Assembly (NCBI GenBank): GCA_021740995.1
Contig: JAIOYR010000008.1
Coordinates: 1 to 64,000, forward strand
DNA from: Taibaiella sp.
GTDB lineage: Bacteria > Bacteroidota > Bacteroidia > Chitinophagales > Chitinophagaceae
DNA: 64,000 bases
Direction of reading: 5' to 3'
Below, piece by piece: positions 1 to 64,000 of the stretch; position 1 is the first letter of the stretch, and each line of letters starts with the position of its first letter. The notes beneath the pieces were generated by a model. That model worked only from the letters and a program-made list of their open reading frames with translations. It did not search any database and was not told the origin of the DNA. Both the position numbers and the translations under genes were made by a program.

Positions 1-24
1 TTTTTTACGGCTGGGGTGGTAAAC
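1..24. repeat. copy 1 of a short dispersed repeat
   Basis: The T-run followed by GCTGGGGTGGTAAAC at 10-24 recurs at 52001-52015, where it also follows a T-run; about 22 of 24 positions match. It lies just downstream of the first transporter gene. A 15-base match alone could arise by chance in 64 kb, but the matching flank makes a small intergenic repeat family more likely. Confidence 0.35.
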
Positions 25-57
25 ACAGCCCACACTACATTTTACGATATACACCTA

Positions 58-1560
58 TCAATGCACATCGTGCATCAACTTACGAATCAGCGGAGAAATA
101 ACAATCAGCGCCACACCTGCTATCAGTGCATAGATAGCCAGGTTTTTATAGCCATCAGTATAAGCCATTAGCTTCTCTGTTTGTGTAGCATTTTCACCTA
201 CCTCCGACATAGCAGCACCCAGTATACCTGCGGCATACTGCCCATAGGCACTCGCCAGAAACCACATACCCATCATCATACCATGCAGGGGCTTGGGTGC
301 AAGCGTGGTCATCAGCGACAGCCCTATGGGCGACAGGCACAGCTCGCCCAGCGTACTCACCAGATAGGCAAATGTAAACAGGTCGAGCGATGTTTTTCCG
401 GAAGCATCGGCAAAGAAGCGGGTGTAGTAATAGAGGTAAAAAGAAACACTGACAAACAAGAATCCAATGCCGAATTTAATAACCGTATTGGGCTCTATCT
501 TTTTCTTGGCAAGCCACAGCCACAGCAGCCCTGCCAGTGGGCTCAGGATAACAACAAACACCGAATTGGACGAATTGTTAACTGCATTTGGGTCAATTTT
601 TATACCTGCTACAGTGTCATGCAGATTATTCAATGCAAACAAACTCAGCGACCCGCCCGCCTGCTCAAAAAATGCCCAGAAGAAAATGCTAAAGATTATA
701 AAAACCATGGCAGCTATCATTTTTTGCCGCGCAGCTTTGTCATTCAGCTTCATGATTTCGTAGAAGATGTAGAGCAGCGCCAGTGGCCCTACGGTGTACA
801 TAAAGTAGTCGGTATACTCACTGTTCTTCACCATCAGGTAGATGAGCGGAATCACCAGCAGGGACCCTGCATAAACCATAATATCGTTACGGCGTATTTT
901 AGCCAGTGATAGTTTACCCAGCATAGGCGGCAGACCTATAGGACCCAGAGATCTTTTGGTGAAGATGAAAATAGACAACCCTATTATCATGCCTATTCCG
1001 GCAAGGGCAAAGGCAGCATTCCACGAATAGTTTTTGGCAACAACTATACAAAAATAGCCGCCTAGCAGTGCGCCTACATTGATGCCGGAATAAAACAGTC
1101 CGAAGCCAGCATCACGCCGGGCATCACCATCCCTGTAGAGGTTGCCCACCATAGTAGATATATTGGGCTTGAAAAAACCGGTACCTATAATGGTAAAGCT
1201 GATGCCTATGTAATATAGTTCTTTGGGAGAGAAAGCCAGGGTGAAGCTGCCCACTATCATCAGCAAACCACCCCAGAAGATAGACTTGCGGAAGCCAAGT
1301 ATTTTATCGGCAAAAAGACCACCTACAAATGTCATAGCATATATGAAAGCCTGTATGCCCCCATACTTTAGCTGTGCATCGCTCTCAGGCAGCAGCAACT
1401 CCTTCACCATAAACACGGTAAGCATTCCCCGCATTCCATAAAATGCAAATCGTTCCCACATTTCTGAGAAGAACAGATACCATAGTTGTTTGGGGTACTT
1501 GCCTTTGAAATCCTGTATCTGCTCCAGCGTCTGCACGCCCGATTCCTGTGTGGTTTCCAT
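58..1560 (-). CDS. POT-family peptide:proton symporter
   Basis: A 500-residue polytopic membrane protein of the proton-dependent oligopeptide transporter (POT/PTR2) branch of the major facilitator superfamily. Such proteins import di- and tripeptides across the inner membrane using the proton gradient. The family proton-coupling motif is visible near the N-terminus as EMWERFAFYGMR, and the second signature as GTGFFKPNIST followed by DAGFGLFYSGINVGA. About twelve to fourteen hydrophobic segments span the length. The next gene upstream on the same strand is a paralogue, so the two form a tandem pair. The start METTQES precedes the conserved core by about thirty residues and fits family length. 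Substrate range cannot be read from the sequence. Confidence 0.9.
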   Translation of the reverse strand: METTQESGVQTLEQIQDFKGKYPKQLWYLFFSEMWERFAFYGMRGMLTVFMVKELLLPESDAQLKYGGIQAFIYAMTFVGGLFADKILGFRKSIFWGGLLMIVGSFTLAFSPKELYYIGISFTIIGTGFFKPNISTMVGNLYRDGDARRDAGFGLFYSGINVGALLGGYFCIVVAKNYSWNAAFALAGIGMIIGLSIFIFTKRSLGPIGLPPMLGKLSLAKIRRNDIMVYAGSLLVIPLIYLMVKNSEYTDYFMYTVGPLALLYIFYEIMKLNDKAARQKMIAAMVFIIFSIFFWAFFEQAGGSLSLFALNNLHDTVAGIKIDPNAVNNSSNSVFVVILSPLAGLLWLWLAKKKIEPNTVIKFGIGFLFVSVSFYLYYYTRFFADASGKTSLDLFTFAYLVSTLGELCLSPIGLSLMTTLAPKPLHGMMMGMWFLASAYGQYAAGILGAAMSEVGENATQTEKLMAYTDGYKNLAIYALIAGVALIVISPLIRKLMHDVH

Positions 1561-1699
1561 TAGTTTTTAGTTTCTGTTTATTGCCAACAATTCCTGCAAC
1601 ACCAAAGTAATGCATATTTTTTATTTTCCTCAGGCAAGGCCGCAGATATGTATTAGATTCACCTTTTTTATACCCCCGGTTTCGGAGCATTTACATTCA

Positions 1700-1730
1700 C
1701 AAAAAAAGAGCAGGACCTAAGCCCTGCTCT
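1700..1730 (-). terminator. Rho-independent terminator of the second POT gene
   Basis: The arms AGAGCAGG (1707-1714) and CCTGCTCT (1723-1730) pair, and on the minus strand the hairpin is followed by a run of seven T. It lies about 25 bases beyond the stop codon of the 1754-3490 gene. Confidence 0.8.
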
Positions 1731-1753
1731 GAATATATTACGTTGATGAAGTG

Positions 1754-3490
1754 TTACTTGATACCATGCATCATCTTCAGCAGCATACGCGACAGGAAGA
1801 ACAGTATCACGGATGCTACGCCCGACATTACAATGAACAACACAAAGAAGTCAAAAATGTTGGTCATCTGGTAGCCTGCAAAGCTGGTTACTTTGCCTGC
1901 CTCGGGATAGTAAGAGCTCAGTGTACCTGCAAATTTATTGGCGGTTGCGTTGGCAAGAAACCACGTACCCATCAGCAGCGATGCAAAGCGTGCCGGAGCA
2001 AGCTTATTCACCAGCGACAGACCTATAGGCGACAGGCACAACTCACCTACGGTATGCAGGAAGTACAGTGCTATCAGCCACATCATGCTCACTTTCACCG
2101 TACCCACATCCATTACACCCACTGCTATCACCACATAGCCCAGTGACAGAAACATAAGACCCATAGCCTGCTTGTAAGGCGATGCCGGCTCAAGACCTTT
2201 CTTGCCCAGTGCGCCCCATAGTTCTGCAAACAATGGTGCCAGCAGCACTATGAAAATCGCATTTACACTATTAAAGGCACCTGCAGATATTTCTTTAAGG
2301 TCAAACATCTCGCCGGAGATATAGGTGCTGATAATCTTGAATGCCAGGTAGGCACCAATAGCACCAAAAAGCACTTTAAGCTCTTTGGGGATGTTCATAA
2401 TCCTGTATAGCATATAGTATATACCTCCACCTATTGCTGATACAAACAGGAACAAATTGCCCATGCTCATGTGAATGTTCACTACTCTGTTCATCTGTTC
2501 ATCGGCAAAGAAGGTAAGCGATGCGCCTGCCTGCTCAAAACAGGCCCAGAAGAAGATTACAAAGAACGCCGCTATAAATACAACAATGATACGCTGCCGC
2601 TCTACAGTAGATAGCGAAGTATCTGTAAGTATAAGCCCCGGTGCACCTATGGATATACTGAATATACAACTGCCTATCCAGTCCAGCTCCATTACAAAGT
2701 GAAATACAGCAATAAGCGCGAGAATGATAACTGCCCATATCATCATGCTGGTCTGCGATATTTTTCCACCCGGTGCTTTTGCTTCGCCACCTGCTGCTAC
2801 ACGGTCAGTTTCTTCCTGAGCATCCCGCTTTTTATTGGCTATGGCACCTACTTTTTCGCCGGTAGGGCTTACCAGATATTTTTTCATCAGCTCAAACGAT
2901 ACTATGCCTATCAGCATACCTATGCAAGCTGCCATAAAACCCCATTTGAAGTCTGCCGGGTTGCCGGTATCGCCAAGTACACTGCATACTATAGGCGAGA
3001 AGAACGCACCAAGGTTGATACCCATGTAAAACAGCGTAAATGCCGCATCAAGGCGAGTATCGCCCTTGGGGTATAGTTGTCCTACAAGTGTGGATATATT
3101 CGGTTTGAAAAATCCGTTTCCTATAATCAGTGCCGACAAGCCACCCAGCATCAGCAATTTGGCAAGGTCAGCGTTTTGATAATTCGATGCGCTGAAGAAC
3201 ATAAGCAACTGCCCTATGGCCATCAGCAATCCGCCAAAGAAGATGGATTTGCGGTTGCCCCAGTATCTGTCGGCTACATAGCCGCCTATCAGTGGGGTTA
3301 GGTATACCAGTCCGGTATAGCTGCCATAAATATTAGAGGCGTCTGCTTTTTCCGTCATCAGAGCCTTGGTAAGGTATAGCACCAGAATGGCGCGCATACC
3401 ATAATAACTGAACCTTTCCCACATCTCGGTGAAGAAAAGTACAAAGAGGCCTAAGGGATGTTTGGAATTGGTTTTTACTTGGTCGCTCAT
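1754..3490 (-). CDS. POT-family peptide:proton symporter (paralogue)
   Basis: A second POT/PTR2 transporter, 578 residues when started at the ATG at 3490 (MSDQVKTNSKHPLG). The open frame extends further upstream to 3694, but that part overlaps purD on the other strand and lacks transporter character, so the internal start is preferred. The core carries EMWERFSYYGMRA and GNGFFKPNISTLVGQ. It is longer than its neighbour because of a hydrophilic insert around residues 200-240 (rich in Lys/Glu/Ala) and an extended central region. It belongs to the same subfamily as 58-1560 and probably imports di/tripeptides. A hairpin with a T-run follows the gene, so it is probably transcribed separately from the downstream paralogue. 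Confidence 0.9.
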   Translation of the reverse strand: MSDQVKTNSKHPLGLFVLFFTEMWERFSYYGMRAILVLYLTKALMTEKADASNIYGSYTGLVYLTPLIGGYVADRYWGNRKSIFFGGLLMAIGQLLMFFSASNYQNADLAKLLMLGGLSALIIGNGFFKPNISTLVGQLYPKGDTRLDAAFTLFYMGINLGAFFSPIVCSVLGDTGNPADFKWGFMAACIGMLIGIVSFELMKKYLVSPTGEKVGAIANKKRDAQEETDRVAAGGEAKAPGGKISQTSMMIWAVIILALIAVFHFVMELDWIGSCIFSISIGAPGLILTDTSLSTVERQRIIVVFIAAFFVIFFWACFEQAGASLTFFADEQMNRVVNIHMSMGNLFLFVSAIGGGIYYMLYRIMNIPKELKVLFGAIGAYLAFKIISTYISGEMFDLKEISAGAFNSVNAIFIVLLAPLFAELWGALGKKGLEPASPYKQAMGLMFLSLGYVVIAVGVMDVGTVKVSMMWLIALYFLHTVGELCLSPIGLSLVNKLAPARFASLLMGTWFLANATANKFAGTLSSYYPEAGKVTSFAGYQMTNIFDFFVLFIVMSGVASVILFFLSRMLLKMMHGIK

Positions 3491-3566
3491 ACAATTGATA
3501 GATTGAACTGCCAATTTAATAAAATAATTAGCGGTAAGCCTGCATTTTTTTAGTTTTTTTGCAATC

Positions 3567-4871
3567 ATGTCGGTAAAAAAGCAAAATATCCTCCTTTTGG
3601 GGGCAGGCGGCAGGGAGTGTACACTCGCCTGGAAATTAAGCAACAGTCCCCTTTGTGGTAATTTATTCATAGCGCCGGGCAATGCAGGTACCAATAGTTA
3701 TGGTACCAATCTGCCTATTGCTGTCAGCGATTTCGAAGGAATGAAGCGCGCATGTATAGAACATAATATAGATATATTGCTTCCCGGACCGGAAGACCCC
3801 CTGGTAGCCGGCGTTTACGATTACTTCAAAGCAGACCAAACGCTGAAACATATAATAGTGGCAGGCCCATCTAAAGAAGGGGCACAACTGGAAGGCAGCA
3901 AAGCATTCTCCAAGAAATTCATGCAGCGGCACAATATACCCACTGCTGCATACCGTGAGTTTACCGCTGATAGCTTTGACGAAGGCGTAGCATATATAGA
4001 TACCTGCCCGCCACCCATAGTGCTGAAAGCAGACGGACTGGCAGCAGGCAAAGGAGTAGTGATAGCTCAAAGCATCGCTGAAGCGCAGGAGGCATTTCAT
4101 GCTATGCTCAGAGACCGCCAGTTTGGGGAGGCAGGCAGCAAGGTAGTTATAGAGCAGTTTCTTGATGGTATAGAGTTGTCGGTGTTTGTGCTTACAGATG
4201 GCAGCAACTATGTATTACTACCAGAGGCTAAGGATTATAAACGCATAGGTGAAGGGGATACAGGGCTCAACACAGGCGGCATGGGAGCCATCTCTCCGGT
4301 GCCGTTTGCCGATGCCACATTCATGCAGCAGGTCATAGATCGTATCATAGACCCTACCGTGAATGGACTGAAAGCAGAAAACATCACCTATCATGGTTTC
4401 ATATTTTTCGGGCTTATAAAGGTGAATGGTGAGGCTTATGTAATAGAGTATAACTGCCGCATGGGCGACCCCGAAACCGAAGTAGTAATACCTCGCTTGG
4501 AAAACGATCTGATAGAGTTGCTGCTGAAAATGCAGGAGGGGAGACTCAATGAGGTTACGGTAGCACATAGCACACAGGCAGCAGGAGCGGTGATGCTGGT
4601 ATCCGGCGGGTATCCCGGCGACTATGCCAAGGGAAAGGTTATGACCGGTTTTGAGAAAGTGCAGGGCAGCTTGCTCTTCCATGCCGGCACTGCCAATTCC
4701 CAATTCCCAAATCCCAATTCCAAGGAGGTGGTAACCAATGGAGGCAGGGTGATAGCCATTACCTCTTATGGCAAAGACATAAAAGCGGCACTTGCCAAAA
4801 GTTATGAGAACGCCGCCCATATAGAATATGAAGGCAGGTATTACCGCACAGATATTGGCTGGGAGTTTTAA
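3567..4871 (+). CDS. purD: phosphoribosylamine--glycine ligase
   Basis: Purine biosynthesis enzyme (GARS) that joins glycine to 5-phosphoribosylamine with ATP, giving glycinamide ribonucleotide. The 434-residue product has the N-terminal Rossmann-like domain (NILLLGAGGREC), an ATP-grasp domain with KADGLAAGKGVV, GDTGLNTGGMGAISP and the metal-binding YNCRMGDPETE, and the usual C-terminal domain. Length matches the family. It is a single gene, divergent from the POT transporter, with no other pur genes nearby. The start ATG at 3567 has no Shine-Dalgarno sequence, in keeping with the rest of the window. Confidence 0.96.
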   Translation: MSVKKQNILLLGAGGRECTLAWKLSNSPLCGNLFIAPGNAGTNSYGTNLPIAVSDFEGMKRACIEHNIDILLPGPEDPLVAGVYDYFKADQTLKHIIVAGPSKEGAQLEGSKAFSKKFMQRHNIPTAAYREFTADSFDEGVAYIDTCPPPIVLKADGLAAGKGVVIAQSIAEAQEAFHAMLRDRQFGEAGSKVVIEQFLDGIELSVFVLTDGSNYVLLPEAKDYKRIGEGDTGLNTGGMGAISPVPFADATFMQQVIDRIIDPTVNGLKAENITYHGFIFFGLIKVNGEAYVIEYNCRMGDPETEVVIPRLENDLIELLLKMQEGRLNEVTVAHSTQAAGAVMLVSGGYPGDYAKGKVMTGFEKVQGSLLFHAGTANSQFPNPNSKEVVTNGGRVIAITSYGKDIKAALAKSYENAAHIEYEGRYYRTDIGWEF

Positions 4872-4878
4872 GTATTTC

Positions 4879-4911
4879 AGGTGTGGCACACTTCCAAAGC
4901 GTGCCGCACCT
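4879..4911. terminator. hairpin between convergent purD and the SpmAB-like gene
   Basis: AGGTGTGGCAC (4879-4889) pairs with GTGCCGCACCT (4901-4911) through 11 base pairs including one G-U. It sits in the 42-base gap between two convergent stop codons, where a shared terminator is expected. The flanking T-runs are weak. Confidence 0.6.
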
Positions 4912-4913
4912 CA

Positions 4914-6353
4914 CTAAAAGAACATGGAACAAACCACTATTGCGGCTATCACACATATCAGGTCTACCAGCAGCATAGTAGACAGCGTATAGCGGGTGTT
5001 CTTTACCTTCACACTACCAAAGTAGACTGCTATTACATAGAAGGTAGTCTCGGCAGAGCACTGGAATACACTGGAGAGCCTGCCGGCCATAGAGTCTACC
5101 CCATAGGTTTGCATAGCATCTATCATAAACCCGCGGGATCCGCTGCTGCTGAATGGTCGTAGAATAGCCACCGGTAGCGCATCTACCACGCCCCTGTCTA
5201 CCCCCATCAGCAGAAAAACCTTTGCTATGCCGCCCGATATGATTTCAAAAACACCGCTATTCCTGAACAGAGATATAGCCACCAGCATACCCAGTATGTA
5301 GGGGAAAATAGTAATGCCGGTCTTGAGCCCTGACGAAACACCATCGACAAAGGAGGAGAATACATTCTTGCCCTCTGCAGCAAACACTTTCTCTTTCAGG
5401 AAGGCATATACCAGAATTGCCAGTATAATAACCAGCAAAATCACATTGGAGATATTGTTGGTGAAGTGGTTTTTCTCTGCTATGCCCAGCCGGGTGATGT
5501 AGAACATAAGCCCGGTGAGCACACCACCTATAGCCCCAAGCGACAGCAATAACACGCCGCTTTTGAAGTTGATACGTTGCCGTATGCCTACTATAATCAG
5601 TGCTGCCAGCGTGCCTATAAACGATGTGATGATACATGGCAGCATCACATCGGCCGGGTTTTGGGCGTTTTGGGCGGCACGGTAGCCTATGATAGAGGTA
5701 GGTATGAGCGTAAGCCCGGCAGCATGCAGGCACAGAAACATTATTTGTGCGTTACTGGCGCGCTCCTTATCCGGGTTTATCTCCTGCAGGCTCTCCATCG
5801 CCTTTAGTCCGAAGGGGGTAGCCGCCGAATCGAGCCCAAGGAAGTTGGCAGCGAAATTGAGCGTCATATACGAGATAGCCGGATGCCTTGCCGGCACCTC
5901 AGGGAACACCTTTACAAATACAGGGCTTAGCAGCTTGGCCAGCTTCTCTGATGCGCCGGAATCTATAAGCAACTGCAGAATACCGCAGAAGAACGACAGA
6001 TAGGCTATCAGCGGCAGCAGCAGGTCGAATATGGCACTCTTGCAGGTAGGCAATATGCCATCAGTAGCCTGCTTGCCGTTAGTTATTTTCACTACACCTT
6101 TTTCCAGTAGGTAGGTCGTATCCTCCTTGGCAGTGCGCCCCCGGGCTATGTATCGTTTGTCGGCGGCCAGTGTCAGGCTGTCTCGTATAGCACCTGTCAG
6201 TTGTGCCGGGTATACTTCATTTATCACCCTTGCATCATCCTTCTTACCATTTACCACATAGTCTATAGAGTAGGTATTGCCCGTAGCCAGCAGTCCCAGT
6301 ATATATACTACCGACACTATTATTATCGTCAACCAGAATCTGCTAAGCACCAT
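4914..6353 (-). CDS. nucleoside-recognition (Gate) membrane protein, SpmA-SpmB fusion type
   Basis: A 479-residue membrane protein made of two Gate/nucleoside-recognition halves corresponding to SpmA and SpmB, which are separate proteins in spore formers. The first half holds the AISYMTLNFAANFLGLDSAATPFG motif region (about residues 158-182), the second half GVSSGLKTGITIFPYILGML and the RPFSSSGSRGFMID segment, both typical of this family. An extra periplasmic-looking segment (about residues 25-100) separates the first membrane span from the first Gate domain. The organism shows no sporulation genes here, and the biochemical role of this fusion in Bacteroidota is not established. It could transport a small solute. 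Confidence 0.8.
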   Translation of the reverse strand: MVLSRFWLTIIIVSVVYILGLLATGNTYSIDYVVNGKKDDARVINEVYPAQLTGAIRDSLTLAADKRYIARGRTAKEDTTYLLEKGVVKITNGKQATDGILPTCKSAIFDLLLPLIAYLSFFCGILQLLIDSGASEKLAKLLSPVFVKVFPEVPARHPAISYMTLNFAANFLGLDSAATPFGLKAMESLQEINPDKERASNAQIMFLCLHAAGLTLIPTSIIGYRAAQNAQNPADVMLPCIITSFIGTLAALIIVGIRQRINFKSGVLLLSLGAIGGVLTGLMFYITRLGIAEKNHFTNNISNVILLVIILAILVYAFLKEKVFAAEGKNVFSSFVDGVSSGLKTGITIFPYILGMLVAISLFRNSGVFEIISGGIAKVFLLMGVDRGVVDALPVAILRPFSSSGSRGFMIDAMQTYGVDSMAGRLSSVFQCSAETTFYVIAVYFGSVKVKNTRYTLSTMLLVDLICVIAAIVVCSMFF

Positions 6354-6465
6354 CTTGTCTCAAATGTAAAAAGTAATTGGTAGAAAGTGTAGAGGGGATT
6401 TGCAACAAATTGTTTTCACATCCGGCGTTCATGGAATCTGATTATACTTCTTTCAGAAATAATCC

Positions 6466-7878
6466 TCACCCCTCCTGCCCGCTATCTTCTGCCGCTTCTT
6501 CGTTCTTAGAAAACTGTACCCGCCATTTATTGTTTGTACGAATGAGGAATAGCAGTTGCTCTTTGTTGCGGTTGTCTGATAGGGTGTAGGTGACTATTGC
6601 GCGGTTGCCGCTTTCTTTGAGCCCCTTGATGCCTATTATAAGCCCGCTCATGCGCTGTCGCGATGAGTCTGATATCATGTCGCTGATGCTGGCAAACTGG
6701 TCGAGCAAGGCACGGGTGTCTTCTGTGGCATACTTGCTAGCTTCCTCGTAGCTCATGTGGTAAAAACCGGTAAGCCATTTGTAGGCAATGCTTCTGGGCT
6801 CATTTACATCTGTCTTTACATTGTAGAATGCCGATGTGCGGGCAAAGTAGCGGATGTAATAATCGACAGGTACATGATCGAAATCGGGATTGATGGCATA
6901 CTGCCCCTGATTGTCTATGAATCCATACTTGCCGTTCACCTCTACCAGCGCCAGATCGTTATCAAACCCGAATGCAAAATCGAATTGCGGGGCTATCGCA
7001 AATTTGCCGGCTTCATTGATATAACCCCATTTGTTGCCCGATTTTACCGCAGCAAATTTGTTGCCGTTGAACGGATAGGCATCGGCAAACTGCATGGGTA
7101 TTATTTCTTTGCCGTTATTGTCCAGCCAGCCCCATTTGCCGCCCTGCTTCACCAGAAATTTTTCGCCATCTATATCCAGGTCGGCATAGCCGGGGGGTAA
7201 TACATAATTGCCATGCTCATTGATAACGCCCCACTTGCCATAGGCAGCTACCTTACCCTTGCCGCCATCAAACGGCTGAACGTTGTCGTACTGAAAGTCG
7301 ATAACTATTTCTGCTTTCTTGTTGATATAGCCCCACCTGCCGTTTTTATTCATCACCCCACAGAGGCCATTAGAGAAGTAACCTACGGCGCTAAACTGCG
7401 GTTTGATTTTCACTTTACCGTCTTTGTTTACAAACCCCCAGGTTTCACCCTCCGGCCCCAGTATACTATATGCTGCCAGTCCTTCGCTGAAATTCTCGGC
7501 ACTCTGTGCCTCGGGCAGGCTAAACTGCTCTATGCCGTTTTTGTCGATAGCCCTAGGTGCATCGCCCTCCGGTACCACAAACGCCAACCCCTCGCTGAAA
7601 GAAGTAGCGTAACTGTATAACGGCTCAATAATATACTTACCTGATTCGTCTATGTAGCCCCACATGGGCTGTTTGCTGTAGGTGGCAACTACCGCCATCC
7701 CCCCTTCAAAACAACCGGCTCTTGAATACTTAAATGGTATAGTTGCTTTGCCGGTACGGTCTACATATCCGTATTGTGCACCCGACTTGACCGGAAACAG
7801 ACTATTGCTGCCTGTATGCCCGCTTTGGCAAGAGGATAACAGGATGGCAAACAATACAAATAAGCAACTTCTATTCAT
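6466..7878 (-). CDS. WG-repeat lipoprotein with a C-terminal domain shared with its neighbour
   Basis: A 470-residue lipoprotein precursor: the signal peptide ends in LLSSCQSG, a lipobox. From about residue 30 to 335 it is built of WG repeats, each with a core like WGYIN or YGFID followed by GKxxI and P.F/Y (for example WGYIDESGKYIIEPLY, WGFVNKDGKVKIKPQF, WGYINEAGKFAIAPQF). WG repeats form beta-rich scaffolds of unknown ligand. Residues from about 360 on form a separate DUF4878-like domain (YKWLTGFYHMSYEEASKYAT) that closely matches the whole mature part of the next lipoprotein on the same strand (7974-8444). Function unknown; probably anchored in an outer or inner membrane leaflet. Confidence 0.85.
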   Translation of the reverse strand: MNRSCLFVLFAILLSSCQSGHTGSNSLFPVKSGAQYGYVDRTGKATIPFKYSRAGCFEGGMAVVATYSKQPMWGYIDESGKYIIEPLYSYATSFSEGLAFVVPEGDAPRAIDKNGIEQFSLPEAQSAENFSEGLAAYSILGPEGETWGFVNKDGKVKIKPQFSAVGYFSNGLCGVMNKNGRWGYINKKAEIVIDFQYDNVQPFDGGKGKVAAYGKWGVINEHGNYVLPPGYADLDIDGEKFLVKQGGKWGWLDNNGKEIIPMQFADAYPFNGNKFAAVKSGNKWGYINEAGKFAIAPQFDFAFGFDNDLALVEVNGKYGFIDNQGQYAINPDFDHVPVDYYIRYFARTSAFYNVKTDVNEPRSIAYKWLTGFYHMSYEEASKYATEDTRALLDQFASISDMISDSSRQRMSGLIIGIKGLKESGNRAIVTYTLSDNRNKEQLLFLIRTNNKWRVQFSKNEEAAEDSGQEG

Positions 7879-7973
7879 TCCGGGGTAATTGTGAACGGGC
7901 AGATACTATGTCCTTAAAATTACTAAACAAGGGTAAAAAAGTGAATGAGTTAGTTGTAGTGCAGCGTTATATT

Positions 7974-8444
7974 TTATTCTTGTTTTAGTGTGTCCGTTGA
8001 TGTGCTGGTGCTATCTGTAGGTGTTGGTTCTTCCTCGTATGTTTCATTACCTTCTGGTGTTACGCCTACAAGGTCTGTTTTGGTAAACAGTACCAGCCAC
8101 TTATCATTTTTCTTTACCAGATTAAGCGTTTGCTCGGTGGGGTTGTCTGAAGATATGTAGGTAACTACCGCCTTATCTCCGTCTTCCTTTACATCCTTTA
8201 TGGTTACTGTTATCTTTTTCAGCTCAGCTTTGCCGGAGTCGGAAACGCCCTCGGTCAGCTCCTGCAGAGACGCCAGGAGGTTCTTAGTGTCGGGTGTGGA
8301 TAGCTTCATTGACTGCTCAAAATCCATATGGTTAAACCCGGTCAGCCAGGTTTGTGCAACTTCCTTTGGCGTGTTTTTACTACAGCTTGCAAACAACACC
8401 GATGCGGCAACCAACAATAATAAAAGGCGCAGATTAGTTTTCAT
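7974..8444 (-). CDS. small DUF4878-like lipoprotein
   Basis: A 156-residue lipoprotein precursor with signal sequence and lipobox LFASCSKN. The mature part begins with EVAQTWLTGFNHMDFEQSM, followed by a beta-rich part ending in WLVLFTKTD, then an acidic, Thr/Ser-rich tail. The layout resembles DUF4878 / NTF2-like lipoproteins common in Bacteroidota. The first 110 mature residues are clearly homologous to the C-terminal domain of the WG-repeat protein encoded immediately downstream, so one probably arose from the other by duplication. The two genes are 95 bases apart on the same strand. Function unknown. Confidence 0.8.
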   Translation of the reverse strand: MKTNLRLLLLLVAASVLFASCSKNTPKEVAQTWLTGFNHMDFEQSMKLSTPDTKNLLASLQELTEGVSDSGKAELKKITVTIKDVKEDGDKAVVTYISSDNPTEQTLNLVKKNDKWLVLFTKTDLVGVTPEGNETYEEEPTPTDSTSTSTDTLKQE

Positions 8445-8472
8445 GTATATACTTCTTTATTAAACAAAGGTA

Positions 8473-9150
8473 TCACTTAAATTTCACCTGCCAAACGAGG
8501 TTTGCATGGTCATTAACATAGAGATTATCAGTGCCGATATACCTGTGCCTGATAGCCGATGTGGTGGGTATAAAGCCAGTATCGGCAGTGGCGGCAGTAA
8601 TGGCTTTGTAAACAAACTCTGTGCAGTACAAATCATCATCAGTACTGAGGTCGAAGCGGGTATCGAAGCGGGGCCTTTTGCGGTAATAGCCTTTTACAAC
8701 CTCTATTAATGTCTCCTGCTCTTTGGGTGTGAAGCTATATTGTACAATAGCTATTGCCGTATTGTGCAGGGCAGAAAAGAAGCGGGAGGCTGAGTCTCTC
8801 CGCAGCCGTGCATCGGGATTGTCTTCGCCGCCTATGCTGTGATAGACGAAAGGGTACCCATGTTCTACCATCACTATACCACAATGCGAGTAGCTTTTGT
8901 TGCTTCGGTTCATCTGCGCCAGCAGATGGCTGTAAGCACCTGTGCCCATACGCAGCACTACATTGCCCGTGCTCAATTGTCTTACGCCACTATCTATGGC
9001 TTGCTGATTCCAAGCCATAGCACTGTGGGGTGCAATGGTGGTTGTGGCTGCAAGCTGCACATTATTGTTATTAGCTACTCCCATAGACACCAGCATCAAC
9101 AATACCGATACGACTGCAAGTAACAATATGGTCTTTACAATTGCTTTCAC
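8473..9150 (-). CDS. YiiX/YebB-like permuted NlpC/P60 cysteine hydrolase
   Basis: A 225-residue protein with an N-terminal hydrophobic segment (about residues 5-25), so exported or membrane-anchored. Two motifs fit the circularly permuted papain-like fold of the YiiX group: SYSHCGIV with candidate catalytic His89, and DLYCTEFVYKA with candidate nucleophile Cys176. In permuted NlpC/P60 enzymes the His precedes the Cys, as here. Members are amidases, peptidases or lipid hydrolases of the envelope; the substrate cannot be inferred. It is 28 bases upstream of the small lipoprotein gene on the same strand and may be co-transcribed with the two lipoproteins. Confidence 0.75.
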   Translation of the reverse strand: MKAIVKTILLLAVVSVLLMLVSMGVANNNNVQLAATTTIAPHSAMAWNQQAIDSGVRQLSTGNVVLRMGTGAYSHLLAQMNRSNKSYSHCGIVMVEHGYPFVYHSIGGEDNPDARLRRDSASRFFSALHNTAIAIVQYSFTPKEQETLIEVVKGYYRKRPRFDTRFDLSTDDDLYCTEFVYKAITAATADTGFIPTTSAIRHRYIGTDNLYVNDHANLVWQVKFK

Positions 9151-9204
9151 CGTAAGACAGTTAACTCTTCTACTAGCAACACAAGTTGTGCCGGATGGTA
9201 GCGT

Positions 9205-10305
9205 TTACACATTAAACCGGAAGTGCATTACATCGCCATCCTGTACTATATATTCCTTACCTTCTATACGTAGCTTTCCGTTTTCGCGGCAGGCGGCTTC
9301 TGTTTTGTATTGTACATAGTCTTTGTAGGCAATCACTTCTGCTTTGATAAATCCCTTTTCGAAGTCGGTGTGAATGACACTGGCTGCCTGTGGGGCTTTC
9401 CAGCCGCGGTGAATGGTCCATGCGCGCACCTCCTGCACACCTGCGGTAAAGTAGGTAATGAGATTGAGCAGGGTATAGGTACTCTGTATCAGACGGTTCA
9501 GACCGGGCTCTGTAAGTCCATATTCCGACAGAAACAGTTCTTTATCTTCGACGGTTTCCAGCTCAGATATTTGTGCTTCTATAGAGTTGTTCATCACTAT
9601 CACCTGTGCCCCTTCTTCATGCGCCGCTTTTACCAGTGCTTCAGAGTATTTGTTGCCGGTGAGCAGCGCAGCCTCGTCTACATTGGCTACATAGAGTACC
9701 GGTTTTTCGGTGAGTAAACAAAGGTCGGCAGTGGCTTCCAGGTCTTCGCCTTCCAGTTGCAGTCCGCGTATGTTCTTGCCCTCGCCCAGGTGCTGCTGGC
9801 AGCGCAGCAATACCTCGTGTGCCCTTTTGTTTTTAGGGTCGCCGGCTTTCAGTAGTTTTTCTACCCGCTGCAGCTTTTTTTCCACACTTTCCAGGTCTTT
9901 GAGTTGCAGCTCGGTATCTATTATCTCTTTGTCGCTGATGGGGTTTATTTCGCCCTCTTCGCGCAGTATGTTTTCATCTTCGAAGCAGCGTATAACATGT
10001 ACTATGGCATCTACCTCGCGTATATTGGCCAGAAACTTGTTGCCCAGCCCTTCGCCCTTGCTGGCACCCTTTACGAGGCCTGCAATATCTACAAACTCGA
10101 AGGTAGTAGGCAGTATGCGCTGTGGCTGCACGAGCTCTGCCAGCATAGCCAGCCGCTCATCGGGCACATCTACCTGACCCACATTGGGCTCTATGGTACA
10201 AAACCGGTAGTTGGATGCCTGAGCCTTTGCGCTATTGCTTACGGCGTTAAACAATGTTGATTTTCCTACGTTGGGCAACCCCACTATGCCTGCTTGTAAT
10301 GCCAT
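9205..10305 (-). CDS. ychF: redox-regulated ribosome-binding ATPase YchF
   Basis: A 366-residue Obg-family P-loop protein that in YchF/OLA1 prefers ATP over GTP and binds ribosomes. The P-loop GLPNVGKST opens the protein; the G3 motif is DIAGLVKGASKGEGLGNKFL. The guanine-specificity NKxD motif is replaced, as usual for YchF. The C-terminal TGS-like domain includes YFTAGVQEVRAWTI and ends with DVMHFRFNV, a highly conserved YchF terminus. A -7 promoter element lies about 90 bases upstream. Confidence 0.97.
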   Translation of the reverse strand: MALQAGIVGLPNVGKSTLFNAVSNSAKAQASNYRFCTIEPNVGQVDVPDERLAMLAELVQPQRILPTTFEFVDIAGLVKGASKGEGLGNKFLANIREVDAIVHVIRCFEDENILREEGEINPISDKEIIDTELQLKDLESVEKKLQRVEKLLKAGDPKNKRAHEVLLRCQQHLGEGKNIRGLQLEGEDLEATADLCLLTEKPVLYVANVDEAALLTGNKYSEALVKAAHEEGAQVIVMNNSIEAQISELETVEDKELFLSEYGLTEPGLNRLIQSTYTLLNLITYFTAGVQEVRAWTIHRGWKAPQAASVIHTDFEKGFIKAEVIAYKDYVQYKTEAACRENGKLRIEGKEYIVQDGDVMHFRFNV

Positions 10306-10990
10306 GTCTTAATGTGAAAATTAGTTAATGTGAAAATGTGTAAATTGGGTTTTGGTATAGTGCCCCTTTTACTTTGTATTCCTGAAATTTTGCGCAAAGG
10401 TAAGGTTAATGGCAATATGGGGTGAATATACTTATATGCACTTTTTGACTATCAGCTATTTTGGAAAATATTCTGTCATCATGCGCCGGAAATGATGATA
10501 ACAGCCACCCCCTTAGAAAATTGCGCACTTTGGGAAATTACTTTTTATTTAGCACAAGTTGTTGATAATCAATGAAAACAGGATAGAAAGTTGCGCAAAA
10601 GTTGCGCACTTTTGCGCGCGCGATTTTTGTAATATTTTCTGTGACCTGATTGTACCTTAACTATCGAGGAGTACCACAAAAATTGAGCCAAAGTTGATAG
10701 ATGGCAGGGGGAATCTTAAATTTGTGTTGTGTAGGTTATTTGTGAAGAGTTACCAGTTTCTAATGGCTGAATTATTTCAGATACGAGTCAGCCATGGCAC
10801 GGTTATTGGCTACAGACTCGCACCAGTGGTGTTTGCAGTACACCCCTGAATGTGTATGTCTTTTTTTCTTTACCAGCCATATAGCAGCATAAAAGTAGAG
10901 GCTTCTGGCTTTTTTGTTGCGTTTAATCGTCCTCCCCAATCAAAACCAAATGAAGGAGCGGTATCGTAGGTAACGGTATTGTAGAAAATA
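10306..10990. other. 685-base gene-free spacer with a repeat motif shared with 59.7-60.0 kb
   Basis: No convincing gene. At its ychF end lie short direct repeats of TTAATGTGAAAA type. The middle holds TTGCGCACTTT (from 10517), GTTGTTGATAATCAATGAA (from 10558) and a pair TTGCGCA-AAAG-TTGCGCA (10591-10608) followed by a CGCGCGAT/TTTTGTAATATTT stretch to about 10637. The same three motifs recur in the spacer after rplM (59690-60005). The right end (10860-10990, minus strand) has a short stop-bounded frame that could be the tail of a lost outer-membrane protein, without enough evidence for a call. Confidence 0.6.
10395..10402 (-). promoter_or_regulatory. -7 box for ychF
   Basis: Reading on the minus strand, TACCTTTG matches the Bacteroidota housekeeping sigma -7 consensus TAnnTTTG, about 90 bases before the ychF start. 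No good TTTG -33 element is seen at the right spacing. Confidence 0.45.
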
Positions 10991-12451
10991 CTACTGTTTT
11001 ACAAATTTCTTCCTGAAACTATCGTTGATTTTGGCAAAATACATGCCCTGTGGCAAGTGTGCAACGTTAACAGAGACAGGAGTAGTAGTGTGTTTTTGAT
11101 TAATCACTATTTGCCCTATGGAATTGTAGATTGAAACAGAGTGTACTTTTTCAGGAGAGATAATGTTCAAAATATCCTGAACAGGATTGGGGAAGATGGT
11201 GTATTCTGTGTTTTTAGTTATTTCATTGACTCCAATGGTGAAAGAGGGCCTTATGCCACAGGGCACTCCGTTTATTATGGAAAACAAAAGGCTACGAGTT
11301 GTTGGATAACATCCTCTGTCATCAATATCAATACCACCAGAACCCCGTTGTTCAAAGTATAGCTCATCAAATCCTGCTTTATATTTCCGGGATTTTGGAC
11401 AACCTTCAAAATGAATAATATCATTCACCCCATAGTAAGGGCTAACAATACAATTTGAAGAATCGTTAGGTCTGTAATACCATGCAATGTCACTATTGTC
11501 AATATGCTCTGGCATTTTTAGAATTGTAATTAGCAATGAGGTATCGGCAGTAACGGGCATTATATGGGTTGAGGAGTGATGTGTGGTAGGACCAGGTCCA
11601 TTTGGTGTGTATGAAGTGTTTCTCGCACTGAATATATTATAGACGGTATGGAACGAATCAACTATTGTTTTGCTTATTACGCTATCATATATCATTGAAT
11701 AAGAGTCCGATCCAGAGCTATTATCAACATTTTGTGCTCTGATAAAAACATCGCCTACATTGAGATTATGCATTTCCTGCTTTGTGGGCGGATGGTAGTC
11801 AGACAAAGTGAAAATAAAATCGGAAGGCTGTATAGTATAGGTTGTGGTTTCGTAAAGGTAGACATCTATGGTCGGGTCATAAGCTTCACCCGGGGCTGTA
11901 TAAGGGAACATGTGCAAATCAAATATTGTTACAAAACCAAAATTTTTGCTGAGGACAATCTCGAAATCATTGATTGGGTTAGTAGTGTGAGGGGTGCTGC
12001 CAACATAGGCAGACAACTTTATTTTTTTTACAGAATCTGTGATGCCAAGAAAAGTCATGGTGTCTACAGCTAATACGGTAGCTCTATAAGACGTGGAAGT
12101 AGAATCATTGTAAAACACCCATGAGTCGCCGGGTGCTGCATGTGTGTTTATAAATACAGTATCCTTCCAGATTGTATTGAATTGAAAAACCCCGTCATTT
12201 TTTTGTACTATTTTACTTCCCAGCCAGCTACCCTGAGAAGGTGCAAATATTGTTAGATAATGTCTGCGTGTTTTAAATGGATAGTAGATGGTATCTGTAC
12301 CGGATGTTCTTACAGAATCAAGGCTTATGCCCCGAAGGTATCCGTTTGAATTTGTGAAGTAATGCTTTACTCCATTTTGCACACAATTGTAGTTTTGAGC
12401 ATCGCAGCAATAGGCGCAGAAAAAAAGGAAGATGAATAAGATTTTTTTCAT
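10991..12451 (-). CDS. secreted protein with T9SS type-A sorting domain
   Basis: A 486-residue exported protein started at the ATG at 12451 (MKKILFIFLFFCAYCCDAQNY), which gives a proper signal peptide; the longer frame to 12652 overlaps pepE upstream sequence and is rejected. The last ~80 residues form a type IX secretion C-terminal domain: YTIFPNPVQDILNI, then SIYNSIGQIV and LPQGMYFAKI. The protein should therefore be exported by Sec, moved across the outer membrane by the T9SS and the domain cleaved. The middle has no domain that I recognise and contains many Asp/Thr/Tyr residues. Function unknown; likely cell-surface or released. Confidence 0.85.
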   Translation of the reverse strand: MKKILFIFLFFCAYCCDAQNYNCVQNGVKHYFTNSNGYLRGISLDSVRTSGTDTIYYPFKTRRHYLTIFAPSQGSWLGSKIVQKNDGVFQFNTIWKDTVFINTHAAPGDSWVFYNDSTSTSYRATVLAVDTMTFLGITDSVKKIKLSAYVGSTPHTTNPINDFEIVLSKNFGFVTIFDLHMFPYTAPGEAYDPTIDVYLYETTTYTIQPSDFIFTLSDYHPPTKQEMHNLNVGDVFIRAQNVDNSSGSDSYSMIYDSVISKTIVDSFHTVYNIFSARNTSYTPNGPGPTTHHSSTHIMPVTADTSLLITILKMPEHIDNSDIAWYYRPNDSSNCIVSPYYGVNDIIHFEGCPKSRKYKAGFDELYFEQRGSGGIDIDDRGCYPTTRSLLFSIINGVPCGIRPSFTIGVNEITKNTEYTIFPNPVQDILNIISPEKVHSVSIYNSIGQIVINQKHTTTPVSVNVAHLPQGMYFAKINDSFRKKFVKQ

Positions 12452-12542
12452 GATTGGGTAGATTGCAATATGAAGATAGGCATCAATGCTGATAAAATAC
12501 ATATACATGCTACTAATTGTTCCAAAACCTAACTTTACAATC

Positions 12543-13280
12543 ATGAAAAAATCTATCTTTCTCCTTTCCAGTTCTAATGTACATGGGTATGGGTACCTGG
12601 AGTATAACAAGAGTGCTATACAGTCTTTTCTGGAAGGGCTGCAAACGCCCATACTGTTTGTGCCGTACGCTGCGGGTGAGGCAGAATGGGATACATATAC
12701 TGCTAAAATAGCCGCATTTTTTGATACACTGGGTATAGCCGTTGCCGGAATTCACACAGTGCCGGAGGAGCGGATATTTACTGACTATGAAGTAATATTT
12801 ATAGGTGGTGGTAATACGTTCAGGCTGCTGAATGAGCTGCAGCAACGGCAACTAATGCCGGGTATACGGGCGGCTGTGCTGGGCGGCAAGATGCAGTATA
12901 TGGGCTCGAGTGCGGGCAGTAATATGGCTGCGAAGTCGATATGCACCAGCAACGATATGCCGATAGTGTACCCGAAAGGTGGATTTGAGGCGCTAAATCT
13001 GTTTCCGTACCAGATAAACCCACATTATCTGGACCCTGAGCCGGAATCGACACATAAGGGTGAGACAAGAGAGCAGCGCATTGCCGAGTTTCACCAAATG
13101 AACGATACGCCCGTGATAGGTCTGCGGGAAGGAGCCTATATACATATAGGTGTTGATTTTGCACAAACCGGTGAATTGTATATAGGTGGTGCGCCCGGTG
13201 CCCGTATCTTCTTACAGGGGCAGGAGCCGTATGAAGCACCCCGTGAAACGGAATTTATATTTAGGGGAAATAAGCAATAG
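12543..13280 (+). CDS. pepE: peptidase E (alpha-aspartyl dipeptidase)
   Basis: A 245-residue serine peptidase of family S51 that removes N-terminal aspartate from dipeptides. The start ATG at 12543 (MKKSIFLLSSSN) is chosen over the upstream in-frame ATG at 12486 because family alignments begin here. The nucleophile sits in GSSAGSNMA (Ser123), with the conserved FIGGGNTF and INPHYLD segments; His161 of the latter is the likely catalytic histidine. Cytoplasmic. It is divergent from the T9SS gene, sharing a 91-base control region. Confidence 0.93.
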   Translation: MKKSIFLLSSSNVHGYGYLEYNKSAIQSFLEGLQTPILFVPYAAGEAEWDTYTAKIAAFFDTLGIAVAGIHTVPEERIFTDYEVIFIGGGNTFRLLNELQQRQLMPGIRAAVLGGKMQYMGSSAGSNMAAKSICTSNDMPIVYPKGGFEALNLFPYQINPHYLDPEPESTHKGETREQRIAEFHQMNDTPVIGLREGAYIHIGVDFAQTGELYIGGAPGARIFLQGQEPYEAPRETEFIFRGNKQ

Positions 13281-13804
13281 ATGCATGGAGAGTGGCAGCC
13301 TTTATCTATTAGTGAAAAAGTAATAGATACGAATTGGCAGTTAGTTTACACTGTCTGAATTGTCTACCTTCATTGTTTGCCCGTGTTACCCTACTTTTCT
13401 TTTTGCTTCGCTCCCGCAGAACAAAGCGGGACAGGCGCCAAGAAAAGTAGCAAAAGAAAAAGGCGATTTTTTGCCAAAGGCTCCGCCGGCAAAAAAATAG
13501 CTATACGCTGATATCTAAAGCTCTGTTCAGCGATATGGCGCTGGCTTTCTGCCTATCGCTTACTGAAATTGTGGGCCATCAATATACCATGCCACATCTG
13601 GCTTCGATTGTTAGCGTCCTCAACCACATCTACGGCATAAAGAATGCGCCATCATGTGCTATGCTACACCGTTCTTATCAGCAATCATTTTACGCAAACC
13701 ACGTATTTTTAATTTTCAAAGTGGTATTGATTCTTGGGGGTATGAATATGCCAATATATGGTTGCTGCAAATGCTATTCTATAATCCACTAATTTTGAAG
13801 CATT
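13281..13804. other. 524-base spacer with a palindromic repeat element
   Basis: No gene recognised; small open frames at 13535-13881 have no recognisable features and overlap the start of the cytochrome gene. The left half contains the inverted-repeat element described at 13391-13500. The remainder (13500-13800) shows nothing else that I can support. Confidence 0.5.
13391..13500. repeat. REP-like double palindrome
   Basis: CTACTTTTCTT (13391-13401) pairs perfectly with AAGAAAAGTAG (13440-13450), enclosing a smaller CCCGC/GCGGG hairpin. A second palindrome follows: TTTTTTGCC (13467-13475) with GGCAAAAAA (13488-13496). The form, with the AAAGAAAAGTAGCAAAAG core, resembles intergenic palindromic repeats scattered in Bacteroidota genomes. 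Confidence 0.6.
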
Positions 13805-15772
13805 ATGTCTTCGGGTTTGCTGCGGAAAATATTACTGGCAGGTGCATTGTTTGCGATAACACTGCCTGTGTTTTTTTGTAATAGTCCGGGCGAAGCTGTA
13901 AGAGGCGTGCAGGAGGAAGGAACCGAAAGCTCGCTGTGGCAGAATGTATATGACACCTCTGTGCACTATGTAGGTATGGATGTGTGCAGGGGCTGCCATC
14001 CGGGGGTATACGAAACGTATATGCAAACCGGTATGGGGCAATCGTTTGGGCGGGCTACACGCGAAAAATCTGCTGCAGACTTTTCGCCTGCTCATGCTGT
14101 AGTGTATGATGCTGCGCTCGACTATTACTACAAGCCTTACTGGGTGCATGATACCTTCTATATAATGGAGTACAGGCTGGAAGGCAGGGATACCACACAC
14201 AACCTGGTGCAGCGAATAGACTATGTGGTAGGCTCAGGCCAGCATACCAACTCTCACATCTTCAGCACCAATGGCTACCTGCATCAGGCCCCAATTACGT
14301 TTTATACCCAGAAACACCGCTGGGATCTGGCGCCGGGTTTTGAGAAGGGGGCAAATAGCAGGTTCAGGCGCATGATACAACTGGAATGTATGAGTTGTCA
14401 CAATGCCTATCCCGGTTTCGATAAAGGCAGTGAGAATAAATACCATACTGTACAAACCGGTATAGACTGCGAGCGCTGCCACGGGCCCGGTAGCCTGCAC
14501 GTGCAGGCAAGGCAAACGAGCAAGCCTGTAGATACATCTAAGGGGCCGGACTATACCATAGTGAACCCCCGCAGACTGACCACTGAGCTACAGAACAATG
14601 TATGCCAGCGGTGCCACCTGCAGGGTATAGCTGTGCTCAATGATGGTAAGACTTTTTATGATTTCAGGCCGGGAATGAAGCTGTCGGAAGTGATGAATGT
14701 GTTTATGCCGGAGTATGAGGGGGCGCAGGACAAAATGATAATGGCATCGCATGTGGAGCGAATGAAAAAAAGCGCCTGTTATGTGCAGTCGGGAAAGATG
14801 AGCTGCATATCCTGCCACAAGCCACATGTAAGTGTGAAGTTTACTCCGCGCTCGCAGTACCTGAACGCCTGTCAGAGTTGCCATACAGCCAAGGCCGGAC
14901 AAAAAGAGTGTACAGAGCGGATGAGCGAAAGAGCGAAGAAAAGCGATGACTGTGTAACCTGCCACATGCCCCGGAACGGCAGTATAGATATACCCCATGT
15001 GGCAGTAACCGACCATTATATACGCAAGCGCCCTATAGACGATACTACTGCTAAAAAAATTACTGCTTTCCTGGGTATGAAGTGTTATAACAATGATAAG
15101 CCCGATGCGATAACAACCGCAAGAGGGTTTATGGAGTTTTATGAGCGGTATGCACCATCTGCCGGGCTGCTGGACTCTGCCCTGCGCTATATAGGGCTGC
15201 AGGCGGGCGATGAAGCCGGCAAAAAACAAAACCGGGACTACATAAGAGTATACTACCTGCAGAAGGATTATGACAAGGTAATAGGTTATGCCCAGAAAAT
15301 GCAGCCGGCAGCCATAAACGATGCATGGACGGCCTATAGAATAGGCGAGGCATATATGCAGACGGGCAAGGCTGCGGCAGCGTTGCCATGGTACAAGCGG
15401 GCAACAGAGTTATGGAAGTATGCTGCTGACTTTCAGAATAAGTATGCTACCTGCCTGCTGGCACTAAACAGACCTGACGAGGCAAAAACCATATTTGAGT
15501 TTGTGATAGCCGAAAACCACAACCATGTGAGTGCCACTACTAATCTGGGGTACATCTACATGCAGCAGGGCAATAATACCATGGCCTATGACCTGCTGAT
15601 GCGTGCCAACCAACTGGACCCTGACTATGAGCAAAATCTGATAAACCTGGCAGTATGGCACTATACCAACAAGCAGTATGACAGGGCCAAGAAAAGACTG
15701 GAGCACCTGCTGAAAAAGCACCCTGATAATGAGCGGGCACGAGCTATGCTGCTGGACCTTGGCAATATGTAG
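13805..15772 (+). CDS. heptaheme c-type cytochrome with C-terminal TPR domain
   Basis: A 655-residue exported protein with a signal peptide. Seven CxxCH heme-attachment motifs are visible: C61RGCH, C195MSCH, C222ERCH, C267QRCH, C334ISCH, C356QSCH and C383VTCH. The N-terminal ~390 residues resemble the cytochrome c554 / multiheme family. From about residue 490 to the end there are four or so tetratricopeptide repeats (for example AWTAYRIGEAYMQTGKAAAALPWYKRA), giving a protein-binding platform. Similar multiheme-TPR proteins occur in Bacteroidota; their electron partners are not known. The sequence around Cys25 (VFFC) is a poor lipobox, so soluble periplasmic or surface location is possible. 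No other cytochrome or maturation gene lies nearby. Confidence 0.88.
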   Translation: MSSGLLRKILLAGALFAITLPVFFCNSPGEAVRGVQEEGTESSLWQNVYDTSVHYVGMDVCRGCHPGVYETYMQTGMGQSFGRATREKSAADFSPAHAVVYDAALDYYYKPYWVHDTFYIMEYRLEGRDTTHNLVQRIDYVVGSGQHTNSHIFSTNGYLHQAPITFYTQKHRWDLAPGFEKGANSRFRRMIQLECMSCHNAYPGFDKGSENKYHTVQTGIDCERCHGPGSLHVQARQTSKPVDTSKGPDYTIVNPRRLTTELQNNVCQRCHLQGIAVLNDGKTFYDFRPGMKLSEVMNVFMPEYEGAQDKMIMASHVERMKKSACYVQSGKMSCISCHKPHVSVKFTPRSQYLNACQSCHTAKAGQKECTERMSERAKKSDDCVTCHMPRNGSIDIPHVAVTDHYIRKRPIDDTTAKKITAFLGMKCYNNDKPDAITTARGFMEFYERYAPSAGLLDSALRYIGLQAGDEAGKKQNRDYIRVYYLQKDYDKVIGYAQKMQPAAINDAWTAYRIGEAYMQTGKAAAALPWYKRATELWKYAADFQNKYATCLLALNRPDEAKTIFEFVIAENHNHVSATTNLGYIYMQQGNNTMAYDLLMRANQLDPDYEQNLINLAVWHYTNKQYDRAKKRLEHLLKKHPDNERARAMLLDLGNM

Positions 15773-15865
15773 TAAGTTCTTTGACCGCAAAGAGGCGAAG
15801 CGGCAAAGAAACATTACAGCGAATTTGCGATTGAACACAGAATCTTTGTGTATAAACTGATTTCA

Positions 15866-16056
15866 ATGAGAACGAATATTGTATTGAATGAGCAACTGGT
15901 AAAAGAGCCATCCGAACGCGCCATTCCAATACAAAGAAAGAAGTTATTGACCTTGATCTTCAATACTTTGTAACCCACATCAAATGCCGGAACATGAAAA
16001 GCCTGTTCCGCAAGGTAAAATGGGAAGGTGATTTGACGAAAATGCGCGAAGCATGA
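15866..16056 (+). pseudogene. frameshifted VapB-family antitoxin remnant
   Basis: The frame from ATG 15866 reads MRTNIVLNEQLVKE, the typical start of VapB-type antitoxins. After about residue 20 the family sequence continues in a different frame as KKEVIDLDLQYFV, then RKVKWEGDLTKMREA and the stop at 16054-16056; KWEGDL is the usual VapB C-terminal signature. A small indel near 15925-15940 separates the halves, so the gene is broken. No VapC toxin frame follows. The rest of the 15773-16222 spacer shows a CAAAG-rich short repeat right after the cytochrome gene and nothing else. Confidence 0.75.
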
Positions 16057-16222
16057 ACAAAGGTTTGGTGATACGCATAAACATTGCTTGCCGCCGGGTC
16101 GCTGAAAAACCACACTCGGCTGGAACGAAAGTGTTCTGTTGTACTGTATAAGATAACAAGTATAATAAATTGTATTGTGTTTTTTAAAATAGGATTTGTA
16201 TATTTCAAAAAAAACAAAACAT

Positions 16223-16960
16223 ATGAGCTACAATCCAGCGGTAAGGGGCATGTATTTAACGTGCGAGCCTGCCGATCAAAACAGTTCCCCTTACGCTTAT
16301 TTCGGGATGATAGACATTACGATGTCGGATTATAATAACCTCGTCGACCCGGGTGAATGGGCACCATGGTTTACGTTTTTGGGGATGTTTCCCCAACCTA
16401 CGGGAAACTTTTGGGGTTGCACCTTGCCGACACCTTTTACTGCGCCCAATCCCGGTGATGAGATGGTATCAGTTTTGCTGCCGGGTGTGCCGGGAATAAA
16501 CAATGAACTTTTCCCAAATTTCTCGATAGGTTACACTTGGCTTGACTCATCTCCCAGTTGGGACAAGACCCTGGCTGTAAACGGTGCTGTCAGTAAAAGT
16601 GGTGGTACGATAAGCCCGCCAAGGGCACAGCCGATAAGGGATGAGGGCCAAAAAAATGACGCAATAGACGACCCTATTACGTTTTTGCTCCAAAGCAGTA
16701 CCAACAATAACACGCCAACGGGTTTTGGTGTGGTTATAAACATACCGGAGAATTGCCTCAATTGGATGAAAGGGGCACCCGATGCCAATGATTCATCAAT
16801 ACTGGCACTTACAGTGCCGCCAGCTGCGGGCAACCCGGCCGGACTAGCTGTTTATTCACAAGAAATATTGGGTAACTATAAGTCTGTTTACGTCATCTTC
16901 CCGGACGGGTCGCAATCCGATACTGTTCCAATTGACATGAACACGATGTTCAAGATTTAA
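16223..16960 (+). CDS. protein of unknown function next to adenylate cyclase
   Basis: A 245-residue protein started at ATG 16223 (MSYNPAVRGM), which follows an A-rich leader typical of this genome; an in-frame ATG at 16196 is less likely. I recognise no family. It has no signal peptide or membrane span, and is rich in Pro, Gly, Asn and Asp with many aromatic residues (for example GEWAPWFTFLGMFPQPTGNFWG), suggesting a compact beta-rich fold. It ends 17 bases before the adenylate cyclase gene on the same strand, so the two are probably co-transcribed. A role as sensor, effector or substrate of the cyclase would be guesswork. Confidence 0.65.
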   Translation: MSYNPAVRGMYLTCEPADQNSSPYAYFGMIDITMSDYNNLVDPGEWAPWFTFLGMFPQPTGNFWGCTLPTPFTAPNPGDEMVSVLLPGVPGINNELFPNFSIGYTWLDSSPSWDKTLAVNGAVSKSGGTISPPRAQPIRDEGQKNDAIDDPITFLLQSSTNNNTPTGFGVVINIPENCLNWMKGAPDANDSSILALTVPPAAGNPAGLAVYSQEILGNYKSVYVIFPDGSQSDTVPIDMNTMFKI

Positions 16961-16977
16961 CATGTGCGGCAAAAAAT

Positions 16978-18861
16978 ATGATTAGGTGGGGAGTTATTGG
17001 CCTTCTGCTAGTTGTTTCGATGTATAGCGCCAGCGCGGCTGACGGCGGCGACACTGCGGCAATAAACAAGATGCTGGAACGGGCTTATTCCCTAGAAAGG
17101 GATAAGCCCGATTCAGCTTTTCTGATAGCGAGTGAGGCATTACGTATGTGCGTCGAGAGCGGGTACCGAGAGGGGCTGGCCAAGGCGAATATGCGGATTG
17201 CGGGTGCGTATTATTCGAAAGGTGAAAATGCAAAAGCGCTCCCTTATGCCAGGGATGCTTTTTCCATCAGGTCAGAGTTGAAACTGTACTCGGCTGCGGC
17301 TGGTTGCTGTATATTACTCAGTAACATTTATGCTGCGTTGGGGCGAACAGATTCTGTGTATTATAGTTTGTATCATGCATTGCGGCTAAACGAAATGGGC
17401 AATGACTCTGTGTCTATGGCAAGCACTTACCTTTCGTTGGGTAATGTGAGCGAAGAGTACAAAGAATCGAAGAAAGCGCTGGAATATTATCTTCAGGCAA
17501 ACAGAATTTCCACATTAATCAAAGATTCTGCCGGTATTGAGCTCAGTTACAGTGGGTTGGGCTATCACTTTTATCAGGAGGGTAATTATAGTGAGGCATT
17601 GAAGTATTTCATGAAGACAGATGATATACTGCAACGGATACATTATCCGTATGATAATGCCAAAAACCTAAACAATATTGCCGCATGCTATGAGAAATTG
17701 AAGGACAACAAGAAGGCTATATACTATTACCGGCAAGCTGTTATTGCATGTGAAGAACAAGGTATGACTGCCGATTTGTCTCTGTCGTTGTGTAACATGG
17801 GATCTTTGTTGGTGAGGGAGAAACGACCAGATAGTGCTATTGTTTTCTTTACGAAGTCATTGTCGTTGGCAGAGGATGTAAGTTATTTGCCGGGAGTGGC
17901 GAAATGTTATGAAGGCCTATCCGAGGCGTATGCAGCGAAACGGGATTTTGAACAGGCGTTGTTGTACCATCTACAGTATTCTACCATAAGTGATTCGTTG
18001 CTGAATAGTGATAAGATATCGAGCATATCGGAAATGCAAACGAAGTATGAAACGGAAAAGAAGCAAGAGCAAATAGCTTTCCTGGATAAGCAAACCAAAA
18101 GCAGGGCACGGCAGCGCAATGCTTTTGTGGGCGGGTCGGTAGTGCTGGCATTATTGCTGATGGTTGTGATATGGCAACGCAATAAGGTGAAGAAAGAGAA
18201 AGGAAGAAGCGACAAACTGCTGCTGAACATACTCCCTGCGGCTGTAGCCGAAGAACTGAAGGAGAAGGGGAAGGTAGAAGCGCAACTGTTTGATAATGTG
18301 AGCGTGCTTTTTACGGATTTTAAGAATTTCACGGCTATGTGCGAGCATTACACGCCGGAGGAAGTAGTGGCAGACTTGCATACGTGCTTTGAGGCCTTTG
18401 ACAACATCATGGGCAAGTACAAAATAGAAAAGATAAAAACAGTAGGGGATGGCTATATTGCCATATCGGGACTGCCAAACGCCAATCCACACCATGCCCG
18501 CGATATGGTGATGGCAGCCATAGAGATACGCGAATTCATGGCAGGGCGGAAAAAAGAAAAGGGTGATTATTCCCTCGGCATACGCATAGGTATCAATTCG
18601 GGCAAGGTAATAGCGGGTATTGTGGGGGTAAAAAAATTCGCTTACGACATTTGGGGCGATACGGTGAATACAGCCGCCCGTATGGAACAGGCAAGCACCG
18701 AAGGAAAAATAAATATTTCACCCACGACTTATGAGTTGGTAAAGGACGATTTCATCTGTACGAGCCGTGGTGAAATTGAAGCCAAGGGCAAGGGCATGAT
18801 AAATATGTATTTTGTAGAGAACCCCTGTACCCACCTCAAAACACTATCCTCCAATTCTTAA
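16978..18861 (+). CDS. TPR-containing membrane adenylate cyclase (class III)
   Basis: A 627-residue signalling enzyme predicted to make cAMP from ATP. Order: signal peptide (1-20), about six to seven tetratricopeptide repeats (30-350) placed outside the cytoplasm, a coiled-coil stretch rich in Lys/Gln, one transmembrane helix (about 382-400), and a class III nucleotidyl cyclase domain (about 435-615). Metal-binding aspartates are Asp447 in LFTDFKNFT and Asp491 in TVGDGY. Lys485 and Asp557 sit where adenylate cyclases carry adenine-selecting residues, and Asn564/Arg568 in WGDTVNTAARM fit the transition-state pair, so the catalytic site looks complete. It probably follows 16223-16960 in an operon. 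The input sensed by the TPR region is unknown. Confidence 0.9.
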   Translation: MIRWGVIGLLLVVSMYSASAADGGDTAAINKMLERAYSLERDKPDSAFLIASEALRMCVESGYREGLAKANMRIAGAYYSKGENAKALPYARDAFSIRSELKLYSAAAGCCILLSNIYAALGRTDSVYYSLYHALRLNEMGNDSVSMASTYLSLGNVSEEYKESKKALEYYLQANRISTLIKDSAGIELSYSGLGYHFYQEGNYSEALKYFMKTDDILQRIHYPYDNAKNLNNIAACYEKLKDNKKAIYYYRQAVIACEEQGMTADLSLSLCNMGSLLVREKRPDSAIVFFTKSLSLAEDVSYLPGVAKCYEGLSEAYAAKRDFEQALLYHLQYSTISDSLLNSDKISSISEMQTKYETEKKQEQIAFLDKQTKSRARQRNAFVGGSVVLALLLMVVIWQRNKVKKEKGRSDKLLLNILPAAVAEELKEKGKVEAQLFDNVSVLFTDFKNFTAMCEHYTPEEVVADLHTCFEAFDNIMGKYKIEKIKTVGDGYIAISGLPNANPHHARDMVMAAIEIREFMAGRKKEKGDYSLGIRIGINSGKVIAGIVGVKKFAYDIWGDTVNTAARMEQASTEGKINISPTTYELVKDDFICTSRGEIEAKGKGMINMYFVENPCTHLKTLSSNS

Positions 18862-18929
18862 CTTATTCATAATTTCCCTATCCCAAAATGAACAGGAAAA
18901 ATACTTGGTCAAAAAAGGTAAACTATTGC

Positions 18930-20132
18930 CTATGCCGTTACTTCCTTTATCACCCCCAATTCTTTGCCTACTTTTATAAATGAATTGATGGCAGTATCCA
19001 GATGATGACGCTCGTGGCCTGCAGATATCTGTACCCTGATACGTGCCTGTCCTTTGGGCACTACCGGGAAAAAGAAACCTACTACATAGATACCTTCCTC
19101 TAGCATGCGTGCTGCAAATTTCTGTGCTACTACCGCATCATACAGCATAATGGGTGCTATGGCATGTGTGCCGGGCTTTATGTCGAAACCGGCATCTGTC
19201 ATGCGCTTGCGGAAGTACATAGTGTTCTCTTCCAGCTTGTCGCGCAGGGCGGTGGTTTCGCTCAGCATGTCGAGCACAGCTATAGACGCACCTACTATAG
19301 ATGGTGCAAGAGAGTTGGAGAACAGATATGGTCTGCTACGCTGGCGCAGCATTTCTATAATTTCTTTTTTGCCGCTGGTGAAGCCGCCGGAAGCACCGCC
19401 CAGAGCCTTGCCCATGGTGCCGGTGATAATGTCTATTCTGCCCATAACACCACATAGCTCATGCACACCCCTGCCGGTAGCACCCATAAAACCCGATGAG
19501 TGGCTTTCGTCAATCATCACCAGTGCATCGTATTTGTCGGCGAGGTCGCATATCTTATCCAGTTGTGCTATAGTGCCATCCATAGAGAACACCGAGTCGG
19601 TAACTATGATGCGGGTACGTGCGCCGGCATGCGCCTGAAGCTGCGCTTCGAGGTCTGCCATGTCATTGTGCTTGTACCTGCCGCGCTGTGCCTTGCACAG
19701 GCGTACCCCGTCTATAATAGAGGCATGGTTGAGCTCGTCTGATATAATGGCATCCTGCTCTCCCAGTAGTGGTTCAAATACGCCACCGTTGGCATCGAAG
19801 CAGGCTACATAAAGTATAGTATCGTCTGTGCCCAGAAATTTTGCCAGCTTTTCTTCCAGCTCTTTATGAATGTCTTGTGTGCCACAGATAAAGCGAACGG
19901 AGCTCATACCATAACCACGGTTGTCTATGGCGCGGTGTGCAGCTTCTATAACACGGGGGTGAGATGACAGCCCCAGATAATTATTGGCACAAAAGTTGAG
20001 AACAGTGCTACCGTTTACAGATATTTCTGCACCCTGTACGGATTCTATGATTCTTTCTTTTTTGTATAAACCGGCATCAGATATCTCCTGCAACTCCTGC
20101 TGCAGCCGTGCATAAAATGATGGACTGGACAT
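18930..20132 (-). CDS. kbl: glycine C-acetyltransferase (2-amino-3-ketobutyrate CoA ligase)
   Basis: A 400-residue PLP enzyme of the alpha-oxoamine synthase family; it splits 2-amino-3-ketobutyrate with CoA into glycine and acetyl-CoA, the second step of threonine breakdown. The PLP lysine is Lys242 in [10 protein letters not shown]. The sequence runs collinear with the E. coli enzyme, including [26 protein letters not shown] and YLFSNSLAP, so it is Kbl rather than serine palmitoyltransferase or KAPA synthase. Length is standard. No threonine dehydrogenase gene lies next to it. Confidence 0.95.
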
Positions 20133-20173
20133 AACCTTGTATTGATTTTGTAATGAAGTAAACTAAAAGTGAA

Positions 20174-20905
20174 TTACTGCCTGGTATAGGTAGCGGTGCA
20201 GGTTTCGGGGAAGCCGCCCGGTGTGCTGGAGGCTGTGTAATAAATGGTCATAGTGTTGCCGCTGAAAGTGCCAGAGCCCTGCAATACAGTACCGTTGCCT
20301 ATGTTTTGCGATGGTATGGTCAGAGAGTCTTTTACACAGTTTAGCTTCACACGCGTTTTAGTGCTGCTGCCATATCCGCCAAAGTTGACAATATCCAGCT
20401 CGTTGGTAACGCCTGTAGCCACTCCGGTAGATACATAGTTGAAGTTGCGTGCCGTGCAGGCATTGGCACCGGAGAGTGCGCCCCACAGGCTAGCTGCACA
20501 ATCGGCAGAGATAACAGAGAGGTTGAAAGTGTATGTTTTGGGGTCGGAGCCGGGAGCACTTGCAGTAATGGTAATGGGATAAGTAGCATGTACTGCATTG
20601 GTGGTAGTAAAAACAAAATCGGCACGGTAGGTAGGCACCTTGCTGAAGGTGTCCTGAGCTACAGTAACATCGGCAGGGAGTCCTTTGATGCTGATGGTTA
20701 CTTTGTCTTCCTGATAACCGCCCAGATACTTGACCAATACCGGCATGGTATAGGTGCCGGCATCAGGGATATAGGTATCGCCCAGTGGTGCATTTTGTCC
20801 GCTTTCTATTACATAAGACACGGGTACTTTAACGCTTTTTGGCGATTTCTGGCAAGAAAGTGTTACCACACTAAGTGCGAGTAAAAACAAAACTACTTTT
20901 CTCAT
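20174..20905 (-). CDS. lipoprotein of unknown function
   Basis: A 243-residue lipoprotein precursor (signal peptide with lipobox VTLSCQKS). The mature part looks like an N-terminal Ig-like beta-sandwich (PVSYVIESGQNAPLGDTYI to NLSV) and a C-terminal beta domain with Cys residues (DCAASLWGALSGANAC and ETCTATYTRQ). I do not recognise a named family; the form is common among Bacteroidota surface lipoproteins. It is 41 bases upstream of kbl on the same strand, so co-transcription is possible, though no functional link is evident. Confidence 0.75.
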   Translation of the reverse strand: MRKVVLFLLALSVVTLSCQKSPKSVKVPVSYVIESGQNAPLGDTYIPDAGTYTMPVLVKYLGGYQEDKVTISIKGLPADVTVAQDTFSKVPTYRADFVFTTTNAVHATYPITITASAPGSDPKTYTFNLSVISADCAASLWGALSGANACTARNFNYVSTGVATGVTNELDIVNFGGYGSSTKTRVKLNCVKDSLTIPSQNIGNGTVLQGSGTFSGNTMTIYYTASSTPGGFPETCTATYTRQ

Positions 20906-21073
20906 ACGTTACTTTTAAAGTGGAAAGATACGTCCATAACATTAAAATTCATAGCCATTCCAGTTTTTTCAACGATAATTATGCCTATAGATTGACGTCA
21001 TTGATATGTGATTTTTTCGTGTGCTGCTTGTCTCGATTTATCAGCAATAGTTTTTTCACACCTTAATCCATAC

Positions 21074-21081
21074 TACTTTTG
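21074..21081 (+). promoter_or_regulatory. -7 box for asd
   Basis: TACTTTTG matches TAnnTTTG and lies 17 bases before the asd start codon, implying a very short leader. No clear -33 TTTG; a T-run about 25 bases upstream may serve. Confidence 0.4.
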
Positions 21082-21098
21082 TGGTTCAATACACAAGG

Positions 21099-22088
21099 AT
21101 GAAAGTAGCCGTAGTAGGAGCCACCGGACTGGTAGGCAGCACAATGATGAAAATACTGGAAGAAAGGAACTTTCCTGTGACAGAACTGATACCTGTAGCC
21201 TCTGATAAGTCAGTAGGGATGAAGGTGAAGTATCTTGGCAGGGAGTACCCGGTTGTATCTGCGGCAACGGCTATAGCTATGCGGCCTGCTCTGGCACTGT
21301 TCTCGGCTGGTGGTGGCACCTCGCTGCAGCTGGCACCTATGTTTGCCGAGGTGGGCTGCCGGGTGGTAGATAACTCATCGGCCTGGCGCATGGCAGAGGG
21401 TATAAAGCTGGTAGTGCCGGAGGTAAATGGCCATGTACTGACAGCAGATGATTACATAATAGCTAACCCTAACTGTTCTACCATTCAAATGGTGATGGTG
21501 CTCAACCCTATACACAAAAAATATGGCATAAAGAGAGTGGTAGTAAGCACCTACCAGAGTGTGAGCGGCACCGGCCAAAAGGCAGTACAGGAAATGATGG
21601 CACAGCGCGCAGGTAGCATGGAACACAGTGTGTACCCGCACCGGATAGACATGAATGTGCTGCCGCATATAGATGTCTTTCAGGACAATGGCTATACGAA
21701 AGAAGAAATGAAGATGTCGCTGGAGACATGCAAGATAATGGGTGATGATCGTATAAAAGTTACAGCAACCACTGTGCGTGTGCCGGTATGCGGCGGGCAT
21801 AGCGAGAGTGTGAATATAGAGCTGTATCAGGATTTTCATGAAAGTGATATCAGGGAAATGCTGTCTAATCATAGTGGTATAGTGGTGATAGACAACCCGG
21901 CTTTTAACGGATACCCTATGCCACTGGATGCAGAAGGGAAAGACGAGGTGTTTGTAGGCCGCATTCGGCGCGACTATTCACAACCCAACACCCTGAACTG
22001 CTGGATAGTGGCCGACAATCTGCGCAAGGGTGCATCTACCAATGCAGTGCAGATAGCCAAGCTACTGCATAATAACGGGTGGATATAA
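21099..22088 (+). CDS. asd: aspartate-semialdehyde dehydrogenase
   Basis: A 329-residue NADP-dependent enzyme that reduces aspartyl phosphate to aspartate semialdehyde for lysine/diaminopimelate, threonine and methionine synthesis. The start is the ATG at 21099 (MKVAVVGATGLVG); the GTG at 21081 would add six residues before the nucleotide-binding motif and is unlikely. Catalytic Cys126 lies in NPNCSTIQ, and GHSESVN carries the conserved histidine. A -7-like TACTTTTG at 21074-21081 lies directly upstream. Divergent from the lipoprotein gene. Confidence 0.96.
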   Translation: MKVAVVGATGLVGSTMMKILEERNFPVTELIPVASDKSVGMKVKYLGREYPVVSAATAIAMRPALALFSAGGGTSLQLAPMFAEVGCRVVDNSSAWRMAEGIKLVVPEVNGHVLTADDYIIANPNCSTIQMVMVLNPIHKKYGIKRVVVSTYQSVSGTGQKAVQEMMAQRAGSMEHSVYPHRIDMNVLPHIDVFQDNGYTKEEMKMSLETCKIMGDDRIKVTATTVRVPVCGGHSESVNIELYQDFHESDIREMLSNHSGIVVIDNPAFNGYPMPLDAEGKDEVFVGRIRRDYSQPNTLNCWIVADNLRKGASTNAVQIAKLLHNNGWI

Positions 22089-22202
22089 CTTAATGTGGAA
22101 ATGTGGGAATGTAATAATGTGCAAATTATTCCACCCTTCCGAAGGATTCCTGAAGGTTTGTCGTCTATTTGAGGGGTATTGTGCCTGCTCAAATTTTTCC
22201 TG

Positions 22203-23888
22203 ATGAAACTGAAAGTACTTTTTACTACTCTTTTGGCCTTTATGGCAGTGGGGCATCTGCATGCTCAGTACAATCCACTCTGGATACCGGACACCATGGT
22301 GGGTACTACCTTCAACCTGACTATGCGGGATACCTTCCGGCAGATACTCACCGGCAACCAGACCATAACAGGTGGCATCAATGGCAACTTCTGGGGGCCT
22401 ACCATGATTTGGAACAAGGGAGATGTAATAACCGTAAACGTAAATAACCAGATAACAGACACTACCACCATACACTGGCATGGCATGCACCTGCCGGCTA
22501 TAATGGATGGTGGCCCGCATCAGCCCATACCGCCCTTCACTACCTGGAGCCCCTACTGGAAGGTAGATAATAATGCAGCTTTGTACTGGTATCACCCACA
22601 CCTGCACATGATGGCCGAGGAGCAACTGTCTATGGGACTGGGTGGTATGATAATAGTAAGAGACCCTATAGAAAGTGCGCTGGCACTGCCCCGCACCTAC
22701 GGAGTAGACGATATACCACTGGCACTTACCGACAGGAAATTTGACGCGCTGAATCAGTTTATTACCTCGCACTACGGCGACAGCATGATGACGAATGGTG
22801 TGGTTAGGGCAGAACATACCATTCCCGCACAGGTGGTGCGCTTGCGTCTGCTCGATGCCGCTATGGAGCGCTCTTACAACATAGGCTTCAGCGATGGCAG
22901 AACATTTTACGTAATTACTACCGATGGTGGTCTGGTAAATGCACCAGTGCCCGTAACACGCTTTCTGCTGTCGGCAGGCGAGCGGGTAGAGATACTGGTA
23001 AACTGCACAGGGCAGTCCGGGACCACTGTAGACCTGAGGGCTTATAACTCAGAGCTGACACCTCAAGTACCAGGAGGCGAGTCATTCCCCGGAGGGCCAT
23101 TTGCCAACGCACTGGGTCATGCCAACTTTAACATTCTACACCTCAATATTGGCGCAGCTACAGCCAGCCCCATTACCACCATACCAGCTACGCTCACAAC
23201 CAATACTTTTTACCCCGAATCATCGGCGGTTGTTACCAGAACGGTAACTATTTCGGACAGTACAGTAGGTCCGGGAGGGCCTACCTTCCTTATCAACCAT
23301 AAGCTTTTTGAGATGGATCACATAGACTACCATGTGCCGCTGGACAATACGGAGATCTGGGAGATAAAGAGCACATCCGGTTTTGGGCATCCGTTCCATA
23401 TTCATGATGTGGAGTTTCATATCCTTACCATCAACGGAGCAGCACCGCCTGCGCATCAGGATGGCTGGAAGGATGTAGTGTTTATCCCTGCAAACCAGAC
23501 TGTACGATTCATTGCAAAGTTCAACGACTATTCCGACTCGCTGAAGCCCTATATGTTTCATTGCCACATAGCACTGCACGAAGATCTGGGCATGATGGGG
23601 CAGTTTGTAGTGGGCAACAGCCCTACAGGAATAATGAACAGGGTGCTGAACAATAAGATGAAGCTGTATCCTAACCCTACCAAGGGTCTGTTGTATTTTG
23701 AAATGCAGGACAATATTACAATCACTCATGCCACTGTAATCAACGTACACGGGCAAGTAGTAAAAGAGTTTGAGCTGAATAACCAGAAGTCGGAACTGGA
23801 TGTATCTATGCTCAATAAGGGGCTGTACTTTCTCAGGCTTACAGATGCGGTCAGTGGATCTTACATCAAGTCATACTTAATGGAATAG
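22203..23888 (+). CDS. secreted multicopper oxidase with T9SS sorting domain
   Basis: A 561-residue exported copper oxidase, started at ATG 22203 (MKLKVLFTTLLAF) to give a signal peptide. Three cupredoxin domains carry all four copper-binding motifs: HWHGMH (His91, His93), YHPHLH (His131, His133), HPFHIH (His396-401) and HCHIALHEDLGMM (453-465). This fits a laccase/bilirubin-oxidase/CueO-like enzyme that oxidises metals or phenolics and reduces oxygen to water. The final ~75 residues are a T9SS type-A domain (MKLYPNPTKGLLYF ... LNKGLYFLRL), so the enzyme is sent to the cell surface or medium. A redoxin gene follows after 22 bases. Substrate unknown. Confidence 0.92.
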   Translation: MKLKVLFTTLLAFMAVGHLHAQYNPLWIPDTMVGTTFNLTMRDTFRQILTGNQTITGGINGNFWGPTMIWNKGDVITVNVNNQITDTTTIHWHGMHLPAIMDGGPHQPIPPFTTWSPYWKVDNNAALYWYHPHLHMMAEEQLSMGLGGMIIVRDPIESALALPRTYGVDDIPLALTDRKFDALNQFITSHYGDSMMTNGVVRAEHTIPAQVVRLRLLDAAMERSYNIGFSDGRTFYVITTDGGLVNAPVPVTRFLLSAGERVEILVNCTGQSGTTVDLRAYNSELTPQVPGGESFPGGPFANALGHANFNILHLNIGAATASPITTIPATLTTNTFYPESSAVVTRTVTISDSTVGPGGPTFLINHKLFEMDHIDYHVPLDNTEIWEIKSTSGFGHPFHIHDVEFHILTINGAAPPAHQDGWKDVVFIPANQTVRFIAKFNDYSDSLKPYMFHCHIALHEDLGMMGQFVVGNSPTGIMNRVLNNKMKLYPNPTKGLLYFEMQDNITITHATVINVHGQVVKEFELNNQKSELDVSMLNKGLYFLRLTDAVSGSYIKSYLME

Positions 23889-23910
23889 GGAAAAACAAAA
23901 TTCAATTTCT

Positions 23911-24519
23911 ATGAAACATTTATTGCTGATATGTGTATCTGTGATGCTATGCAGTTTCGCTGCCATTGGTAGCTACAAGCCAGGCGATACAGTGGCTGAC
24001 TTTTCATTGCTGAATGTGGATGGAAAGATGGTATCGATGAGCAGTTATAGTAGGGCGAAAGGTTTTATTATCGTCTTTACCTGCAATCATTGTCCGTTTG
24101 CCAAGCTATACCAACAGCGGCTGAATGAAATGAACAATATATACTCAGCTCAGGATTTTCCGTTGCTCGCCATAAGCTCAAACGACGCAGACGCAGTGCC
24201 GGAGGATAGCTATGAAGAAATGGCAAAGCGGTCGAAAGAAAAAAAATACAACTTCCCTTACCTGTATGACGAAACACAGGCAGTTGCCAGAGCCTTTGGA
24301 GCAGTAAAGACACCACAGGCATTTGTAGTGTTCAAAGAGAACAATAATTGGATAGTGAAGTATTACGGAGCTATAGACGACAATGGTGCCGAACCTGACA
24401 AGGTAAAGAACAAATTTGTAATTGATGCCGTTGAAGCTCTGCTGCACAATCAGCCGATCACTGTGAGCACTACAAAGTCTGTAGGATGTGGCATGAAATG
24501 GAAGGTACAGGCAGATTAA
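23911..24519 (+). CDS. exported thioredoxin-like (AhpC/TSA-type) protein
   Basis: A 202-residue thioredoxin-fold protein with an N-terminal signal peptide (about 1-18). The redox pair is Cys58-Asn-His-Cys61 in VFTCNHCPFAK, and the cis-proline lies in VKTPQAFVV. The layout matches the AhpC/TSA redoxin family often annotated as thioredoxin family protein in Bacteroidota. It is 22 bases after the multicopper oxidase and most likely in the same operon; a role in redox or copper handling for that enzyme is an inference from position. Confidence 0.85.
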   Translation: MKHLLLICVSVMLCSFAAIGSYKPGDTVADFSLLNVDGKMVSMSSYSRAKGFIIVFTCNHCPFAKLYQQRLNEMNNIYSAQDFPLLAISSNDADAVPEDSYEEMAKRSKEKKYNFPYLYDETQAVARAFGAVKTPQAFVVFKENNNWIVKYYGAIDDNGAEPDKVKNKFVIDAVEALLHNQPITVSTTKSVGCGMKWKVQAD

Positions 24520-24600
24520 TACATTCGAATAATATTGCTTTTTGGGCGGCTAGGCGGGCGTTTTATGCTTCCCGGTTAAGATGTATTTCAGTACACAGAA

Positions 24601-24906
24601 TTAGTGTTCTAATGGCTGCATACTGGTGTTGCGAATCATAATGATCCTGATTTCTGTTTCCAGAACGCGGTAAATTATCCGGTAATGATGTTTCTCGAAA
24701 GCCCTGTATGTTCCATCGTTATGATTTTTAAATTTGTCAAGCGGATATTTTTCTGGATTCGCAGATAGAGAATTGGCAGAACTAAATATGTCATTTCTCA
24801 CCTTTATGGCGTTTTGTGGAGAATCCTTCCTGATATAGTTATAAGCCTGATTAAGTTGGGTTAATGCCAGATCATCAATAATAATCTTTCTCTTTTTTTT
24901 TACCAT
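24601..24906 (-). CDS. RelE/ParE-family toxin
   Basis: A 101-residue type II toxin of the RelE/ParE superfamily. Features: a helical N-terminal half (LTQLNQAYNYIRKDSPQNAIKVR layout), the loop NPEKYPLDKF, and the beta-strand core YRAFEKHHYRIIYRV followed by IRIIMIRNT, characteristic of ParE-like toxins that poison gyrase or cleave mRNA. Its start overlaps the antitoxin gene by seven bases, the usual translational coupling. The mode of action cannot be told from sequence. Confidence 0.85.
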   Translation of the reverse strand: MVKKKRKIIIDDLALTQLNQAYNYIRKDSPQNAIKVRNDIFSSANSLSANPEKYPLDKFKNHNDGTYRAFEKHHYRIIYRVLETEIRIIMIRNTSMQPLEH

Positions 24907-25133
24907 GACTCCGCTTGTTTCATTGCATCTTCCAACGTTGTAAAGTGCCCGGCATCCATGCGGGCTTCCGCCTCTTCAAGTTCTTTGTTATATTCCTCAA
25001 TGGTAAGGCGCGTGGGTGTGGTTTCTTTGTTTTTCAAAAAAGATCTTATCACTGAGAGCAGCGATTTCTTTTGATCCATCTCCAGTAACGGCAAAGAGTG
25101 CAATATCTGGTTATCTATCGTTTGTGCAGGCAT
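24900..25133 (-). CDS. antitoxin of the RelE/ParE-type pair
   Basis: A 77-residue helical protein upstream of and overlapping the toxin gene. It reads MPAQTIDNQILHSLPLLEMD..., with LTIEEYNKELEEAEARMDAG and TTLEDAMKQAESW at the C-terminus, the kind of amphipathic tail that wraps ParE-like toxins. No DNA-binding domain is obvious, although the N-terminal third could serve. Assigned by position and length more than by motif. Confidence 0.75.
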   Translation of the reverse strand: MPAQTIDNQILHSLPLLEMDQKKSLLSVIRSFLKNKETTPTRLTIEEYNKELEEAEARMDAGHFTTLEDAMKQAESW

Positions 25134-25176
25134 AAGCTGTATTTTCTATAGTAAAGTTATGGATTTATTCGTTTTT

Positions 25177-26907
25177 CTACTTCACACCCATCTCCTTCAA
25201 AACAGGTGTTACAAAATCTGCCAGCTCTTTTATATATGCAGGAGAGAAGTCGAATTTTATTCCGGCTGTGGTATATAGTTCTTTCAGCGTTTTGGTGTAG
25301 CCAAGGCTAAGTGCGCTTTTGTAATTCTCCAGTGCCTGCCCTTTATGCTCACGGTATTGCCGCCACATTGCCACAGCACCCAATTGGGCTATTCCATATT
25401 CTATGTAGTAGAAGGGTACTTCAAAAAGATGCAATTGTTTTTGCCAGAAATTGGTACGGTATTCTTCATGTCCGCTCCAGTCTGTAACCCCGGTAGAAAA
25501 CTCGCCCAGTATCTCCAGCCAAGCTGCTTCCCTTTGTGCTACAGTATGTCCGGGATTGGTATACAACCAGTGCTGGTATTTATCTATGGTGGCTATCCAT
25601 GGCAGCACAGATATTACCCGTTCCATTTCTTCCAGTTGTGCCCGGCGTAGTTCGGTATCATTGGCAAAGAATACATCCCAATGCTCCATAGAGAACAGCT
25701 CCATGCTCATGCTGGCCAGCTCTGCTATTTCCATCGGGTATTCCTTGAATGCAGTGAGCGGTAGCTGGTGTGAGAGGAAGGAGTGAACTGCATGACCACC
25801 TTCGTGCATCATGGTGATCACATCACCCATAGTACCGGCAGCGTTCATAAATATAAATGGCACACCGGTCTCTGCCAGCGGGCAGTTGTATCCTCCGGGG
25901 GCTTTCCCTTTTCTACTTTCCAGGTCCAGGCGGTTCATAGACTGCATGGTACGGAGGCAGCCACTGAAGAAAGGAGACAAGCGGTTAAACACCTCCAGAG
26001 TTTTCTCTGTCAGGTCCTTGCCATCGCTGAATGGGCGGAGCGGCTCAGTGCCCATTGGCTCAGCATCGGTATCCCACGGGCGCATCTTGTCTACACCTAA
26101 CCTTTGCTGACGGTGTCTGATAAGCAAAGCCTGTAGCGGCACTATATGCTCCCGCACTGCCTGATGAAAAGCAAAGCAATCTTCGACAGTGTAGTCGAAC
26201 CTGCCGAGCTCTCTGAATTTGTAATCTCTGTAATTATCAAAGCCTGCATTTGCCGCTATCTGTTGGCGTATAGCCAGCAGTTTATCGAATAGTTCATTGA
26301 GCGTATTTTTGTCATTGAGCCTACGGCTGGCAACTTTGCTAAACACTGTTTCGCGCAAAGAGCGGTCAGGGCTTTGCAGGAATTTTGCTGCCTGCTGCAG
26401 GGTGTATTCTTTGCCATCTACCTCTACGCTCATAGCACCGGATATCACACCATATTGCTGCGCCAACAGGCTCATGTCGGCCTGCAGGGGCACGTTTGCC
26501 TCCCGGTATAGTTTTGCAGCATTGTCTACACTGCGCAGGTAGGGGAAGTATCGGTTGTTGTCGAGGTCTTTTATAAACGGACATTCGAGCAGTTTTTTAT
26601 TGAGCTCAAATCCATAAGGTTTCATTTTAGGTTCTATCTCCATACAGAAGTAGGTGAATGCCGCTTCGTATTCTGTATTGGTAGTATCGCAGGTCATGCG
26701 TATTTGTCGCCAGCAGGCATCCTCACTTATCACTGCTTCCAGTTCACTTACATCAGCCAGCCACTTGTTCAGTTGTTCCTTATTGGTTATCTCTCTGTTT
26801 ACCAGTTCCTCGAAAAAGGGTTGCAGTGCATTCCAATCTGTAAGTTTAAAATCTGCGGGTAGAAGCCTTCTTTCTTTTACTTCGAGAGTAGTATATATGT
26901 TGTTCAT
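25177..26907 (-). CDS. M3-family oligoendopeptidase
   Basis: A 576-residue cytoplasmic zinc metallopeptidase of family M3 (PepF-like), which trims short peptides. The zinc motif is His368-Glu369-Gly-Gly-His372 in MMHEGGHAVHSFL, with the third ligand expected in EIAELASMSME about 25 residues further. The C-terminal part YIEYGIAQLGAVAMW is also conserved. Length fits the family. Two inverted repeats lie in its upstream region. With the POT transporters it could serve peptide utilisation, but no operon links them. Confidence 0.93.
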   Translation of the reverse strand: MNNIYTTLEVKERRLLPADFKLTDWNALQPFFEELVNREITNKEQLNKWLADVSELEAVISEDACWRQIRMTCDTTNTEYEAAFTYFCMEIEPKMKPYGFELNKKLLECPFIKDLDNNRYFPYLRSVDNAAKLYREANVPLQADMSLLAQQYGVISGAMSVEVDGKEYTLQQAAKFLQSPDRSLRETVFSKVASRRLNDKNTLNELFDKLLAIRQQIAANAGFDNYRDYKFRELGRFDYTVEDCFAFHQAVREHIVPLQALLIRHRQQRLGVDKMRPWDTDAEPMGTEPLRPFSDGKDLTEKTLEVFNRLSPFFSGCLRTMQSMNRLDLESRKGKAPGGYNCPLAETGVPFIFMNAAGTMGDVITMMHEGGHAVHSFLSHQLPLTAFKEYPMEIAELASMSMELFSMEHWDVFFANDTELRRAQLEEMERVISVLPWIATIDKYQHWLYTNPGHTVAQREAAWLEILGEFSTGVTDWSGHEEYRTNFWQKQLHLFEVPFYYIEYGIAQLGAVAMWRQYREHKGQALENYKSALSLGYTKTLKELYTTAGIKFDFSPAYIKELADFVTPVLKEMGVK

Positions 26908-27417
26908 TATCGTCTTTTTAGGAGTTGCAAATTACGGTTAGTCTGTCATTTCGCCGAAATGTATCTTTCATATAATGACATTATCTATATAAAAGCATAT
27001 TAAAATGTCATAACATGAGGCTGTTATTTTAAATTATATAATAACGCAATGTTTAATATTTTCCGACTATATTGAATAATTCGAATGGACTTTATGGGTA
27101 AAGTTGCCAATTTCAACAGGAAAGATATTTGAAATATTTATTAGCGTTATATCTATAAAAGTGATTGCTTGGTACGACAATTCCATTTTTTTGCTACCCG
27201 CTCTGGTAGTATATTTGTGCCAAGTTGTGAATTTAATGGGTTAGTAAGTAAGAGCTGCTGGATTCCTCCGGCGGCTCTGTTATTTTAGAAGAACTCCTGA
27301 ATCTATCCCCATCAGCTCCCCTCAAAGTGATACTGTTTTGCAGTTTATTTCTGTACCAGCCCAAGAAGTTTTCACTCCTCACTCCCTATATGTTTGTGCG
27401 TTGTATCTTTACTGCAA
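26908..27417. promoter_or_regulatory. divergent control region of the M3 peptidase and radA
   Basis: An A+T-rich 510-base spacer. On the peptidase side are the palindrome CATTTCG-C-CGAAATG (26947-26961) and a wider inverted repeat ATGACATT (26975-26982) / AATGTCAT (27004-27011). On the radA side, TTTG (27190-27193) and TATATTTG (27210-27217), 16 bases apart, form a plausible promoter, with CTACC/GGTAG arms between them. A hairpin follows at 27251-27276. No gene seen. Confidence 0.55.
27251..27276 (+). terminator. leader hairpin upstream of radA
   Basis: GAGCTGCTGG pairs with CCGGCGGCTC (10 pairs, two of them G-U) across a six-base loop, followed by TGTTATTTT. It lies about 30 bases after the predicted start of transcription and 140 bases before radA, so it could act as an attenuator or simply as a leader structure. 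Confidence 0.45.
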
Positions 27418-28794
27418 ATGGCAAAAACTAAATCAGCTTTCTTCTGTCAGCAGTGTGGTTATGAAACTCCGAAGTGGACAGGCAAGTGCCCGTCTTGTGC
27501 AGCATGGAATTCGTTTGTGGAAGAAGTAGTGCAGCGTGATGAGAAGGGAAAGCCCGACGCAGTGAACTGGGATGACGGTGACGGAAAAGAAAAACGCAAG
27601 GCACATAAGCTGGATGAAGTAATACACACACAGGAAGCACGAATGATGGCACCCGATGCCGAGCTGAACCGTGTGCTGGGTGGTGGCATGGTGCCCGGCT
27701 CTGTGATACTGGTAGCCGGCGACCCGGGTATAGGCAAGAGTACCCTCTTCCTCCAATGTGCGCTACAGTGGAGTAATATCACAACCCTCTATGTATCGGG
27801 CGAGGAGAGCGAACAACAAATAAAACTGCGTGCCGACCGCATAGCTATTAAGAACAATAACCTATACCTGCTTACTGCTACCGATACTACTACCATCTTC
27901 AACGAAGTAAAAAAGATAAGACCGCAATTACTGATAATAGATTCTATACAAACGCTGGAGTCGCCCTATGTAGAATCTGCGGCTGGCAGTGTGTCGCAGG
28001 TGCGGGAGTGTGCTGCTGAGTTGCAACGGTTTGCCAAGTCGACCAACATTCCGGTGTGCATCATAGGTCATATAACCAAAGATGGAGCTATTGCCGGACC
28101 CAAGGTACTGGAGCACATGGTGGACACGGTACTTCAGTTTGAAGGAGACCGGCACTATGCCTATCGCATACTGCGTACCCTCAAAAATCGTTTTGGCTCT
28201 ACAGCCGAGTTGGGTATATATGAGATGGTACAGTCGGGTATGCGGCCTGTATCCAATCCGTCAGAGATTTTATTATCGCAGCACGATGAGCCCTTGAGTG
28301 GTATAGCCATAGCTGCCACTATGGAGGCATCGCGCCCGCTGATGATAGAGGTGCAGGCACTGGTGACGCAGGCGGTGTATGGCACGCCGCAGCGCACCGT
28401 AAGCGGCTTTGACCTGCGGCGGCTGCAACTGCTGCTGGCGGTGCTGGAGAAACGCGGCGGATTTCATTTTGGCGCAAAGGATGTGTTTGTGAATATAGCC
28501 GGAGGGCTTAAGATAGAAGACCCGTCTATAGAGCTGGCAGTAGTGTGTGCGCTGCTCTCCTCCTACGAAGACAAGACACTTCCGTCCAATATTTGCCTGG
28601 TAGGCGAGATAGGACTGAGCGGAGAGATACGTGCCATAAACCGTATCGACCAGCGCATAGCCGAAGCGGATAAGCTGGGCATGGATGTGATATTCATACC
28701 CAAGGCTAATGCAAAGGGGCTGGATACCAAGAACTATAAGATACAGATAAAGATGGTGAATAAAGTAGAAGATGTGTACAAGATGTTGTTTTGA
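27418..28794 (+). CDS. radA: DNA repair protein RadA (Sms)
   Basis: A 458-residue RecA-related helicase-like ATPase that processes recombination branches. Started at ATG 27418 (MAKTKSAFFCQQCG). The N-terminal zinc finger is CQQCGYETPKWTGKCPSC; the Walker A is GDPGIGKST; the RadA-specific KNRFG motif appears as LKNRFGSTAELG; the C-terminal Lon-like domain includes VFVNIAGGLKIEDPS. Standard length. Convergent with the sorting-domain remnant that follows. Confidence 0.96.
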   Translation: MAKTKSAFFCQQCGYETPKWTGKCPSCAAWNSFVEEVVQRDEKGKPDAVNWDDGDGKEKRKAHKLDEVIHTQEARMMAPDAELNRVLGGGMVPGSVILVAGDPGIGKSTLFLQCALQWSNITTLYVSGEESEQQIKLRADRIAIKNNNLYLLTATDTTTIFNEVKKIRPQLLIIDSIQTLESPYVESAAGSVSQVRECAAELQRFAKSTNIPVCIIGHITKDGAIAGPKVLEHMVDTVLQFEGDRHYAYRILRTLKNRFGSTAELGIYEMVQSGMRPVSNPSEILLSQHDEPLSGIAIAATMEASRPLMIEVQALVTQAVYGTPQRTVSGFDLRRLQLLLAVLEKRGGFHFGAKDVFVNIAGGLKIEDPSIELAVVCALLSSYEDKTLPSNICLVGEIGLSGEIRAINRIDQRIAEADKLGMDVIFIPKANAKGLDTKNYKIQIKMVNKVEDVYKMLF

Positions 28795-28807
28795 AGCAAG
28801 GGATGAC

Positions 28808-29173
28808 TTATGAAAGACAATACCTTATCAAAGTTAATTCTCCTTTCAGCATGCTTTTCTTTACGTGAAGGTTATAGAATATCATGTAAAAATAAACACC
28901 AAGTTCCTGCTCTACTTCCTTATAGATGCCATTCCAGCCTGTGTAGATATCTTCGGTATAGTACACGCGCTCGCCCCAGCGATTATAGATGCCGAGCGAA
29001 AAGTCTGTGTAGTATCCCAGATTGCCCCTTACCCCAGCCAGATCGTTCTTACCATCATTATTGGGTGTAACCGCATTCGGGAACCAGATATTGCAATCAT
29101 CAAACCTTAGCCCGACCGGTGCAGAATAGGAAGAATACAACCCCGGCAGTATACCGTCAGCATGATGTTGCCG
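28808..29173 (-). pseudogene. remnant of a T9SS type-B (gliding-motility-associated) C-terminal domain
   Basis: The minus-strand frame encodes a near complete type-B sorting domain: WFPNAVTPNNDGKNDL, SLGIYNRWGERVYY, TGWNGIYKE and GVYFYMIFY, ending at a proper stop. There is no signal peptide and no ATG; upstream the frame closes at a stop (29174-29176) overlapping the pirin stop region. Such domains normally end proteins of many hundred residues, so this is the 3' stump of a deleted surface protein, cut off at the pirin gene. Confidence 0.75.
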
Positions 29174-29893
29174 TTATCTAACCATGGGCACCTCAAATAT
29201 CATTATGTCGCTTGTTGCGCTTGCGGTCATATCCAGTGCGTCTGTCTCGCTTATGCCCAGAGCATCACGTCTTTTTAGTTGCTGTGATCCTACGCTTACA
29301 TTGCCATCTATCACAAAGAGGTATGCCCCGTGCTGGAGGCTATGCAGCTTATGCGTCAGTGTTTTGCCAGCCTCCAGTGTAGTGCGGTATATCCATGCAT
29401 CCTGATGTATCTTCAGTCCCGGGTCATCATTTTCTATTGGCGATACCAGTGTCTGCAGTTTGTTTATCCTTTCTTCTGCGGCAAATGTTTTTTGGTCATA
29501 GCGTGGTGTTACACCCCGCTTGTTGGGGAATATCCATGTCTGTAATACGTTTACGTCTTTGTCGGCTTGGTGGTTATACTCGCTATGGAATACACCTGTT
29601 CCTGCACTCATTACCTGTACTTCTCCCGGTACTATCGTCTGCTTGTGCCCCATACTGTCCTGATGCTCCAGCACCCCATCCAGTATGATGGTAATGATTT
29701 CCATATTGTCGTGCGGGTGTTTACCAAAGCCTTTTCCGCCGGCTACTATATCATCGTTGAGCACGCGCAGCTCGCCAAAGTGTATGCGGGTGGGGTCGTA
29801 CCAGCTTGCAAAGCTGAAAGAGTGGTGTGCGTCCAGCCATCCGTGGTTTGCATGTCCGCGTTCGTTGGCCGGGTGAAAAACTATTGTTGCCAT
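29174..29893 (-). CDS. pirin-family bicupin
   Basis: A 239-residue protein with two cupin domains. The metal-binding residues of pirins are present: His59 and His61 in GKHPHDNMEI, and His103 and Glu105 in FHSEYNH. Bacterial members of this length (YhhW type) show quercetin 2,3-dioxygenase activity in vitro, though the physiological role is unclear. The N-terminal HANHGWLDAHHSFSFASWYDP is diagnostic. A strong 18-base palindrome lies in its promoter, so the gene is probably controlled by a dimeric repressor. Confidence 0.93.
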   Translation of the reverse strand: MATIVFHPANERGHANHGWLDAHHSFSFASWYDPTRIHFGELRVLNDDIVAGGKGFGKHPHDNMEIITIILDGVLEHQDSMGHKQTIVPGEVQVMSAGTGVFHSEYNHQADKDVNVLQTWIFPNKRGVTPRYDQKTFAAEERINKLQTLVSPIENDDPGLKIHQDAWIYRTTLEAGKTLTHKLHSLQHGAYLFVIDGNVSVGSQQLKRRDALGISETDALDMTASATSDIMIFEVPMVR

Positions 29894-29912
29894 AATTGTA
29901 AGTTTTAAAAAT

Positions 29913-29930
29913 TAGATGTACATACATCTA
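29913..29930 (-). promoter_or_regulatory. operator-like palindrome in the pirin promoter
   Basis: TAGATGTA and TACATCTA form perfect 8-base arms around two bases, 20 bases before the pirin start. Reading on the minus strand, it lies between TTTG and TAATTTTT, which are 18 bases apart and resemble a -33/-7 promoter, so a bound dimer would block transcription. Confidence 0.6.
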
Positions 29931-29991
29931 TGCAAATCGTGTGCCTTTCCGAAATACCTGACAAATTTGCAGAATTATCTGCACTTTAACA

Positions 29992-30031
29992 CAATTACGG
30001 TATAATGCAGTAGCAATTACAGTATAATGCA
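29992..30031. repeat. tandem 18-base direct repeat upstream of the NtrC-type regulator
   Basis: CAATTACGGTATAATGCA (29992-30009) is followed four bases later by CAATTACAGTATAATGCA (30014-30031), differing at one position. The 22-base period is two DNA turns, so both copies face the same side of the helix, as for a pair of protein-binding sites. Confidence 0.65.
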
Positions 30032-30101
30032 AATCAGTTCGTAAATTGCCGTTACTAATTGAATTCGTGATTTTTACATTCTGGTTTTTACTCCTTACAA
30101 C

Positions 30102-31265
30102 ATGGCACAAAGCATACTGATAATAGACGACGAAAAAGCTATCCGTAAAGCACTGATAGAGATACTCACATTCGAGGGCTTCACGGTAGATGAGGCCGCC
30201 GATGGTGCTGAAGGTGCAAAAAAGATAAAGGAGAGTAACTTCGACTGTATACTCTGCGACATAAAGATGCCCAAGATGGATGGCATGGAAGTATTGCAGA
30301 TAGCCAGGCAGGAGAAGCCCGACATTCCATTCATCGTCATATCGGGTCATGGCACTATAGAAACTGCGGTAGATGCGGTGAAGAAAGGTGCTTATGACTA
30401 TATATCCAAGCCGCCGGACCTCAACCGCCTGCTGATAACCATTCGCAATGCGATGGATAAGAAGTCGCTGGTGGTAGAAACCAAACAATTGCGCAAGCGC
30501 ATATCCCGCGGTTTTGAGATGATAGGAGACAGCGAGCCCATGATGCGTATACAGGAAACCATAGCCAAGGTAGCCCCTACCGACGCACGGGTGCTGATAA
30601 CAGGCGAAAACGGTGTGGGTAAGGAGTTGGTGGCCCGGCGTATACATGACCTCAGCGGCCGTGCCAATGGTCCCATAGTAGAGGTAAACTGTGCTGCTAT
30701 TCCTTCTGAGCTGATAGAGAGTGAGCTTTTCGGACATGAAAAGGGTTCTTTTACATCGGCTATCAAACAGCGCATCGGTAAGTTTGAACAGGCCAATGGT
30801 GGTACACTGTTTCTGGATGAGATAGGGGATATGCATCTGGATGCACAGGCAAAGATGCTGCGTGCGTTACAGGAAGGCAAGATAACCCGTGTAGGCGGCG
30901 AGAAAGAAATAAAAGTAGATGTGCGGGTACTGGCAGCTACTAATAAGAATCTGCTGGAAGAAGTAGAAGCGAAGAAATTCAGGCTCGATCTTTATCATCG
31001 CCTGAGTGTGATACTGATACCTGTGCCACCGCTCAATGCCCGCAGAGATGATATACCGGCACTTATCGCCCATTTTATGAAAGATATAAGTGAGGAATAT
31101 AAGCAGCCACAAAAGGAAATAGAAAAGGCTGCGATAGAGGCGCTGAAACAACACAACTGGACGGGCAATATACGCGAGCTGCGCAATGTAGTAGAGAGGC
31201 TTATTATCCTCTCTGACAAAACAATTACTAAAAAAGACTTTGAGACATATATACTGCTGAAGTAG
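30102..31265 (+). CDS. NtrC-type response regulator lacking the DNA-binding domain
   Basis: A 387-residue regulator with a receiver domain (phospho-acceptor Asp53 in LCDIKMPKMDG, Lys103) and an AAA+ sigma-54-interaction domain (Walker A GENGVGKE at 168-175; Walker B GGTLFLDEIGD; sensor region RLDLYHRLSV). The sigma-54 contact loop reads GSFTSA (215-220) instead of the usual GAFTGA. The protein ends soon after the AAA+ lid (NIRELRNVVERL ... FETYILLK), so the Fis-type helix-turn-helix is absent; it must act from solution, through a partner, or otherwise. Many Bacteroidota homologues share this build. No histidine kinase gene is adjacent. Confidence 0.9.
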   Translation: MAQSILIIDDEKAIRKALIEILTFEGFTVDEAADGAEGAKKIKESNFDCILCDIKMPKMDGMEVLQIARQEKPDIPFIVISGHGTIETAVDAVKKGAYDYISKPPDLNRLLITIRNAMDKKSLVVETKQLRKRISRGFEMIGDSEPMMRIQETIAKVAPTDARVLITGENGVGKELVARRIHDLSGRANGPIVEVNCAAIPSELIESELFGHEKGSFTSAIKQRIGKFEQANGGTLFLDEIGDMHLDAQAKMLRALQEGKITRVGGEKEIKVDVRVLAATNKNLLEEVEAKKFRLDLYHRLSVILIPVPPLNARRDDIPALIAHFMKDISEEYKQPQKEIEKAAIEALKQHNWTGNIRELRNVVERLIILSDKTITKKDFETYILLK

Positions 31266-31287
31266 TACGGAAGATTGTCAGGCAATT

Positions 31288-31323
31288 AAAAAAGGTCGCC
31301 CCTGTATGGGAGCGACCTTTTTT
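31288..31323. terminator. bidirectional terminator
   Basis: A-run, GGTCGC (31294-31299), loop, GCGACC (31312-31317), T-run. It lies between the convergent regulator and PpiD-like genes and has A/T runs on both sides, so it can stop both. Confidence 0.85.
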
Positions 31324-31347
31324 AGTTCTCAAAGTATTCTAGTGTGG

Positions 31348-33540
31348 TTAAAAATTCGAAGGGTAGTAATCCACCTTAGCTTTTTTAATCAGCGATTTCT
31401 GCAGACCCTGTTCTATAGAACTTCTCATTTGTCTTTCCTGCTGGCTGCGCTGCTGGGCTATAATCTGATCCATCATGCCACCATCCGGAGGTAAAGGATT
31501 ATTTACACGGTTAAGCACTGTGATGAAGTATACGCCACCCTGACCCTTGATACCTGGTGATACGGTATTGGGCTGGAATGAAGTATTGAAAGTGTAACCA
31601 ACGACTTTTGGTTCATAACCCAGATTAGTTACATAAGCTCCGCCAAGTACTACAGTATCGCTCTGCTGCACAGTTTGTTGTGTTTCGGCTGCAATCGCAT
31701 CAAGCGATTTTCCGCTATATTTTTTTGCAATCAGTTCGGTTTTCTTTTCTTCCTTTACTTTTTGCTCCAGCATTGGGCGGTCTACAGGTGTAAGTTGCTT
31801 AATGCCTTTTTCGTGTACTGCAGCAAGTTTTGCTACTACATAGCGCTCATCGCCAAGCTGAAATACTGATGATATTTCACCTACTTTGTGCTCATACATC
31901 CATCTTACTACTTCGCGTGCCGGTCCAAGTCCGTTTATGTTGAAACTGTTGATTTTTACATTGTCACCAATCCGCTTATCATAGTTTTGTTTCTTAGCAG
32001 CAGCATCAAATGCATCAGAAGTAGTGTTTTTACCGGCAAACTCGTTTGCTTTTCCATAGAGTGCGTTTACGGTGCTGTCACTAGGCACTAGGCTCTTAGC
32101 AACCAGGGCTATCTGTACGCTTGGTGCTATTCCTTTTTGTTCCAGTATCTCTATATAGTGGTAGCCTGCATAGTTGTCGTTCGATACTTTTACTTTTTTG
32201 CTCTCGCCTGCTTTTCCTTCAAATACAAAATCACCGAACTCCAAAGAGATATTAGGTCTGTCCATCAGTGTAAATGTGTATTCTCCTCCTTTGCTAGGAT
32301 CATCTTCTGAGAAAACTCTTACCACCGAATCGAACTTGCCACCGGCTTTTACAGCAGCAATAGCACTGTCTATTTTCATGCTTGCAGCACTATCCGTTTT
32401 TACGTCATTGCCCTGCTCCTTGGTTTTTACAAGTATGTGGCGCAGTTTCACAGAGTCAGGCAATGTTTTTCTGTCTGTTACTTTAGCCAGATTATAGCTG
32501 CCGTTTTCGTAATAAGGACCATATATCTCACCTACAGGCAACTGCATAATAGTATCTGCGCTGCGCGATGTAAGTGTACGTTTATTATAGTATGCTTTAG
32601 TGTAAGAGTTCATTTGGTCACTCTTGCTGTTCACAAATGTTTCGTGATCTTTGGTAGCAGCAAAGTCAGCTCTGATTTGCTCCAGAGATTCTATAACGCG
32701 TGCAGTATCAGCCGATGCAGGAACGATATCAAAGGATACGTATTCGATAGAACGCGTAGCTTCGTCGTTGGTATACATTGCAGCATGCTGCTGCATGTAA
32801 GTCTTTATGTCATCGTCTGTCACTTTCACATCATTATCTGATACGGATGTGAACGGAACTTTTACATAGCGGATAGATGCATTTGCGTTTTGCTCAGCCA
32901 TAGTGCGCTTCATCTGATACTTAGGCACATAAGCAGCGTTTGAAAACAGGCTGTTATATTTTTGTACCAGACCTGCACGCTTTACATAAGCCACTACAGA
33001 TGCCCACTGCTCGCGTACTCTGCCATCCGGGTCTATCTTGTCGCCACTTTCCTTCAGTTCTTTTTCCAGTCCTTTTACACGTCCCGGATCAAAAGATTTG
33101 GTTTGTGGGTCGTTAAATATTTGCTGACCACCAATCTGAAAATTCTGAACCATCTGGTGCGCATTAACACCGTATATCAGTTCATTTTTTTCAGCGTCGG
33201 TAATTTGTATGCCCAGTTTCTCACATTCTTCATTCACAACGGCTTCATAAACCATCATCTGAATCAATTGCTCGTTCATTTGTGCACGGGTGGCATCGTC
33301 AAGGTTGCGACCTTGATTGTACATAGTATACAATACTTCGTATTCCTTTACCCTGATCGAGTATTCTTTGGGGTCTATTTTACTTCCGTTGATCTTCATT
33401 ACATTAGGATCCCTGCCACTAAACATTGAGGCAAAAGAACCGCTTGTAGCGTCGGATACGATAAAGCCTACAAGCGCAACTGCGATAACTCCGCCTGCTA
33501 CTTTTCCGTACTTATTCCTGATTGTTTGTATTACAGCCAT
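31348..33540 (-). CDS. PpiD-like periplasmic peptidyl-prolyl isomerase / foldase
   Basis: A 730-residue membrane-anchored folding factor: a short cytoplasmic start and one transmembrane helix (VAGGVIAVALVGFIVSD), then a SurA-N-like chaperone domain (residues 35-240) and a parvulin domain in the middle (LRHILVKTKEQ ... GGKFDSVVRVFSEDDPSKGGEYTF), followed by a large C-terminal region. The arrangement is that of PpiD, which helps proteins emerging from the Sec translocon. In this organism likely clients include the many outer-membrane and T9SS proteins. Confidence 0.88.
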   Translation of the reverse strand: MAVIQTIRNKYGKVAGGVIAVALVGFIVSDATSGSFASMFSGRDPNVMKINGSKIDPKEYSIRVKEYEVLYTMYNQGRNLDDATRAQMNEQLIQMMVYEAVVNEECEKLGIQITDAEKNELIYGVNAHQMVQNFQIGGQQIFNDPQTKSFDPGRVKGLEKELKESGDKIDPDGRVREQWASVVAYVKRAGLVQKYNSLFSNAAYVPKYQMKRTMAEQNANASIRYVKVPFTSVSDNDVKVTDDDIKTYMQQHAAMYTNDEATRSIEYVSFDIVPASADTARVIESLEQIRADFAATKDHETFVNSKSDQMNSYTKAYYNKRTLTSRSADTIMQLPVGEIYGPYYENGSYNLAKVTDRKTLPDSVKLRHILVKTKEQGNDVKTDSAASMKIDSAIAAVKAGGKFDSVVRVFSEDDPSKGGEYTFTLMDRPNISLEFGDFVFEGKAGESKKVKVSNDNYAGYHYIEILEQKGIAPSVQIALVAKSLVPSDSTVNALYGKANEFAGKNTTSDAFDAAAKKQNYDKRIGDNVKINSFNINGLGPAREVVRWMYEHKVGEISSVFQLGDERYVVAKLAAVHEKGIKQLTPVDRPMLEQKVKEEKKTELIAKKYSGKSLDAIAAETQQTVQQSDTVVLGGAYVTNLGYEPKVVGYTFNTSFQPNTVSPGIKGQGGVYFITVLNRVNNPLPPDGGMMDQIIAQQRSQQERQMRSSIEQGLQKSLIKKAKVDYYPSNF

Positions 33541-33770
33541 TGTTGGTTTGTATTGTGTATTATGCTAAGTATTTTGTTAAGGTCGGCAAATTTATGCGAA
33601 AAATTGAGATTATGTACAGTTATTAGTAGTTTGTGGCGTGCATTTTTAAATATATAAATTATTATTTCGTGTAAAAACAAGTAAAATAAGCTGTGTAAGC
33701 ACAATTTAGGCACAATATTGACCCATTCTCCCTTACCTGAGTGATATTTTAATAATGTGTATTTTCAACA

Positions 33771-35282
33771 CTAGAACAATCGTTTATTCTTTTTAATTGA
33801 CGACAGGTATTCTTGCAGGTCAGCAGATGGTTTCAGCCATAGCAGCATCAGAAAATAGACGATAGTAATAGCAATGCTTCTGATAGCCGCGTCGCTAAAG
33901 GCATGAACATAAACGTGCCGTAGCGGATTGAACAGGTTAGGGAAGAAGTATCCCACTGCGAGGGCCGGAATAGCTGCCAATATTACCAGTAAGGTGTTCT
34001 TTGAGAATGGCAGCATTTGCAGTTTTTTCCATACGAACAGACACTTAGCGGTATTGAAGATGATAATGGTTATGGTGGTGCTCCACGCTGCACCATATAT
34101 ACTGTAATGCGGTACTAATATTCTTATAAGTAAAAACAAAACCCCAATTAGTAGAAGGGATAAGTAGAAGTTGAATTTGTAGTAGTTGGTAATAGAAAGT
34201 ACCTGATCATTCATGCCGGTCACAATATTTACCATTTGCCCAATGAACAGTATCATAAATACCGGTATTATCTCAGAGTAGCCTTCCGGTATCACCCTTA
34301 CTACATTTTGCAGGTTACAGCACAAAATCAGCGCAATAAACACCGTAGCAATAAAAATATTGTTGGACGAACGCAGAAACAGATCGGCAGCCTTTGCCCG
34401 GTCATTTTCGGCAAACGCCTTTGCAAGCACCGTAAAGCTTGCCGGCATTAGTGCCTTCAGTGGTAGCTGCAGAAAGGATATAAAGAACACAGGTATCCTA
34501 TAAACTGCAACGGCCCTAAAACCGTCGTGATCATAAAGAGGGAGTAATAATGCATCCATATACCCAATAAGCAATATGGATGCAGCCATCAGAAAATGAT
34601 ACCAGGAAAATTTCGCCATTTCTACATACTCATCTTTTGAAAAATGGCTTGAAGTGAAAGACAAGCCGAACCCCTTAGTTCTCAATGCAAGTAGTAACAG
34701 TATAGTCAAAGGCAACAAATAAACAAGAATAGACCCTATGACAAGTGTGTGAAAATCTATATATCCGAAACCAAATAAAATGATAAGAGCTATACTTGCA
34801 ATGCGTAAAACTACCTCGCGCATAAATGCAGACACTGCAACTTTCATTTGCGATCCCAGGTATTGCTCAAATAATACCATATATATAAAAAGTAGCGTGA
34901 ATATCGGTAGCCATACAAAGTACTGCTCCATAAACGGCTGGTCATCTGGCTGAAAATGACCCAATATCCAATCTCTAAGGAGCAGATAACAGAGCCCGGC
35001 TGTAGCGGCTATAATGCCGGGGAGAATAAAACACCAGGTAATAAGTAATTTCTTTTTTCGTTCATCTTCCGAAAATCGGTGAATATATACCACAAGGGTA
35101 CTATTCAGCCCTAATAGCAACATTTGTGAAAGCGTAACGGCATAGCTTGTGAAGGTGCCGATAAATCCAAATTCTCTCTTGCCTATATAGGTAGTAGATA
35201 GCCACATTATGAGCGCACCCAGAAGCGCACCAATGCCAACAACTATTGAATTTTTCGCTGATTGCCGAAAGACAATACCCAT
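33771..35282 (-). CDS. polysaccharide flippase (Wzx/MATE-like)
   Basis: A 503-residue protein with about twelve to fourteen membrane segments of the oligosaccharide-flippase (MOP/PST) superfamily, which moves lipid-linked sugar units to the outer leaflet. The N-terminal SAKNSIVVGIGALLGALIMWLSTTYIGKREFGFIGTF region shows the family's first two helices. It heads the surface-polysaccharide cluster and is divergent from the FkbM methyltransferase gene. Confidence 0.85.
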   Translation of the reverse strand: MGIVFRQSAKNSIVVGIGALLGALIMWLSTTYIGKREFGFIGTFTSYAVTLSQMLLLGLNSTLVVYIHRFSEDERKKKLLITWCFILPGIIAATAGLCYLLLRDWILGHFQPDDQPFMEQYFVWLPIFTLLFIYMVLFEQYLGSQMKVAVSAFMREVVLRIASIALIILFGFGYIDFHTLVIGSILVYLLPLTILLLLALRTKGFGLSFTSSHFSKDEYVEMAKFSWYHFLMAASILLIGYMDALLLPLYDHDGFRAVAVYRIPVFFISFLQLPLKALMPASFTVLAKAFAENDRAKAADLFLRSSNNIFIATVFIALILCCNLQNVVRVIPEGYSEIIPVFMILFIGQMVNIVTGMNDQVLSITNYYKFNFYLSLLLIGVLFLLIRILVPHYSIYGAAWSTTITIIIFNTAKCLFVWKKLQMLPFSKNTLLVILAAIPALAVGYFFPNLFNPLRHVYVHAFSDAAIRSIAITIVYFLMLLWLKPSADLQEYLSSIKKNKRLF

Positions 35283-35343
35283 ATAAACAAAGGTAGCTAA
35301 TACAAGTAAAGTACAAAACTATACAGGTACCAACGGATTTATT

Positions 35344-35351
35344 TACTTTTG
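35344..35351 (+). promoter_or_regulatory. -7 box upstream of the FkbM methyltransferase
   Basis: TACTTTTG fits TAnnTTTG, 42 bases before the start codon at the head of the rightward polysaccharide genes. No clear -33 element. Confidence 0.4.
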
Positions 35352-35393
35352 GGTTGTTAGTGTATAGCGATGCCTACAAATTATCTTTATTAA

Positions 35394-36119
35394 ATGTCAC
35401 AAAAAATAAATAGAATAGCCAGAAAGCTAAAATCATTCTGGCCTATAATGAAGGGCATTGGAAAAGTATCATTTTCTCAGTTTGGGGAGGATATAATAAT
35501 GATGCAGATGCTGCAGCGGTTTGGTGTAACTAATATCACCTACCTTGATATTGGCGCCAACGACCCCATTAATGGCAGTAATACCTATAATTTCTACCTG
35601 AGAGGAAATAGAGGCGTACTTATAGAGCCCAATGCTGTGCTATACAACAAGATAAGAAAGATACGTCCAAACGATACCTGTCTCAATTTCGGTATTAGCA
35701 GTACAGAGCAGAGCGAAGCAGACTATTATATGTTTTCAGAGGCGCATTGTGGCATGAATACCTTCTCGAAACAGGATGCACTGGATTATGAAAAGGAAGG
35801 TTTCCCTATAAAAAGTGTTATTAAAATGCCTTTAAAGGGTATTAATAAGGTTATAGAAGAAAATTTTACTGAGGCACCAACTATTGTTTCGCTCGACGTA
35901 GAAGGTCTGGATGAAATTATTCTTCAGACGTTTGATTTCAACAAATATCAACCGCTATTGGTATGTGTAGAAACGGTGAACTTTAATGTGAACCGCGAAT
36001 TGACAAAAAGAAAAAGTGTACTGGATTTAATGGCATCAAAAGGATATTTTATATATGCTGATACGCATGTAAATACAATTTTTTGTTCCAGATTACAATT
36101 TGACAAACTAATAAGGTAA
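35394..36119 (+). CDS. FkbM-family methyltransferase
   Basis: A 241-residue S-adenosylmethionine-dependent methyltransferase. The SAM motif is YLDIGANDPINGSNTYNFY, followed by GVLIEPNAVLYNKI; the second FkbM signature is IVSLDVEGLDEIIL. FkbM enzymes commonly O-methylate sugars; within this cluster a methylated surface sugar is the likely product. First gene of a rightward run to 41148. Confidence 0.88.
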   Translation: MSQKINRIARKLKSFWPIMKGIGKVSFSQFGEDIIMMQMLQRFGVTNITYLDIGANDPINGSNTYNFYLRGNRGVLIEPNAVLYNKIRKIRPNDTCLNFGISSTEQSEADYYMFSEAHCGMNTFSKQDALDYEKEGFPIKSVIKMPLKGINKVIEENFTEAPTIVSLDVEGLDEIILQTFDFNKYQPLLVCVETVNFNVNRELTKRKSVLDLMASKGYFIYADTHVNTIFCSRLQFDKLIR

Positions 36120-36137
36120 CATACTATTATACAACCG

Positions 36138-36162
36138 TGTCCCTTGGAATCAAACAGGGACA
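36138..36162 (+). other. hairpin between FkbM gene and gmd
   Basis: TGTCCCT (36138-36144) pairs with AGGGACA (36156-36162); the outer CCG/CGG extends the stem with one bulge. It lies in the 72-base gap ahead of gmd and has no T-run, so it is more likely a processing or stability element than a terminator. Confidence 0.45.
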
Positions 36163-36191
36163 TCGGTTTACATACTTTAAAATACAGCCTA

Positions 36192-37301
36192 ATGAAAAAG
36201 GCCCTAATAACCGGGATAACAGGACAAGATGGAGCATATCTGGCAGAATTACTGCTGGAGAAAGGATATGAAGTGTATGGTATAAAACGGCGCACATCAT
36301 TAATCAACACTGCCCGAATAGACCATCTCTACAAAGATGTACACGAGCAGGATATCAAATTCAAACTCTATTATGGCGACCTTACGGATTCCACCAATAT
36401 TATAAGAATCATACAGGAAGTGCAGCCCGATGAGATCTATAATTTAGGGGCTATGAGCCATGTACAGGTAAGTTTTGAGGAGCCGGAGTATGCGGCAAAT
36501 ACTGACGGTATAGGCACGCTGAGGATACTGGAGGCGATTCGCATATTGGGCCTGGAAAAAAAGACTAAAATATATCAGGCTTCTACTTCTGAGCTTTATG
36601 GTAAAGTGCAGGAAGTACCGCAAACCGAAACCACACCATTTTATCCACGTTCTCCTTATGCTGTAGCCAAACTGTATGCTTATTGGATAACTGTCAATTA
36701 CAGAGAAGCTTATGGTATGTATGCCTGCAATGGTATACTTTTCAACCACGAAAGCCCCCGCCGTGGCGAAACCTTTGTAACCAGAAAGATAACCAGAGGA
36801 GTTGCTGAAATTGTATTGGGACTGAAAAAGAAATTATGGCTTGGAAACCTGGATGCCAAGCGCGACTGGGGACATGCCAAGGATTATGTAGTGGCCATGT
36901 GGCTGATGCTGCAACAGCCGGAGCCGGAAGATTTTGTGATTGCTACGGGTGTTACTACTTCTGTACGAGATTTTGTAAAAATGGCATTCCGGAATGCGGG
37001 TGTTGAGGTGGCTTTTGAAAACTCAGGAGTAGCTGAAATTGCCGTAGTTGTTTCTGCAGCTGCCGACTGTAAGGTGAAGGCAGGTGATGTAGTGGTAGAG
37101 ATAGACGAACGATACTACCGCCCTACAGAGGTAGATTTGCTGCTGGGCGATGCCACAAAAGCAAAAGAAAAACTGGGGTGGGTGCCTGAATACAACCTAA
37201 GCCAGATAGTAAAGGAAATGGTAGATGCAGATATGGAGCATTACAGGAAAGAACTACTGCTGAGAGCTTCAGGGTACAACATACTGAATGAACACCAGTA
37301 A
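36192..37301 (+). CDS. gmd: GDP-mannose 4,6-dehydratase
   Basis: A 369-residue SDR enzyme turning GDP-D-mannose into GDP-4-keto-6-deoxymannose, the precursor of GDP-fucose, rhamnose, perosamine and related sugars. Start ATG 36192 ([17 protein letters not shown]) is preferred to 36144, whose extra residues fall in a hairpin. Cofactor motif [12 protein letters not shown]; active site SELYGKVQE and [10 protein letters not shown] (Tyr-x3-Lys); substrate loop [16 protein letters not shown]. The next SDR in the cluster may act on its product. Confidence 0.96.
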
Positions 37302-37442
37302 ATAGTAGCATAATGACGGCGCTCCGTCTTGCGACCTAACTACTTACTGAGTACTAATATTGCCATCTTTTTCATTTTTTGAAATGAGGGTTAAAGTTTA
37401 TAGATTTACCGTATTTCTGTCTAATAAAATCAGCATTAACCC

Positions 37443-37883
37443 ATGTCCGAAACACTTGGAATGCTTTGCGATAAACTCACTATTGTAAAGCTGAAACAAT
37501 ATCACTCTGAAGACCCGGCCCGTTTAGAAAGCCTTTCAGCACAGGAGCAAATGTTGCAACAGGAAATAGACGAATTTGTGAGCAGAGCTGCCAGTGGTAA
37601 TATTCCAATAGAAAAACTGTCGTTCGCAGCCAACAAAGTATACAAAAAAGAAGGTAACACCATTAGGGATATCACCGGTACAATAGGCGCCGTCTTTTCT
37701 GAATTGGCAGATGTGAACTGTAAGCTATGGCACGAGCAGGAAAAAGTATATGAGTTTGAAAATGTGCCGGTATCAGAAAAGGATAATGTGGTGCGACAAC
37801 TGGCACATCTGAATCTGGAAAGAAATAAGTGTATCGACGAGATAGATCGTCAGTTTGCAACAACAATAAAAAACATTCTATAA
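37443..37883 (+). CDS. small helical protein of polysaccharide clusters (DUF6165/DUF4254-like)
   Basis: A 146-residue, almost entirely helical protein. SETLGMLCDKLTIVKLK and NCKLWHEQEKVYEFENV, then LNLERNKCIDEIDRQF, resemble the pattern of small proteins of unknown function (DUF6165, and more distantly DUF4254) found beside glycosyltransferases. This match is from memory of family features and is tentative. The stop is one base before the next start, so it is co-translated with the C-methyltransferase. Confidence 0.65.
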   Translation: MSETLGMLCDKLTIVKLKQYHSEDPARLESLSAQEQMLQQEIDEFVSRAASGNIPIEKLSFAANKVYKKEGNTIRDITGTIGAVFSELADVNCKLWHEQEKVYEFENVPVSEKDNVVRQLAHLNLERNKCIDEIDRQFATTIKNIL

Positions 37884-37884
37884 T

Positions 37885-39147
37885 ATGCACATCAGGAAAA
37901 GAAACACATGCAGGGTATGTGGTTCCCCTTCGTTAACAAAGGTCATAGATTTGGGAGAACAGTATTTGCAGGGATCTTTTATAAAGCCGGGCAAAGAAAT
38001 GCCTTCTACAAGAAAAATTCCCTGTACACTGTTGAGGTGCGATCCGCAGCAGGATGAAAACGCTTGTGGTTTGCTGCAAATGGAACATTCTGTGCCGCCT
38101 GAGATCCTATATGCCGCATACTGGTACAGGTCTGGTACCAATAATACAATGCGCACCCATCTGAAAGGAATAGCAACATCTGTGCAGGACATAATCAATA
38201 AACCCTCAGCGGGTGTGTTGGATATCGGTTGTAATGATGGCACTTTGCTTGCCAATTACCCCGAAAACTGGAATAAGTATGGTGTAGATCCGTCAGATAT
38301 TGCACAGGAAATCGCACTAAAGAATACTACTGTAGTACAGGACATTTTTCCTTCTGCAAAGCTGTTTGACATACTGGGCGATAAGAAGCTGGATGCCATA
38401 ACATCTATAGCCATGTTCTACGACCTGGAGCAACCGGTAGATTTTGTAAAAGGAATAAAGAAGTTATTAGTCAATGATGGTATCTGGATATTTGAGATGT
38501 CTTATATGCCGGAGATGCTGCGGCTCGACTCTTACGATACACTTTGTCATGAGCATCTGGAGTATTACAGTCTGGCCGTGATAGAGCACATTCTGAAACT
38601 GGCCGGCATGAAGGTGTTTAAAATACTGTTCAATGATATTAACGGCGGCAGTATCAGATGTTATGCCACGCACGAAACCTGCAATGCCTATAACAATGCC
38701 GAAAATGATAAACTGATAAATGATACCAGACTGGCAGAATTTGATCTGGAGTTGGATACAGATAAGCCGTATCTGGAATTTCAACAGAGAATAAACCAAA
38801 CAAAGATTGAGCTTTACGATGCCTTGAAAAAACTGAAGGCAAGTGGCAAGCGCATACATATATACGGTGCCTCTACAAAAGGAAACACTATTCTGCAATG
38901 GTGTCGCATAGATAAAAACCTCATAGATTTTGCAGCAGAAAGAAACCCCGATAAATATGGTGCCCGTACACTGGGTACCGATATACCCATAATCAGCGAA
39001 GAAGAATCGAGGGCTATGAAGCCCGATTATTACCTTGTACTTCCCTGGCATTTCAAAACAGAATTTCTGGAGCGGGAACAGGCATCACTCAATGAGGGTA
39101 CCGGATTTATATTCCCATTACCTAAATTGGAAATTGTTACTAAATAA
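37885..39147 (+). CDS. sugar C-methyltransferase-like protein (methyltransf_13/14 architecture)
   Basis: A 420-residue protein with three parts: an N-terminal zinc-binding region (CRVCGSPSLTKVIDLGEQ), a SAM-dependent methyltransferase (VLDIGCNDGTLLANYP), and a C-terminal Rossmann-like part (IHIYGASTKGNTILQWCRID). This is the layout of NDP-hexose C-methyltransferases such as TylC3. Conserved SYMPEMLRLDSYDTLCHEHLEYYS fits the active-site region. It may methylate a keto sugar made from the Gmd product. One base overlaps the following gene (TAATG). Confidence 0.88.
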   Translation: MHIRKRNTCRVCGSPSLTKVIDLGEQYLQGSFIKPGKEMPSTRKIPCTLLRCDPQQDENACGLLQMEHSVPPEILYAAYWYRSGTNNTMRTHLKGIATSVQDIINKPSAGVLDIGCNDGTLLANYPENWNKYGVDPSDIAQEIALKNTTVVQDIFPSAKLFDILGDKKLDAITSIAMFYDLEQPVDFVKGIKKLLVNDGIWIFEMSYMPEMLRLDSYDTLCHEHLEYYSLAVIEHILKLAGMKVFKILFNDINGGSIRCYATHETCNAYNNAENDKLINDTRLAEFDLELDTDKPYLEFQQRINQTKIELYDALKKLKASGKRIHIYGASTKGNTILQWCRIDKNLIDFAAERNPDKYGARTLGTDIPIISEEESRAMKPDYYLVLPWHFKTEFLEREQASLNEGTGFIFPLPKLEIVTK

Positions 39148-40025
39148 TGCCCAACGCAATAATATTCGGAGCAAACGGACAGGATGGATACTACCTTTCT
39201 GAATTATTGCACAGCAAAAACATTACTGTGACCGGTACGTCGAGGTCGGGAAACTGGTTGCCGGTAGATGTAAGAAATTATGAGCAGGTGGCAGCACTAA
39301 TCAGGCAAAAGCAACCGGATTTTATTTTTAATCTTGCAGCAAATTCAACCACGCGGCACGATGCTTTGTTTGAAAACCACGAGACTATTTGCACCGGCAC
39401 GCTGAATATTCTGGAGGCCGTAAGGATACATGCACCACATACCCGGGTTTTCCTTTCAGGTAGCGGGCTTCAGTTTCACAACACCGGAAATCCCATCAAA
39501 GAAACAGATCCGTTTGAGGCAACCAGCCCATATGCAGTAAGCCGCATACAATCGGTATATGCAGCACGTTATTATAGGTCTTTAGGTATTCGGGTTTATG
39601 TAGGTTATTTCTTCAACCACGAGAGCCCGATGCGCCCTGAACGGCACATGAGCAAGAAAATAGCAATGGCAGCCCGGAGAATAGCTGCCGGCAGCGATGA
39701 AAAATTATTGATTGGCGATGTGCGTGTAAAAAAAGAATGGGCGTTTGCCGGCGACATAATAAATGGCGCGTTGGCACTGGTGCAGCAGGATGCTGTTTTT
39801 GAAGCCACTATAGGCTCCGGTGAGGCTTATTCTATCGACGAGTGGTTGCAGCAGTGCTTTGGGCTGATAGGTAAAGACTGGAAAAATTATGTGGTGCAGG
39901 ACGAGCATTTTGTATCTGAATACCAGACACTTGTTGCCGACCCTACTACTATTTTTTCACTTGGGTGGACGCCGGTTGTATCTTTTTCTTCTTTGGCTAA
40001 AATGATGATGACAGACAATGGCTGA
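39147..40025 (+). CDS. NAD(P)-dependent sugar epimerase/dehydratase (Gmd-related SDR)
   Basis: A 292-residue extended SDR with GANGQDGYYLSELL at the cofactor site, FLSGSGLQFHNTG near the active site, Tyr-x3-Arg in SPYAVSRIQSV where Lys is usual, and the NHESPMRPERHMSKKIA loop typical of the GDP-mannose dehydratase branch. It is about 75 residues shorter than Gmd. It could be a reductase/epimerase acting on the 4-keto sugar, or a second dehydratase. The Lys to Arg change at the catalytic position makes its activity uncertain. Confidence 0.8.
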   Translation: MPNAIIFGANGQDGYYLSELLHSKNITVTGTSRSGNWLPVDVRNYEQVAALIRQKQPDFIFNLAANSTTRHDALFENHETICTGTLNILEAVRIHAPHTRVFLSGSGLQFHNTGNPIKETDPFEATSPYAVSRIQSVYAARYYRSLGIRVYVGYFFNHESPMRPERHMSKKIAMAARRIAAGSDEKLLIGDVRVKKEWAFAGDIINGALALVQQDAVFEATIGSGEAYSIDEWLQQCFGLIGKDWKNYVVQDEHFVSEYQTLVADPTTIFSLGWTPVVSFSSLAKMMMTDNG

Positions 40026-41148
40026 GCCTAAAAAAATAATCTTGCTCCAGCTTATGTCAAACGGCGACTGCCTGTATGCAACTGCTGTGGCTCGGCAAAT
40101 AAAGCAGGATTATCCCGGTTGCCACCTTACATGGGCAATAGCAACATTTTGCAAACGGATTATTGAAAACAACCCCTATGTAGATGCTGTACTGGAAATA
40201 CCCGATGTATCCAGAGCTACTGCTACCGGCATTGTGCGCCGTTTGAGAAAAGACTTGGCACAAACAGACAAATACGGCAGGTTTGACGAGGTGATATTTA
40301 CACAAATAATTGACGACAATCTTGCCAACTACGATGGCAATGTACGCTCTGCAATCTTTCGGGGATATGGTCGCCCTATTACCGTTCCGGTAACACCAGT
40401 ATTGCGTTTGTCAGATACCGAGCTATTGCGTGTGCAGGAGTTTGCCGTGTCAAAAAAACTTAACACTTTCAGGAACATAATATTGTTTGAATTTGCCCCA
40501 CAAAGCGGGCAGGTAGCCATCACACCTGCTCAGGCAATAGACATAGCGTACAGGGTTACAGAGAACAAAGACACAGCTATCATATTGTCGTCCAACATCA
40601 AGATTGAAGAAAACGGCAAAATAATAGACGGCAGTTCGCTCACTCTGAGGGAAACAGCAGCACTTACCCACCACTGCACATTACTATTGGGGTGCTCCAG
40701 CGGTATTACATGGATATCTACTTCTGACGCAGGAAAGCTACTGCCGATGGTACAGATATTAGACCCTTACGCTTATTGGGTCAATCCTATATCCCGCGAT
40801 TTTGAGCGATGCGGTTTAAGTACCGATAAAGTAATAGAGCTGTACAATAATGATAACGACAAAATAGTAAATTGTGTATCCGCAGTATTGAACATTGGTT
40901 TTGATGCTGCCCGAAAGAAATATTATTCACCGCTCCCCCTGCAGTTCAAAACAACCGGCAGGAGCATTTACAATATGCTCTGTCTGCTGCAATTTGGTGC
41001 TATCTTAAAGCACATACGCATCAATATTAGCGTATTTGGCTGGCACCCCAGGCTTATACTGGCCATATTAGTGAGTTTTATAGGTGCGCCCTTCAAGCTC
41101 GTTCGAAATGTGATACAGAAACGGTTGTTGAGCAAACTAAGTAGTTGA
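40018..41148 (+). CDS. glycosyltransferase family 9-like protein
   Basis: A 376-residue protein of the heptosyltransferase-like (GT9, GT-B fold) group: the N-terminal ILLQLMSNGDCLYATAVARQIKQ and YPGCHLTWA mark the first Rossmann domain, and LTHHCTLLLGCSSGITWISTS marks the nucleotide-sugar-binding part. A hydrophobic, Arg-flanked segment near the C-terminus (PRLILAILVSFIGAPFKLV) may attach it to the membrane. It overlaps the preceding gene by eight bases. Sugar specificity unknown. Confidence 0.8.
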   Translation: MAEPKKIILLQLMSNGDCLYATAVARQIKQDYPGCHLTWAIATFCKRIIENNPYVDAVLEIPDVSRATATGIVRRLRKDLAQTDKYGRFDEVIFTQIIDDNLANYDGNVRSAIFRGYGRPITVPVTPVLRLSDTELLRVQEFAVSKKLNTFRNIILFEFAPQSGQVAITPAQAIDIAYRVTENKDTAIILSSNIKIEENGKIIDGSSLTLRETAALTHHCTLLLGCSSGITWISTSDAGKLLPMVQILDPYAYWVNPISRDFERCGLSTDKVIELYNNDNDKIVNCVSAVLNIGFDAARKKYYSPLPLQFKTTGRSIYNMLCLLQFGAILKHIRINISVFGWHPRLILAILVSFIGAPFKLVRNVIQKRLLSKLSS

Positions 41149-41176
41149 GGTAATTAGACCTCTTCCATTCCTGACT

Positions 41177-42061
41177 TTACTTTATCCTATACCCAAAGAC
41201 CTTGTACGCTGCTATCTTTATGTAATACCGTAGCATTTCTTTTGCGGTAAGTATAAGAGCGAAACAGTAATAGTAAAGAGATTTGCCCTTTCGGTATTCC
41301 ATTATATCCAATTCCAGTGCAAGCATTTTTTTAAGCAACTGCAATTGCTTGGACGGTGCCGTACTGGCATTGTGTATGTGTATGACTGTAGTAGCAGATA
41401 GATAGTAACTACGGTACCCAAGCACCGCAAACTGGTAACACCACAGATGGTCTTCGCCATACATAAAGAACCGTTCGTCCAGTTTGTTACTCTCCAGCTT
41501 GTTAAGGATATCTTTTCTGAACATCATAAAAGCACCACTCACCCAGTCGCAGTAAGTGTCATAGTTGCCCCGAAAATACTGATTGAGCATAAGCTGTGAT
41601 CGCTTCTGATAGGGTAACAATTTCAGCACAGGGCGACACAAATCAAGTAATTCGTTTTTTATACTTCTAAACTTTCTGGCGGTATGTTGCAGGCCCCCAT
41701 CAGTATATACCAGCCGCACTCCCAGCGCACCTATGTCCGTGCTCTTTACAAGTGTATTGGCGGCAATGCTTATACTGTCTTCTGTTAATATCGTGTCAGA
41801 GTTCAGCAGTAGTATAATATCTCCCCGAGCTGCTGCTATGCCTATATTATTGCCTTTCGCAAAACCTCCGTTTTCCTTGCTTTTGATGAGTGTGATATCG
41901 GGAAATTTCAGCAAAAAATCATCAGGTTTGTCCGCAGGCGATGCATTGTCTACAAGTATTATCTCGCAGGGTACTTGCTTTGTATGAAGCAGTACGCTTT
42001 CAATACAGTTGCAGGTAATCTGAAAAGTATTATAGTTGACAATGATGACCGATACCAGCAT
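41177..42061 (-). CDS. family 2 glycosyltransferase
   Basis: A 294-residue GT-A glycosyltransferase, related to rhamnosyltransferases: MLVSVIIVNYNTFQIT, VDNASPAD, KENGGFAKGNNIGI and the metal-binding LLNSDT; then DWVSGAFMMFRKDI and FFMYGEDHLWCYQ, all GT2 hallmarks. The start ATG at 42061 is preferred to the TTG at 42070. It is transcribed toward the GT9-like gene, convergent with it, and divergent from the exporter. Confidence 0.92.
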   Translation of the reverse strand: MLVSVIIVNYNTFQITCNCIESVLLHTKQVPCEIILVDNASPADKPDDFLLKFPDITLIKSKENGGFAKGNNIGIAAARGDIILLLNSDTILTEDSISIAANTLVKSTDIGALGVRLVYTDGGLQHTARKFRSIKNELLDLCRPVLKLLPYQKRSQLMLNQYFRGNYDTYCDWVSGAFMMFRKDILNKLESNKLDERFFMYGEDHLWCYQFAVLGYRSYYLSATTVIHIHNASTAPSKQLQLLKKMLALELDIMEYRKGKSLYYYCFALILTAKEMLRYYIKIAAYKVFGYRIK

Positions 42062-42197
42062 GAATAGCAATGGCTTGTAAATGCCGGCCTAAATATATGA
42101 CCACTTCGCCTATTATTATTGAAATGCTATTCATTTCACATTGTTTTGCTATGTGCAAAGGGTTTTTCCCTGCGAAATCCCGACCTTTGCCCCCTCC

Positions 42198-43946
42198 ATG
42201 AAGAGTCTTCGTTCCGTTAATAAGTATTTCCTCAAGTATAAGTGGCGTTTGTTGCTGGGTCTCGTGTTTGTCGCAGTCTCCAGCAAGTTTGCGGTTATGC
42301 CCGGCAATGTTATAAAGGATATTCTGGATCAGGTGTCAAAAATGGCAGGTGGTACTGGCGACAAAAAGGAAATTTTCGGGGTAGTGTTCAGAGGGGGTAT
42401 GTTGCTGCTGGGGTTAGCTTTACTGCGCGGCTTTTTTATGTTTATGATGCGCCAGACAATCATTGTGATGTCGCGGCATATAGAGTACGACCAGAAGAAC
42501 GAGATTTATGCCCAGTATCAGCGGTTGAATACACAATTCTTTAAGTCAAACTTCACCGGTGATCTTATGAACCGCATTTCAGAAGATGTGTCCCGGGTGC
42601 GCATGTATACCGGTCCGTCTGTCATGTATTTTACATCAGTGGTTTTTCTGGTCATTTTCTGCACTATAGATATGCTGCGGGTAGATGTGATGCTCACCAT
42701 GTGTGTGCTGGCACCGCTACCGTTACTTGCGTTGTCAATTTATTATGTCAACAGGATTATCTTTAAAAAAAGCGGTAAGATACAAGCGCAGTTATCTACA
42801 CTCACCACTACCGCTCAGGAATCTTACTCAGGCATCAGGGTCATAAAATCTTTTGTACAGGAGCGCAATATGATGCGCTTTTTTGAGACAGCTTCAGCCG
42901 CATACCGAAACAGCTCCATAAACCTTTCGGTGACCGAAGCAGTTTACTTTCCTGCCATGAATCTCTTCATTGGGCTCAGCATGTTGTCCACGGTACTCAT
43001 AGGCGGTTACTTCGCTATTCACGGGCACATTACCACCGGCAACATTGCCCAGTTTGTCATCTATATCAATATGCTGATGTTCCCCATTTCCAGTATAGGC
43101 ATGGTAGCCAGTATGACCCAGCGTGCAGGCGCATCGCAAAAGCGGATAGATGAGTTCCTGGATACTGTTCCCTCCATCGTTTCTCCGCCTCATGCCATAC
43201 AGCAACAACCGATAGGCGATGTGGTTTTTGCCAATATTACGTTCACATACCCACACACCGGCATCACTGCACTCAATAACTTTTCACTGGCTGTAAAGGC
43301 AGGGGAACGGGTTGCTATTATTGGCAGAACCGGTTCGGGCAAATCTACTCTGGCACACTTGCTGCTGCGCATGTACGACACTACTACAGGGGCATTGAGC
43401 ATCGATGGAGAAAATGTAAAAAAGTACAATCTCCAAACCCTGCGCGATGGCATTGCATATACGCCGCAGGAGGCCTATCTGTTTTCTGATTCTATCTTCA
43501 ACAATATACGATTTGGCAGGCAGGCTGCTACAGATGCGGAGGTAAAAGAAGCCGCAAGAATGGCAGACCTGGATAAAGACATAGACTCATTTCCTCAGGG
43601 CTACGACACTATGGTAGGCGAGCGGGGCGTGATGCTCAGTGGTGGCCAGAAACAACGTCTGGTGCTTGCCCGTGCATTGCTCAAAAACTCAGGTATACTG
43701 CTCCTTGATGAGTGCCTGTCGGCAGTAGATACCCAAACAGAGAAAACCATACTTGCCAATCTGCAGGATTTTCTTCCCGGCAAAACAACTATTGTCATCA
43801 CGCACCGCATTTTCACCAGCTGGACCTTTGACAAAATCATAATACTCGATGCTGGCGCCATAGCAGAGCAGGGCACACACGATGAGCTGATGGCACTGAA
43901 TGGAAGGTATGCTAAACTATACCGCCATCAGACACAAGTGGCATAA
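42198..43946 (+). CDS. MsbA-like ABC exporter
   Basis: A 582-residue fused ABC exporter: six transmembrane helices (residues about 15-320) and a nucleotide-binding domain with Walker A GRTGSGKST, Q-loop TPQEAYLF, signature LSGGQKQRLV, Walker B ILLLDECLSAVD and H-loop ITHR. The residue after the Walker B Asp is Glu-Cys, so catalytically competent. The start is at 42198 (MKSLRSVNKYF); the frame to 42141 is not used. MsbA-type exporters flip lipid A core or lipids; with its neighbours it may handle a lipid-linked glycan. Confidence 0.93.
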   Translation: MKSLRSVNKYFLKYKWRLLLGLVFVAVSSKFAVMPGNVIKDILDQVSKMAGGTGDKKEIFGVVFRGGMLLLGLALLRGFFMFMMRQTIIVMSRHIEYDQKNEIYAQYQRLNTQFFKSNFTGDLMNRISEDVSRVRMYTGPSVMYFTSVVFLVIFCTIDMLRVDVMLTMCVLAPLPLLALSIYYVNRIIFKKSGKIQAQLSTLTTTAQESYSGIRVIKSFVQERNMMRFFETASAAYRNSSINLSVTEAVYFPAMNLFIGLSMLSTVLIGGYFAIHGHITTGNIAQFVIYINMLMFPISSIGMVASMTQRAGASQKRIDEFLDTVPSIVSPPHAIQQQPIGDVVFANITFTYPHTGITALNNFSLAVKAGERVAIIGRTGSGKSTLAHLLLRMYDTTTGALSIDGENVKKYNLQTLRDGIAYTPQEAYLFSDSIFNNIRFGRQAATDAEVKEAARMADLDKDIDSFPQGYDTMVGERGVMLSGGQKQRLVLARALLKNSGILLLDECLSAVDTQTEKTILANLQDFLPGKTTIVITHRIFTSWTFDKIIILDAGAIAEQGTHDELMALNGRYAKLYRHQTQVA

Positions 43947-43975
43947 GCATCCTTTGCTGTTTACAGCTAATATTC

Positions 43976-45367
43976 TTAAGCACTTACTTTCTTTTTCCTT
44001 AGTCTTGGGTACACTGCTTTTATTACAAAGTAGATAGCCAGAGCAGAAAGTACACCGGTAAGAAAGTTGGTAAGTGGCACCATCACGGCGGTAAAACACA
44101 TCATGGCAAATTCGAACTTGCCTTCGTGTTTCATTTCCTTTATTTCAGATGGTTTTATCATGTTGCTGGCTACCCACACCAGTATACCACCTATGCATGC
44201 CATAGGTATTATCTCCAGATAGGGTGCAATAAAGTAAGCCATAGTCAGTTTTAGTGCTGCCTTGAAATATCCGGCAAGTGGTGTACGTGCTCCTGCCTTG
44301 ATACTGGTAGCTGTGCGTGCCAGTGCACCTGTGCACGGAAACCCATTGACCAACGGGGTAATTATCTGCACCAGGCCTTGTCCCCAGAATTCTTTATCCG
44401 GATTGAACGGTGTTTTCGTGTTATTGGCCATCTTGTCTGCCATAGAAGAGCAGAGCAGGCTTTCTATGCCTGATACAAATACGATAGCGAATACAAAGTA
44501 CACTACGTCAAACAGCATGCTCGCTGTCATAGCAGGTATCACGGGTGGTGTAAACACAAAAAAGTTATTGGGAATGGAGCCGTAAATGTCTTTGACTAAT
44601 ATTATTCCTTTGTCGGCAAATAGCGTTGCAGATAATGTTGTAGAGGCAGCTATTGCAAGCAATGGAGCCGGAATGAAAATAGAGATGCGCAGTAACACCT
44701 TGGTGAGTACAAAGGTAAGTACACCAATAATCACTGACCATACGTTAATCTTGTTCATGTTGCCCATTGCCAGGTATAGGTTGTGCATTAATCCTCCCTG
44801 TGTGTTTTCGTCAGTGCCTATTATATCGGCAAAACTCTCTACGCCCAATATATCCTCCAGATTGGTAAATGCTATGGTGACTGCTATGCCAATTGTAAAA
44901 CCCACTACTATTGAGTTGGGAACCTTTTTAGCATATTTCCCCAGTCCGGCCAGTCCCAGTATCATCAGTATAACGCCGGAGATGACAGATACAAACACAA
45001 GATAGCCATGTGCCTGTGCAGCACTTCCTCCATTTTGTTCGCCATACTTCGATATGAGCGCTGCAATTATTGGTATGAAAGCCGCGGTAGGCCCGTATAC
45101 CTGGTATTTGGAACCGCCAAAAGTGCGGCCTACTACGCATGCCAGAGCCCCGGCTATTATGCCCTGTTCCGGCCGCAAACCCATTGCCATGGCAAACCCC
45201 ATTGCCATGGGTATTGCTGTAAGTGCTACTATCAGCCCTGCACTGAAGTCGCGATAAACGGTTGATTTCCAATTGTGTGCCTGAAGATCCTCCCACCGGC
45301 TATCAAAAAAAGTAAAGAATAACTTCAACCTGCCTGCAATGGTTGTTGGTGTGTCCGGATACCTCAT
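43976..45367 (-). CDS. SulP-family anion transporter without STAS domain
   Basis: A 463-residue transporter of the SLC26/SulP family for sulfate, bicarbonate or similar anions. YRDFSAGLIVALTAIPMAMGFAMAMG and KYQVYGPTAAF mark helices 1-3, and LVNGFPCTGALARTATSIKAGARTP the conserved loop. The family's usual C-terminal STAS domain is missing; the protein ends after the last helix with LRKKKVSA. A stress protein and a two-component system follow upstream on the same strand. Substrate not determinable. Confidence 0.92.
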   Translation of the reverse strand: MRYPDTPTTIAGRLKLFFTFFDSRWEDLQAHNWKSTVYRDFSAGLIVALTAIPMAMGFAMAMGLRPEQGIIAGALACVVGRTFGGSKYQVYGPTAAFIPIIAALISKYGEQNGGSAAQAHGYLVFVSVISGVILMILGLAGLGKYAKKVPNSIVVGFTIGIAVTIAFTNLEDILGVESFADIIGTDENTQGGLMHNLYLAMGNMNKINVWSVIIGVLTFVLTKVLLRISIFIPAPLLAIAASTTLSATLFADKGIILVKDIYGSIPNNFFVFTPPVIPAMTASMLFDVVYFVFAIVFVSGIESLLCSSMADKMANNTKTPFNPDKEFWGQGLVQIITPLVNGFPCTGALARTATSIKAGARTPLAGYFKAALKLTMAYFIAPYLEIIPMACIGGILVWVASNMIKPSEIKEMKHEGKFEFAMMCFTAVMVPLTNFLTGVLSALAIYFVIKAVYPRLRKKKVSA

Positions 45368-45429
45368 TATTAGTATGTTTTATATTGATTGTTAGTGGAG
45401 TTGTGGTGGGCGTCGTTAGGATTGAAGGA

Positions 45430-45927
45430 TCAGTTTTTACAAAAGATGGCTTCCTGTTTTTTTATTGCTTTTTCCGGCGCAGCATTTGGTGTCATTGGCA
45501 CAGCAGATATAGTCAGTATTTCAATGCCCGATTTTTTAAACATTCTTTCAGGGTTCACACTATCCTTAAATATTGAAACAAACTTATATCCGGCTGGTAG
45601 TGCTATCAGATTGATATTATTGGCTTTTGTGTAATGCTCAAATACTGCATTGGTAGTGCCATACATAGTTCTGAAGGAGATGTTAGTGATATTCTGGTGG
45701 TTTATTTTTATGCGCTTGCATTTCTGCCGTAGTTCTTCCGTAATCAGGTTGTTGTGCGCGTTTATTCCAGCACGAGACATGGCTTCCAGCAGGCTGGCGG
45801 GCATATCGAAAGCATGAAACAGGTAGATATTCAGTTTCTCTGGAAGTAGGTCTGCTACCTGATCTATAGTCTCCAGCGATCTGGTAGAAAAATCTGTAGG
45901 TATCAGTACGTTTTTTATATCCCTCAT
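45430..45927 (-). CDS. UspA-like protein, truncated relative to Bacteroidota norm
   Basis: A 165-residue single-domain universal-stress-like protein. MRDIKNVLIPTDFSTRSLETI is the typical first strand and helix, and NLIALPAGYKFVSIF replaces the usual ATP-binding GxxG(x9)GS loop, which I cannot find. Two-domain versions of about 270 residues are usual in this phylum. It probably does not bind ATP. It lies between the SulP transporter and the histidine kinase. Confidence 0.7.
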   Translation of the reverse strand: MRDIKNVLIPTDFSTRSLETIDQVADLLPEKLNIYLFHAFDMPASLLEAMSRAGINAHNNLITEELRQKCKRIKINHQNITNISFRTMYGTTNAVFEHYTKANNINLIALPAGYKFVSIFKDSVNPERMFKKSGIEILTISAVPMTPNAAPEKAIKKQEAIFCKN

Positions 45928-46043
45928 TTTGCTGTTTATACTATCTGTTTAGTATAGCAAAGGTGGGGTCAGGCATTAAGTTCCAGATAAGAGAAGGATT
46001 ATAATGTCATAAGTTCCACATTAAAATGAAATAAGAAAATACG

Positions 46044-47411
46044 CTAAGCAACCGGTAACGACAATGTGACTATGGTACCTGTTTTGCCGTTAGAGTGTAC
46101 GTTTATAGCACCTTTGTGTAGCCTGAAAATGTTTCTGGTAAGGGGCAGGCCTATACCATACCCTTCATACTTACCGGTGTTTGATGCCCTGAAGAATGGG
46201 TCGTAGATATATTTCAGTTCTTTTTCCGGTATTCCTATGCCCTGGTCTTCTATTCTTATTTGCAACTCCTTATTGTTTTTGGTAACCGTAACAGTCACTT
46301 TTTTATTTTCAGAGTATTTGCAGGCATTTTCTATCACGTTAGATAGCCCAAGTTTTAGCAACTGGTAGTTGCCCATTACGGTCAGGTTACTGTCTTCTGC
46401 CTGCATACTGTCCATGTGTACGCACACATTGTTCTGCGGAATTATTTTATTTATAGTGTTCTTTACTTCTATCAGCAGTTCATCTATTTCTACTTTTTTC
46501 AGGTTTTGTTTTTTACCGTCAAATCCTGTTTGAGCCAGATTCAGCAGGCTGTCTGTAAGCTGCTGCAGCTTCTCTGCCTGATTAAGTATATTCTCTAATG
46601 AATGTCTGTATTCCAGAATGTTTCTGGGTCTTGATAGGGCTACATCCGCTTCAACATATATAGAGGTAAGCGGTGTTCTGAACTCATGCGATGCATTACT
46701 TACAAAGTTATTCTGTGTTTCAAAAGAGGTTTCGAGCCTGCTGAGCATGTCGTTAAAGGTTGACGCTAATTCAGCGATTTCATCTCCTACTTTTCGGTAT
46801 TCAAGCCGTTGATGCAGATTCTCGGCGCCAATTGTTTTTGCTTTTTCTATAATTTCTCGTACAGGCTTGAATGCATGTTTAGAGAAGAAAATGCCGGACC
46901 TGTAGGCAACTATTATTCCGAGCAGGAAACAGGCTATCAATATCAACCTTAGATTGCGTGCATACCTTATGCTGTCATCATTCTGCGCACCTACTATTGC
47001 AATATAGGGTTTGTCCTGGTCATAGTAATAGATGCCTGTATAGAAGAAATTTCCTTTTTTATAATTTGCTCCATTACCGGTTTTCAGCATTTCCAGAAAG
47101 GCCACTGGTATACCTGTGGCTGCTTTAGACTTAGTGAATATCAGCAGGCTGTCTGCCGGAAAGAAGTATTCTCTTTCTCCGGGTAGTGGTTCCAGGTGCT
47201 GCTGTCTTATATCTGCGTATATTTCACCCAGGTCTATCCGGTGCTGCTCCAGCTGGGCTTTGGCGGTAATGATGCCCCTTATTTCCAGTCTTTTATAAAA
47301 ATCCTGAAACGCAAAAACAATCATGAAAAAATACGCTACACAGCAGGTGAGCAGGAGAATGGCTGCAGTGATGCCGGTGAATATCAGTGTTGTTTTCTTT
47401 TGTATGGTCAT
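46044..47411 (-). CDS. sensor histidine kinase (two-component)
   Basis: A 455-residue membrane kinase: TM1 (about 8-36), a periplasmic sensor region (37-150), TM2 (about 153-172), a HAMP region, the dimerisation/phospho-acceptor domain with His242 in NASHEFRTPLTS, and the ATPase domain with N-box NVIENACKYS, G1 DQGIGIP and G2 GYGIGLPL. Domain order matches CusS/heavy-metal and similar OmpR-partner kinases. Its gene follows the regulator gene after two bases, so they form one operon. Confidence 0.93.
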   Translation of the reverse strand: MTIQKKTTLIFTGITAAILLLTCCVAYFFMIVFAFQDFYKRLEIRGIITAKAQLEQHRIDLGEIYADIRQQHLEPLPGEREYFFPADSLLIFTKSKAATGIPVAFLEMLKTGNGANYKKGNFFYTGIYYYDQDKPYIAIVGAQNDDSIRYARNLRLILIACFLLGIIVAYRSGIFFSKHAFKPVREIIEKAKTIGAENLHQRLEYRKVGDEIAELASTFNDMLSRLETSFETQNNFVSNASHEFRTPLTSIYVEADVALSRPRNILEYRHSLENILNQAEKLQQLTDSLLNLAQTGFDGKKQNLKKVEIDELLIEVKNTINKIIPQNNVCVHMDSMQAEDSNLTVMGNYQLLKLGLSNVIENACKYSENKKVTVTVTKNNKELQIRIEDQGIGIPEKELKYIYDPFFRASNTGKYEGYGIGLPLTRNIFRLHKGAINVHSNGKTGTIVTLSLPVA

Positions 47412-47413
47412 AT

Positions 47414-48091
47414 TCAGGAGTCCTTCAGTATATATCCCATACCTATTACCGTGTGTATCAGCTTTTGCTCAAAATCCTTATCTATTTTTTTTCTGAGATA
47501 GTTCACATATACATCTACCACATTGGTCGCCATATTGAAATCAACACCCCATACATGCTCCAGCAGATCCATACGGGATATTACTCTGCGCTGGTTTTTC
47601 ATAAAGTATTCCAACATTCTGTATTCAGTAGACGTAAGGTTGATTGCTGTATTTTCTCTTTTTACAGTTTTAGCGTCCGGGTCCAATTCCAGTCCGGCTA
47701 ATCTTAATATCTTATCTTCAGTAAAATTTTCAGAATTACGCCGTAAGAGTGCTCTGATGCGGGCCAGCAACTCGGCAAATTTGAATGGTTTTATCAGATA
47801 GTCATCTGCGCCTTTCTCCAGCCCGGTTACTATATTGTCTGTGGTGCCAAGTGCTGTCAGCAATAGAATTGGTCGGTTGTCCTTTGCTTTTCGCAGCATT
47901 CTGCACAGTTCCAGTCCGTTTATGCCGGGCAGCATTATATCCAGTATATACAGGTCGTAAGTGTGGGTTACTGCCATCTGAAAACCAATATTACCATCCG
48001 GCGCTATGCTCACTTTATAGCCTGCTTCTCCCAGTCCCTTGCTTATTACATTGGCTATGCTTGGCTCGTCTTCTACCAGTAGTATATTCAT
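47414..48091 (-). CDS. OmpR-family response regulator
   Basis: A 225-residue regulator with receiver domain (Asp51 in LYILDIMLPG, conserved Lys101 in YLIKPF) and a winged-helix DNA-binding domain (LTSTEYRMLEYFMKN ... VVDVYVNYLRKKID). It is the partner of the kinase encoded directly downstream. Target genes are unknown; the neighbouring SulP/UspA genes on the same strand are candidates by position only. Confidence 0.95.
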   Translation of the reverse strand: MNILLVEDEPSIANVISKGLGEAGYKVSIAPDGNIGFQMAVTHTYDLYILDIMLPGINGLELCRMLRKAKDNRPILLLTALGTTDNIVTGLEKGADDYLIKPFKFAELLARIRALLRRNSENFTEDKILRLAGLELDPDAKTVKRENTAINLTSTEYRMLEYFMKNQRRVISRMDLLEHVWGVDFNMATNVVDVYVNYLRKKIDKDFEQKLIHTVIGMGYILKDS

Positions 48092-48103
48092 AATCGGGCC
48101 CGG

Positions 48104-49150
48104 TTATTTTTGCAATACTTCAGCGTTTTTTTTCGCCTCAGCTACTACCTTTTCCCAGCGCCAGGCCGTATCCATCATGGCTTCCAGGTCATACTGTGTT
48201 TGCCAGCCCAGTAGTTTGCGGGCTCTGTTGTTATTGGCATATACTTCTATGATATCGCCTTCGCGCCTTCCGCCTATTTTATAGTTTAGCTTTTCACCGC
48301 TTACTTTTTCAAAGGCACTTATCAGCTCCAGTACGGTTACCCCATTGCCTGTACCCAGATTGAATACTTCACAGTTCGATTTGTTCTGGTCGTCTATTAT
48401 ATACTTGAGTGCTCTGGTGTGTGCATTGGCTATGTCCATCACATGTATGTAGTCCCGCACACAAGAGCCGTCGCGTGTGTTATAGTCATTGCCAAACACC
48501 GTCATCTCTTTACGCTTGCCTATAGCTGTTTGTGTTATTACCGGTACTACACTTTCAGAGAGGTCCTGAAATTCGCCTATCAGCGCCGATGGATGCGCAC
48601 CTACTGGGTTGAAGTACCTGAGCAATATGGTATTGAAGTCTTTGTGGAAATTGGTGAAATCACGACATATGGCTTCGCCCATTTGTTTGGTGCGGGCATA
48701 GGGCGATTCCGGCTCGGCAAATGGTGCTTCTTCTGATACCGGTAGCTCGCTGGTATTGCCATACACTGAGCAGGATGAAGAGAAGACGAAATTGTCAACA
48801 TCAAAATCTTCTGCGCATTGCAGTATGTTCAGCAGAGAGTTGATATTATTTCTGAAATAGAGCAGTGGCTCTTTCACCGACTCCGGCACCGACTTCAATG
48901 CCGCAAAATGAATTACACCTACAAGATCCGGGTTCTCCAGAAAGATAGCCTCTGTATCATCCAGATTGCAAAGGTCTACTTTGTAATTCTTAACCTTAAC
49001 GCCGGTTATTTTTTCTACACCGTCCAGCATCTTCAGCGATCCTTTAGAAAGGTCGTCAACCGATATAACATCAAAGCCGTTTTGAATCAGGTCTACTATT
49101 GTGTGGCCGCCTATGTAACCACAACCGCCTGTTACCAGAATCTTGCTCAT
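48104..49150 (-). CDS. galE: UDP-glucose 4-epimerase
   Basis: A 348-residue SDR that interconverts UDP-glucose and UDP-galactose. Started at ATG 49150 (MSKILVTGGCGYIGGHT). Catalytic motif SSSCSVYGN with the SPYARTKQMGE Tyr-x3-Lys; LRYFNPVGAHPS and NLGTGNGVTVLELI are diagnostic. Its product could supply galactose for the nearby polysaccharide genes. The response-regulator gene follows after 12 bases and could be co-transcribed. Confidence 0.95.
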   Translation of the reverse strand: MSKILVTGGCGYIGGHTIVDLIQNGFDVISVDDLSKGSLKMLDGVEKITGVKVKNYKVDLCNLDDTEAIFLENPDLVGVIHFAALKSVPESVKEPLLYFRNNINSLLNILQCAEDFDVDNFVFSSSCSVYGNTSELPVSEEAPFAEPESPYARTKQMGEAICRDFTNFHKDFNTILLRYFNPVGAHPSALIGEFQDLSESVVPVITQTAIGKRKEMTVFGNDYNTRDGSCVRDYIHVMDIANAHTRALKYIIDDQNKSNCEVFNLGTGNGVTVLELISAFEKVSGEKLNYKIGGRREGDIIEVYANNNRARKLLGWQTQYDLEAMMDTAWRWEKVVAEAKKNAEVLQK

Positions 49151-49165
49151 AAATGAAAGTTTTAC

Positions 49166-49206
49166 AACACAAAACATTTATAGATGGTAAACACCTCTTT
49201 TGTGTT
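49166..49206. promoter_or_regulatory. inverted repeat in the galE leader
   Basis: AACACAAAA (49166-49174) and TTTTGTGTT (49198-49206) are perfect 9-base arms 23 bases apart. On the minus strand the element lies just downstream of the -7 box TATATTTG (49211-49218), so it would be in the 5' end of the galE mRNA or act as an operator. Confidence 0.5.
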
Positions 49207-49210
49207 ACTG

Positions 49211-49218
49211 CAAATATA
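49211..49218 (-). promoter_or_regulatory. -7 box for galE
   Basis: Minus-strand TATATTTG matches TAnnTTTG exactly, 60 bases before the galE start. The -33 element is not clear. Confidence 0.5.
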
Positions 49219-49351
49219 TGTGTCCTGTGTGTTCAGATAAATTTTTTTATCCCGGATTTAATGGATATATAATGAGTGTATATTGTATCATAAAACATGT
49301 ATTTACATGTTCAGATTTTACGTCGGAATGTTTATTTTTACTTTGCAAACT

Positions 49352-49513
49352 ATGATTTTAAGAAGCCTGCTATACATCATTGCGCTGATACTTATTGCCG
49401 GTTGGGCATTAGGGTATTTTCTGTGGCGGCCGGGGCCATTTATTCATGTTATGGCCTTACTGGCAGTAGTGGCCTTACTGCTGGGCATCACCCAAAAAGA
49501 AGGTATTCGCTGA
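49352..49513 (+). CDS. small two-helix membrane protein (lmo0937/DUF5670-like)
   Basis: A 53-residue protein started at ATG 49352 (MILRSLLYIIALILIAGW). Two hydrophobic helices, the second LLAVVALLLGI, separated by a short Trp/Arg/Pro/His stretch (WRPGPFIHV). This pattern fits the lmo0937-type small membrane proteins found in many bacteria, often induced by stress; function unknown. The upstream frame extension to 49283 overlaps the galE promoter region and is rejected. Confidence 0.7.
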   Translation: MILRSLLYIIALILIAGWALGYFLWRPGPFIHVMALLAVVALLLGITQKEGIR

Positions 49514-49588
49514 GCCTTGTCCTTTCCCCAAAACGCAAACTTTTATCCACAAAGCCTTTTTAGCTTATAATTTTGGTTTTATTTCAAA

Positions 49589-49596
49589 TATCTTTG
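49589..49596 (+). promoter_or_regulatory. -7 box for dnaN
   Basis: TATCTTTG matches TAnnTTTG, 20 bases before the dnaN start. The nearest TTTG upstream (49572) is too close for ideal spacing. Confidence 0.45.
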
Positions 49597-49615
49597 TTGG
49601 AAACATACTATACCA

Positions 49616-50737
49616 ATGCGTTTCATTATCACATCATCTGTGCTGCTCAAAAACCTGCAGCAGATAGGCGGCATCATCAGTGCCAATAACGTGCTCTCTG
49701 TACTCGAAGATTTTCTGTTCGACCTTCATGGAAATATGCTTACCCTGACAGCTACAGATCTCGAAACCATGATGCGTGTGCAGATGCCCGTAAATGAGTC
49801 TGAAGGCGAAGGGAGAATATGTATCCCATCTAAAATAATACTGGAATACCTTAAAAACCTGCCGGAGCAGCCCGTTACTTTCATCATCAACGAGACCGAC
49901 TTGTCTATTGACATGTCCAGCAATTCGGGCAAGTATCGTATAGTAGGCGAGAAGGCCGACGACTTCCCAAAAGAACCTGCTCCCGGCGATACTACAGGGT
50001 TTACTATGCCGTCAAAAGTGCTGATTGATTGCATCAACAAAACATTGTTTGCAGTAAGCACAGATACACTGCGCCCTGCTATGACCGGTGTGTTTTTCGA
50101 GATGACCACCGAGAATATCAGTTTTGTGTCTACCGATGCGCACAGGCTGGTGCAGATGCGCAGAGACGATATCTCCTGCCCTTTGCCGGGTGGGTTTGTA
50201 GTACCTAAGAAACCATTGCAGCAGCTGCGTGGCACATTGCCTACCGATGATTCTGTACTCACACTTGCTTACAACAACAGTCACCTGTTTGTTACCGGCG
50301 AGTATGTAAGCCTCAGCTGTCGCCTTATAGATGCCCGCTTCCCCGATTATCGTGCAGTAATACCCGCAGACAATCCGTATCGCCTTACACTCAATCGTGC
50401 GGAATTTGCAAGTGCTTTGCGCCGGGTAAATATTTTTGCCAATAAGACAACCAATCAGGTGTTGCTGGACATCGTAGGCAACAGCCTCAACATCAGCGCA
50501 CAGGATATAGACTTCTCTTACGAGGGTAAGGAAACACTATCGTGCCAGTATAGCGGCGAAGACATGAAAATTGCCTTCAACGCAAAACTAATGGTAGAAA
50601 TTGTAAACAACCTCGATGGCGATGAGGTAGTGCTGGAGCTCAGTACACCATCTCGTGCCGGAATTTTCCGCTCTATAGACAGAACCGAAAATGAAGACCT
50701 GATGATGCTGCTCATGCCATTGATGGTGGGTATTTAA
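49616..50737 (+). CDS. dnaN: DNA polymerase III sliding clamp (beta subunit)
   Basis: A 373-residue protein with the three repeated clamp domains; MRFIITSSVLLKNLQQIGGII begins domain 1, and the chain ends with the conserved ENEDLMMLLMPLMVGI. The clamp tethers polymerases and repair enzymes to DNA. Length matches the family. dnaA is not adjacent here, as is common in Bacteroidota, so this locus gives no evidence for an origin. Confidence 0.97.
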   Translation: MRFIITSSVLLKNLQQIGGIISANNVLSVLEDFLFDLHGNMLTLTATDLETMMRVQMPVNESEGEGRICIPSKIILEYLKNLPEQPVTFIINETDLSIDMSSNSGKYRIVGEKADDFPKEPAPGDTTGFTMPSKVLIDCINKTLFAVSTDTLRPAMTGVFFEMTTENISFVSTDAHRLVQMRRDDISCPLPGGFVVPKKPLQQLRGTLPTDDSVLTLAYNNSHLFVTGEYVSLSCRLIDARFPDYRAVIPADNPYRLTLNRAEFASALRRVNIFANKTTNQVLLDIVGNSLNISAQDIDFSYEGKETLSCQYSGEDMKIAFNAKLMVEIVNNLDGDEVVLELSTPSRAGIFRSIDRTENEDLMMLLMPLMVGI

Positions 50738-50764
50738 GGGTGAAAGAAATTAGGACACAAACCT

Positions 50765-50996
50765 TAAAAAATTAAAGGGGCCGAAGCCCCAATAAAAATA
50801 GTAACAGAAGCAGTGTCAAGGAAGGAGACTTTATCGGATTAGACAGCAACTATATTCTGTCGATGTCCTCTCATTCTGGTACGTTGTTAGTTTCATGAGC
50901 GAAACAATACACACCAGTTACGGTAAAAGTCCTTTACAACCTGCGCAGGAAACAGTTAGAGCTGTTTGGAGCCCCATTTTCATGGGGTTTTCCTGT
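50765..50996 (-). ncRNA. putative structured small RNA, about 230 nt, family uncertain
   Basis: The gap between dnaN and gldH contains a complete minus-strand transcription unit without an open frame. It starts after a promoter at 51002-51031 and ends at a terminator: GGGGC, TTCG loop, GCCCC (50777-50790), then a T-rich tail to 50765. In order the RNA can form CCCCAT-GAAA-ATGGGG, AAACAG/CTGTTT, the palindrome CCTGCGCAGG, a long-range stem AAGGACTTT with AAAGTCTCCTT (2-nt bulge), and inside it ACTGGT/ACCAG, GTTTC/GAAAC and GACAG/CTGTC hairpins. Length and stand-alone expression fit a housekeeping RNA; 6S-like RNA (6S-Flavo) is one hypothesis. It lacks recognisable RNase P, tmRNA or SRP signatures. 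Confidence 0.7.
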
Positions 50997-51001
50997 TTTA
51001 A

Positions 51002-51031
51002 CAAAGGTAGTACCATTTTCAGTATAACAAA
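51002..51031 (-). promoter_or_regulatory. promoter of the small RNA
   Basis: On the minus strand, TTTG (51028-51031), an 18-base spacer and TACCTTTG (51002-51009) match the Bacteroidota sigma-ABfr consensus. This is the best promoter seen in the window. Confidence 0.75.
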
Positions 51032-51176
51032 ATGCAAAAAATAATCTTTTTTACAGTATTAATTACCTTTCTAACCACTATGAGATAAACATTCAACATA
51101 GAACATCGATAGTTCATACGGAAAAGCCAAACACGAATATTGGGTATATTTTTTACTCTTTCGGAATTGCGTTTTG

Positions 51177-51184
51177 TACATTTG
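51177..51184 (+). promoter_or_regulatory. -7 box for gldH
   Basis: TACATTTG fits TAnnTTTG, 20 bases before the gldH start codon. The -33 element is weak. Confidence 0.5.
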
Positions 51185-51203
51185 TCCTTTCTGAATTCTA
51201 GAT

Positions 51204-51692
51204 ATGCGCAGAATCCGTATTGTTGCTATTTTTTTATTGTCCTGCTGCCTGTTGGCGGCATGTATGCCCTCGCCTCACTATCAGAAACAGGAGGCGATCC
51301 CGGGCAATGCCTGGACCTATAGTTTCAAGCCTGTTTTCACTTTCGAGATTACAGATACTACCGCCGTATATCAGCCTTATTTTATCATTCGCCATACACA
51401 GGCATATCCCTACAACAATCTGTGGATGTGGCTCTATATCAAAACACCCGGAGATACCGTAACCACAAAAGCGCGCATAAACATTACCCTCTCTGAGCCC
51501 TCAGGTGAGTGGCTGGGCAGGGGTATGGGCGAGATATATGAGCAGCGCATGCTCATATCGCTTGGCGACTCTGTAAACCTGAGTCGAAAGGGCACCTACC
51601 AGATTACCATGGAGCAAAATATGCGCATCAATCCACTTCCCGAGGTGCTGCACGTAGGCTTGCGCGTAGAAAAGGCTACCATTAAAAGGTAA
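51204..51692 (+). CDS. gldH: gliding motility lipoprotein GldH
   Basis: A 162-residue lipoprotein precursor (lipobox LLAACMPS). The mature part matches GldH: AIPGNAWTYSF, YFIIRHTQAYPYNNLWMWL and GEWLGRGMGEIYEQRMLI. In Flavobacterium GldH is required for gliding and for T9SS-linked surface protein stability. Its presence agrees with T9SS cargo genes elsewhere in the window. Other gld genes are not nearby. Confidence 0.88.
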   Translation: MRRIRIVAIFLLSCCLLAACMPSPHYQKQEAIPGNAWTYSFKPVFTFEITDTTAVYQPYFIIRHTQAYPYNNLWMWLYIKTPGDTVTTKARINITLSEPSGEWLGRGMGEIYEQRMLISLGDSVNLSRKGTYQITMEQNMRINPLPEVLHVGLRVEKATIKR

Positions 51693-52285
51693 TTGGACAA
51701 AAGAGGTGAAAAAGGCATGGCACTCTTTTTTGCTGTCACCCAAGTATTAAGACAGCTTATCGACGGAGCCTCATAAAATTCTGTTATCAATTTTACTATT
51801 ATTGCACCCGCCCGATGGTAGTATTGTCACAGTGAGCAAACAACCTGCCTGCTGCAGGCAGGTTTGGATCAAACAAGCTCGTTTAAAATGAAATTAGCAA
51901 AGGTCATGGGTAGGAAATGAGGGAATTCCCCGCCTTTTTTCAACCTGCCTGACGGTAGGCAGGGGAGGGGATGCAATAAAAAAGCGAAGGCTTTTTTATT
52001 GCTGGGGTGGTAAACTTACGGGTGTGTAGTAACACTTGTCAACGGCAGCCGGGCCAAACCGCGGCATGCTCGGTTTATGTTTTTTTGCTAAATTGGAATA
52101 CGGTAGTATTAATAGCGGCACATTATCAGGTCACACTACAACTAACCATAAGAGCAGTCATTGCGTCCCGAATACTTTCGGGATCTCCGAAGCAATCTCG
52201 CGGCCTATGAAAAATCGTTTAATGCCTGCCTGTTTGCTGCTCGACAACTTACCACTTCATTGAACACCCCGGCACATCCTGTTCC
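51693..52285. other. 593-base spacer rich in palindromic repeats
   Basis: No gene. Contains AACCTGCCTG-CTG-CAGGCAGGTT (51842-51864), a related CCTGCCT/AGGCAGG palindrome (51944-51963), the terminator-like 51974-52001 element, the short dispersed repeat at 52001-52015, and a TCCCGAA/TTCGGGA hairpin (about 52168-52186) within a CATTGCG...GAAGCAATCTCGCGG stretch. These are the kinds of REP-like units that gather between convergent genes. Confidence 0.6.
51974..52001. terminator. bidirectional hairpin terminator candidate
   Basis: CAATAAAAAAGC and GCTTTTTTATTG form perfect 12-base arms around GAAG. It lies between the convergent gldH and DUF3857 genes. Confidence 0.6.
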
Positions 52286-54343
52286 TTACTTTCTCACCAG
52301 TATCAGCATCACATTATTGAAGTCTGCCGAAGTGTTATACACCTTGCGGAAACGCTCATACTCCGTGAGTGGGAAGTGTAGTTGCGTGTACTTTTCATTT
52401 ACGGTTATTACCAGCTTATCACCGTTCTTATTGCTCTTTATTAGTCGGTAGTCAGATGTGAAGCTGATTACATTTTCCAGTTCCCCGTTCAGGTAATCTG
52501 CACTCATACGCACCGCATCAGGGTTTTGTATTTTATATCCCTTGGGAATATTGATGGTTATTGTTCTGTTGTATGATTGCGGGTACAGCAAGTCTGCCGG
52601 AGTTACTCTTGTTTTTTCTTCATACATATGTGGCTGCGACCCTATAAGCGAACCCGCCTTTACCAGATACCTGTTGCCGGCCTTATTTACCAGATTAGAG
52701 AGGTAGGCAGACGCGTACAGCATCAGCGGCTTGTTGGTGTAATAGTTACTTACATCTTCGTTAGTGAAGCTATACTTCAGTATATCGGCAGGGTTGCCGG
52801 AAAGCTCCAGAATACCGGTTACATACTTTTTCATATTCTCAGGGCGCACATAGGGTAGCTGGCTGCGCATATCGGCAGCGGCATATCCGTACCACTCATG
52901 AGATATGTCTATGGTTGCATCCATATCTTTGGTAAAGGTGACAGAGGTATTGATGTCGTGCCTTGTTTCCTTTTCTGACAATGGTGTTATATTGCGCACC
53001 TTGTACAGACCGCCTGTTACTTCCCCTCTTTGCGGAATGGTACAGAACACACCCTTGCTGCCCGCAAGCACTACAGGTATCATTGGGTAGCGCAGCGATT
53101 TTGATAAAGGACTCAGAAACTTCTTCTGCTCCGGGAAGTAGATCACCGTATAGTCAAGCCCTTTCCAGCTCTCAAATTTAGTATCCAGCTTGTGTTGTGT
53201 ACGGTCGTATGCCCAGCCTATTTCGTGTGGTATACCAGCCTGTGTGAGGCAGGCAGCAAACAGCTTGATATAGCCCTTGTGGCTGGCTGCTTTTTTCGAG
53301 ATAATAGTGTCCAGTACATTTCTTGAATCTTCGTAGCCGGCGGCATACACCGACATAGACCTGCGTGCGCTGGTGGCTATCACCTCTTTGCGCTCCTCAT
53401 AGTCTACAAACGGATAAAGGACAATGTGTTTCTTTATGCCTTGTTCTATTTTCTTTATGTTTTCTACATCATTTCCATTGGCCAGCACTCCCAGCGAGGA
53501 GAGAAACTGGTTTACTGCACGGTATTCCTTGTTGGTAAGTTTGTAGTTTTCATCATACAGTTTACGGGCCAGGTTGTTGTAGGTATTTAGCTTTATTTTT
53601 TCCTCGTTGTCATTCATGTAGTAGCTAACTCTGTATTCGAAAGCCATGGTATGCAGCGCATAAAAACTGTTTTTCTCAGGCAGCAAAGCAGGAATATCTT
53701 TTATCTCGGTTTTGTATTGCAGACGGTTGTTCAGCGGCTCAGGTGTGAGGCGCGGAAATCCATTATGGCTCTTGCTTTCCACCAACATGTTCTTGCGGTA
53801 AGACATCAGAAAGCGGGTGTGGGCCACCGGCTCATCGTACTGAAAATGTACCTTGCCAAAGTTGTCGTTGGCATTTATTTCTTTTACCAGAAACTCTATT
53901 TCCGAATTTACTTCCACACCTTCTACCGGTATTACTACCATAGAGTTATCCTCGGTTATCAGTATGCGTTTACGGTCTATTACATTTATTTTGCCCGATG
54001 GAGAAATGGAGCGTGCCTTGATGACAGGTACTTTAGTACCCCTGTTCAGCGGCACCATGATAGTGCTGTAACGCTCTATACCTCTCTTGTCCAGCACCTT
54101 GATGATAGCATGACTGGTAGAGTGTTTTACAATGTAGCCTCCTTCTACGCGGTAGTCTATTCGCACGTCGTTGAGTAGCCTTACAGCGGGCTGCGAGGCA
54201 TGCTCAGGCGGCACAGGATGCGATACCGGGTTTTCTTCCCACTCAGTCCAAATGGGGTTCTGAGATAAGTATAGTTTTTTCTGTGCGGAAACACTGAGCA
54301 CTACTACAGAAAACAGAATAATAAATGCGGAAAGTTTTTTCAT
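52286..54343 (-). CDS. DUF3857-like exported protein with degenerate transglutaminase domain
   Basis: A 685-residue protein with a signal peptide (MKKLSAFIILFSVVVLSVSA). The N-terminal half resembles DUF3857 (GIERYSTIMVPLNRGTKVPVIKARSISPSGKI). The central part (about 330-430) aligns with the transglutaminase core of the next gene, but the Cys motif GDCKD is replaced by HKGYIKLFAACLTQAG, and the His motif YDHM by LDYTVI, so it looks inactive. The rest is beta-rich. It follows its paralogue by six bases in one operon, and the two may act together at the envelope. Function unknown. Confidence 0.8.
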   Translation of the reverse strand: MKKLSAFIILFSVVVLSVSAQKKLYLSQNPIWTEWEENPVSHPVPPEHASQPAVRLLNDVRIDYRVEGGYIVKHSTSHAIIKVLDKRGIERYSTIMVPLNRGTKVPVIKARSISPSGKINVIDRKRILITEDNSMVVIPVEGVEVNSEIEFLVKEINANDNFGKVHFQYDEPVAHTRFLMSYRKNMLVESKSHNGFPRLTPEPLNNRLQYKTEIKDIPALLPEKNSFYALHTMAFEYRVSYYMNDNEEKIKLNTYNNLARKLYDENYKLTNKEYRAVNQFLSSLGVLANGNDVENIKKIEQGIKKHIVLYPFVDYEERKEVIATSARRSMSVYAAGYEDSRNVLDTIISKKAASHKGYIKLFAACLTQAGIPHEIGWAYDRTQHKLDTKFESWKGLDYTVIYFPEQKKFLSPLSKSLRYPMIPVVLAGSKGVFCTIPQRGEVTGGLYKVRNITPLSEKETRHDINTSVTFTKDMDATIDISHEWYGYAAADMRSQLPYVRPENMKKYVTGILELSGNPADILKYSFTNEDVSNYYTNKPLMLYASAYLSNLVNKAGNRYLVKAGSLIGSQPHMYEEKTRVTPADLLYPQSYNRTITINIPKGYKIQNPDAVRMSADYLNGELENVISFTSDYRLIKSNKNGDKLVITVNEKYTQLHFPLTEYERFRKVYNTSADFNNVMLILVRK

Positions 54344-54349
54344 AAGGCC

Positions 54350-56293
54350 TTATTTGGCTGTTAGCACTACAGTTTCTTTGTATTGTTTTTTCAGGTCGTC
54401 TGCCAGTTTGTTATTTGCATCGAATTGTGATGGGTTTATCTTCATCGTATTCAGCTCATACTCCTTGGTGAGTGTTACCGTATTGTTCTTTGTATCTGCC
54501 TTGTACGATATGCTATAACTCCACAATCCTGCTACACCACCTTTTGCAGGTTTTGGCAGGTACGATACTCTGTATTTTTTAGGCACATTCAGCGTCACAG
54601 TTTCCCGTATTGTTTTTTTGTAAGGAAGGTATACTGCTACCTGACGGTCAGTGTCATTCATGCGCATGTTTGCAAACGTGTTACTCACGTTCATGTTCAC
54701 AAAGTATTCCCTCTTAGTCTGCTGCACATAGCTGCCCAGCTTATAATTGGCGGTAAAGGATACATCCTTATTTCGGTCGCTGCCGGTGTTGATGTTGTAT
54801 TGCTGCAGCACGAAATTATTGTTTCCGCGTGCTGCCAATGTGCGTGCATACTCATCTTTATCCTCCTTACGGTTTCTCATTGCCAGATTTTCAGCAATAG
54901 TCCATGCCTCATACCCGCTGTAGCGGCTGTTGATAGTGCCCGTTACATCGTTATAGCTTATGTTCATCGTCGTATTGTCTGTCAATACATTTTGAGAAGC
55001 AGGTGCTTCGGGTATCTTCACTATTTTATGATGGTTGTCGTCCAGCATTATGAAGGCTTCCTTGCCCTGCAGGTCGTGCCTGTCTGTGCCCAGTGGCTGC
55101 ACATGCGTAGTGCCATCCAGAAGCACCCATTCCCCGTCCAGTTTTACGGCACATATCATGTGGTCATACAGGTATTCCGACTGTATTTCATCGTGTGTAT
55201 AGGGCTGGTTGTTGCTGCCTATAGCGGCAAAATAGGCACTCACTCCCGCCTTCTGGCACATAGCCATTATTATGCTCGACATGTCTTTGCAATCGCCATA
55301 CATTCTTTTACATACCGTATCTGCCTGATTAGGTACAAAGCCTTGCATCTCGTCTGTGAAGATTGCCAGATAATGAAAGTTCTGCTGCACCCACTCATAG
55401 ATTCTGGCTACTTTCTCGCGGTCAGAGTAGGCACCTCTGGTTACCTCTGCGGTTTTCTTATTCAGGAAGGAATCCGTTCTCAGGTTCAGACCTTTTACAT
55501 ACCTGTACTGAAATTTGCGGTGAGCATCAGGTCCGCTGAGCACAGAGTCTTTTTTGGCTCCGGTGATTCGGAAAGAGATGACATAGGGTATCACATGCGG
55601 GCGGTAGTAATAATCAGATGGTACATTGTTTATGTTTTTATCTGCCGGTATATTGGTAGCAGTAAACCGGTAGATGACATTGCCATCTTTCTCAGTAGTG
55701 GTGCGCTCTATGTTGTAGCCCTCCTCGTTCTTGAGCAGGAAGCCCATCTTCACAAATTTCGGTGCAGTAATTTCTATTACAGAGCTTACGGTAGGTATAT
55801 TGTTGCTAAAGAAGAAGCGGGGCAATAGCCGCAGCTCTTCGTGTGTCTGGCTATAGCTGGTGCGTGTAATGGAGTTCTTGGTAATGCCTGTATAGGTGAA
55901 ACTCACATGGCCATTCTGGTCTTTGTTTTTTACTGTCTTATAGTCGTTTTTTTCGGGCAGGTAGGCGGTAGCGTCATAATGATTGAAGTAGCTGAATGAC
56001 GCATCTTGTGGCATATCTCTGTTGAAGCTGTTGAGCGACCTCTCGGTAAGAAACAACTTCTCTTTTACCACAGCACTGGTGGCCACCAGCAGCCCTTCTT
56101 CCTGTGTGATAGTCAGTTTATGGCTAACATCAGTATACACAGCATGCTCTGTTTTGTAGCGTGCAGCTATGTCGTCATATTTCTGGCGTTTCAGCGACAA
56201 CTGTGCCCCTGCAGCCCAGGAGAGCAGCATTGCTGCCAGAAGCAGACTCGTGGCTTTGTGCTGCCATTGTATATTTATTCTGACGTTACTCAT
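54350..56293 (-). CDS. DUF3857 protein with intact transglutaminase-like catalytic triad
   Basis: A 647-residue exported protein (signal peptide about 1-30). DUF3857 makes up the first ~270 residues; a transglutaminase-like core follows with Cys335 in YGDCKDMSSI, His378 in YDHMICAV and Asp393 in LLDGTTH, a full Cys-His-Asp triad. The C-terminal third is beta-rich. Such proteins are common in Bacteroidota, sometimes near polysaccharide genes; their substrates are unknown. First gene of a two-gene operon with its degenerate paralogue. Confidence 0.87.
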   Translation of the reverse strand: MSNVRINIQWQHKATSLLLAAMLLSWAAGAQLSLKRQKYDDIAARYKTEHAVYTDVSHKLTITQEEGLLVATSAVVKEKLFLTERSLNSFNRDMPQDASFSYFNHYDATAYLPEKNDYKTVKNKDQNGHVSFTYTGITKNSITRTSYSQTHEELRLLPRFFFSNNIPTVSSVIEITAPKFVKMGFLLKNEEGYNIERTTTEKDGNVIYRFTATNIPADKNINNVPSDYYYRPHVIPYVISFRITGAKKDSVLSGPDAHRKFQYRYVKGLNLRTDSFLNKKTAEVTRGAYSDREKVARIYEWVQQNFHYLAIFTDEMQGFVPNQADTVCKRMYGDCKDMSSIIMAMCQKAGVSAYFAAIGSNNQPYTHDEIQSEYLYDHMICAVKLDGEWVLLDGTTHVQPLGTDRHDLQGKEAFIMLDDNHHKIVKIPEAPASQNVLTDNTTMNISYNDVTGTINSRYSGYEAWTIAENLAMRNRKEDKDEYARTLAARGNNNFVLQQYNINTGSDRNKDVSFTANYKLGSYVQQTKREYFVNMNVSNTFANMRMNDTDRQVAVYLPYKKTIRETVTLNVPKKYRVSYLPKPAKGGVAGLWSYSISYKADTKNNTVTLTKEYELNTMKINPSQFDANNKLADDLKKQYKETVVLTAK

Positions 56294-56469
56294 TTTCAGT
56301 AGGTATTAATTCGTAAAAAGAACATTGTATAAAACAGGGGTATAAATATAGTGATAAAAATACTGTACTGGCAAGTATTTCAGCGAAAAAATACCACTCA
56401 GTTATTCAATAATTACAGCACCTTCAGCATATGCTTTGCGAAAGATACAAGGCATTGCCGTAAAATAAT

Positions 56470-56504
56470 AATGGCCGGCAAATGTTTTATCATTGCCGGC
56501 CATT
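56470..56504 (-). terminator. terminator of the rplM-rpsI-rpsB-tsf operon
   Basis: AATGGCCGGCAAATG (56470-56484) pairs with CATTGCCGGCCATT (56491-56504) with one bulged base. On the minus strand an A/T-rich stretch follows. It lies 20 bases beyond the tsf stop. Confidence 0.8.
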
Positions 56505-56523
56505 ATAACGTAATATTATTTTA

Positions 56524-57366
56524 TTAAGAACCTACTGCTATACGCTTGAAAGATACCGTTGTAAGGCCTTTGCTTACGCTGGTCAGGTATTCGCCTACGG
56601 TCTTGCTGTTGTCTTTTACGAAAGCCTGTGGCAACAATGTGTTGTCTTTGAAGAACTTATTCAGCTTGCCTGCAGCTATTTTCTCTGCCATGTCTGCTGC
56701 TTTTCCTTCTGCCATTATCTGCTCTATAGCTATTGCTTTTTCGCGGGCTATCATCTCGGCCGATACGCTGTCTGAGTCTACTGCCAGTGGGCTCATAGCT
56801 GCTATCTGCATTGCCACGTCTCTTCCGGCAAGCAGTATAGCATCGTTTACAGCCTGGTTCATACCTACCAGCACACCTATACGGTAGCCAGAGTGTATGT
56901 AAGGAACTACTGCATCAGCAGTTACCTGCTCAAAACGGGAAATCTCTATTTTCTCACCTATTTTGGCTACCATTTCCATCAGCTTTTCGCCTATGGTTGC
57001 ATTGCCCATTGCAGCTGCTTTCAGGTCGTCTACTGTGGTAACGCCTGTAGCCAATGCGATATCTGCTACCTGCTGTGCAAACTCGATGAATTCTTCGTTT
57101 TTGGCAACAAAGTCTGTTTCAGAAGAAAGATTAAGTACCACGCCATAAGTGTTGGCGGCATTAGCTTTAGCTATTACCACGCCTTCTTTGGCATCGCGGT
57201 CGCTACGGTTTGCAGCTACTTTTTGCCCTTTTTTACGCAGATAGTCAATTGCGCTTTCAAAATCACCATTGCTTTCTGTAAGTGCTTTGCGGCAATCCAT
57301 CATGCCTGCTCCTGTCTGTTGGCGCAGTTTATTTACCTCTGCAGCCGTTATTGTTACTGTGCTCAT
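56524..57366 (-). CDS. tsf: translation elongation factor Ts
   Basis: A 280-residue nucleotide-exchange factor for EF-Tu. The N-terminal UBA-like part (VNKLRQQTGAGMMDCRKALTE, SNGDFESAIDYLRKKG) and the two core halves (LNLSSETDFVAKNEEF) are diagnostic. Last gene of the ribosomal operon. A long hairpin and a possible own promoter precede it. Confidence 0.97.
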   Translation of the reverse strand: MSTVTITAAEVNKLRQQTGAGMMDCRKALTESNGDFESAIDYLRKKGQKVAANRSDRDAKEGVVIAKANAANTYGVVLNLSSETDFVAKNEEFIEFAQQVADIALATGVTTVDDLKAAAMGNATIGEKLMEMVAKIGEKIEISRFEQVTADAVVPYIHSGYRIGVLVGMNQAVNDAILLAGRDVAMQIAAMSPLAVDSDSVSAEMIAREKAIAIEQIMAEGKAADMAEKIAAGKLNKFFKDNTLLPQAFVKDNSKTVGEYLTSVSKGLTTVSFKRIAVGS

Positions 57367-57420
57367 TGTATCAGTTTTTTTATTGTTTATTTTTTATTCA
57401 GGGTGCAAAGGTCGTATTTT

Positions 57421-57454
57421 ATTATTAAAGCCCCAAATATGGGGCTTTAATAAT
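57421..57454 (-). terminator. 14-base-pair hairpin between rpsB and tsf
   Basis: ATTATTAAAGCCCC (57421-57434) pairs perfectly with GGGGCTTTAATAAT (57441-57454). It lies in the 165-base gap between rpsB and tsf and could be an attenuator or processing site. On the minus strand, TTTG within the hairpin region and GACCTTTG 20 bases further could form a separate tsf promoter. Confidence 0.6.
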
Positions 57455-57531
57455 GTATAATCGTTGTTAAGTTATTACTATACTTTTTTGTAGTGTGGTA
57501 ATGTATACCACTCCTTCACAGGATAGGGGCA

Positions 57532-58599
57532 TTATCTGCCACCACCCGGACGTGGAGCGCCACCACCTGCCGGACGACCGCCCGGACCACCTGGCCTGCT
57601 GCCGCCGCCACCTGGTCTGCTGCCGCCACCGCCGGCACCAGCACCTGGTCTGCCGCTGCCGCCGCCTGGTCCACGACCCGGACCACCCGGAGCACGACCT
57701 GCACCGCCTGGCCTGTTGCCACCGGCACCTGCGCCTGCACCACCACGACCCGGAGCGCCTGCACCGGCACCTGCGCCAGCACTGCGACCACGACCACGAC
57801 CGCCACCACGACGACCGCCTTCGCCTTCTTCGTCATTCATATCCAGTCCACGGTTTCTGCCTTCGTTGTCATCATCAGCAGTTTCATCTTCTGTTTCTTT
57901 CACCTGAGCGCGCTCCTGAAGACCCTCCAGAATAGCAGCAGTAAGATACTGTGTGATGATAGCGATAGACTTTGTAGCATCGTCATTGGCCGGTATTGCG
58001 AAGTCTACTTTAGTAGGATCGCTGTTGGTATCTACCATAGCAATGGTAGTGATACCCAGGCGTTTTGCTTCTGCCAGTGCTATATGCTCATGGCTGATAT
58101 CAACCATAAACAGTGCTGCAGGTACACGACCCATCTGAGAGATACCACCCAGCACTTTTTCCATTTTTTCTTTGCTGCGGGTCAGGGTCAGGCGCTCTTT
58201 CTTCGTAACGCTGTCCATAGTACCGTCATTCAGCATTTTTTCTATGCTCAACATCTTCTTTACACTCTTGCGAATGGTGCTGAAGTTGGTAAGCATACCA
58301 CCCAGCCAGCGTTCTGTAACGAATGGCATGTTGGCGCGGGCAGCAGCTTCTGCTACTATTTCCTTTGCCTGTTTTTTGGTGGCAACAAACATTATTTTTT
58401 TGCCGCTTTTAGCGATTGATTTCAGCGCATTTGCCGCTTCATCAAGACCATCAATAGTTTTATTGAGGTCTATAATGTGGATACCGTTTTTTTCAGCAAA
58501 GATGTATGGCAACATCTTTGGGTTCCATTTTTTCTTAAGGTGGCCGAAGTGTACCCCAGCTTCGAGGAGCTGCTGATGCAATGTTTTATTATCTTCCAT
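57532..58599 (-). CDS. rpsB: ribosomal protein S2 with a long Gly/Arg/Pro/Ala-rich C-terminal tail
   Basis: A 355-residue small-subunit protein. Started at ATG 58599 ([20 protein letters not shown]). Residues 1-232 are a normal S2 core, including [17 protein letters not shown] and [14 protein letters not shown]. Residues 235-261 form an acidic linker; residues 262-355 are low-complexity (GGGRGRGRS, then [21 protein letters not shown] repeats) with RGG/RPGG motifs. S2 is usually 230-300 residues, so the tail is unusual. It should be disordered and basic, perhaps RNA-binding. The coding DNA of the tail is far more G+C-rich than its surroundings. Confidence 0.95.
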
Positions 58600-58647
58600 T
58601 TGAATAATTTCTTGATTGTTAAATAAATAAAATAAACCCGACCCCAA

Positions 58648-59037
58648 TTAACGTTTAGAGAACTGGAAGCTACGACGTGCTTTGCGCTTACCGAATTTCT
58701 TACGTTCTACAGAACGGCTATCACGCGTCATAAGACCATCTTTTTTCAGCAATGGCTTGTATTCCGGATTCACTTCAACCAGTGCACGGGCAATACCCAT
58801 TTTTATTGCTTCAGCCTGACCTTTCTGGCCACCACCCTGCACATTTATTACAATGTCGAAAGATGTAAGTGTTTCTGTTACTTTCAGCGGCAGTTCTACC
58901 TGATTTTGCAGGTACATGATAGGAAAGTACGCTTTGTATTCCTTTTCATTAACCGTGATATTGCCGGCACCCTTATTGAGGTATACGCGGGCTACGGCTT
59001 CCTTACGGCGGCCAACGGCGTTTTTCTGTTTTTCCAT
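58648..59037 (-). CDS. rpsI: ribosomal protein S9
   Basis: A 129-residue S9: NAVGRRKEAVARVYL, YFPIMYLQNQVELPL, GGGQKGQAEAIKMGIARAL, and the C-terminal KARRSFQFSKR whose last residues reach the ribosomal P site. Follows rplM in the operon. Confidence 0.98.
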   Translation of the reverse strand: MEKQKNAVGRRKEAVARVYLNKGAGNITVNEKEYKAYFPIMYLQNQVELPLKVTETLTSFDIVINVQGGGQKGQAEAIKMGIARALVEVNPEYKPLLKKDGLMTRDSRSVERKKFGKRKARRSFQFSKR

Positions 59038-59120
59038 TTTTATATATTAATGGTTTGAAATTTTTTTATGAATGTTTGTGTATTAAAGCCCATGAACTCA
59101 TGGGGAAGTCCCTTAAGGGA

Positions 59121-59564
59121 TTAAAACGTCATTGCCTTTGGGCTCTGTGCCTGATGCGGATGTGTAGCTTCTTCGTACACAAACAATTTCTTGTACATAG
59201 CACGACCCAGACGGTTTTTAGGAAGCATACCTTTTACAGCACGCTCTATAGCCAGGTTAGGGCGACGGGCAATCATTTCTTTTGCCGTTTCTATTTTCTG
59301 TCCACCCGGATACATAGAATATGTCTGATATTCTTTCTGCTCCAGTTTGTTGCCGGTAAATACTACCTTGGCAGAGTTTACAACAATTACGTAATCGCCG
59401 CAATCGAAGTGCGGAGTATAATACGGTTTGTTTTTGCCGCGCAGTACAGATGCAATCTTTGATGCCATACGGCCCATTGTCTGGTTGGTCGCATCAACAA
59501 CATACCAGTCGCGTTTTACGATGGTTTCGTTGGCGGATTGTGTTCTAAAACTTAAGTGTCTCAT
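59121..59564 (-). CDS. rplM: ribosomal protein L13
   Basis: A 147-residue L13, first gene of the operon: WYVVDATNQTMGRMASKIASVLRG, YTPHFDCGDYVIVVNS, and the KGMLPKNRLGRAMYKKLFVYEEATHPHQAQ region are all conserved. A promoter with a palindrome in its spacer and a short hairpin leader precede it. Confidence 0.98.
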   Translation of the reverse strand: MRHLSFRTQSANETIVKRDWYVVDATNQTMGRMASKIASVLRGKNKPYYTPHFDCGDYVIVVNSAKVVFTGNKLEQKEYQTYSMYPGGQKIETAKEMIARRPNLAIERAVKGMLPKNRLGRAMYKKLFVYEEATHPHQAQSPKAMTF

Positions 59565-59582
59565 TCCTGTTTAATTGTTTTG

Positions 59583-59596
59583 CCCGTTGTGACGGG
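59583..59596 (-). promoter_or_regulatory. leader hairpin of the rplM operon
   Basis: CCCGT-TGTG-ACGGG (59583-59596) forms a small stem-loop in the 5' leader, 19 bases before the rplM start. Ribosomal protein operons often carry autoregulatory leaders, and Bacteroidota L13 leaders have been proposed; this hairpin alone does not prove one. Confidence 0.4.
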
Positions 59597-59625
59597 GGTA
59601 ATTAATTGTAATAAAATTGGGAGTG

Positions 59626-59654
59626 CAAAAGTAGGGTAGGGCATTGTAAATGCC
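59626..59654 (-). promoter_or_regulatory. promoter of the ribosomal operon with palindrome
   Basis: Minus-strand TACTTTTG (59626-59633) fits TAnnTTTG, about 65 bases before rplM. The palindrome GGCATT-GTA-AATGCC (59640-59654) lies directly upstream, in the spacer to a TTGG that could serve as -33. Confidence 0.55.
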
Positions 59655-60872
59655 AAGAAATTTATTAAGTTTTTTTATGGTGTCGTTGTAAGTTGTTGAT
59701 AATCAATGAAATTAAGGGAAATAATTTTTGCAGGCTGCGTGATGTTTCGAAGGTTTATCCTCAATTACATATGAAACTGTTGAGGGTAGTAGAGCGAGAA
59801 ACACTATGGGTGCTGATGTCTATACAGATCTCCTTTGTTTTCTCAAAAATCATATGCAAATATTTCATCGCTAAATTTTTGCGCACTTTCCTGAAAGTTT
59901 TTTATTTTTTACTAACTATATGATTACTAGGTAGTTAGTTGTAAAAAAGGGGGCGATTCTTGCGCAAAAGTTGCGCACTTTTACTCGCGCGACTTTTGTA
60001 ATATTTGAACGATGGGCAATTTTAAAACGAATTTCACCACGTAGGGTTTGAATAAAAACGGATTCACCACAAAGAACACAAGGGGCACAAAGCGGGTCGA
60101 GTCAGATTTGTTGTTTAAAGGTCACAAGGAGTGTTTTAAGGGTCAAATATTTTTTAATAGGGGCATTTAATAGGAGATTTAGGTCATAATCGTAGGTTTG
60201 GCACAAAGGTCTGATAGTGTATTGGTTTTGACAAAACGGGAATCTATGGTACTACGCTTTTCGTACTATCATATACAGCTAGGTGTATATCATAAATATT
60301 TCTTGCAGCCATGGGCGCATATTTGGGCTGATTTTGACTGTGTTTTGGCAATAGTAAAATGGTGAGTAGTTAAGTGTAAGGGCTATAGTGAACGGATAGT
60401 CTGAATCACGGATATAAAAAGGTTGACACGGGGTGCTCGGATTGTTTGGTTGGGCAATCAAAATGAGTGATAAATGCAAATAAGTTCTCTTAAACTCTCT
60501 TAAAAACTCTCTTTAAGTCTCTTAAACTCTCTTAGTCCAAATCGGCTTTGCTGAAGAGCCTTTATTTTCAATTACGCCTTTTATTCGTAGGCTGCTGATT
60601 AGATTGCCTACTTTATTTCGCTTTTGTTTAACTGAAAGAACATCAGATTATTTGTCACTGGAGAGACATATGGTTGATGAATTTTATTCACCTTTCGTAC
60701 GTTGATGTCGACGGGTCGCCAGCAGAAAAAGCGGGAAGACCCGCCGAGGACGGAAACCCAACAAAATGTATATTTATACAATAGGTAATTATTTACATAA
60801 TACAGAAAACACCTAATATTAGCGGTATTTAGCAGCGATAGAAGTCGTAATTTTAGATCCAGAAAGACAAAG
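59655..60872. other. 1.2-kb gene-free, repeat-rich spacer
   Basis: No gene found on either strand. From left: GTTGTTGATAATCAATGAA (59693), TTGCGCACTTT (59879), and TTGCGCA-AAAG-TTGCGCA with CGCGCGA and TTTTGTAATATTT (59960-60006), the same set as at 10517-10637. Then a CACAAAG-rich stretch (60063-60100), an ATATACA/TGTATAT palindrome (about 60272-60290), the CTCTTAAA repeat at 60483-60535, and a GCGGG/CCCGC hairpin (about 60737-60750). It looks like decayed accessory DNA. Confidence 0.6.
60483..60535. repeat. irregular tandem repeat of AACTCTCTTA units
   Basis: Five or so related units of AACTCTCTTA/AAGTCTCTTA, with one GTTCTCTTA, occur in 53 bases. Spacing is about 10-12 bases, close to one helical turn. 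Confidence 0.65.
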
Positions 60873-61502
60873 ATGAAAAGAATCTGTATTGTAGAAGATG
60901 ACATTGTATACCGCAAGACATTAGAAGACTGTATACTTCTAAGTCCAGAATATGATATCGTCTTTTCAGTTGGTAGTTTTACGGAGTTCAAAATGCTAGC
61001 CAACACCAGTTCGCGCCCTGAAATTGCAATAGTAGACATTCACCTCAATGGCTCAAACGGCATAGATATTCTAGGTAACATTAAGTCACAATACCCAAAC
61101 ATCTATATTATTGTAATTACTGGAGACATTGATGAAAGCAATATTTTAAAAGCTATTCAAAACGGTGCAAACAGTTTCTTGTACAAGCCCTTTTCGTCCA
61201 TCCAACTTTACAATGCTTTTACCAATATAGAAACAACGGGCGGTTACCTTGCACCTGAAACAACTACAAAACTAATGCAACAGATAAGAAAAAAAACCCA
61301 CCTACCTAATACTAATCAAAAGCTAACCAAAACAGAAAAAAAAATAGTTGAGCTGATGAAATTGGGGTTATCATACAAAGAAATGGCAAGCAATTTAAAT
61401 ATTTCATTCCACACTATAAACTTTCATACAAAAAACATATATAGAAAGTATGATGTTCGCTCAATGTCAGAATTATTAAGTAAAATCTTTACTATACAGT
61501 AA
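60873..61502 (+). CDS. NarL/FixJ-family response regulator
   Basis: A 209-residue regulator: receiver domain (Glu8-Asp9-Asp10 acidic cluster, Asp55 in IVDIHLNG, Lys in YKPFSS) and a LuxR-type helix-turn-helix (LTKTEKKIVELMKLGLSYKEMASNLNISFHTINFHTKNIYRKY, about residues 148-190). It probably controls transcription after phosphorylation by a kinase such as the one encoded downstream. The gene and its two successors are more A+T-rich than most of the window. Confidence 0.93.
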   Translation: MKRICIVEDDIVYRKTLEDCILLSPEYDIVFSVGSFTEFKMLANTSSRPEIAIVDIHLNGSNGIDILGNIKSQYPNIYIIVITGDIDESNILKAIQNGANSFLYKPFSSIQLYNAFTNIETTGGYLAPETTTKLMQQIRKKTHLPNTNQKLTKTEKKIVELMKLGLSYKEMASNLNISFHTINFHTKNIYRKYDVRSMSELLSKIFTIQ

Positions 61503-61521
61503 TAAAAATTAAAATAATTAT

Positions 61522-61902
61522 ATGAAAAATCTAATAATACTTGTTGTTGAGGACGACAATCTTTCAAGGTTTATTTTAACTACATTTTTTGAAAAGTCAA
61601 GTGCTACTGTACATGAAGCAGCACATGGAAAAGAAGCAATTGAGATGCTTAGGTTATACCCCGAAATAAATATAATAACACTAGATCTAAACATGCCAAT
61701 AATGGATGGATATGACTTCCTTAAAGATGTTCAAAATTCAGGTATAGCAAAGGGCGCAAAGATTTTCATTACATCTGCCGCACCCAGATACGAATTTGAG
61801 CAGGTGTGTAACTCAATGGGAATAAATGGCAATGTAATCGTCGATTACTTCGAAAAACCATATGATATTGCAAATATAGTAGACACAATTACAGCAGCTT
61901 AA
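61522..61902 (+). CDS. single-domain CheY-like response regulator
   Basis: A 126-residue receiver-only protein. Acidic residues Glu10-Asp11-Asp12, phospho-acceptor Asp55 in ITLDLNMPIMDGY and Lys in YFEKPYD are all present. With no output domain it may pass phosphate on in a relay. It lies 19 bases after the LuxR-type regulator and 22 bases before the kinase. Confidence 0.92.
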   Translation: MKNLIILVVEDDNLSRFILTTFFEKSSATVHEAAHGKEAIEMLRLYPEINIITLDLNMPIMDGYDFLKDVQNSGIAKGAKIFITSAAPRYEFEQVCNSMGINGNVIVDYFEKPYDIANIVDTITAA

Positions 61903-61924
61903 TTTATTTAATACGAATTAGTAT

Positions 61925-64000
61925 ATGGGTGGCCTGAGGATTTCATTAGATGAAAAGTTATTGAACCGATTATTTCCATTTTATATATTTATCGATAGAA
62001 GCTACTCTATTATCTCCTTTGGAGAGTCGCTTGGTAGACTAGCTAAACTAGAAATAGGTCAGAAGCTATCTGAAGCCTTTACTGTGCATAGTCCAAATAT
62101 TTCGAAACATAGGATTTCGGAATTACAAGGAATTAGTTTCCAAATGGTTATTAAGAATATTTTGGATAATCAATATCCAGTATTACTACAAGTACAAGCA
62201 GAATATATCTCACAAGAAGATACATTACTTTTAATAGGATCACCAAGTGTCGTTAGAAATAGTAGAAATGACACGTTGAATCCAAGAGGTATTAATAACA
62301 GAGAATTATTGGATGAAAAGGAAGAAATTACAAACATAGGATATAGTTATCCGCGTCTAGATAATCAAACACCAGACATACCGCATAGTGGTACAAATAT
62401 TAGAGGTATGGTAATAACTGATGCAAAAGGGGCAATAGAATGGGCTAGTCGAGATTTTGAGACATCTGTTGGATATTCGCTGGAAGAGATGGCGGGGAAA
62501 CGTCCAAGAGAAATAATATATGGTAAAGAATCAACTAAAGTATCGTCTAGTTATGTTGATGATATGGTTAAAAAAAAGCGCCCCTTTTCGTTTATAAATA
62601 TAGGATATAACCGATACGGAAAAACATTTTGGTTCCGAACAACAATTCAGCTAGCGCTATCTCAAGATAATGAAGTAATAAGCAGATATTATTTCTTTGA
62701 CGATATCACCGATTTAATGCAAAAAGAACAGGCAGACAAAGAAAATCGGCAAATGTGGAAATACGCCTTGGAAGGCACCGGGCATGGCATATGGTCTTTT
62801 CGAACTGGACAAAAAAATCTTATAGTCTCTGAAAAATTTAAAGAATTATTGGGATATGGAAGCGAGGAAGCTTTTGATATAGATACTCTGCGATTATCGA
62901 TGCCTGTAGATTGTTACAATTGTTTTATGACAGAGATATTGCCATCTCTTCGACCTAATGCACCCGATTTCTCTTTTGATTGTGAAATGGTGCATCGTAA
63001 TGGAGGGATTCGGCATTTCAACTTAAAGGGCAAAGTGCAGGAATGGGATACTGAGTATTCATCAATTAGCATTTTTGGAACATTAATAGACATCACCGAA
63101 CAAAAACAAAAGGATGAAGAACTGATTATAGCATTAAAGAGAATTACAACTTTAATAGAAAATCTAAACTATGGAATAGTATTTGAAAATGAAAAAAATG
63201 AAGTCATTTTGGCAAATAAAATATTTGCACACATGTTTTCATATCCCATTGCATACGAAGAATTAGAAGGAATTCACGGAGGCGATATAGCGGAAGAAAT
63301 TAAATACATGTTTGTAGATCCCAAAGAATATAAAAAACGCACAGACTGGTTGCTAACTAACAAGGAAGCAGTGTATAAGGATATACTGTTATTAAAAGAT
63401 GGCAGAATAATAGAACGGGATTTTATTCCGATAGTGGCAGATGGCAGATACCTGGGTCATTTATGGCGTTACGAAGATATCAGCGAACGTAAGAAACTTG
63501 AGCAAAGTCTAGAGACTTCAGAAATGCAACTTACGGTTTTGATAAATAATTTTAGTTCAGCAATCCTTTTTGAAGATAATAAGAGAAATATAGTTATTGC
63601 TAATAAAACATTCAAGAGCATATTGTCTAAGCAAATAGATAACCCCAATCTGGATGGACAAAATACCAAAAATATATTAAGCAAATTAGACGGCATATTC
63701 AAAAATAGCAAGTATGAAATTGATGCAATTGAAAATTTAATCGAAAAAGGTACAATTTGTAATGGCAGAAAGGTAGAGTTAGCCAATGGAGCTGTGCTTG
63801 AACAACAATTCATACCGATATCTAACGACAGCATAGTGATAGGTTACCTGTGGATATATGATGACATAACAGAAAAACTGAAGGCTGAAAGGAAAATTAT
63901 CGATCAACGTGCATATTATCATCGAATACTAAATGAACTACCCACAGATATCATGATAATGGACAAAGAGCACCGATTTGAATTCATTAATAAATCTGCT
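61925..64000 (+). CDS. multi-PAS sensor kinase (partial), with H-NOX-associated-domain-like N-terminus
   Basis: An open frame of 692 codons without a stop runs off the window end. Residues about 10-105 (LFPFYIFIDRSYSIISFGESLGRLA, then QEDTLLLIGSP) resemble the HNOBA domain found beside heme-NO sensors and in guanylate cyclases. Then come PAS domains at about 162-275 (GMVITDAKGAIEWASRDFE), 277-395 (with PAC-like IFGTLIDITEQK), 407-525, 533-655 and a start of a fifth (PTDIMIMDKEHRFEFINKSA). A histidine kinase core presumably follows outside. No transmembrane helix is visible, so it is likely cytoplasmic. It ends a three-gene signalling operon. Confidence 0.85.
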   Translation, partial: MGGLRISLDEKLLNRLFPFYIFIDRSYSIISFGESLGRLAKLEIGQKLSEAFTVHSPNISKHRISELQGISFQMVIKNILDNQYPVLLQVQAEYISQEDTLLLIGSPSVVRNSRNDTLNPRGINNRELLDEKEEITNIGYSYPRLDNQTPDIPHSGTNIRGMVITDAKGAIEWASRDFETSVGYSLEEMAGKRPREIIYGKESTKVSSSYVDDMVKKKRPFSFINIGYNRYGKTFWFRTTIQLALSQDNEVISRYYFFDDITDLMQKEQADKENRQMWKYALEGTGHGIWSFRTGQKNLIVSEKFKELLGYGSEEAFDIDTLRLSMPVDCYNCFMTEILPSLRPNAPDFSFDCEMVHRNGGIRHFNLKGKVQEWDTEYSSISIFGTLIDITEQKQKDEELIIALKRITTLIENLNYGIVFENEKNEVILANKIFAHMFSYPIAYEELEGIHGGDIAEEIKYMFVDPKEYKKRTDWLLTNKEAVYKDILLLKDGRIIERDFIPIVADGRYLGHLWRYEDISERKKLEQSLETSEMQLTVLINNFSSAILFEDNKRNIVIANKTFKSILSKQIDNPNLDGQNTKNILSKLDGIFKNSKYEIDAIENLIEKGTICNGRKVELANGAVLEQQFIPISNDSIVIGYLWIYDDITEKLKAERKIIDQRAYYHRILNELPTDIMIMDKEHRFEFINKSA

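Follow-up and report, generated by a model that had tools for sequence, protein, structure and literature searches.

6S RNA is one long hairpin with a central bubble, and it is kept in nearly all related species. GOLLD and ROOL are carried by phages and are much larger than the RNA described here. Retron non-coding RNAs have a stem that pairs their ends, short hairpins, and a long arm. 6S-Flavo (RF01685) is listed as a free-standing structured RNA of Bacteroidetes in Table 1 of PMC2864571, where a table also gives phage carriers for c4 antisense RNA; GOLLD and ROOL are named in PMC12286853.

The predicted RNA studied here lies on the minus strand between dnaN and gldH of the window, the whole 64,000-nt stretch of DNA that was analysed. 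Like 6S-Flavo, it is free-standing and structured; however, its genome gives no match to the 6S-Flavo model at E <= 10, and the RNA has a branched fold and is scattered rather than vertically kept. GOLLD, ROOL, and c4 antisense RNA are likewise non-coding, strongly folded RNAs of phages or mobile elements, but the RNA matches no Rfam 15 family at the gathering score. A search of the whole window with Rfam 15 identified 0 families at this score, and the proposal of the initial annotation that the RNA might be a new class holds as far as Rfam 15 reaches. When the thresholds were relaxed, matches at the RNA stayed low both in the window stretch and in eight related loci; the best at the window RNA have 16.3 bits, where the cut-offs are 39 and 47. 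The CRISPR-repeat-like match (16.3 bits, cut-off 39) was taken as chance, and 6S-Flavo was not among the window matches.

Like a retron RNA, the minimum-energy fold combines a stem between its two ends with short hairpins and a long arm, but this stem is not the one kept in relatives. The reverse transcriptase family PF00078 had 0 matches in the own genome at E <= 0.01; three of 14 control genomes match. The retron assignment was rejected, with the own genome as the only carrier searched for the enzyme. Among the matches listed for CUCUAAUGUG or CTCTAATGTG in the open literature, none is evident as a report of such an RNA; supplements and closed papers lie outside this scope, and an earlier description is possible.

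The reading that we prefer, at a probability of roughly 0.55, is that of a real free-standing RNA gene belonging to a scattered Bacteroidia family outside Rfam 15, which is partly carried on mobile elements, has an orphan copy here, and acts in trans as a scaffold.

Promoter, terminator and fold of the RNA

The features of the locus are as follows.

49616-50737, plus strand: dnaN, the left neighbour, convergent with the RNA (name from an earlier reading)
50766-50997, minus strand: predicted RNA gene of about 230 nt, its start inferred from the box (fold and homologues)
50766-50790, minus strand: UUCG-capped terminator GGGGCUUCGGCCCC with a T-rich tail (read in the sequence)
50815-50940, minus strand: long-range stem P4, 50940-50926 with 50832-50815 (13 pairs counted in three copies, 5 changed on both sides)
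50842-50861, minus strand: hairpin 4, GACAG-AAUAUAGUUG-CUGUC, with a 10-nt loop (stem paired at 38 of 40 positions in the eight-copy comparison)
50862-50875, minus strand: linker AAUGAGAGGACAUC between hairpins 3 and 4 (CUCUAAUGUGRNC in other copies)
50876-50917, minus strand: hairpin 3, outer stem CUGGU/ACCAG, tip GCUCAU at 50900-50895 (alignments and eight-copy comparison)
50947-50994, minus strand: stem P1 around hairpins 1 and 2, AGGAA (50994-50990) pairing with UUCCU (50951-50947) (G020 and G404 retain it; one pair changed on both sides)
50950-50967, minus strand: hairpin 2, AAACAG-CUCUAA-CUGUUU (inner three pairs kept in three copies, two changed on both sides)
50972-50987, minus strand: hairpin 1, CCCCAU-GAAA-AUGGGG (in G020 an A-U pair has become G-C)
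51002-51031, minus strand: promoter, with TTTG (-33 region), 18 nt, and TACCTTTG (-7 box, 51009-51002) (pattern match and box in relatives)
51177-51184, plus strand: TACATTTG, the likely own -7 box of gldH (read in the sequence)
51204-51692, plus strand: gldH, the right neighbour (name from an earlier reading)

The initial annotation had read TTTG-N18-TACCTTTG on the minus strand, and this promoter was found exactly, at 51031-51002. The TTTG-N16-20-box pattern occurs 4 times in the window versus 1.9 expected, so the promoter pattern alone is not significant. The sigma-A -7 box of Bacteroidota is given as TAnnTTTG at -12 to -5 for Flavobacterium psychrophilum (PMC9723704), which places the expected RNA start near 50997; this position is the first base of the modelled fold. 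The annotated UUCG-capped terminator with its T-tail is present on the same strand at 50790-50766. The stretch had also been described as lacking an open frame, and the longest minus-strand ORF overlapping the gap indeed has only 39 aa.

The fold of 50765-51031 has a z-score of -3.0 (1 of 200 shuffles as stable), and that of 50773-51004 reaches -3.4 (0 of 200). Without the terminator, the z-score is -2.6, with 2 of 200 shuffles as stable. The complementary strand folds equally well (z -3.5); thus, the strand is not decided by folding. The folded stretch of the initial annotation was confirmed, but the long-range stem AACAGGA/UUCUGUU of the minimum-energy fold is not conserved in relatives. Instead, relatives keep the local stem AGGAA/UUCCU around two hairpins, and their long-range stem is GGUUG..AANGA/UCNUU..GAC. 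The promoter and the fold in the window are by themselves modest to weak evidence; the relatives make the case.

Homologues and covariation

Plain sequence searches recovered little. The RNA found only itself above noise by blastn against 60 relatives, nothing convincing beyond itself in 35 genus genomes, and no match in plasmids. Two extra matches in the genus (E 0.004-0.007, 23-30 nt) fall in the A/T-rich promoter stretch. At best, short and partial matches came from blastn with L131 and L082 against phages and plasmids, and with L174 and L165 against phages. The RNA is missed by plain sequence search even within the genus, and so it is easily overlooked.

Homologues were identified with covariance models, whose E-values (R1-R3-type models) are rough. 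R1, built from the window copy alone and searched in 35 genus genomes, found itself, three weak matches (13-20 bits), and one full-length homologue, G020 (MAG AM2_bin-0368; 64.6 bits, E 3.9e-12), from a second species of the genus. The carriers by R1 are therefore 2 of 35 genus genomes, a count from which diverged copies could be missing. G020 has TACCTTTG upstream, although the box is not part of R1, and a terminator-like hairpin downstream (by eye). The two-copy model R2 identified G404, Chitinophaga polysaccharea CSUR P9684, at 50.6 bits among 396 order genomes, together with four weak matches. This copy, found in one of 79 Chitinophaga-genus genomes, has TACATTTG upstream and a terminator downstream by eye. 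The three-copy model R3 identified G626 (65.6 bits) among 394 family genomes and G1085 (32.4 bits) among 395 class genomes, with the upstream boxes TATCTTTG and TATATTTG, respectively. In the R3 family scan, 21 of 394 genomes reached E <= 0.05, which is about the chance level. A pattern derived from G020, G404, G626, and G1085 matched two viral contigs, L174 and L173, and a second pattern also marks G902 (21 bits in the R3 class scan).

Eight copies were counted: the window, G020, G404, G626, G1085, G902, L173, and L174. Their carriers are the window genome, its genus relative, C. polysaccharea, three more Bacteroidia genomes, and two viral contigs. One of 396 order genomes (G404) carries the linker-loop pattern, whose reversed control had none among the matches listed. 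Since diverged copies like that of the window escape this pattern, the family may be commoner than seen. The window-type linker was found 0 times in viral contigs, and the pattern TTGTAAANGACTTTTAC gave 44 viral stretches, 0 of which were confirmed by model.

Several candidates were set aside. G544 (L147, 30.8 bits) has TATTTTTG upstream but contains neither the linker nor the 10-nt loop; this copy is doubtful and was left out. L136, L138, L139, and L141 are pattern matches without the rest of the fold, and the L178 match lies inside an ORF. The weak model matches L083-L085, L132-L135, L148-L164, L166-L170, and L172 (13-30 bits) were taken as chance; many weak matches rest on the CCCC/GGGG hairpin.

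The exact box TANNTTTG lies at most 30 nt upstream in seven of the eight copies, window included; G902 has TATATTAG. The same box was found upstream of 0 of 20 weak model matches, for which 100-120 nt were scanned and L154, L162, and L163 were left out.

Covariation was analysed in alignments of two and three copies. RNAalifold predicted 43 pairs from a sequence-only two-copy alignment, five of them changed on both sides. With an imposed structure, all 80 cells of the trimmed two-copy alignment pair, and three pairs are changed on both sides; 51 of 500 shuffles reach this number, and slid controls pair at 38-51%. In the three-copy alignment (A7), pairing holds for 97.7% of 128 cells, and compensatory changes occur in 16 of 45 pairs; these counts lean to the R2 structure because the alignment was fitted to R2. 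No slide and 0 of 500 shuffles reach 16 pairs, and slid pairing is at most 54.8%. The free-standing structured RNA of the initial annotation is supported by relatives that share the upstream box and keep the helices through compensatory changes.

Hairpin 4 is not part of R2. Its loop is exactly 10 nt (NAUNUNNUUR) in all eight copies and 38 of 40 flanking positions are paired, with the closing G and C lying within the search pattern that found L173 and L174. The P4 flanks beat shuffles at 0.05 in three of eight copies (G404, G902, and L173), with G1085 at 0.07; the window, G020, G626, and L174 were not better than shuffles, and the 18 nt used for the 5' side missed part of P4 in the window and G020.

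Seven of eight copies have the linker CUCUAAUGUGRNC, a count that is partly built in because the linker motif itself served to pick or confirm G902, L173, and L174; the window copy has AAUGAGAGGACAUC instead. The hairpin-3 tip contains AUGRG in the seven other copies but not in the window. The window tip CUCAU and the linker AUGAG could pair, which may be chance. A match to G020 over its full length is the reason for retaining the window copy in the family.

Genomic context of the other copies

Serine-recombinase islands hold two of the other copies, and a phage contig holds a third, close to its terminase genes. The G404 region contains tRNA-Asp, a convergent gene (167 aa from the first start), a serine recombinase, and IetAS. 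In the G1085 region, a tRNA-Met overlapping the serine recombinase ORF is followed by the RNA, a convergent 190-aa gene, HsdM, and a specificity subunit. G902 has a convergent 170-aa gene, and an MmeI-type restriction gene lies about 4 kb off. The phage contig L174 encodes a portal, a head protease, and the small and large terminase subunits, with a partial tRNA match about 230 nt from the RNA; in L173, a tRNA follows about 25 nt after the core. The mobile context is clear in G404, G1085, and L174, is suggestive in G902 and L173, and is not evident for G020, G626, and the window.

The C. polysaccharea recombinase (L137:3050-4696, minus strand) has below-cut-off similarity to the CcrA/B/C cassette chromosome recombinases; tRNA-Asp and IetAS are in the same island.

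The RNA and its convergent downstream gene might form a two-part system (defence, anti-defence, or toxin-antitoxin like), whose protein part the window copy has lost. Such a gene lies just downstream in all five other bacterial copies. There are two types, 151-190 aa (G404, G1085, and G902) and 280-289 aa (G020 and G626, with 280 and 289 aa and 36% identity); in G626 it overlaps the RNA 3' end. In L174, fragments of the longer, G020-type gene lie next to the RNA, and IetAS, type I, or MmeI-type restriction genes occur in the regions of G404, G1085, and G902. However, the two gene types may be unrelated, and identity among the three shorter proteins is no more than 22-25%. The companion genes had no family match that would point to a function and no convincing match to a solved structure. 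None was found in viral contigs by back-translation (with poor patterns), and the 280-aa type gave none by tblastn against phages and plasmids. We consider such a system unlikely, while giving it some weight.

The dnaN-gldH locus and its relatives

The source assembly has 151 contigs, with 96.9% completeness and 4.6% contamination. dnaN was found in 57 of 60 genomes, and gldH is within reach in nine of the 30 dnaN loci compared (own included), eight of which are relatives. The dnaN-gldH gap is 466 nt here versus 82-273 nt in the eight relatives. The initial annotation had suggested syntenic dnaN-gldH gaps as a place to look for covariation; in the eight sister loci with this gene order, R3 found no copy. 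By the longer gap and the absence from sister loci, the RNA was either added in this lineage or lost from the others. The only direct repeats flanking the window RNA are a 7-nt A/T run, with no target duplication visible. A TTTTGTA-nnTTTG-like stretch precedes gldH in three of the eight relatives (alignment).

An addition of this kind would also fit a decayed mobile-element remnant that still folds but no longer works, as would the changed linker and hairpin-3 tip and a gap that holds no companion gene. Against this, the promoter, terminator, helices, and 10-nt loop are intact, which makes a dead remnant rather improbable.

Proposed role

The homology, the helices, the upstream box, the scattered distribution, and the contexts were all established by computation. 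An accessory mobile-element RNA, rather than a housekeeping 6S, is suggested by the patchy occurrence of the RNA, by its settings in islands and a phage, and by the lack of a copy in sister loci. Under the preferred reading of a trans-acting scaffold, the RNA would be transcribed leftwards, starting at a housekeeping-type Bacteroidota promoter and stopping at a terminator of its own. The family is scattered over Bacteroidia, partly on mobile elements, namely recombinase islands and a phage contig, and in this lineage one copy would have come to lie alone between dnaN and gldH. We infer that the RNA acts in trans through unpaired motifs, probably on a protein. The scaffold would present the hairpin-3 tip, the linker CUCUAAUGUG, and the 10-nt hairpin-4 loop to a partner, presumably a protein of the host or the element, and might so regulate or serve the element. 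In the window copy, the helices and the 10-nt loop are preserved; with its tip and linker changed, it is without the best-conserved unpaired motif and may be re-tuned to another partner or decaying.

A bolder version is offered only tentatively, as something that could well be wrong. The family could be a new Bacteroidota mobile-element RNA class with a conserved unpaired core (AUGRG tip, CUCUAAUGUG, and NAUNUNNUUR), which captures a host protein or forms the RNA half of an RNA-protein system, with a single re-tuned host copy beside a replication gene. To our knowledge, few RNA classes of the phage-host contest have been described in this phylum. If true, an RNA serving phages or islands would add an RNA class to this contest. 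The models, the motif, and the named carrier (C. polysaccharea CSUR P9684) make the transcript, its partner, and a phage effect testable.

The initial annotation had also raised the 6S-like RNA of this lineage. Such an RNA would mimic an open promoter and so bind the housekeeping form of RNA polymerase. A free-standing RNA of about 200-230 nt with a strong fold would suit this role, and there is no 6S-Flavo match elsewhere in the own genome. In the own genome, 6S-Flavo gave nothing at E <= 10, and in 60 relatives nothing above the cut-off, under stricter filters with 52 of 79 candidates scored; this null is weak evidence, because 0 of 60 relatives reach the cut-off. The hairpin-4 loops of G020 and G404 contain TANNTTTG, but this possible promoter decoy is exact in only these two of the eight copies and was dropped. 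Moreover, the consensus is branched, with P1, P4, and four hairpins, and is not one long hairpin with a central bubble. The RNA is also missing from the eight sister gaps and was found by R1 in only two of 35 genus genomes, unlike a housekeeping RNA. We regard a 6S function as very improbable. A chance fold beside chance promoter-like and terminator-like sites is hardly credible: the promoter pattern is near expectation and both strands fold well, but a full-length homologue with covariation and the upstream box makes chance unlikely.

Additional elements near some of the other copies

A second short unit, seen by eye, lies downstream of the RNA terminator at L082:1730-1800 (plus strand) and at about L174:7165-7100 (minus strand). 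It has a TANNTTT-type box, a UGGUUA..UAACCA hairpin, and a T-rich terminator, and is possibly another small RNA. Divergent from the RNA, a small basic protein starting with MAKAAKKK is encoded in L082 before 1450 (minus strand) and at L174:7491-7655 (plus strand). A lysine-rich small protein is likewise encoded after the doubtful G544 copy, and the phage regulatory protein Rha (PF09669) is encoded about 800 nt from that copy, at L176:4061-4813 (minus strand).
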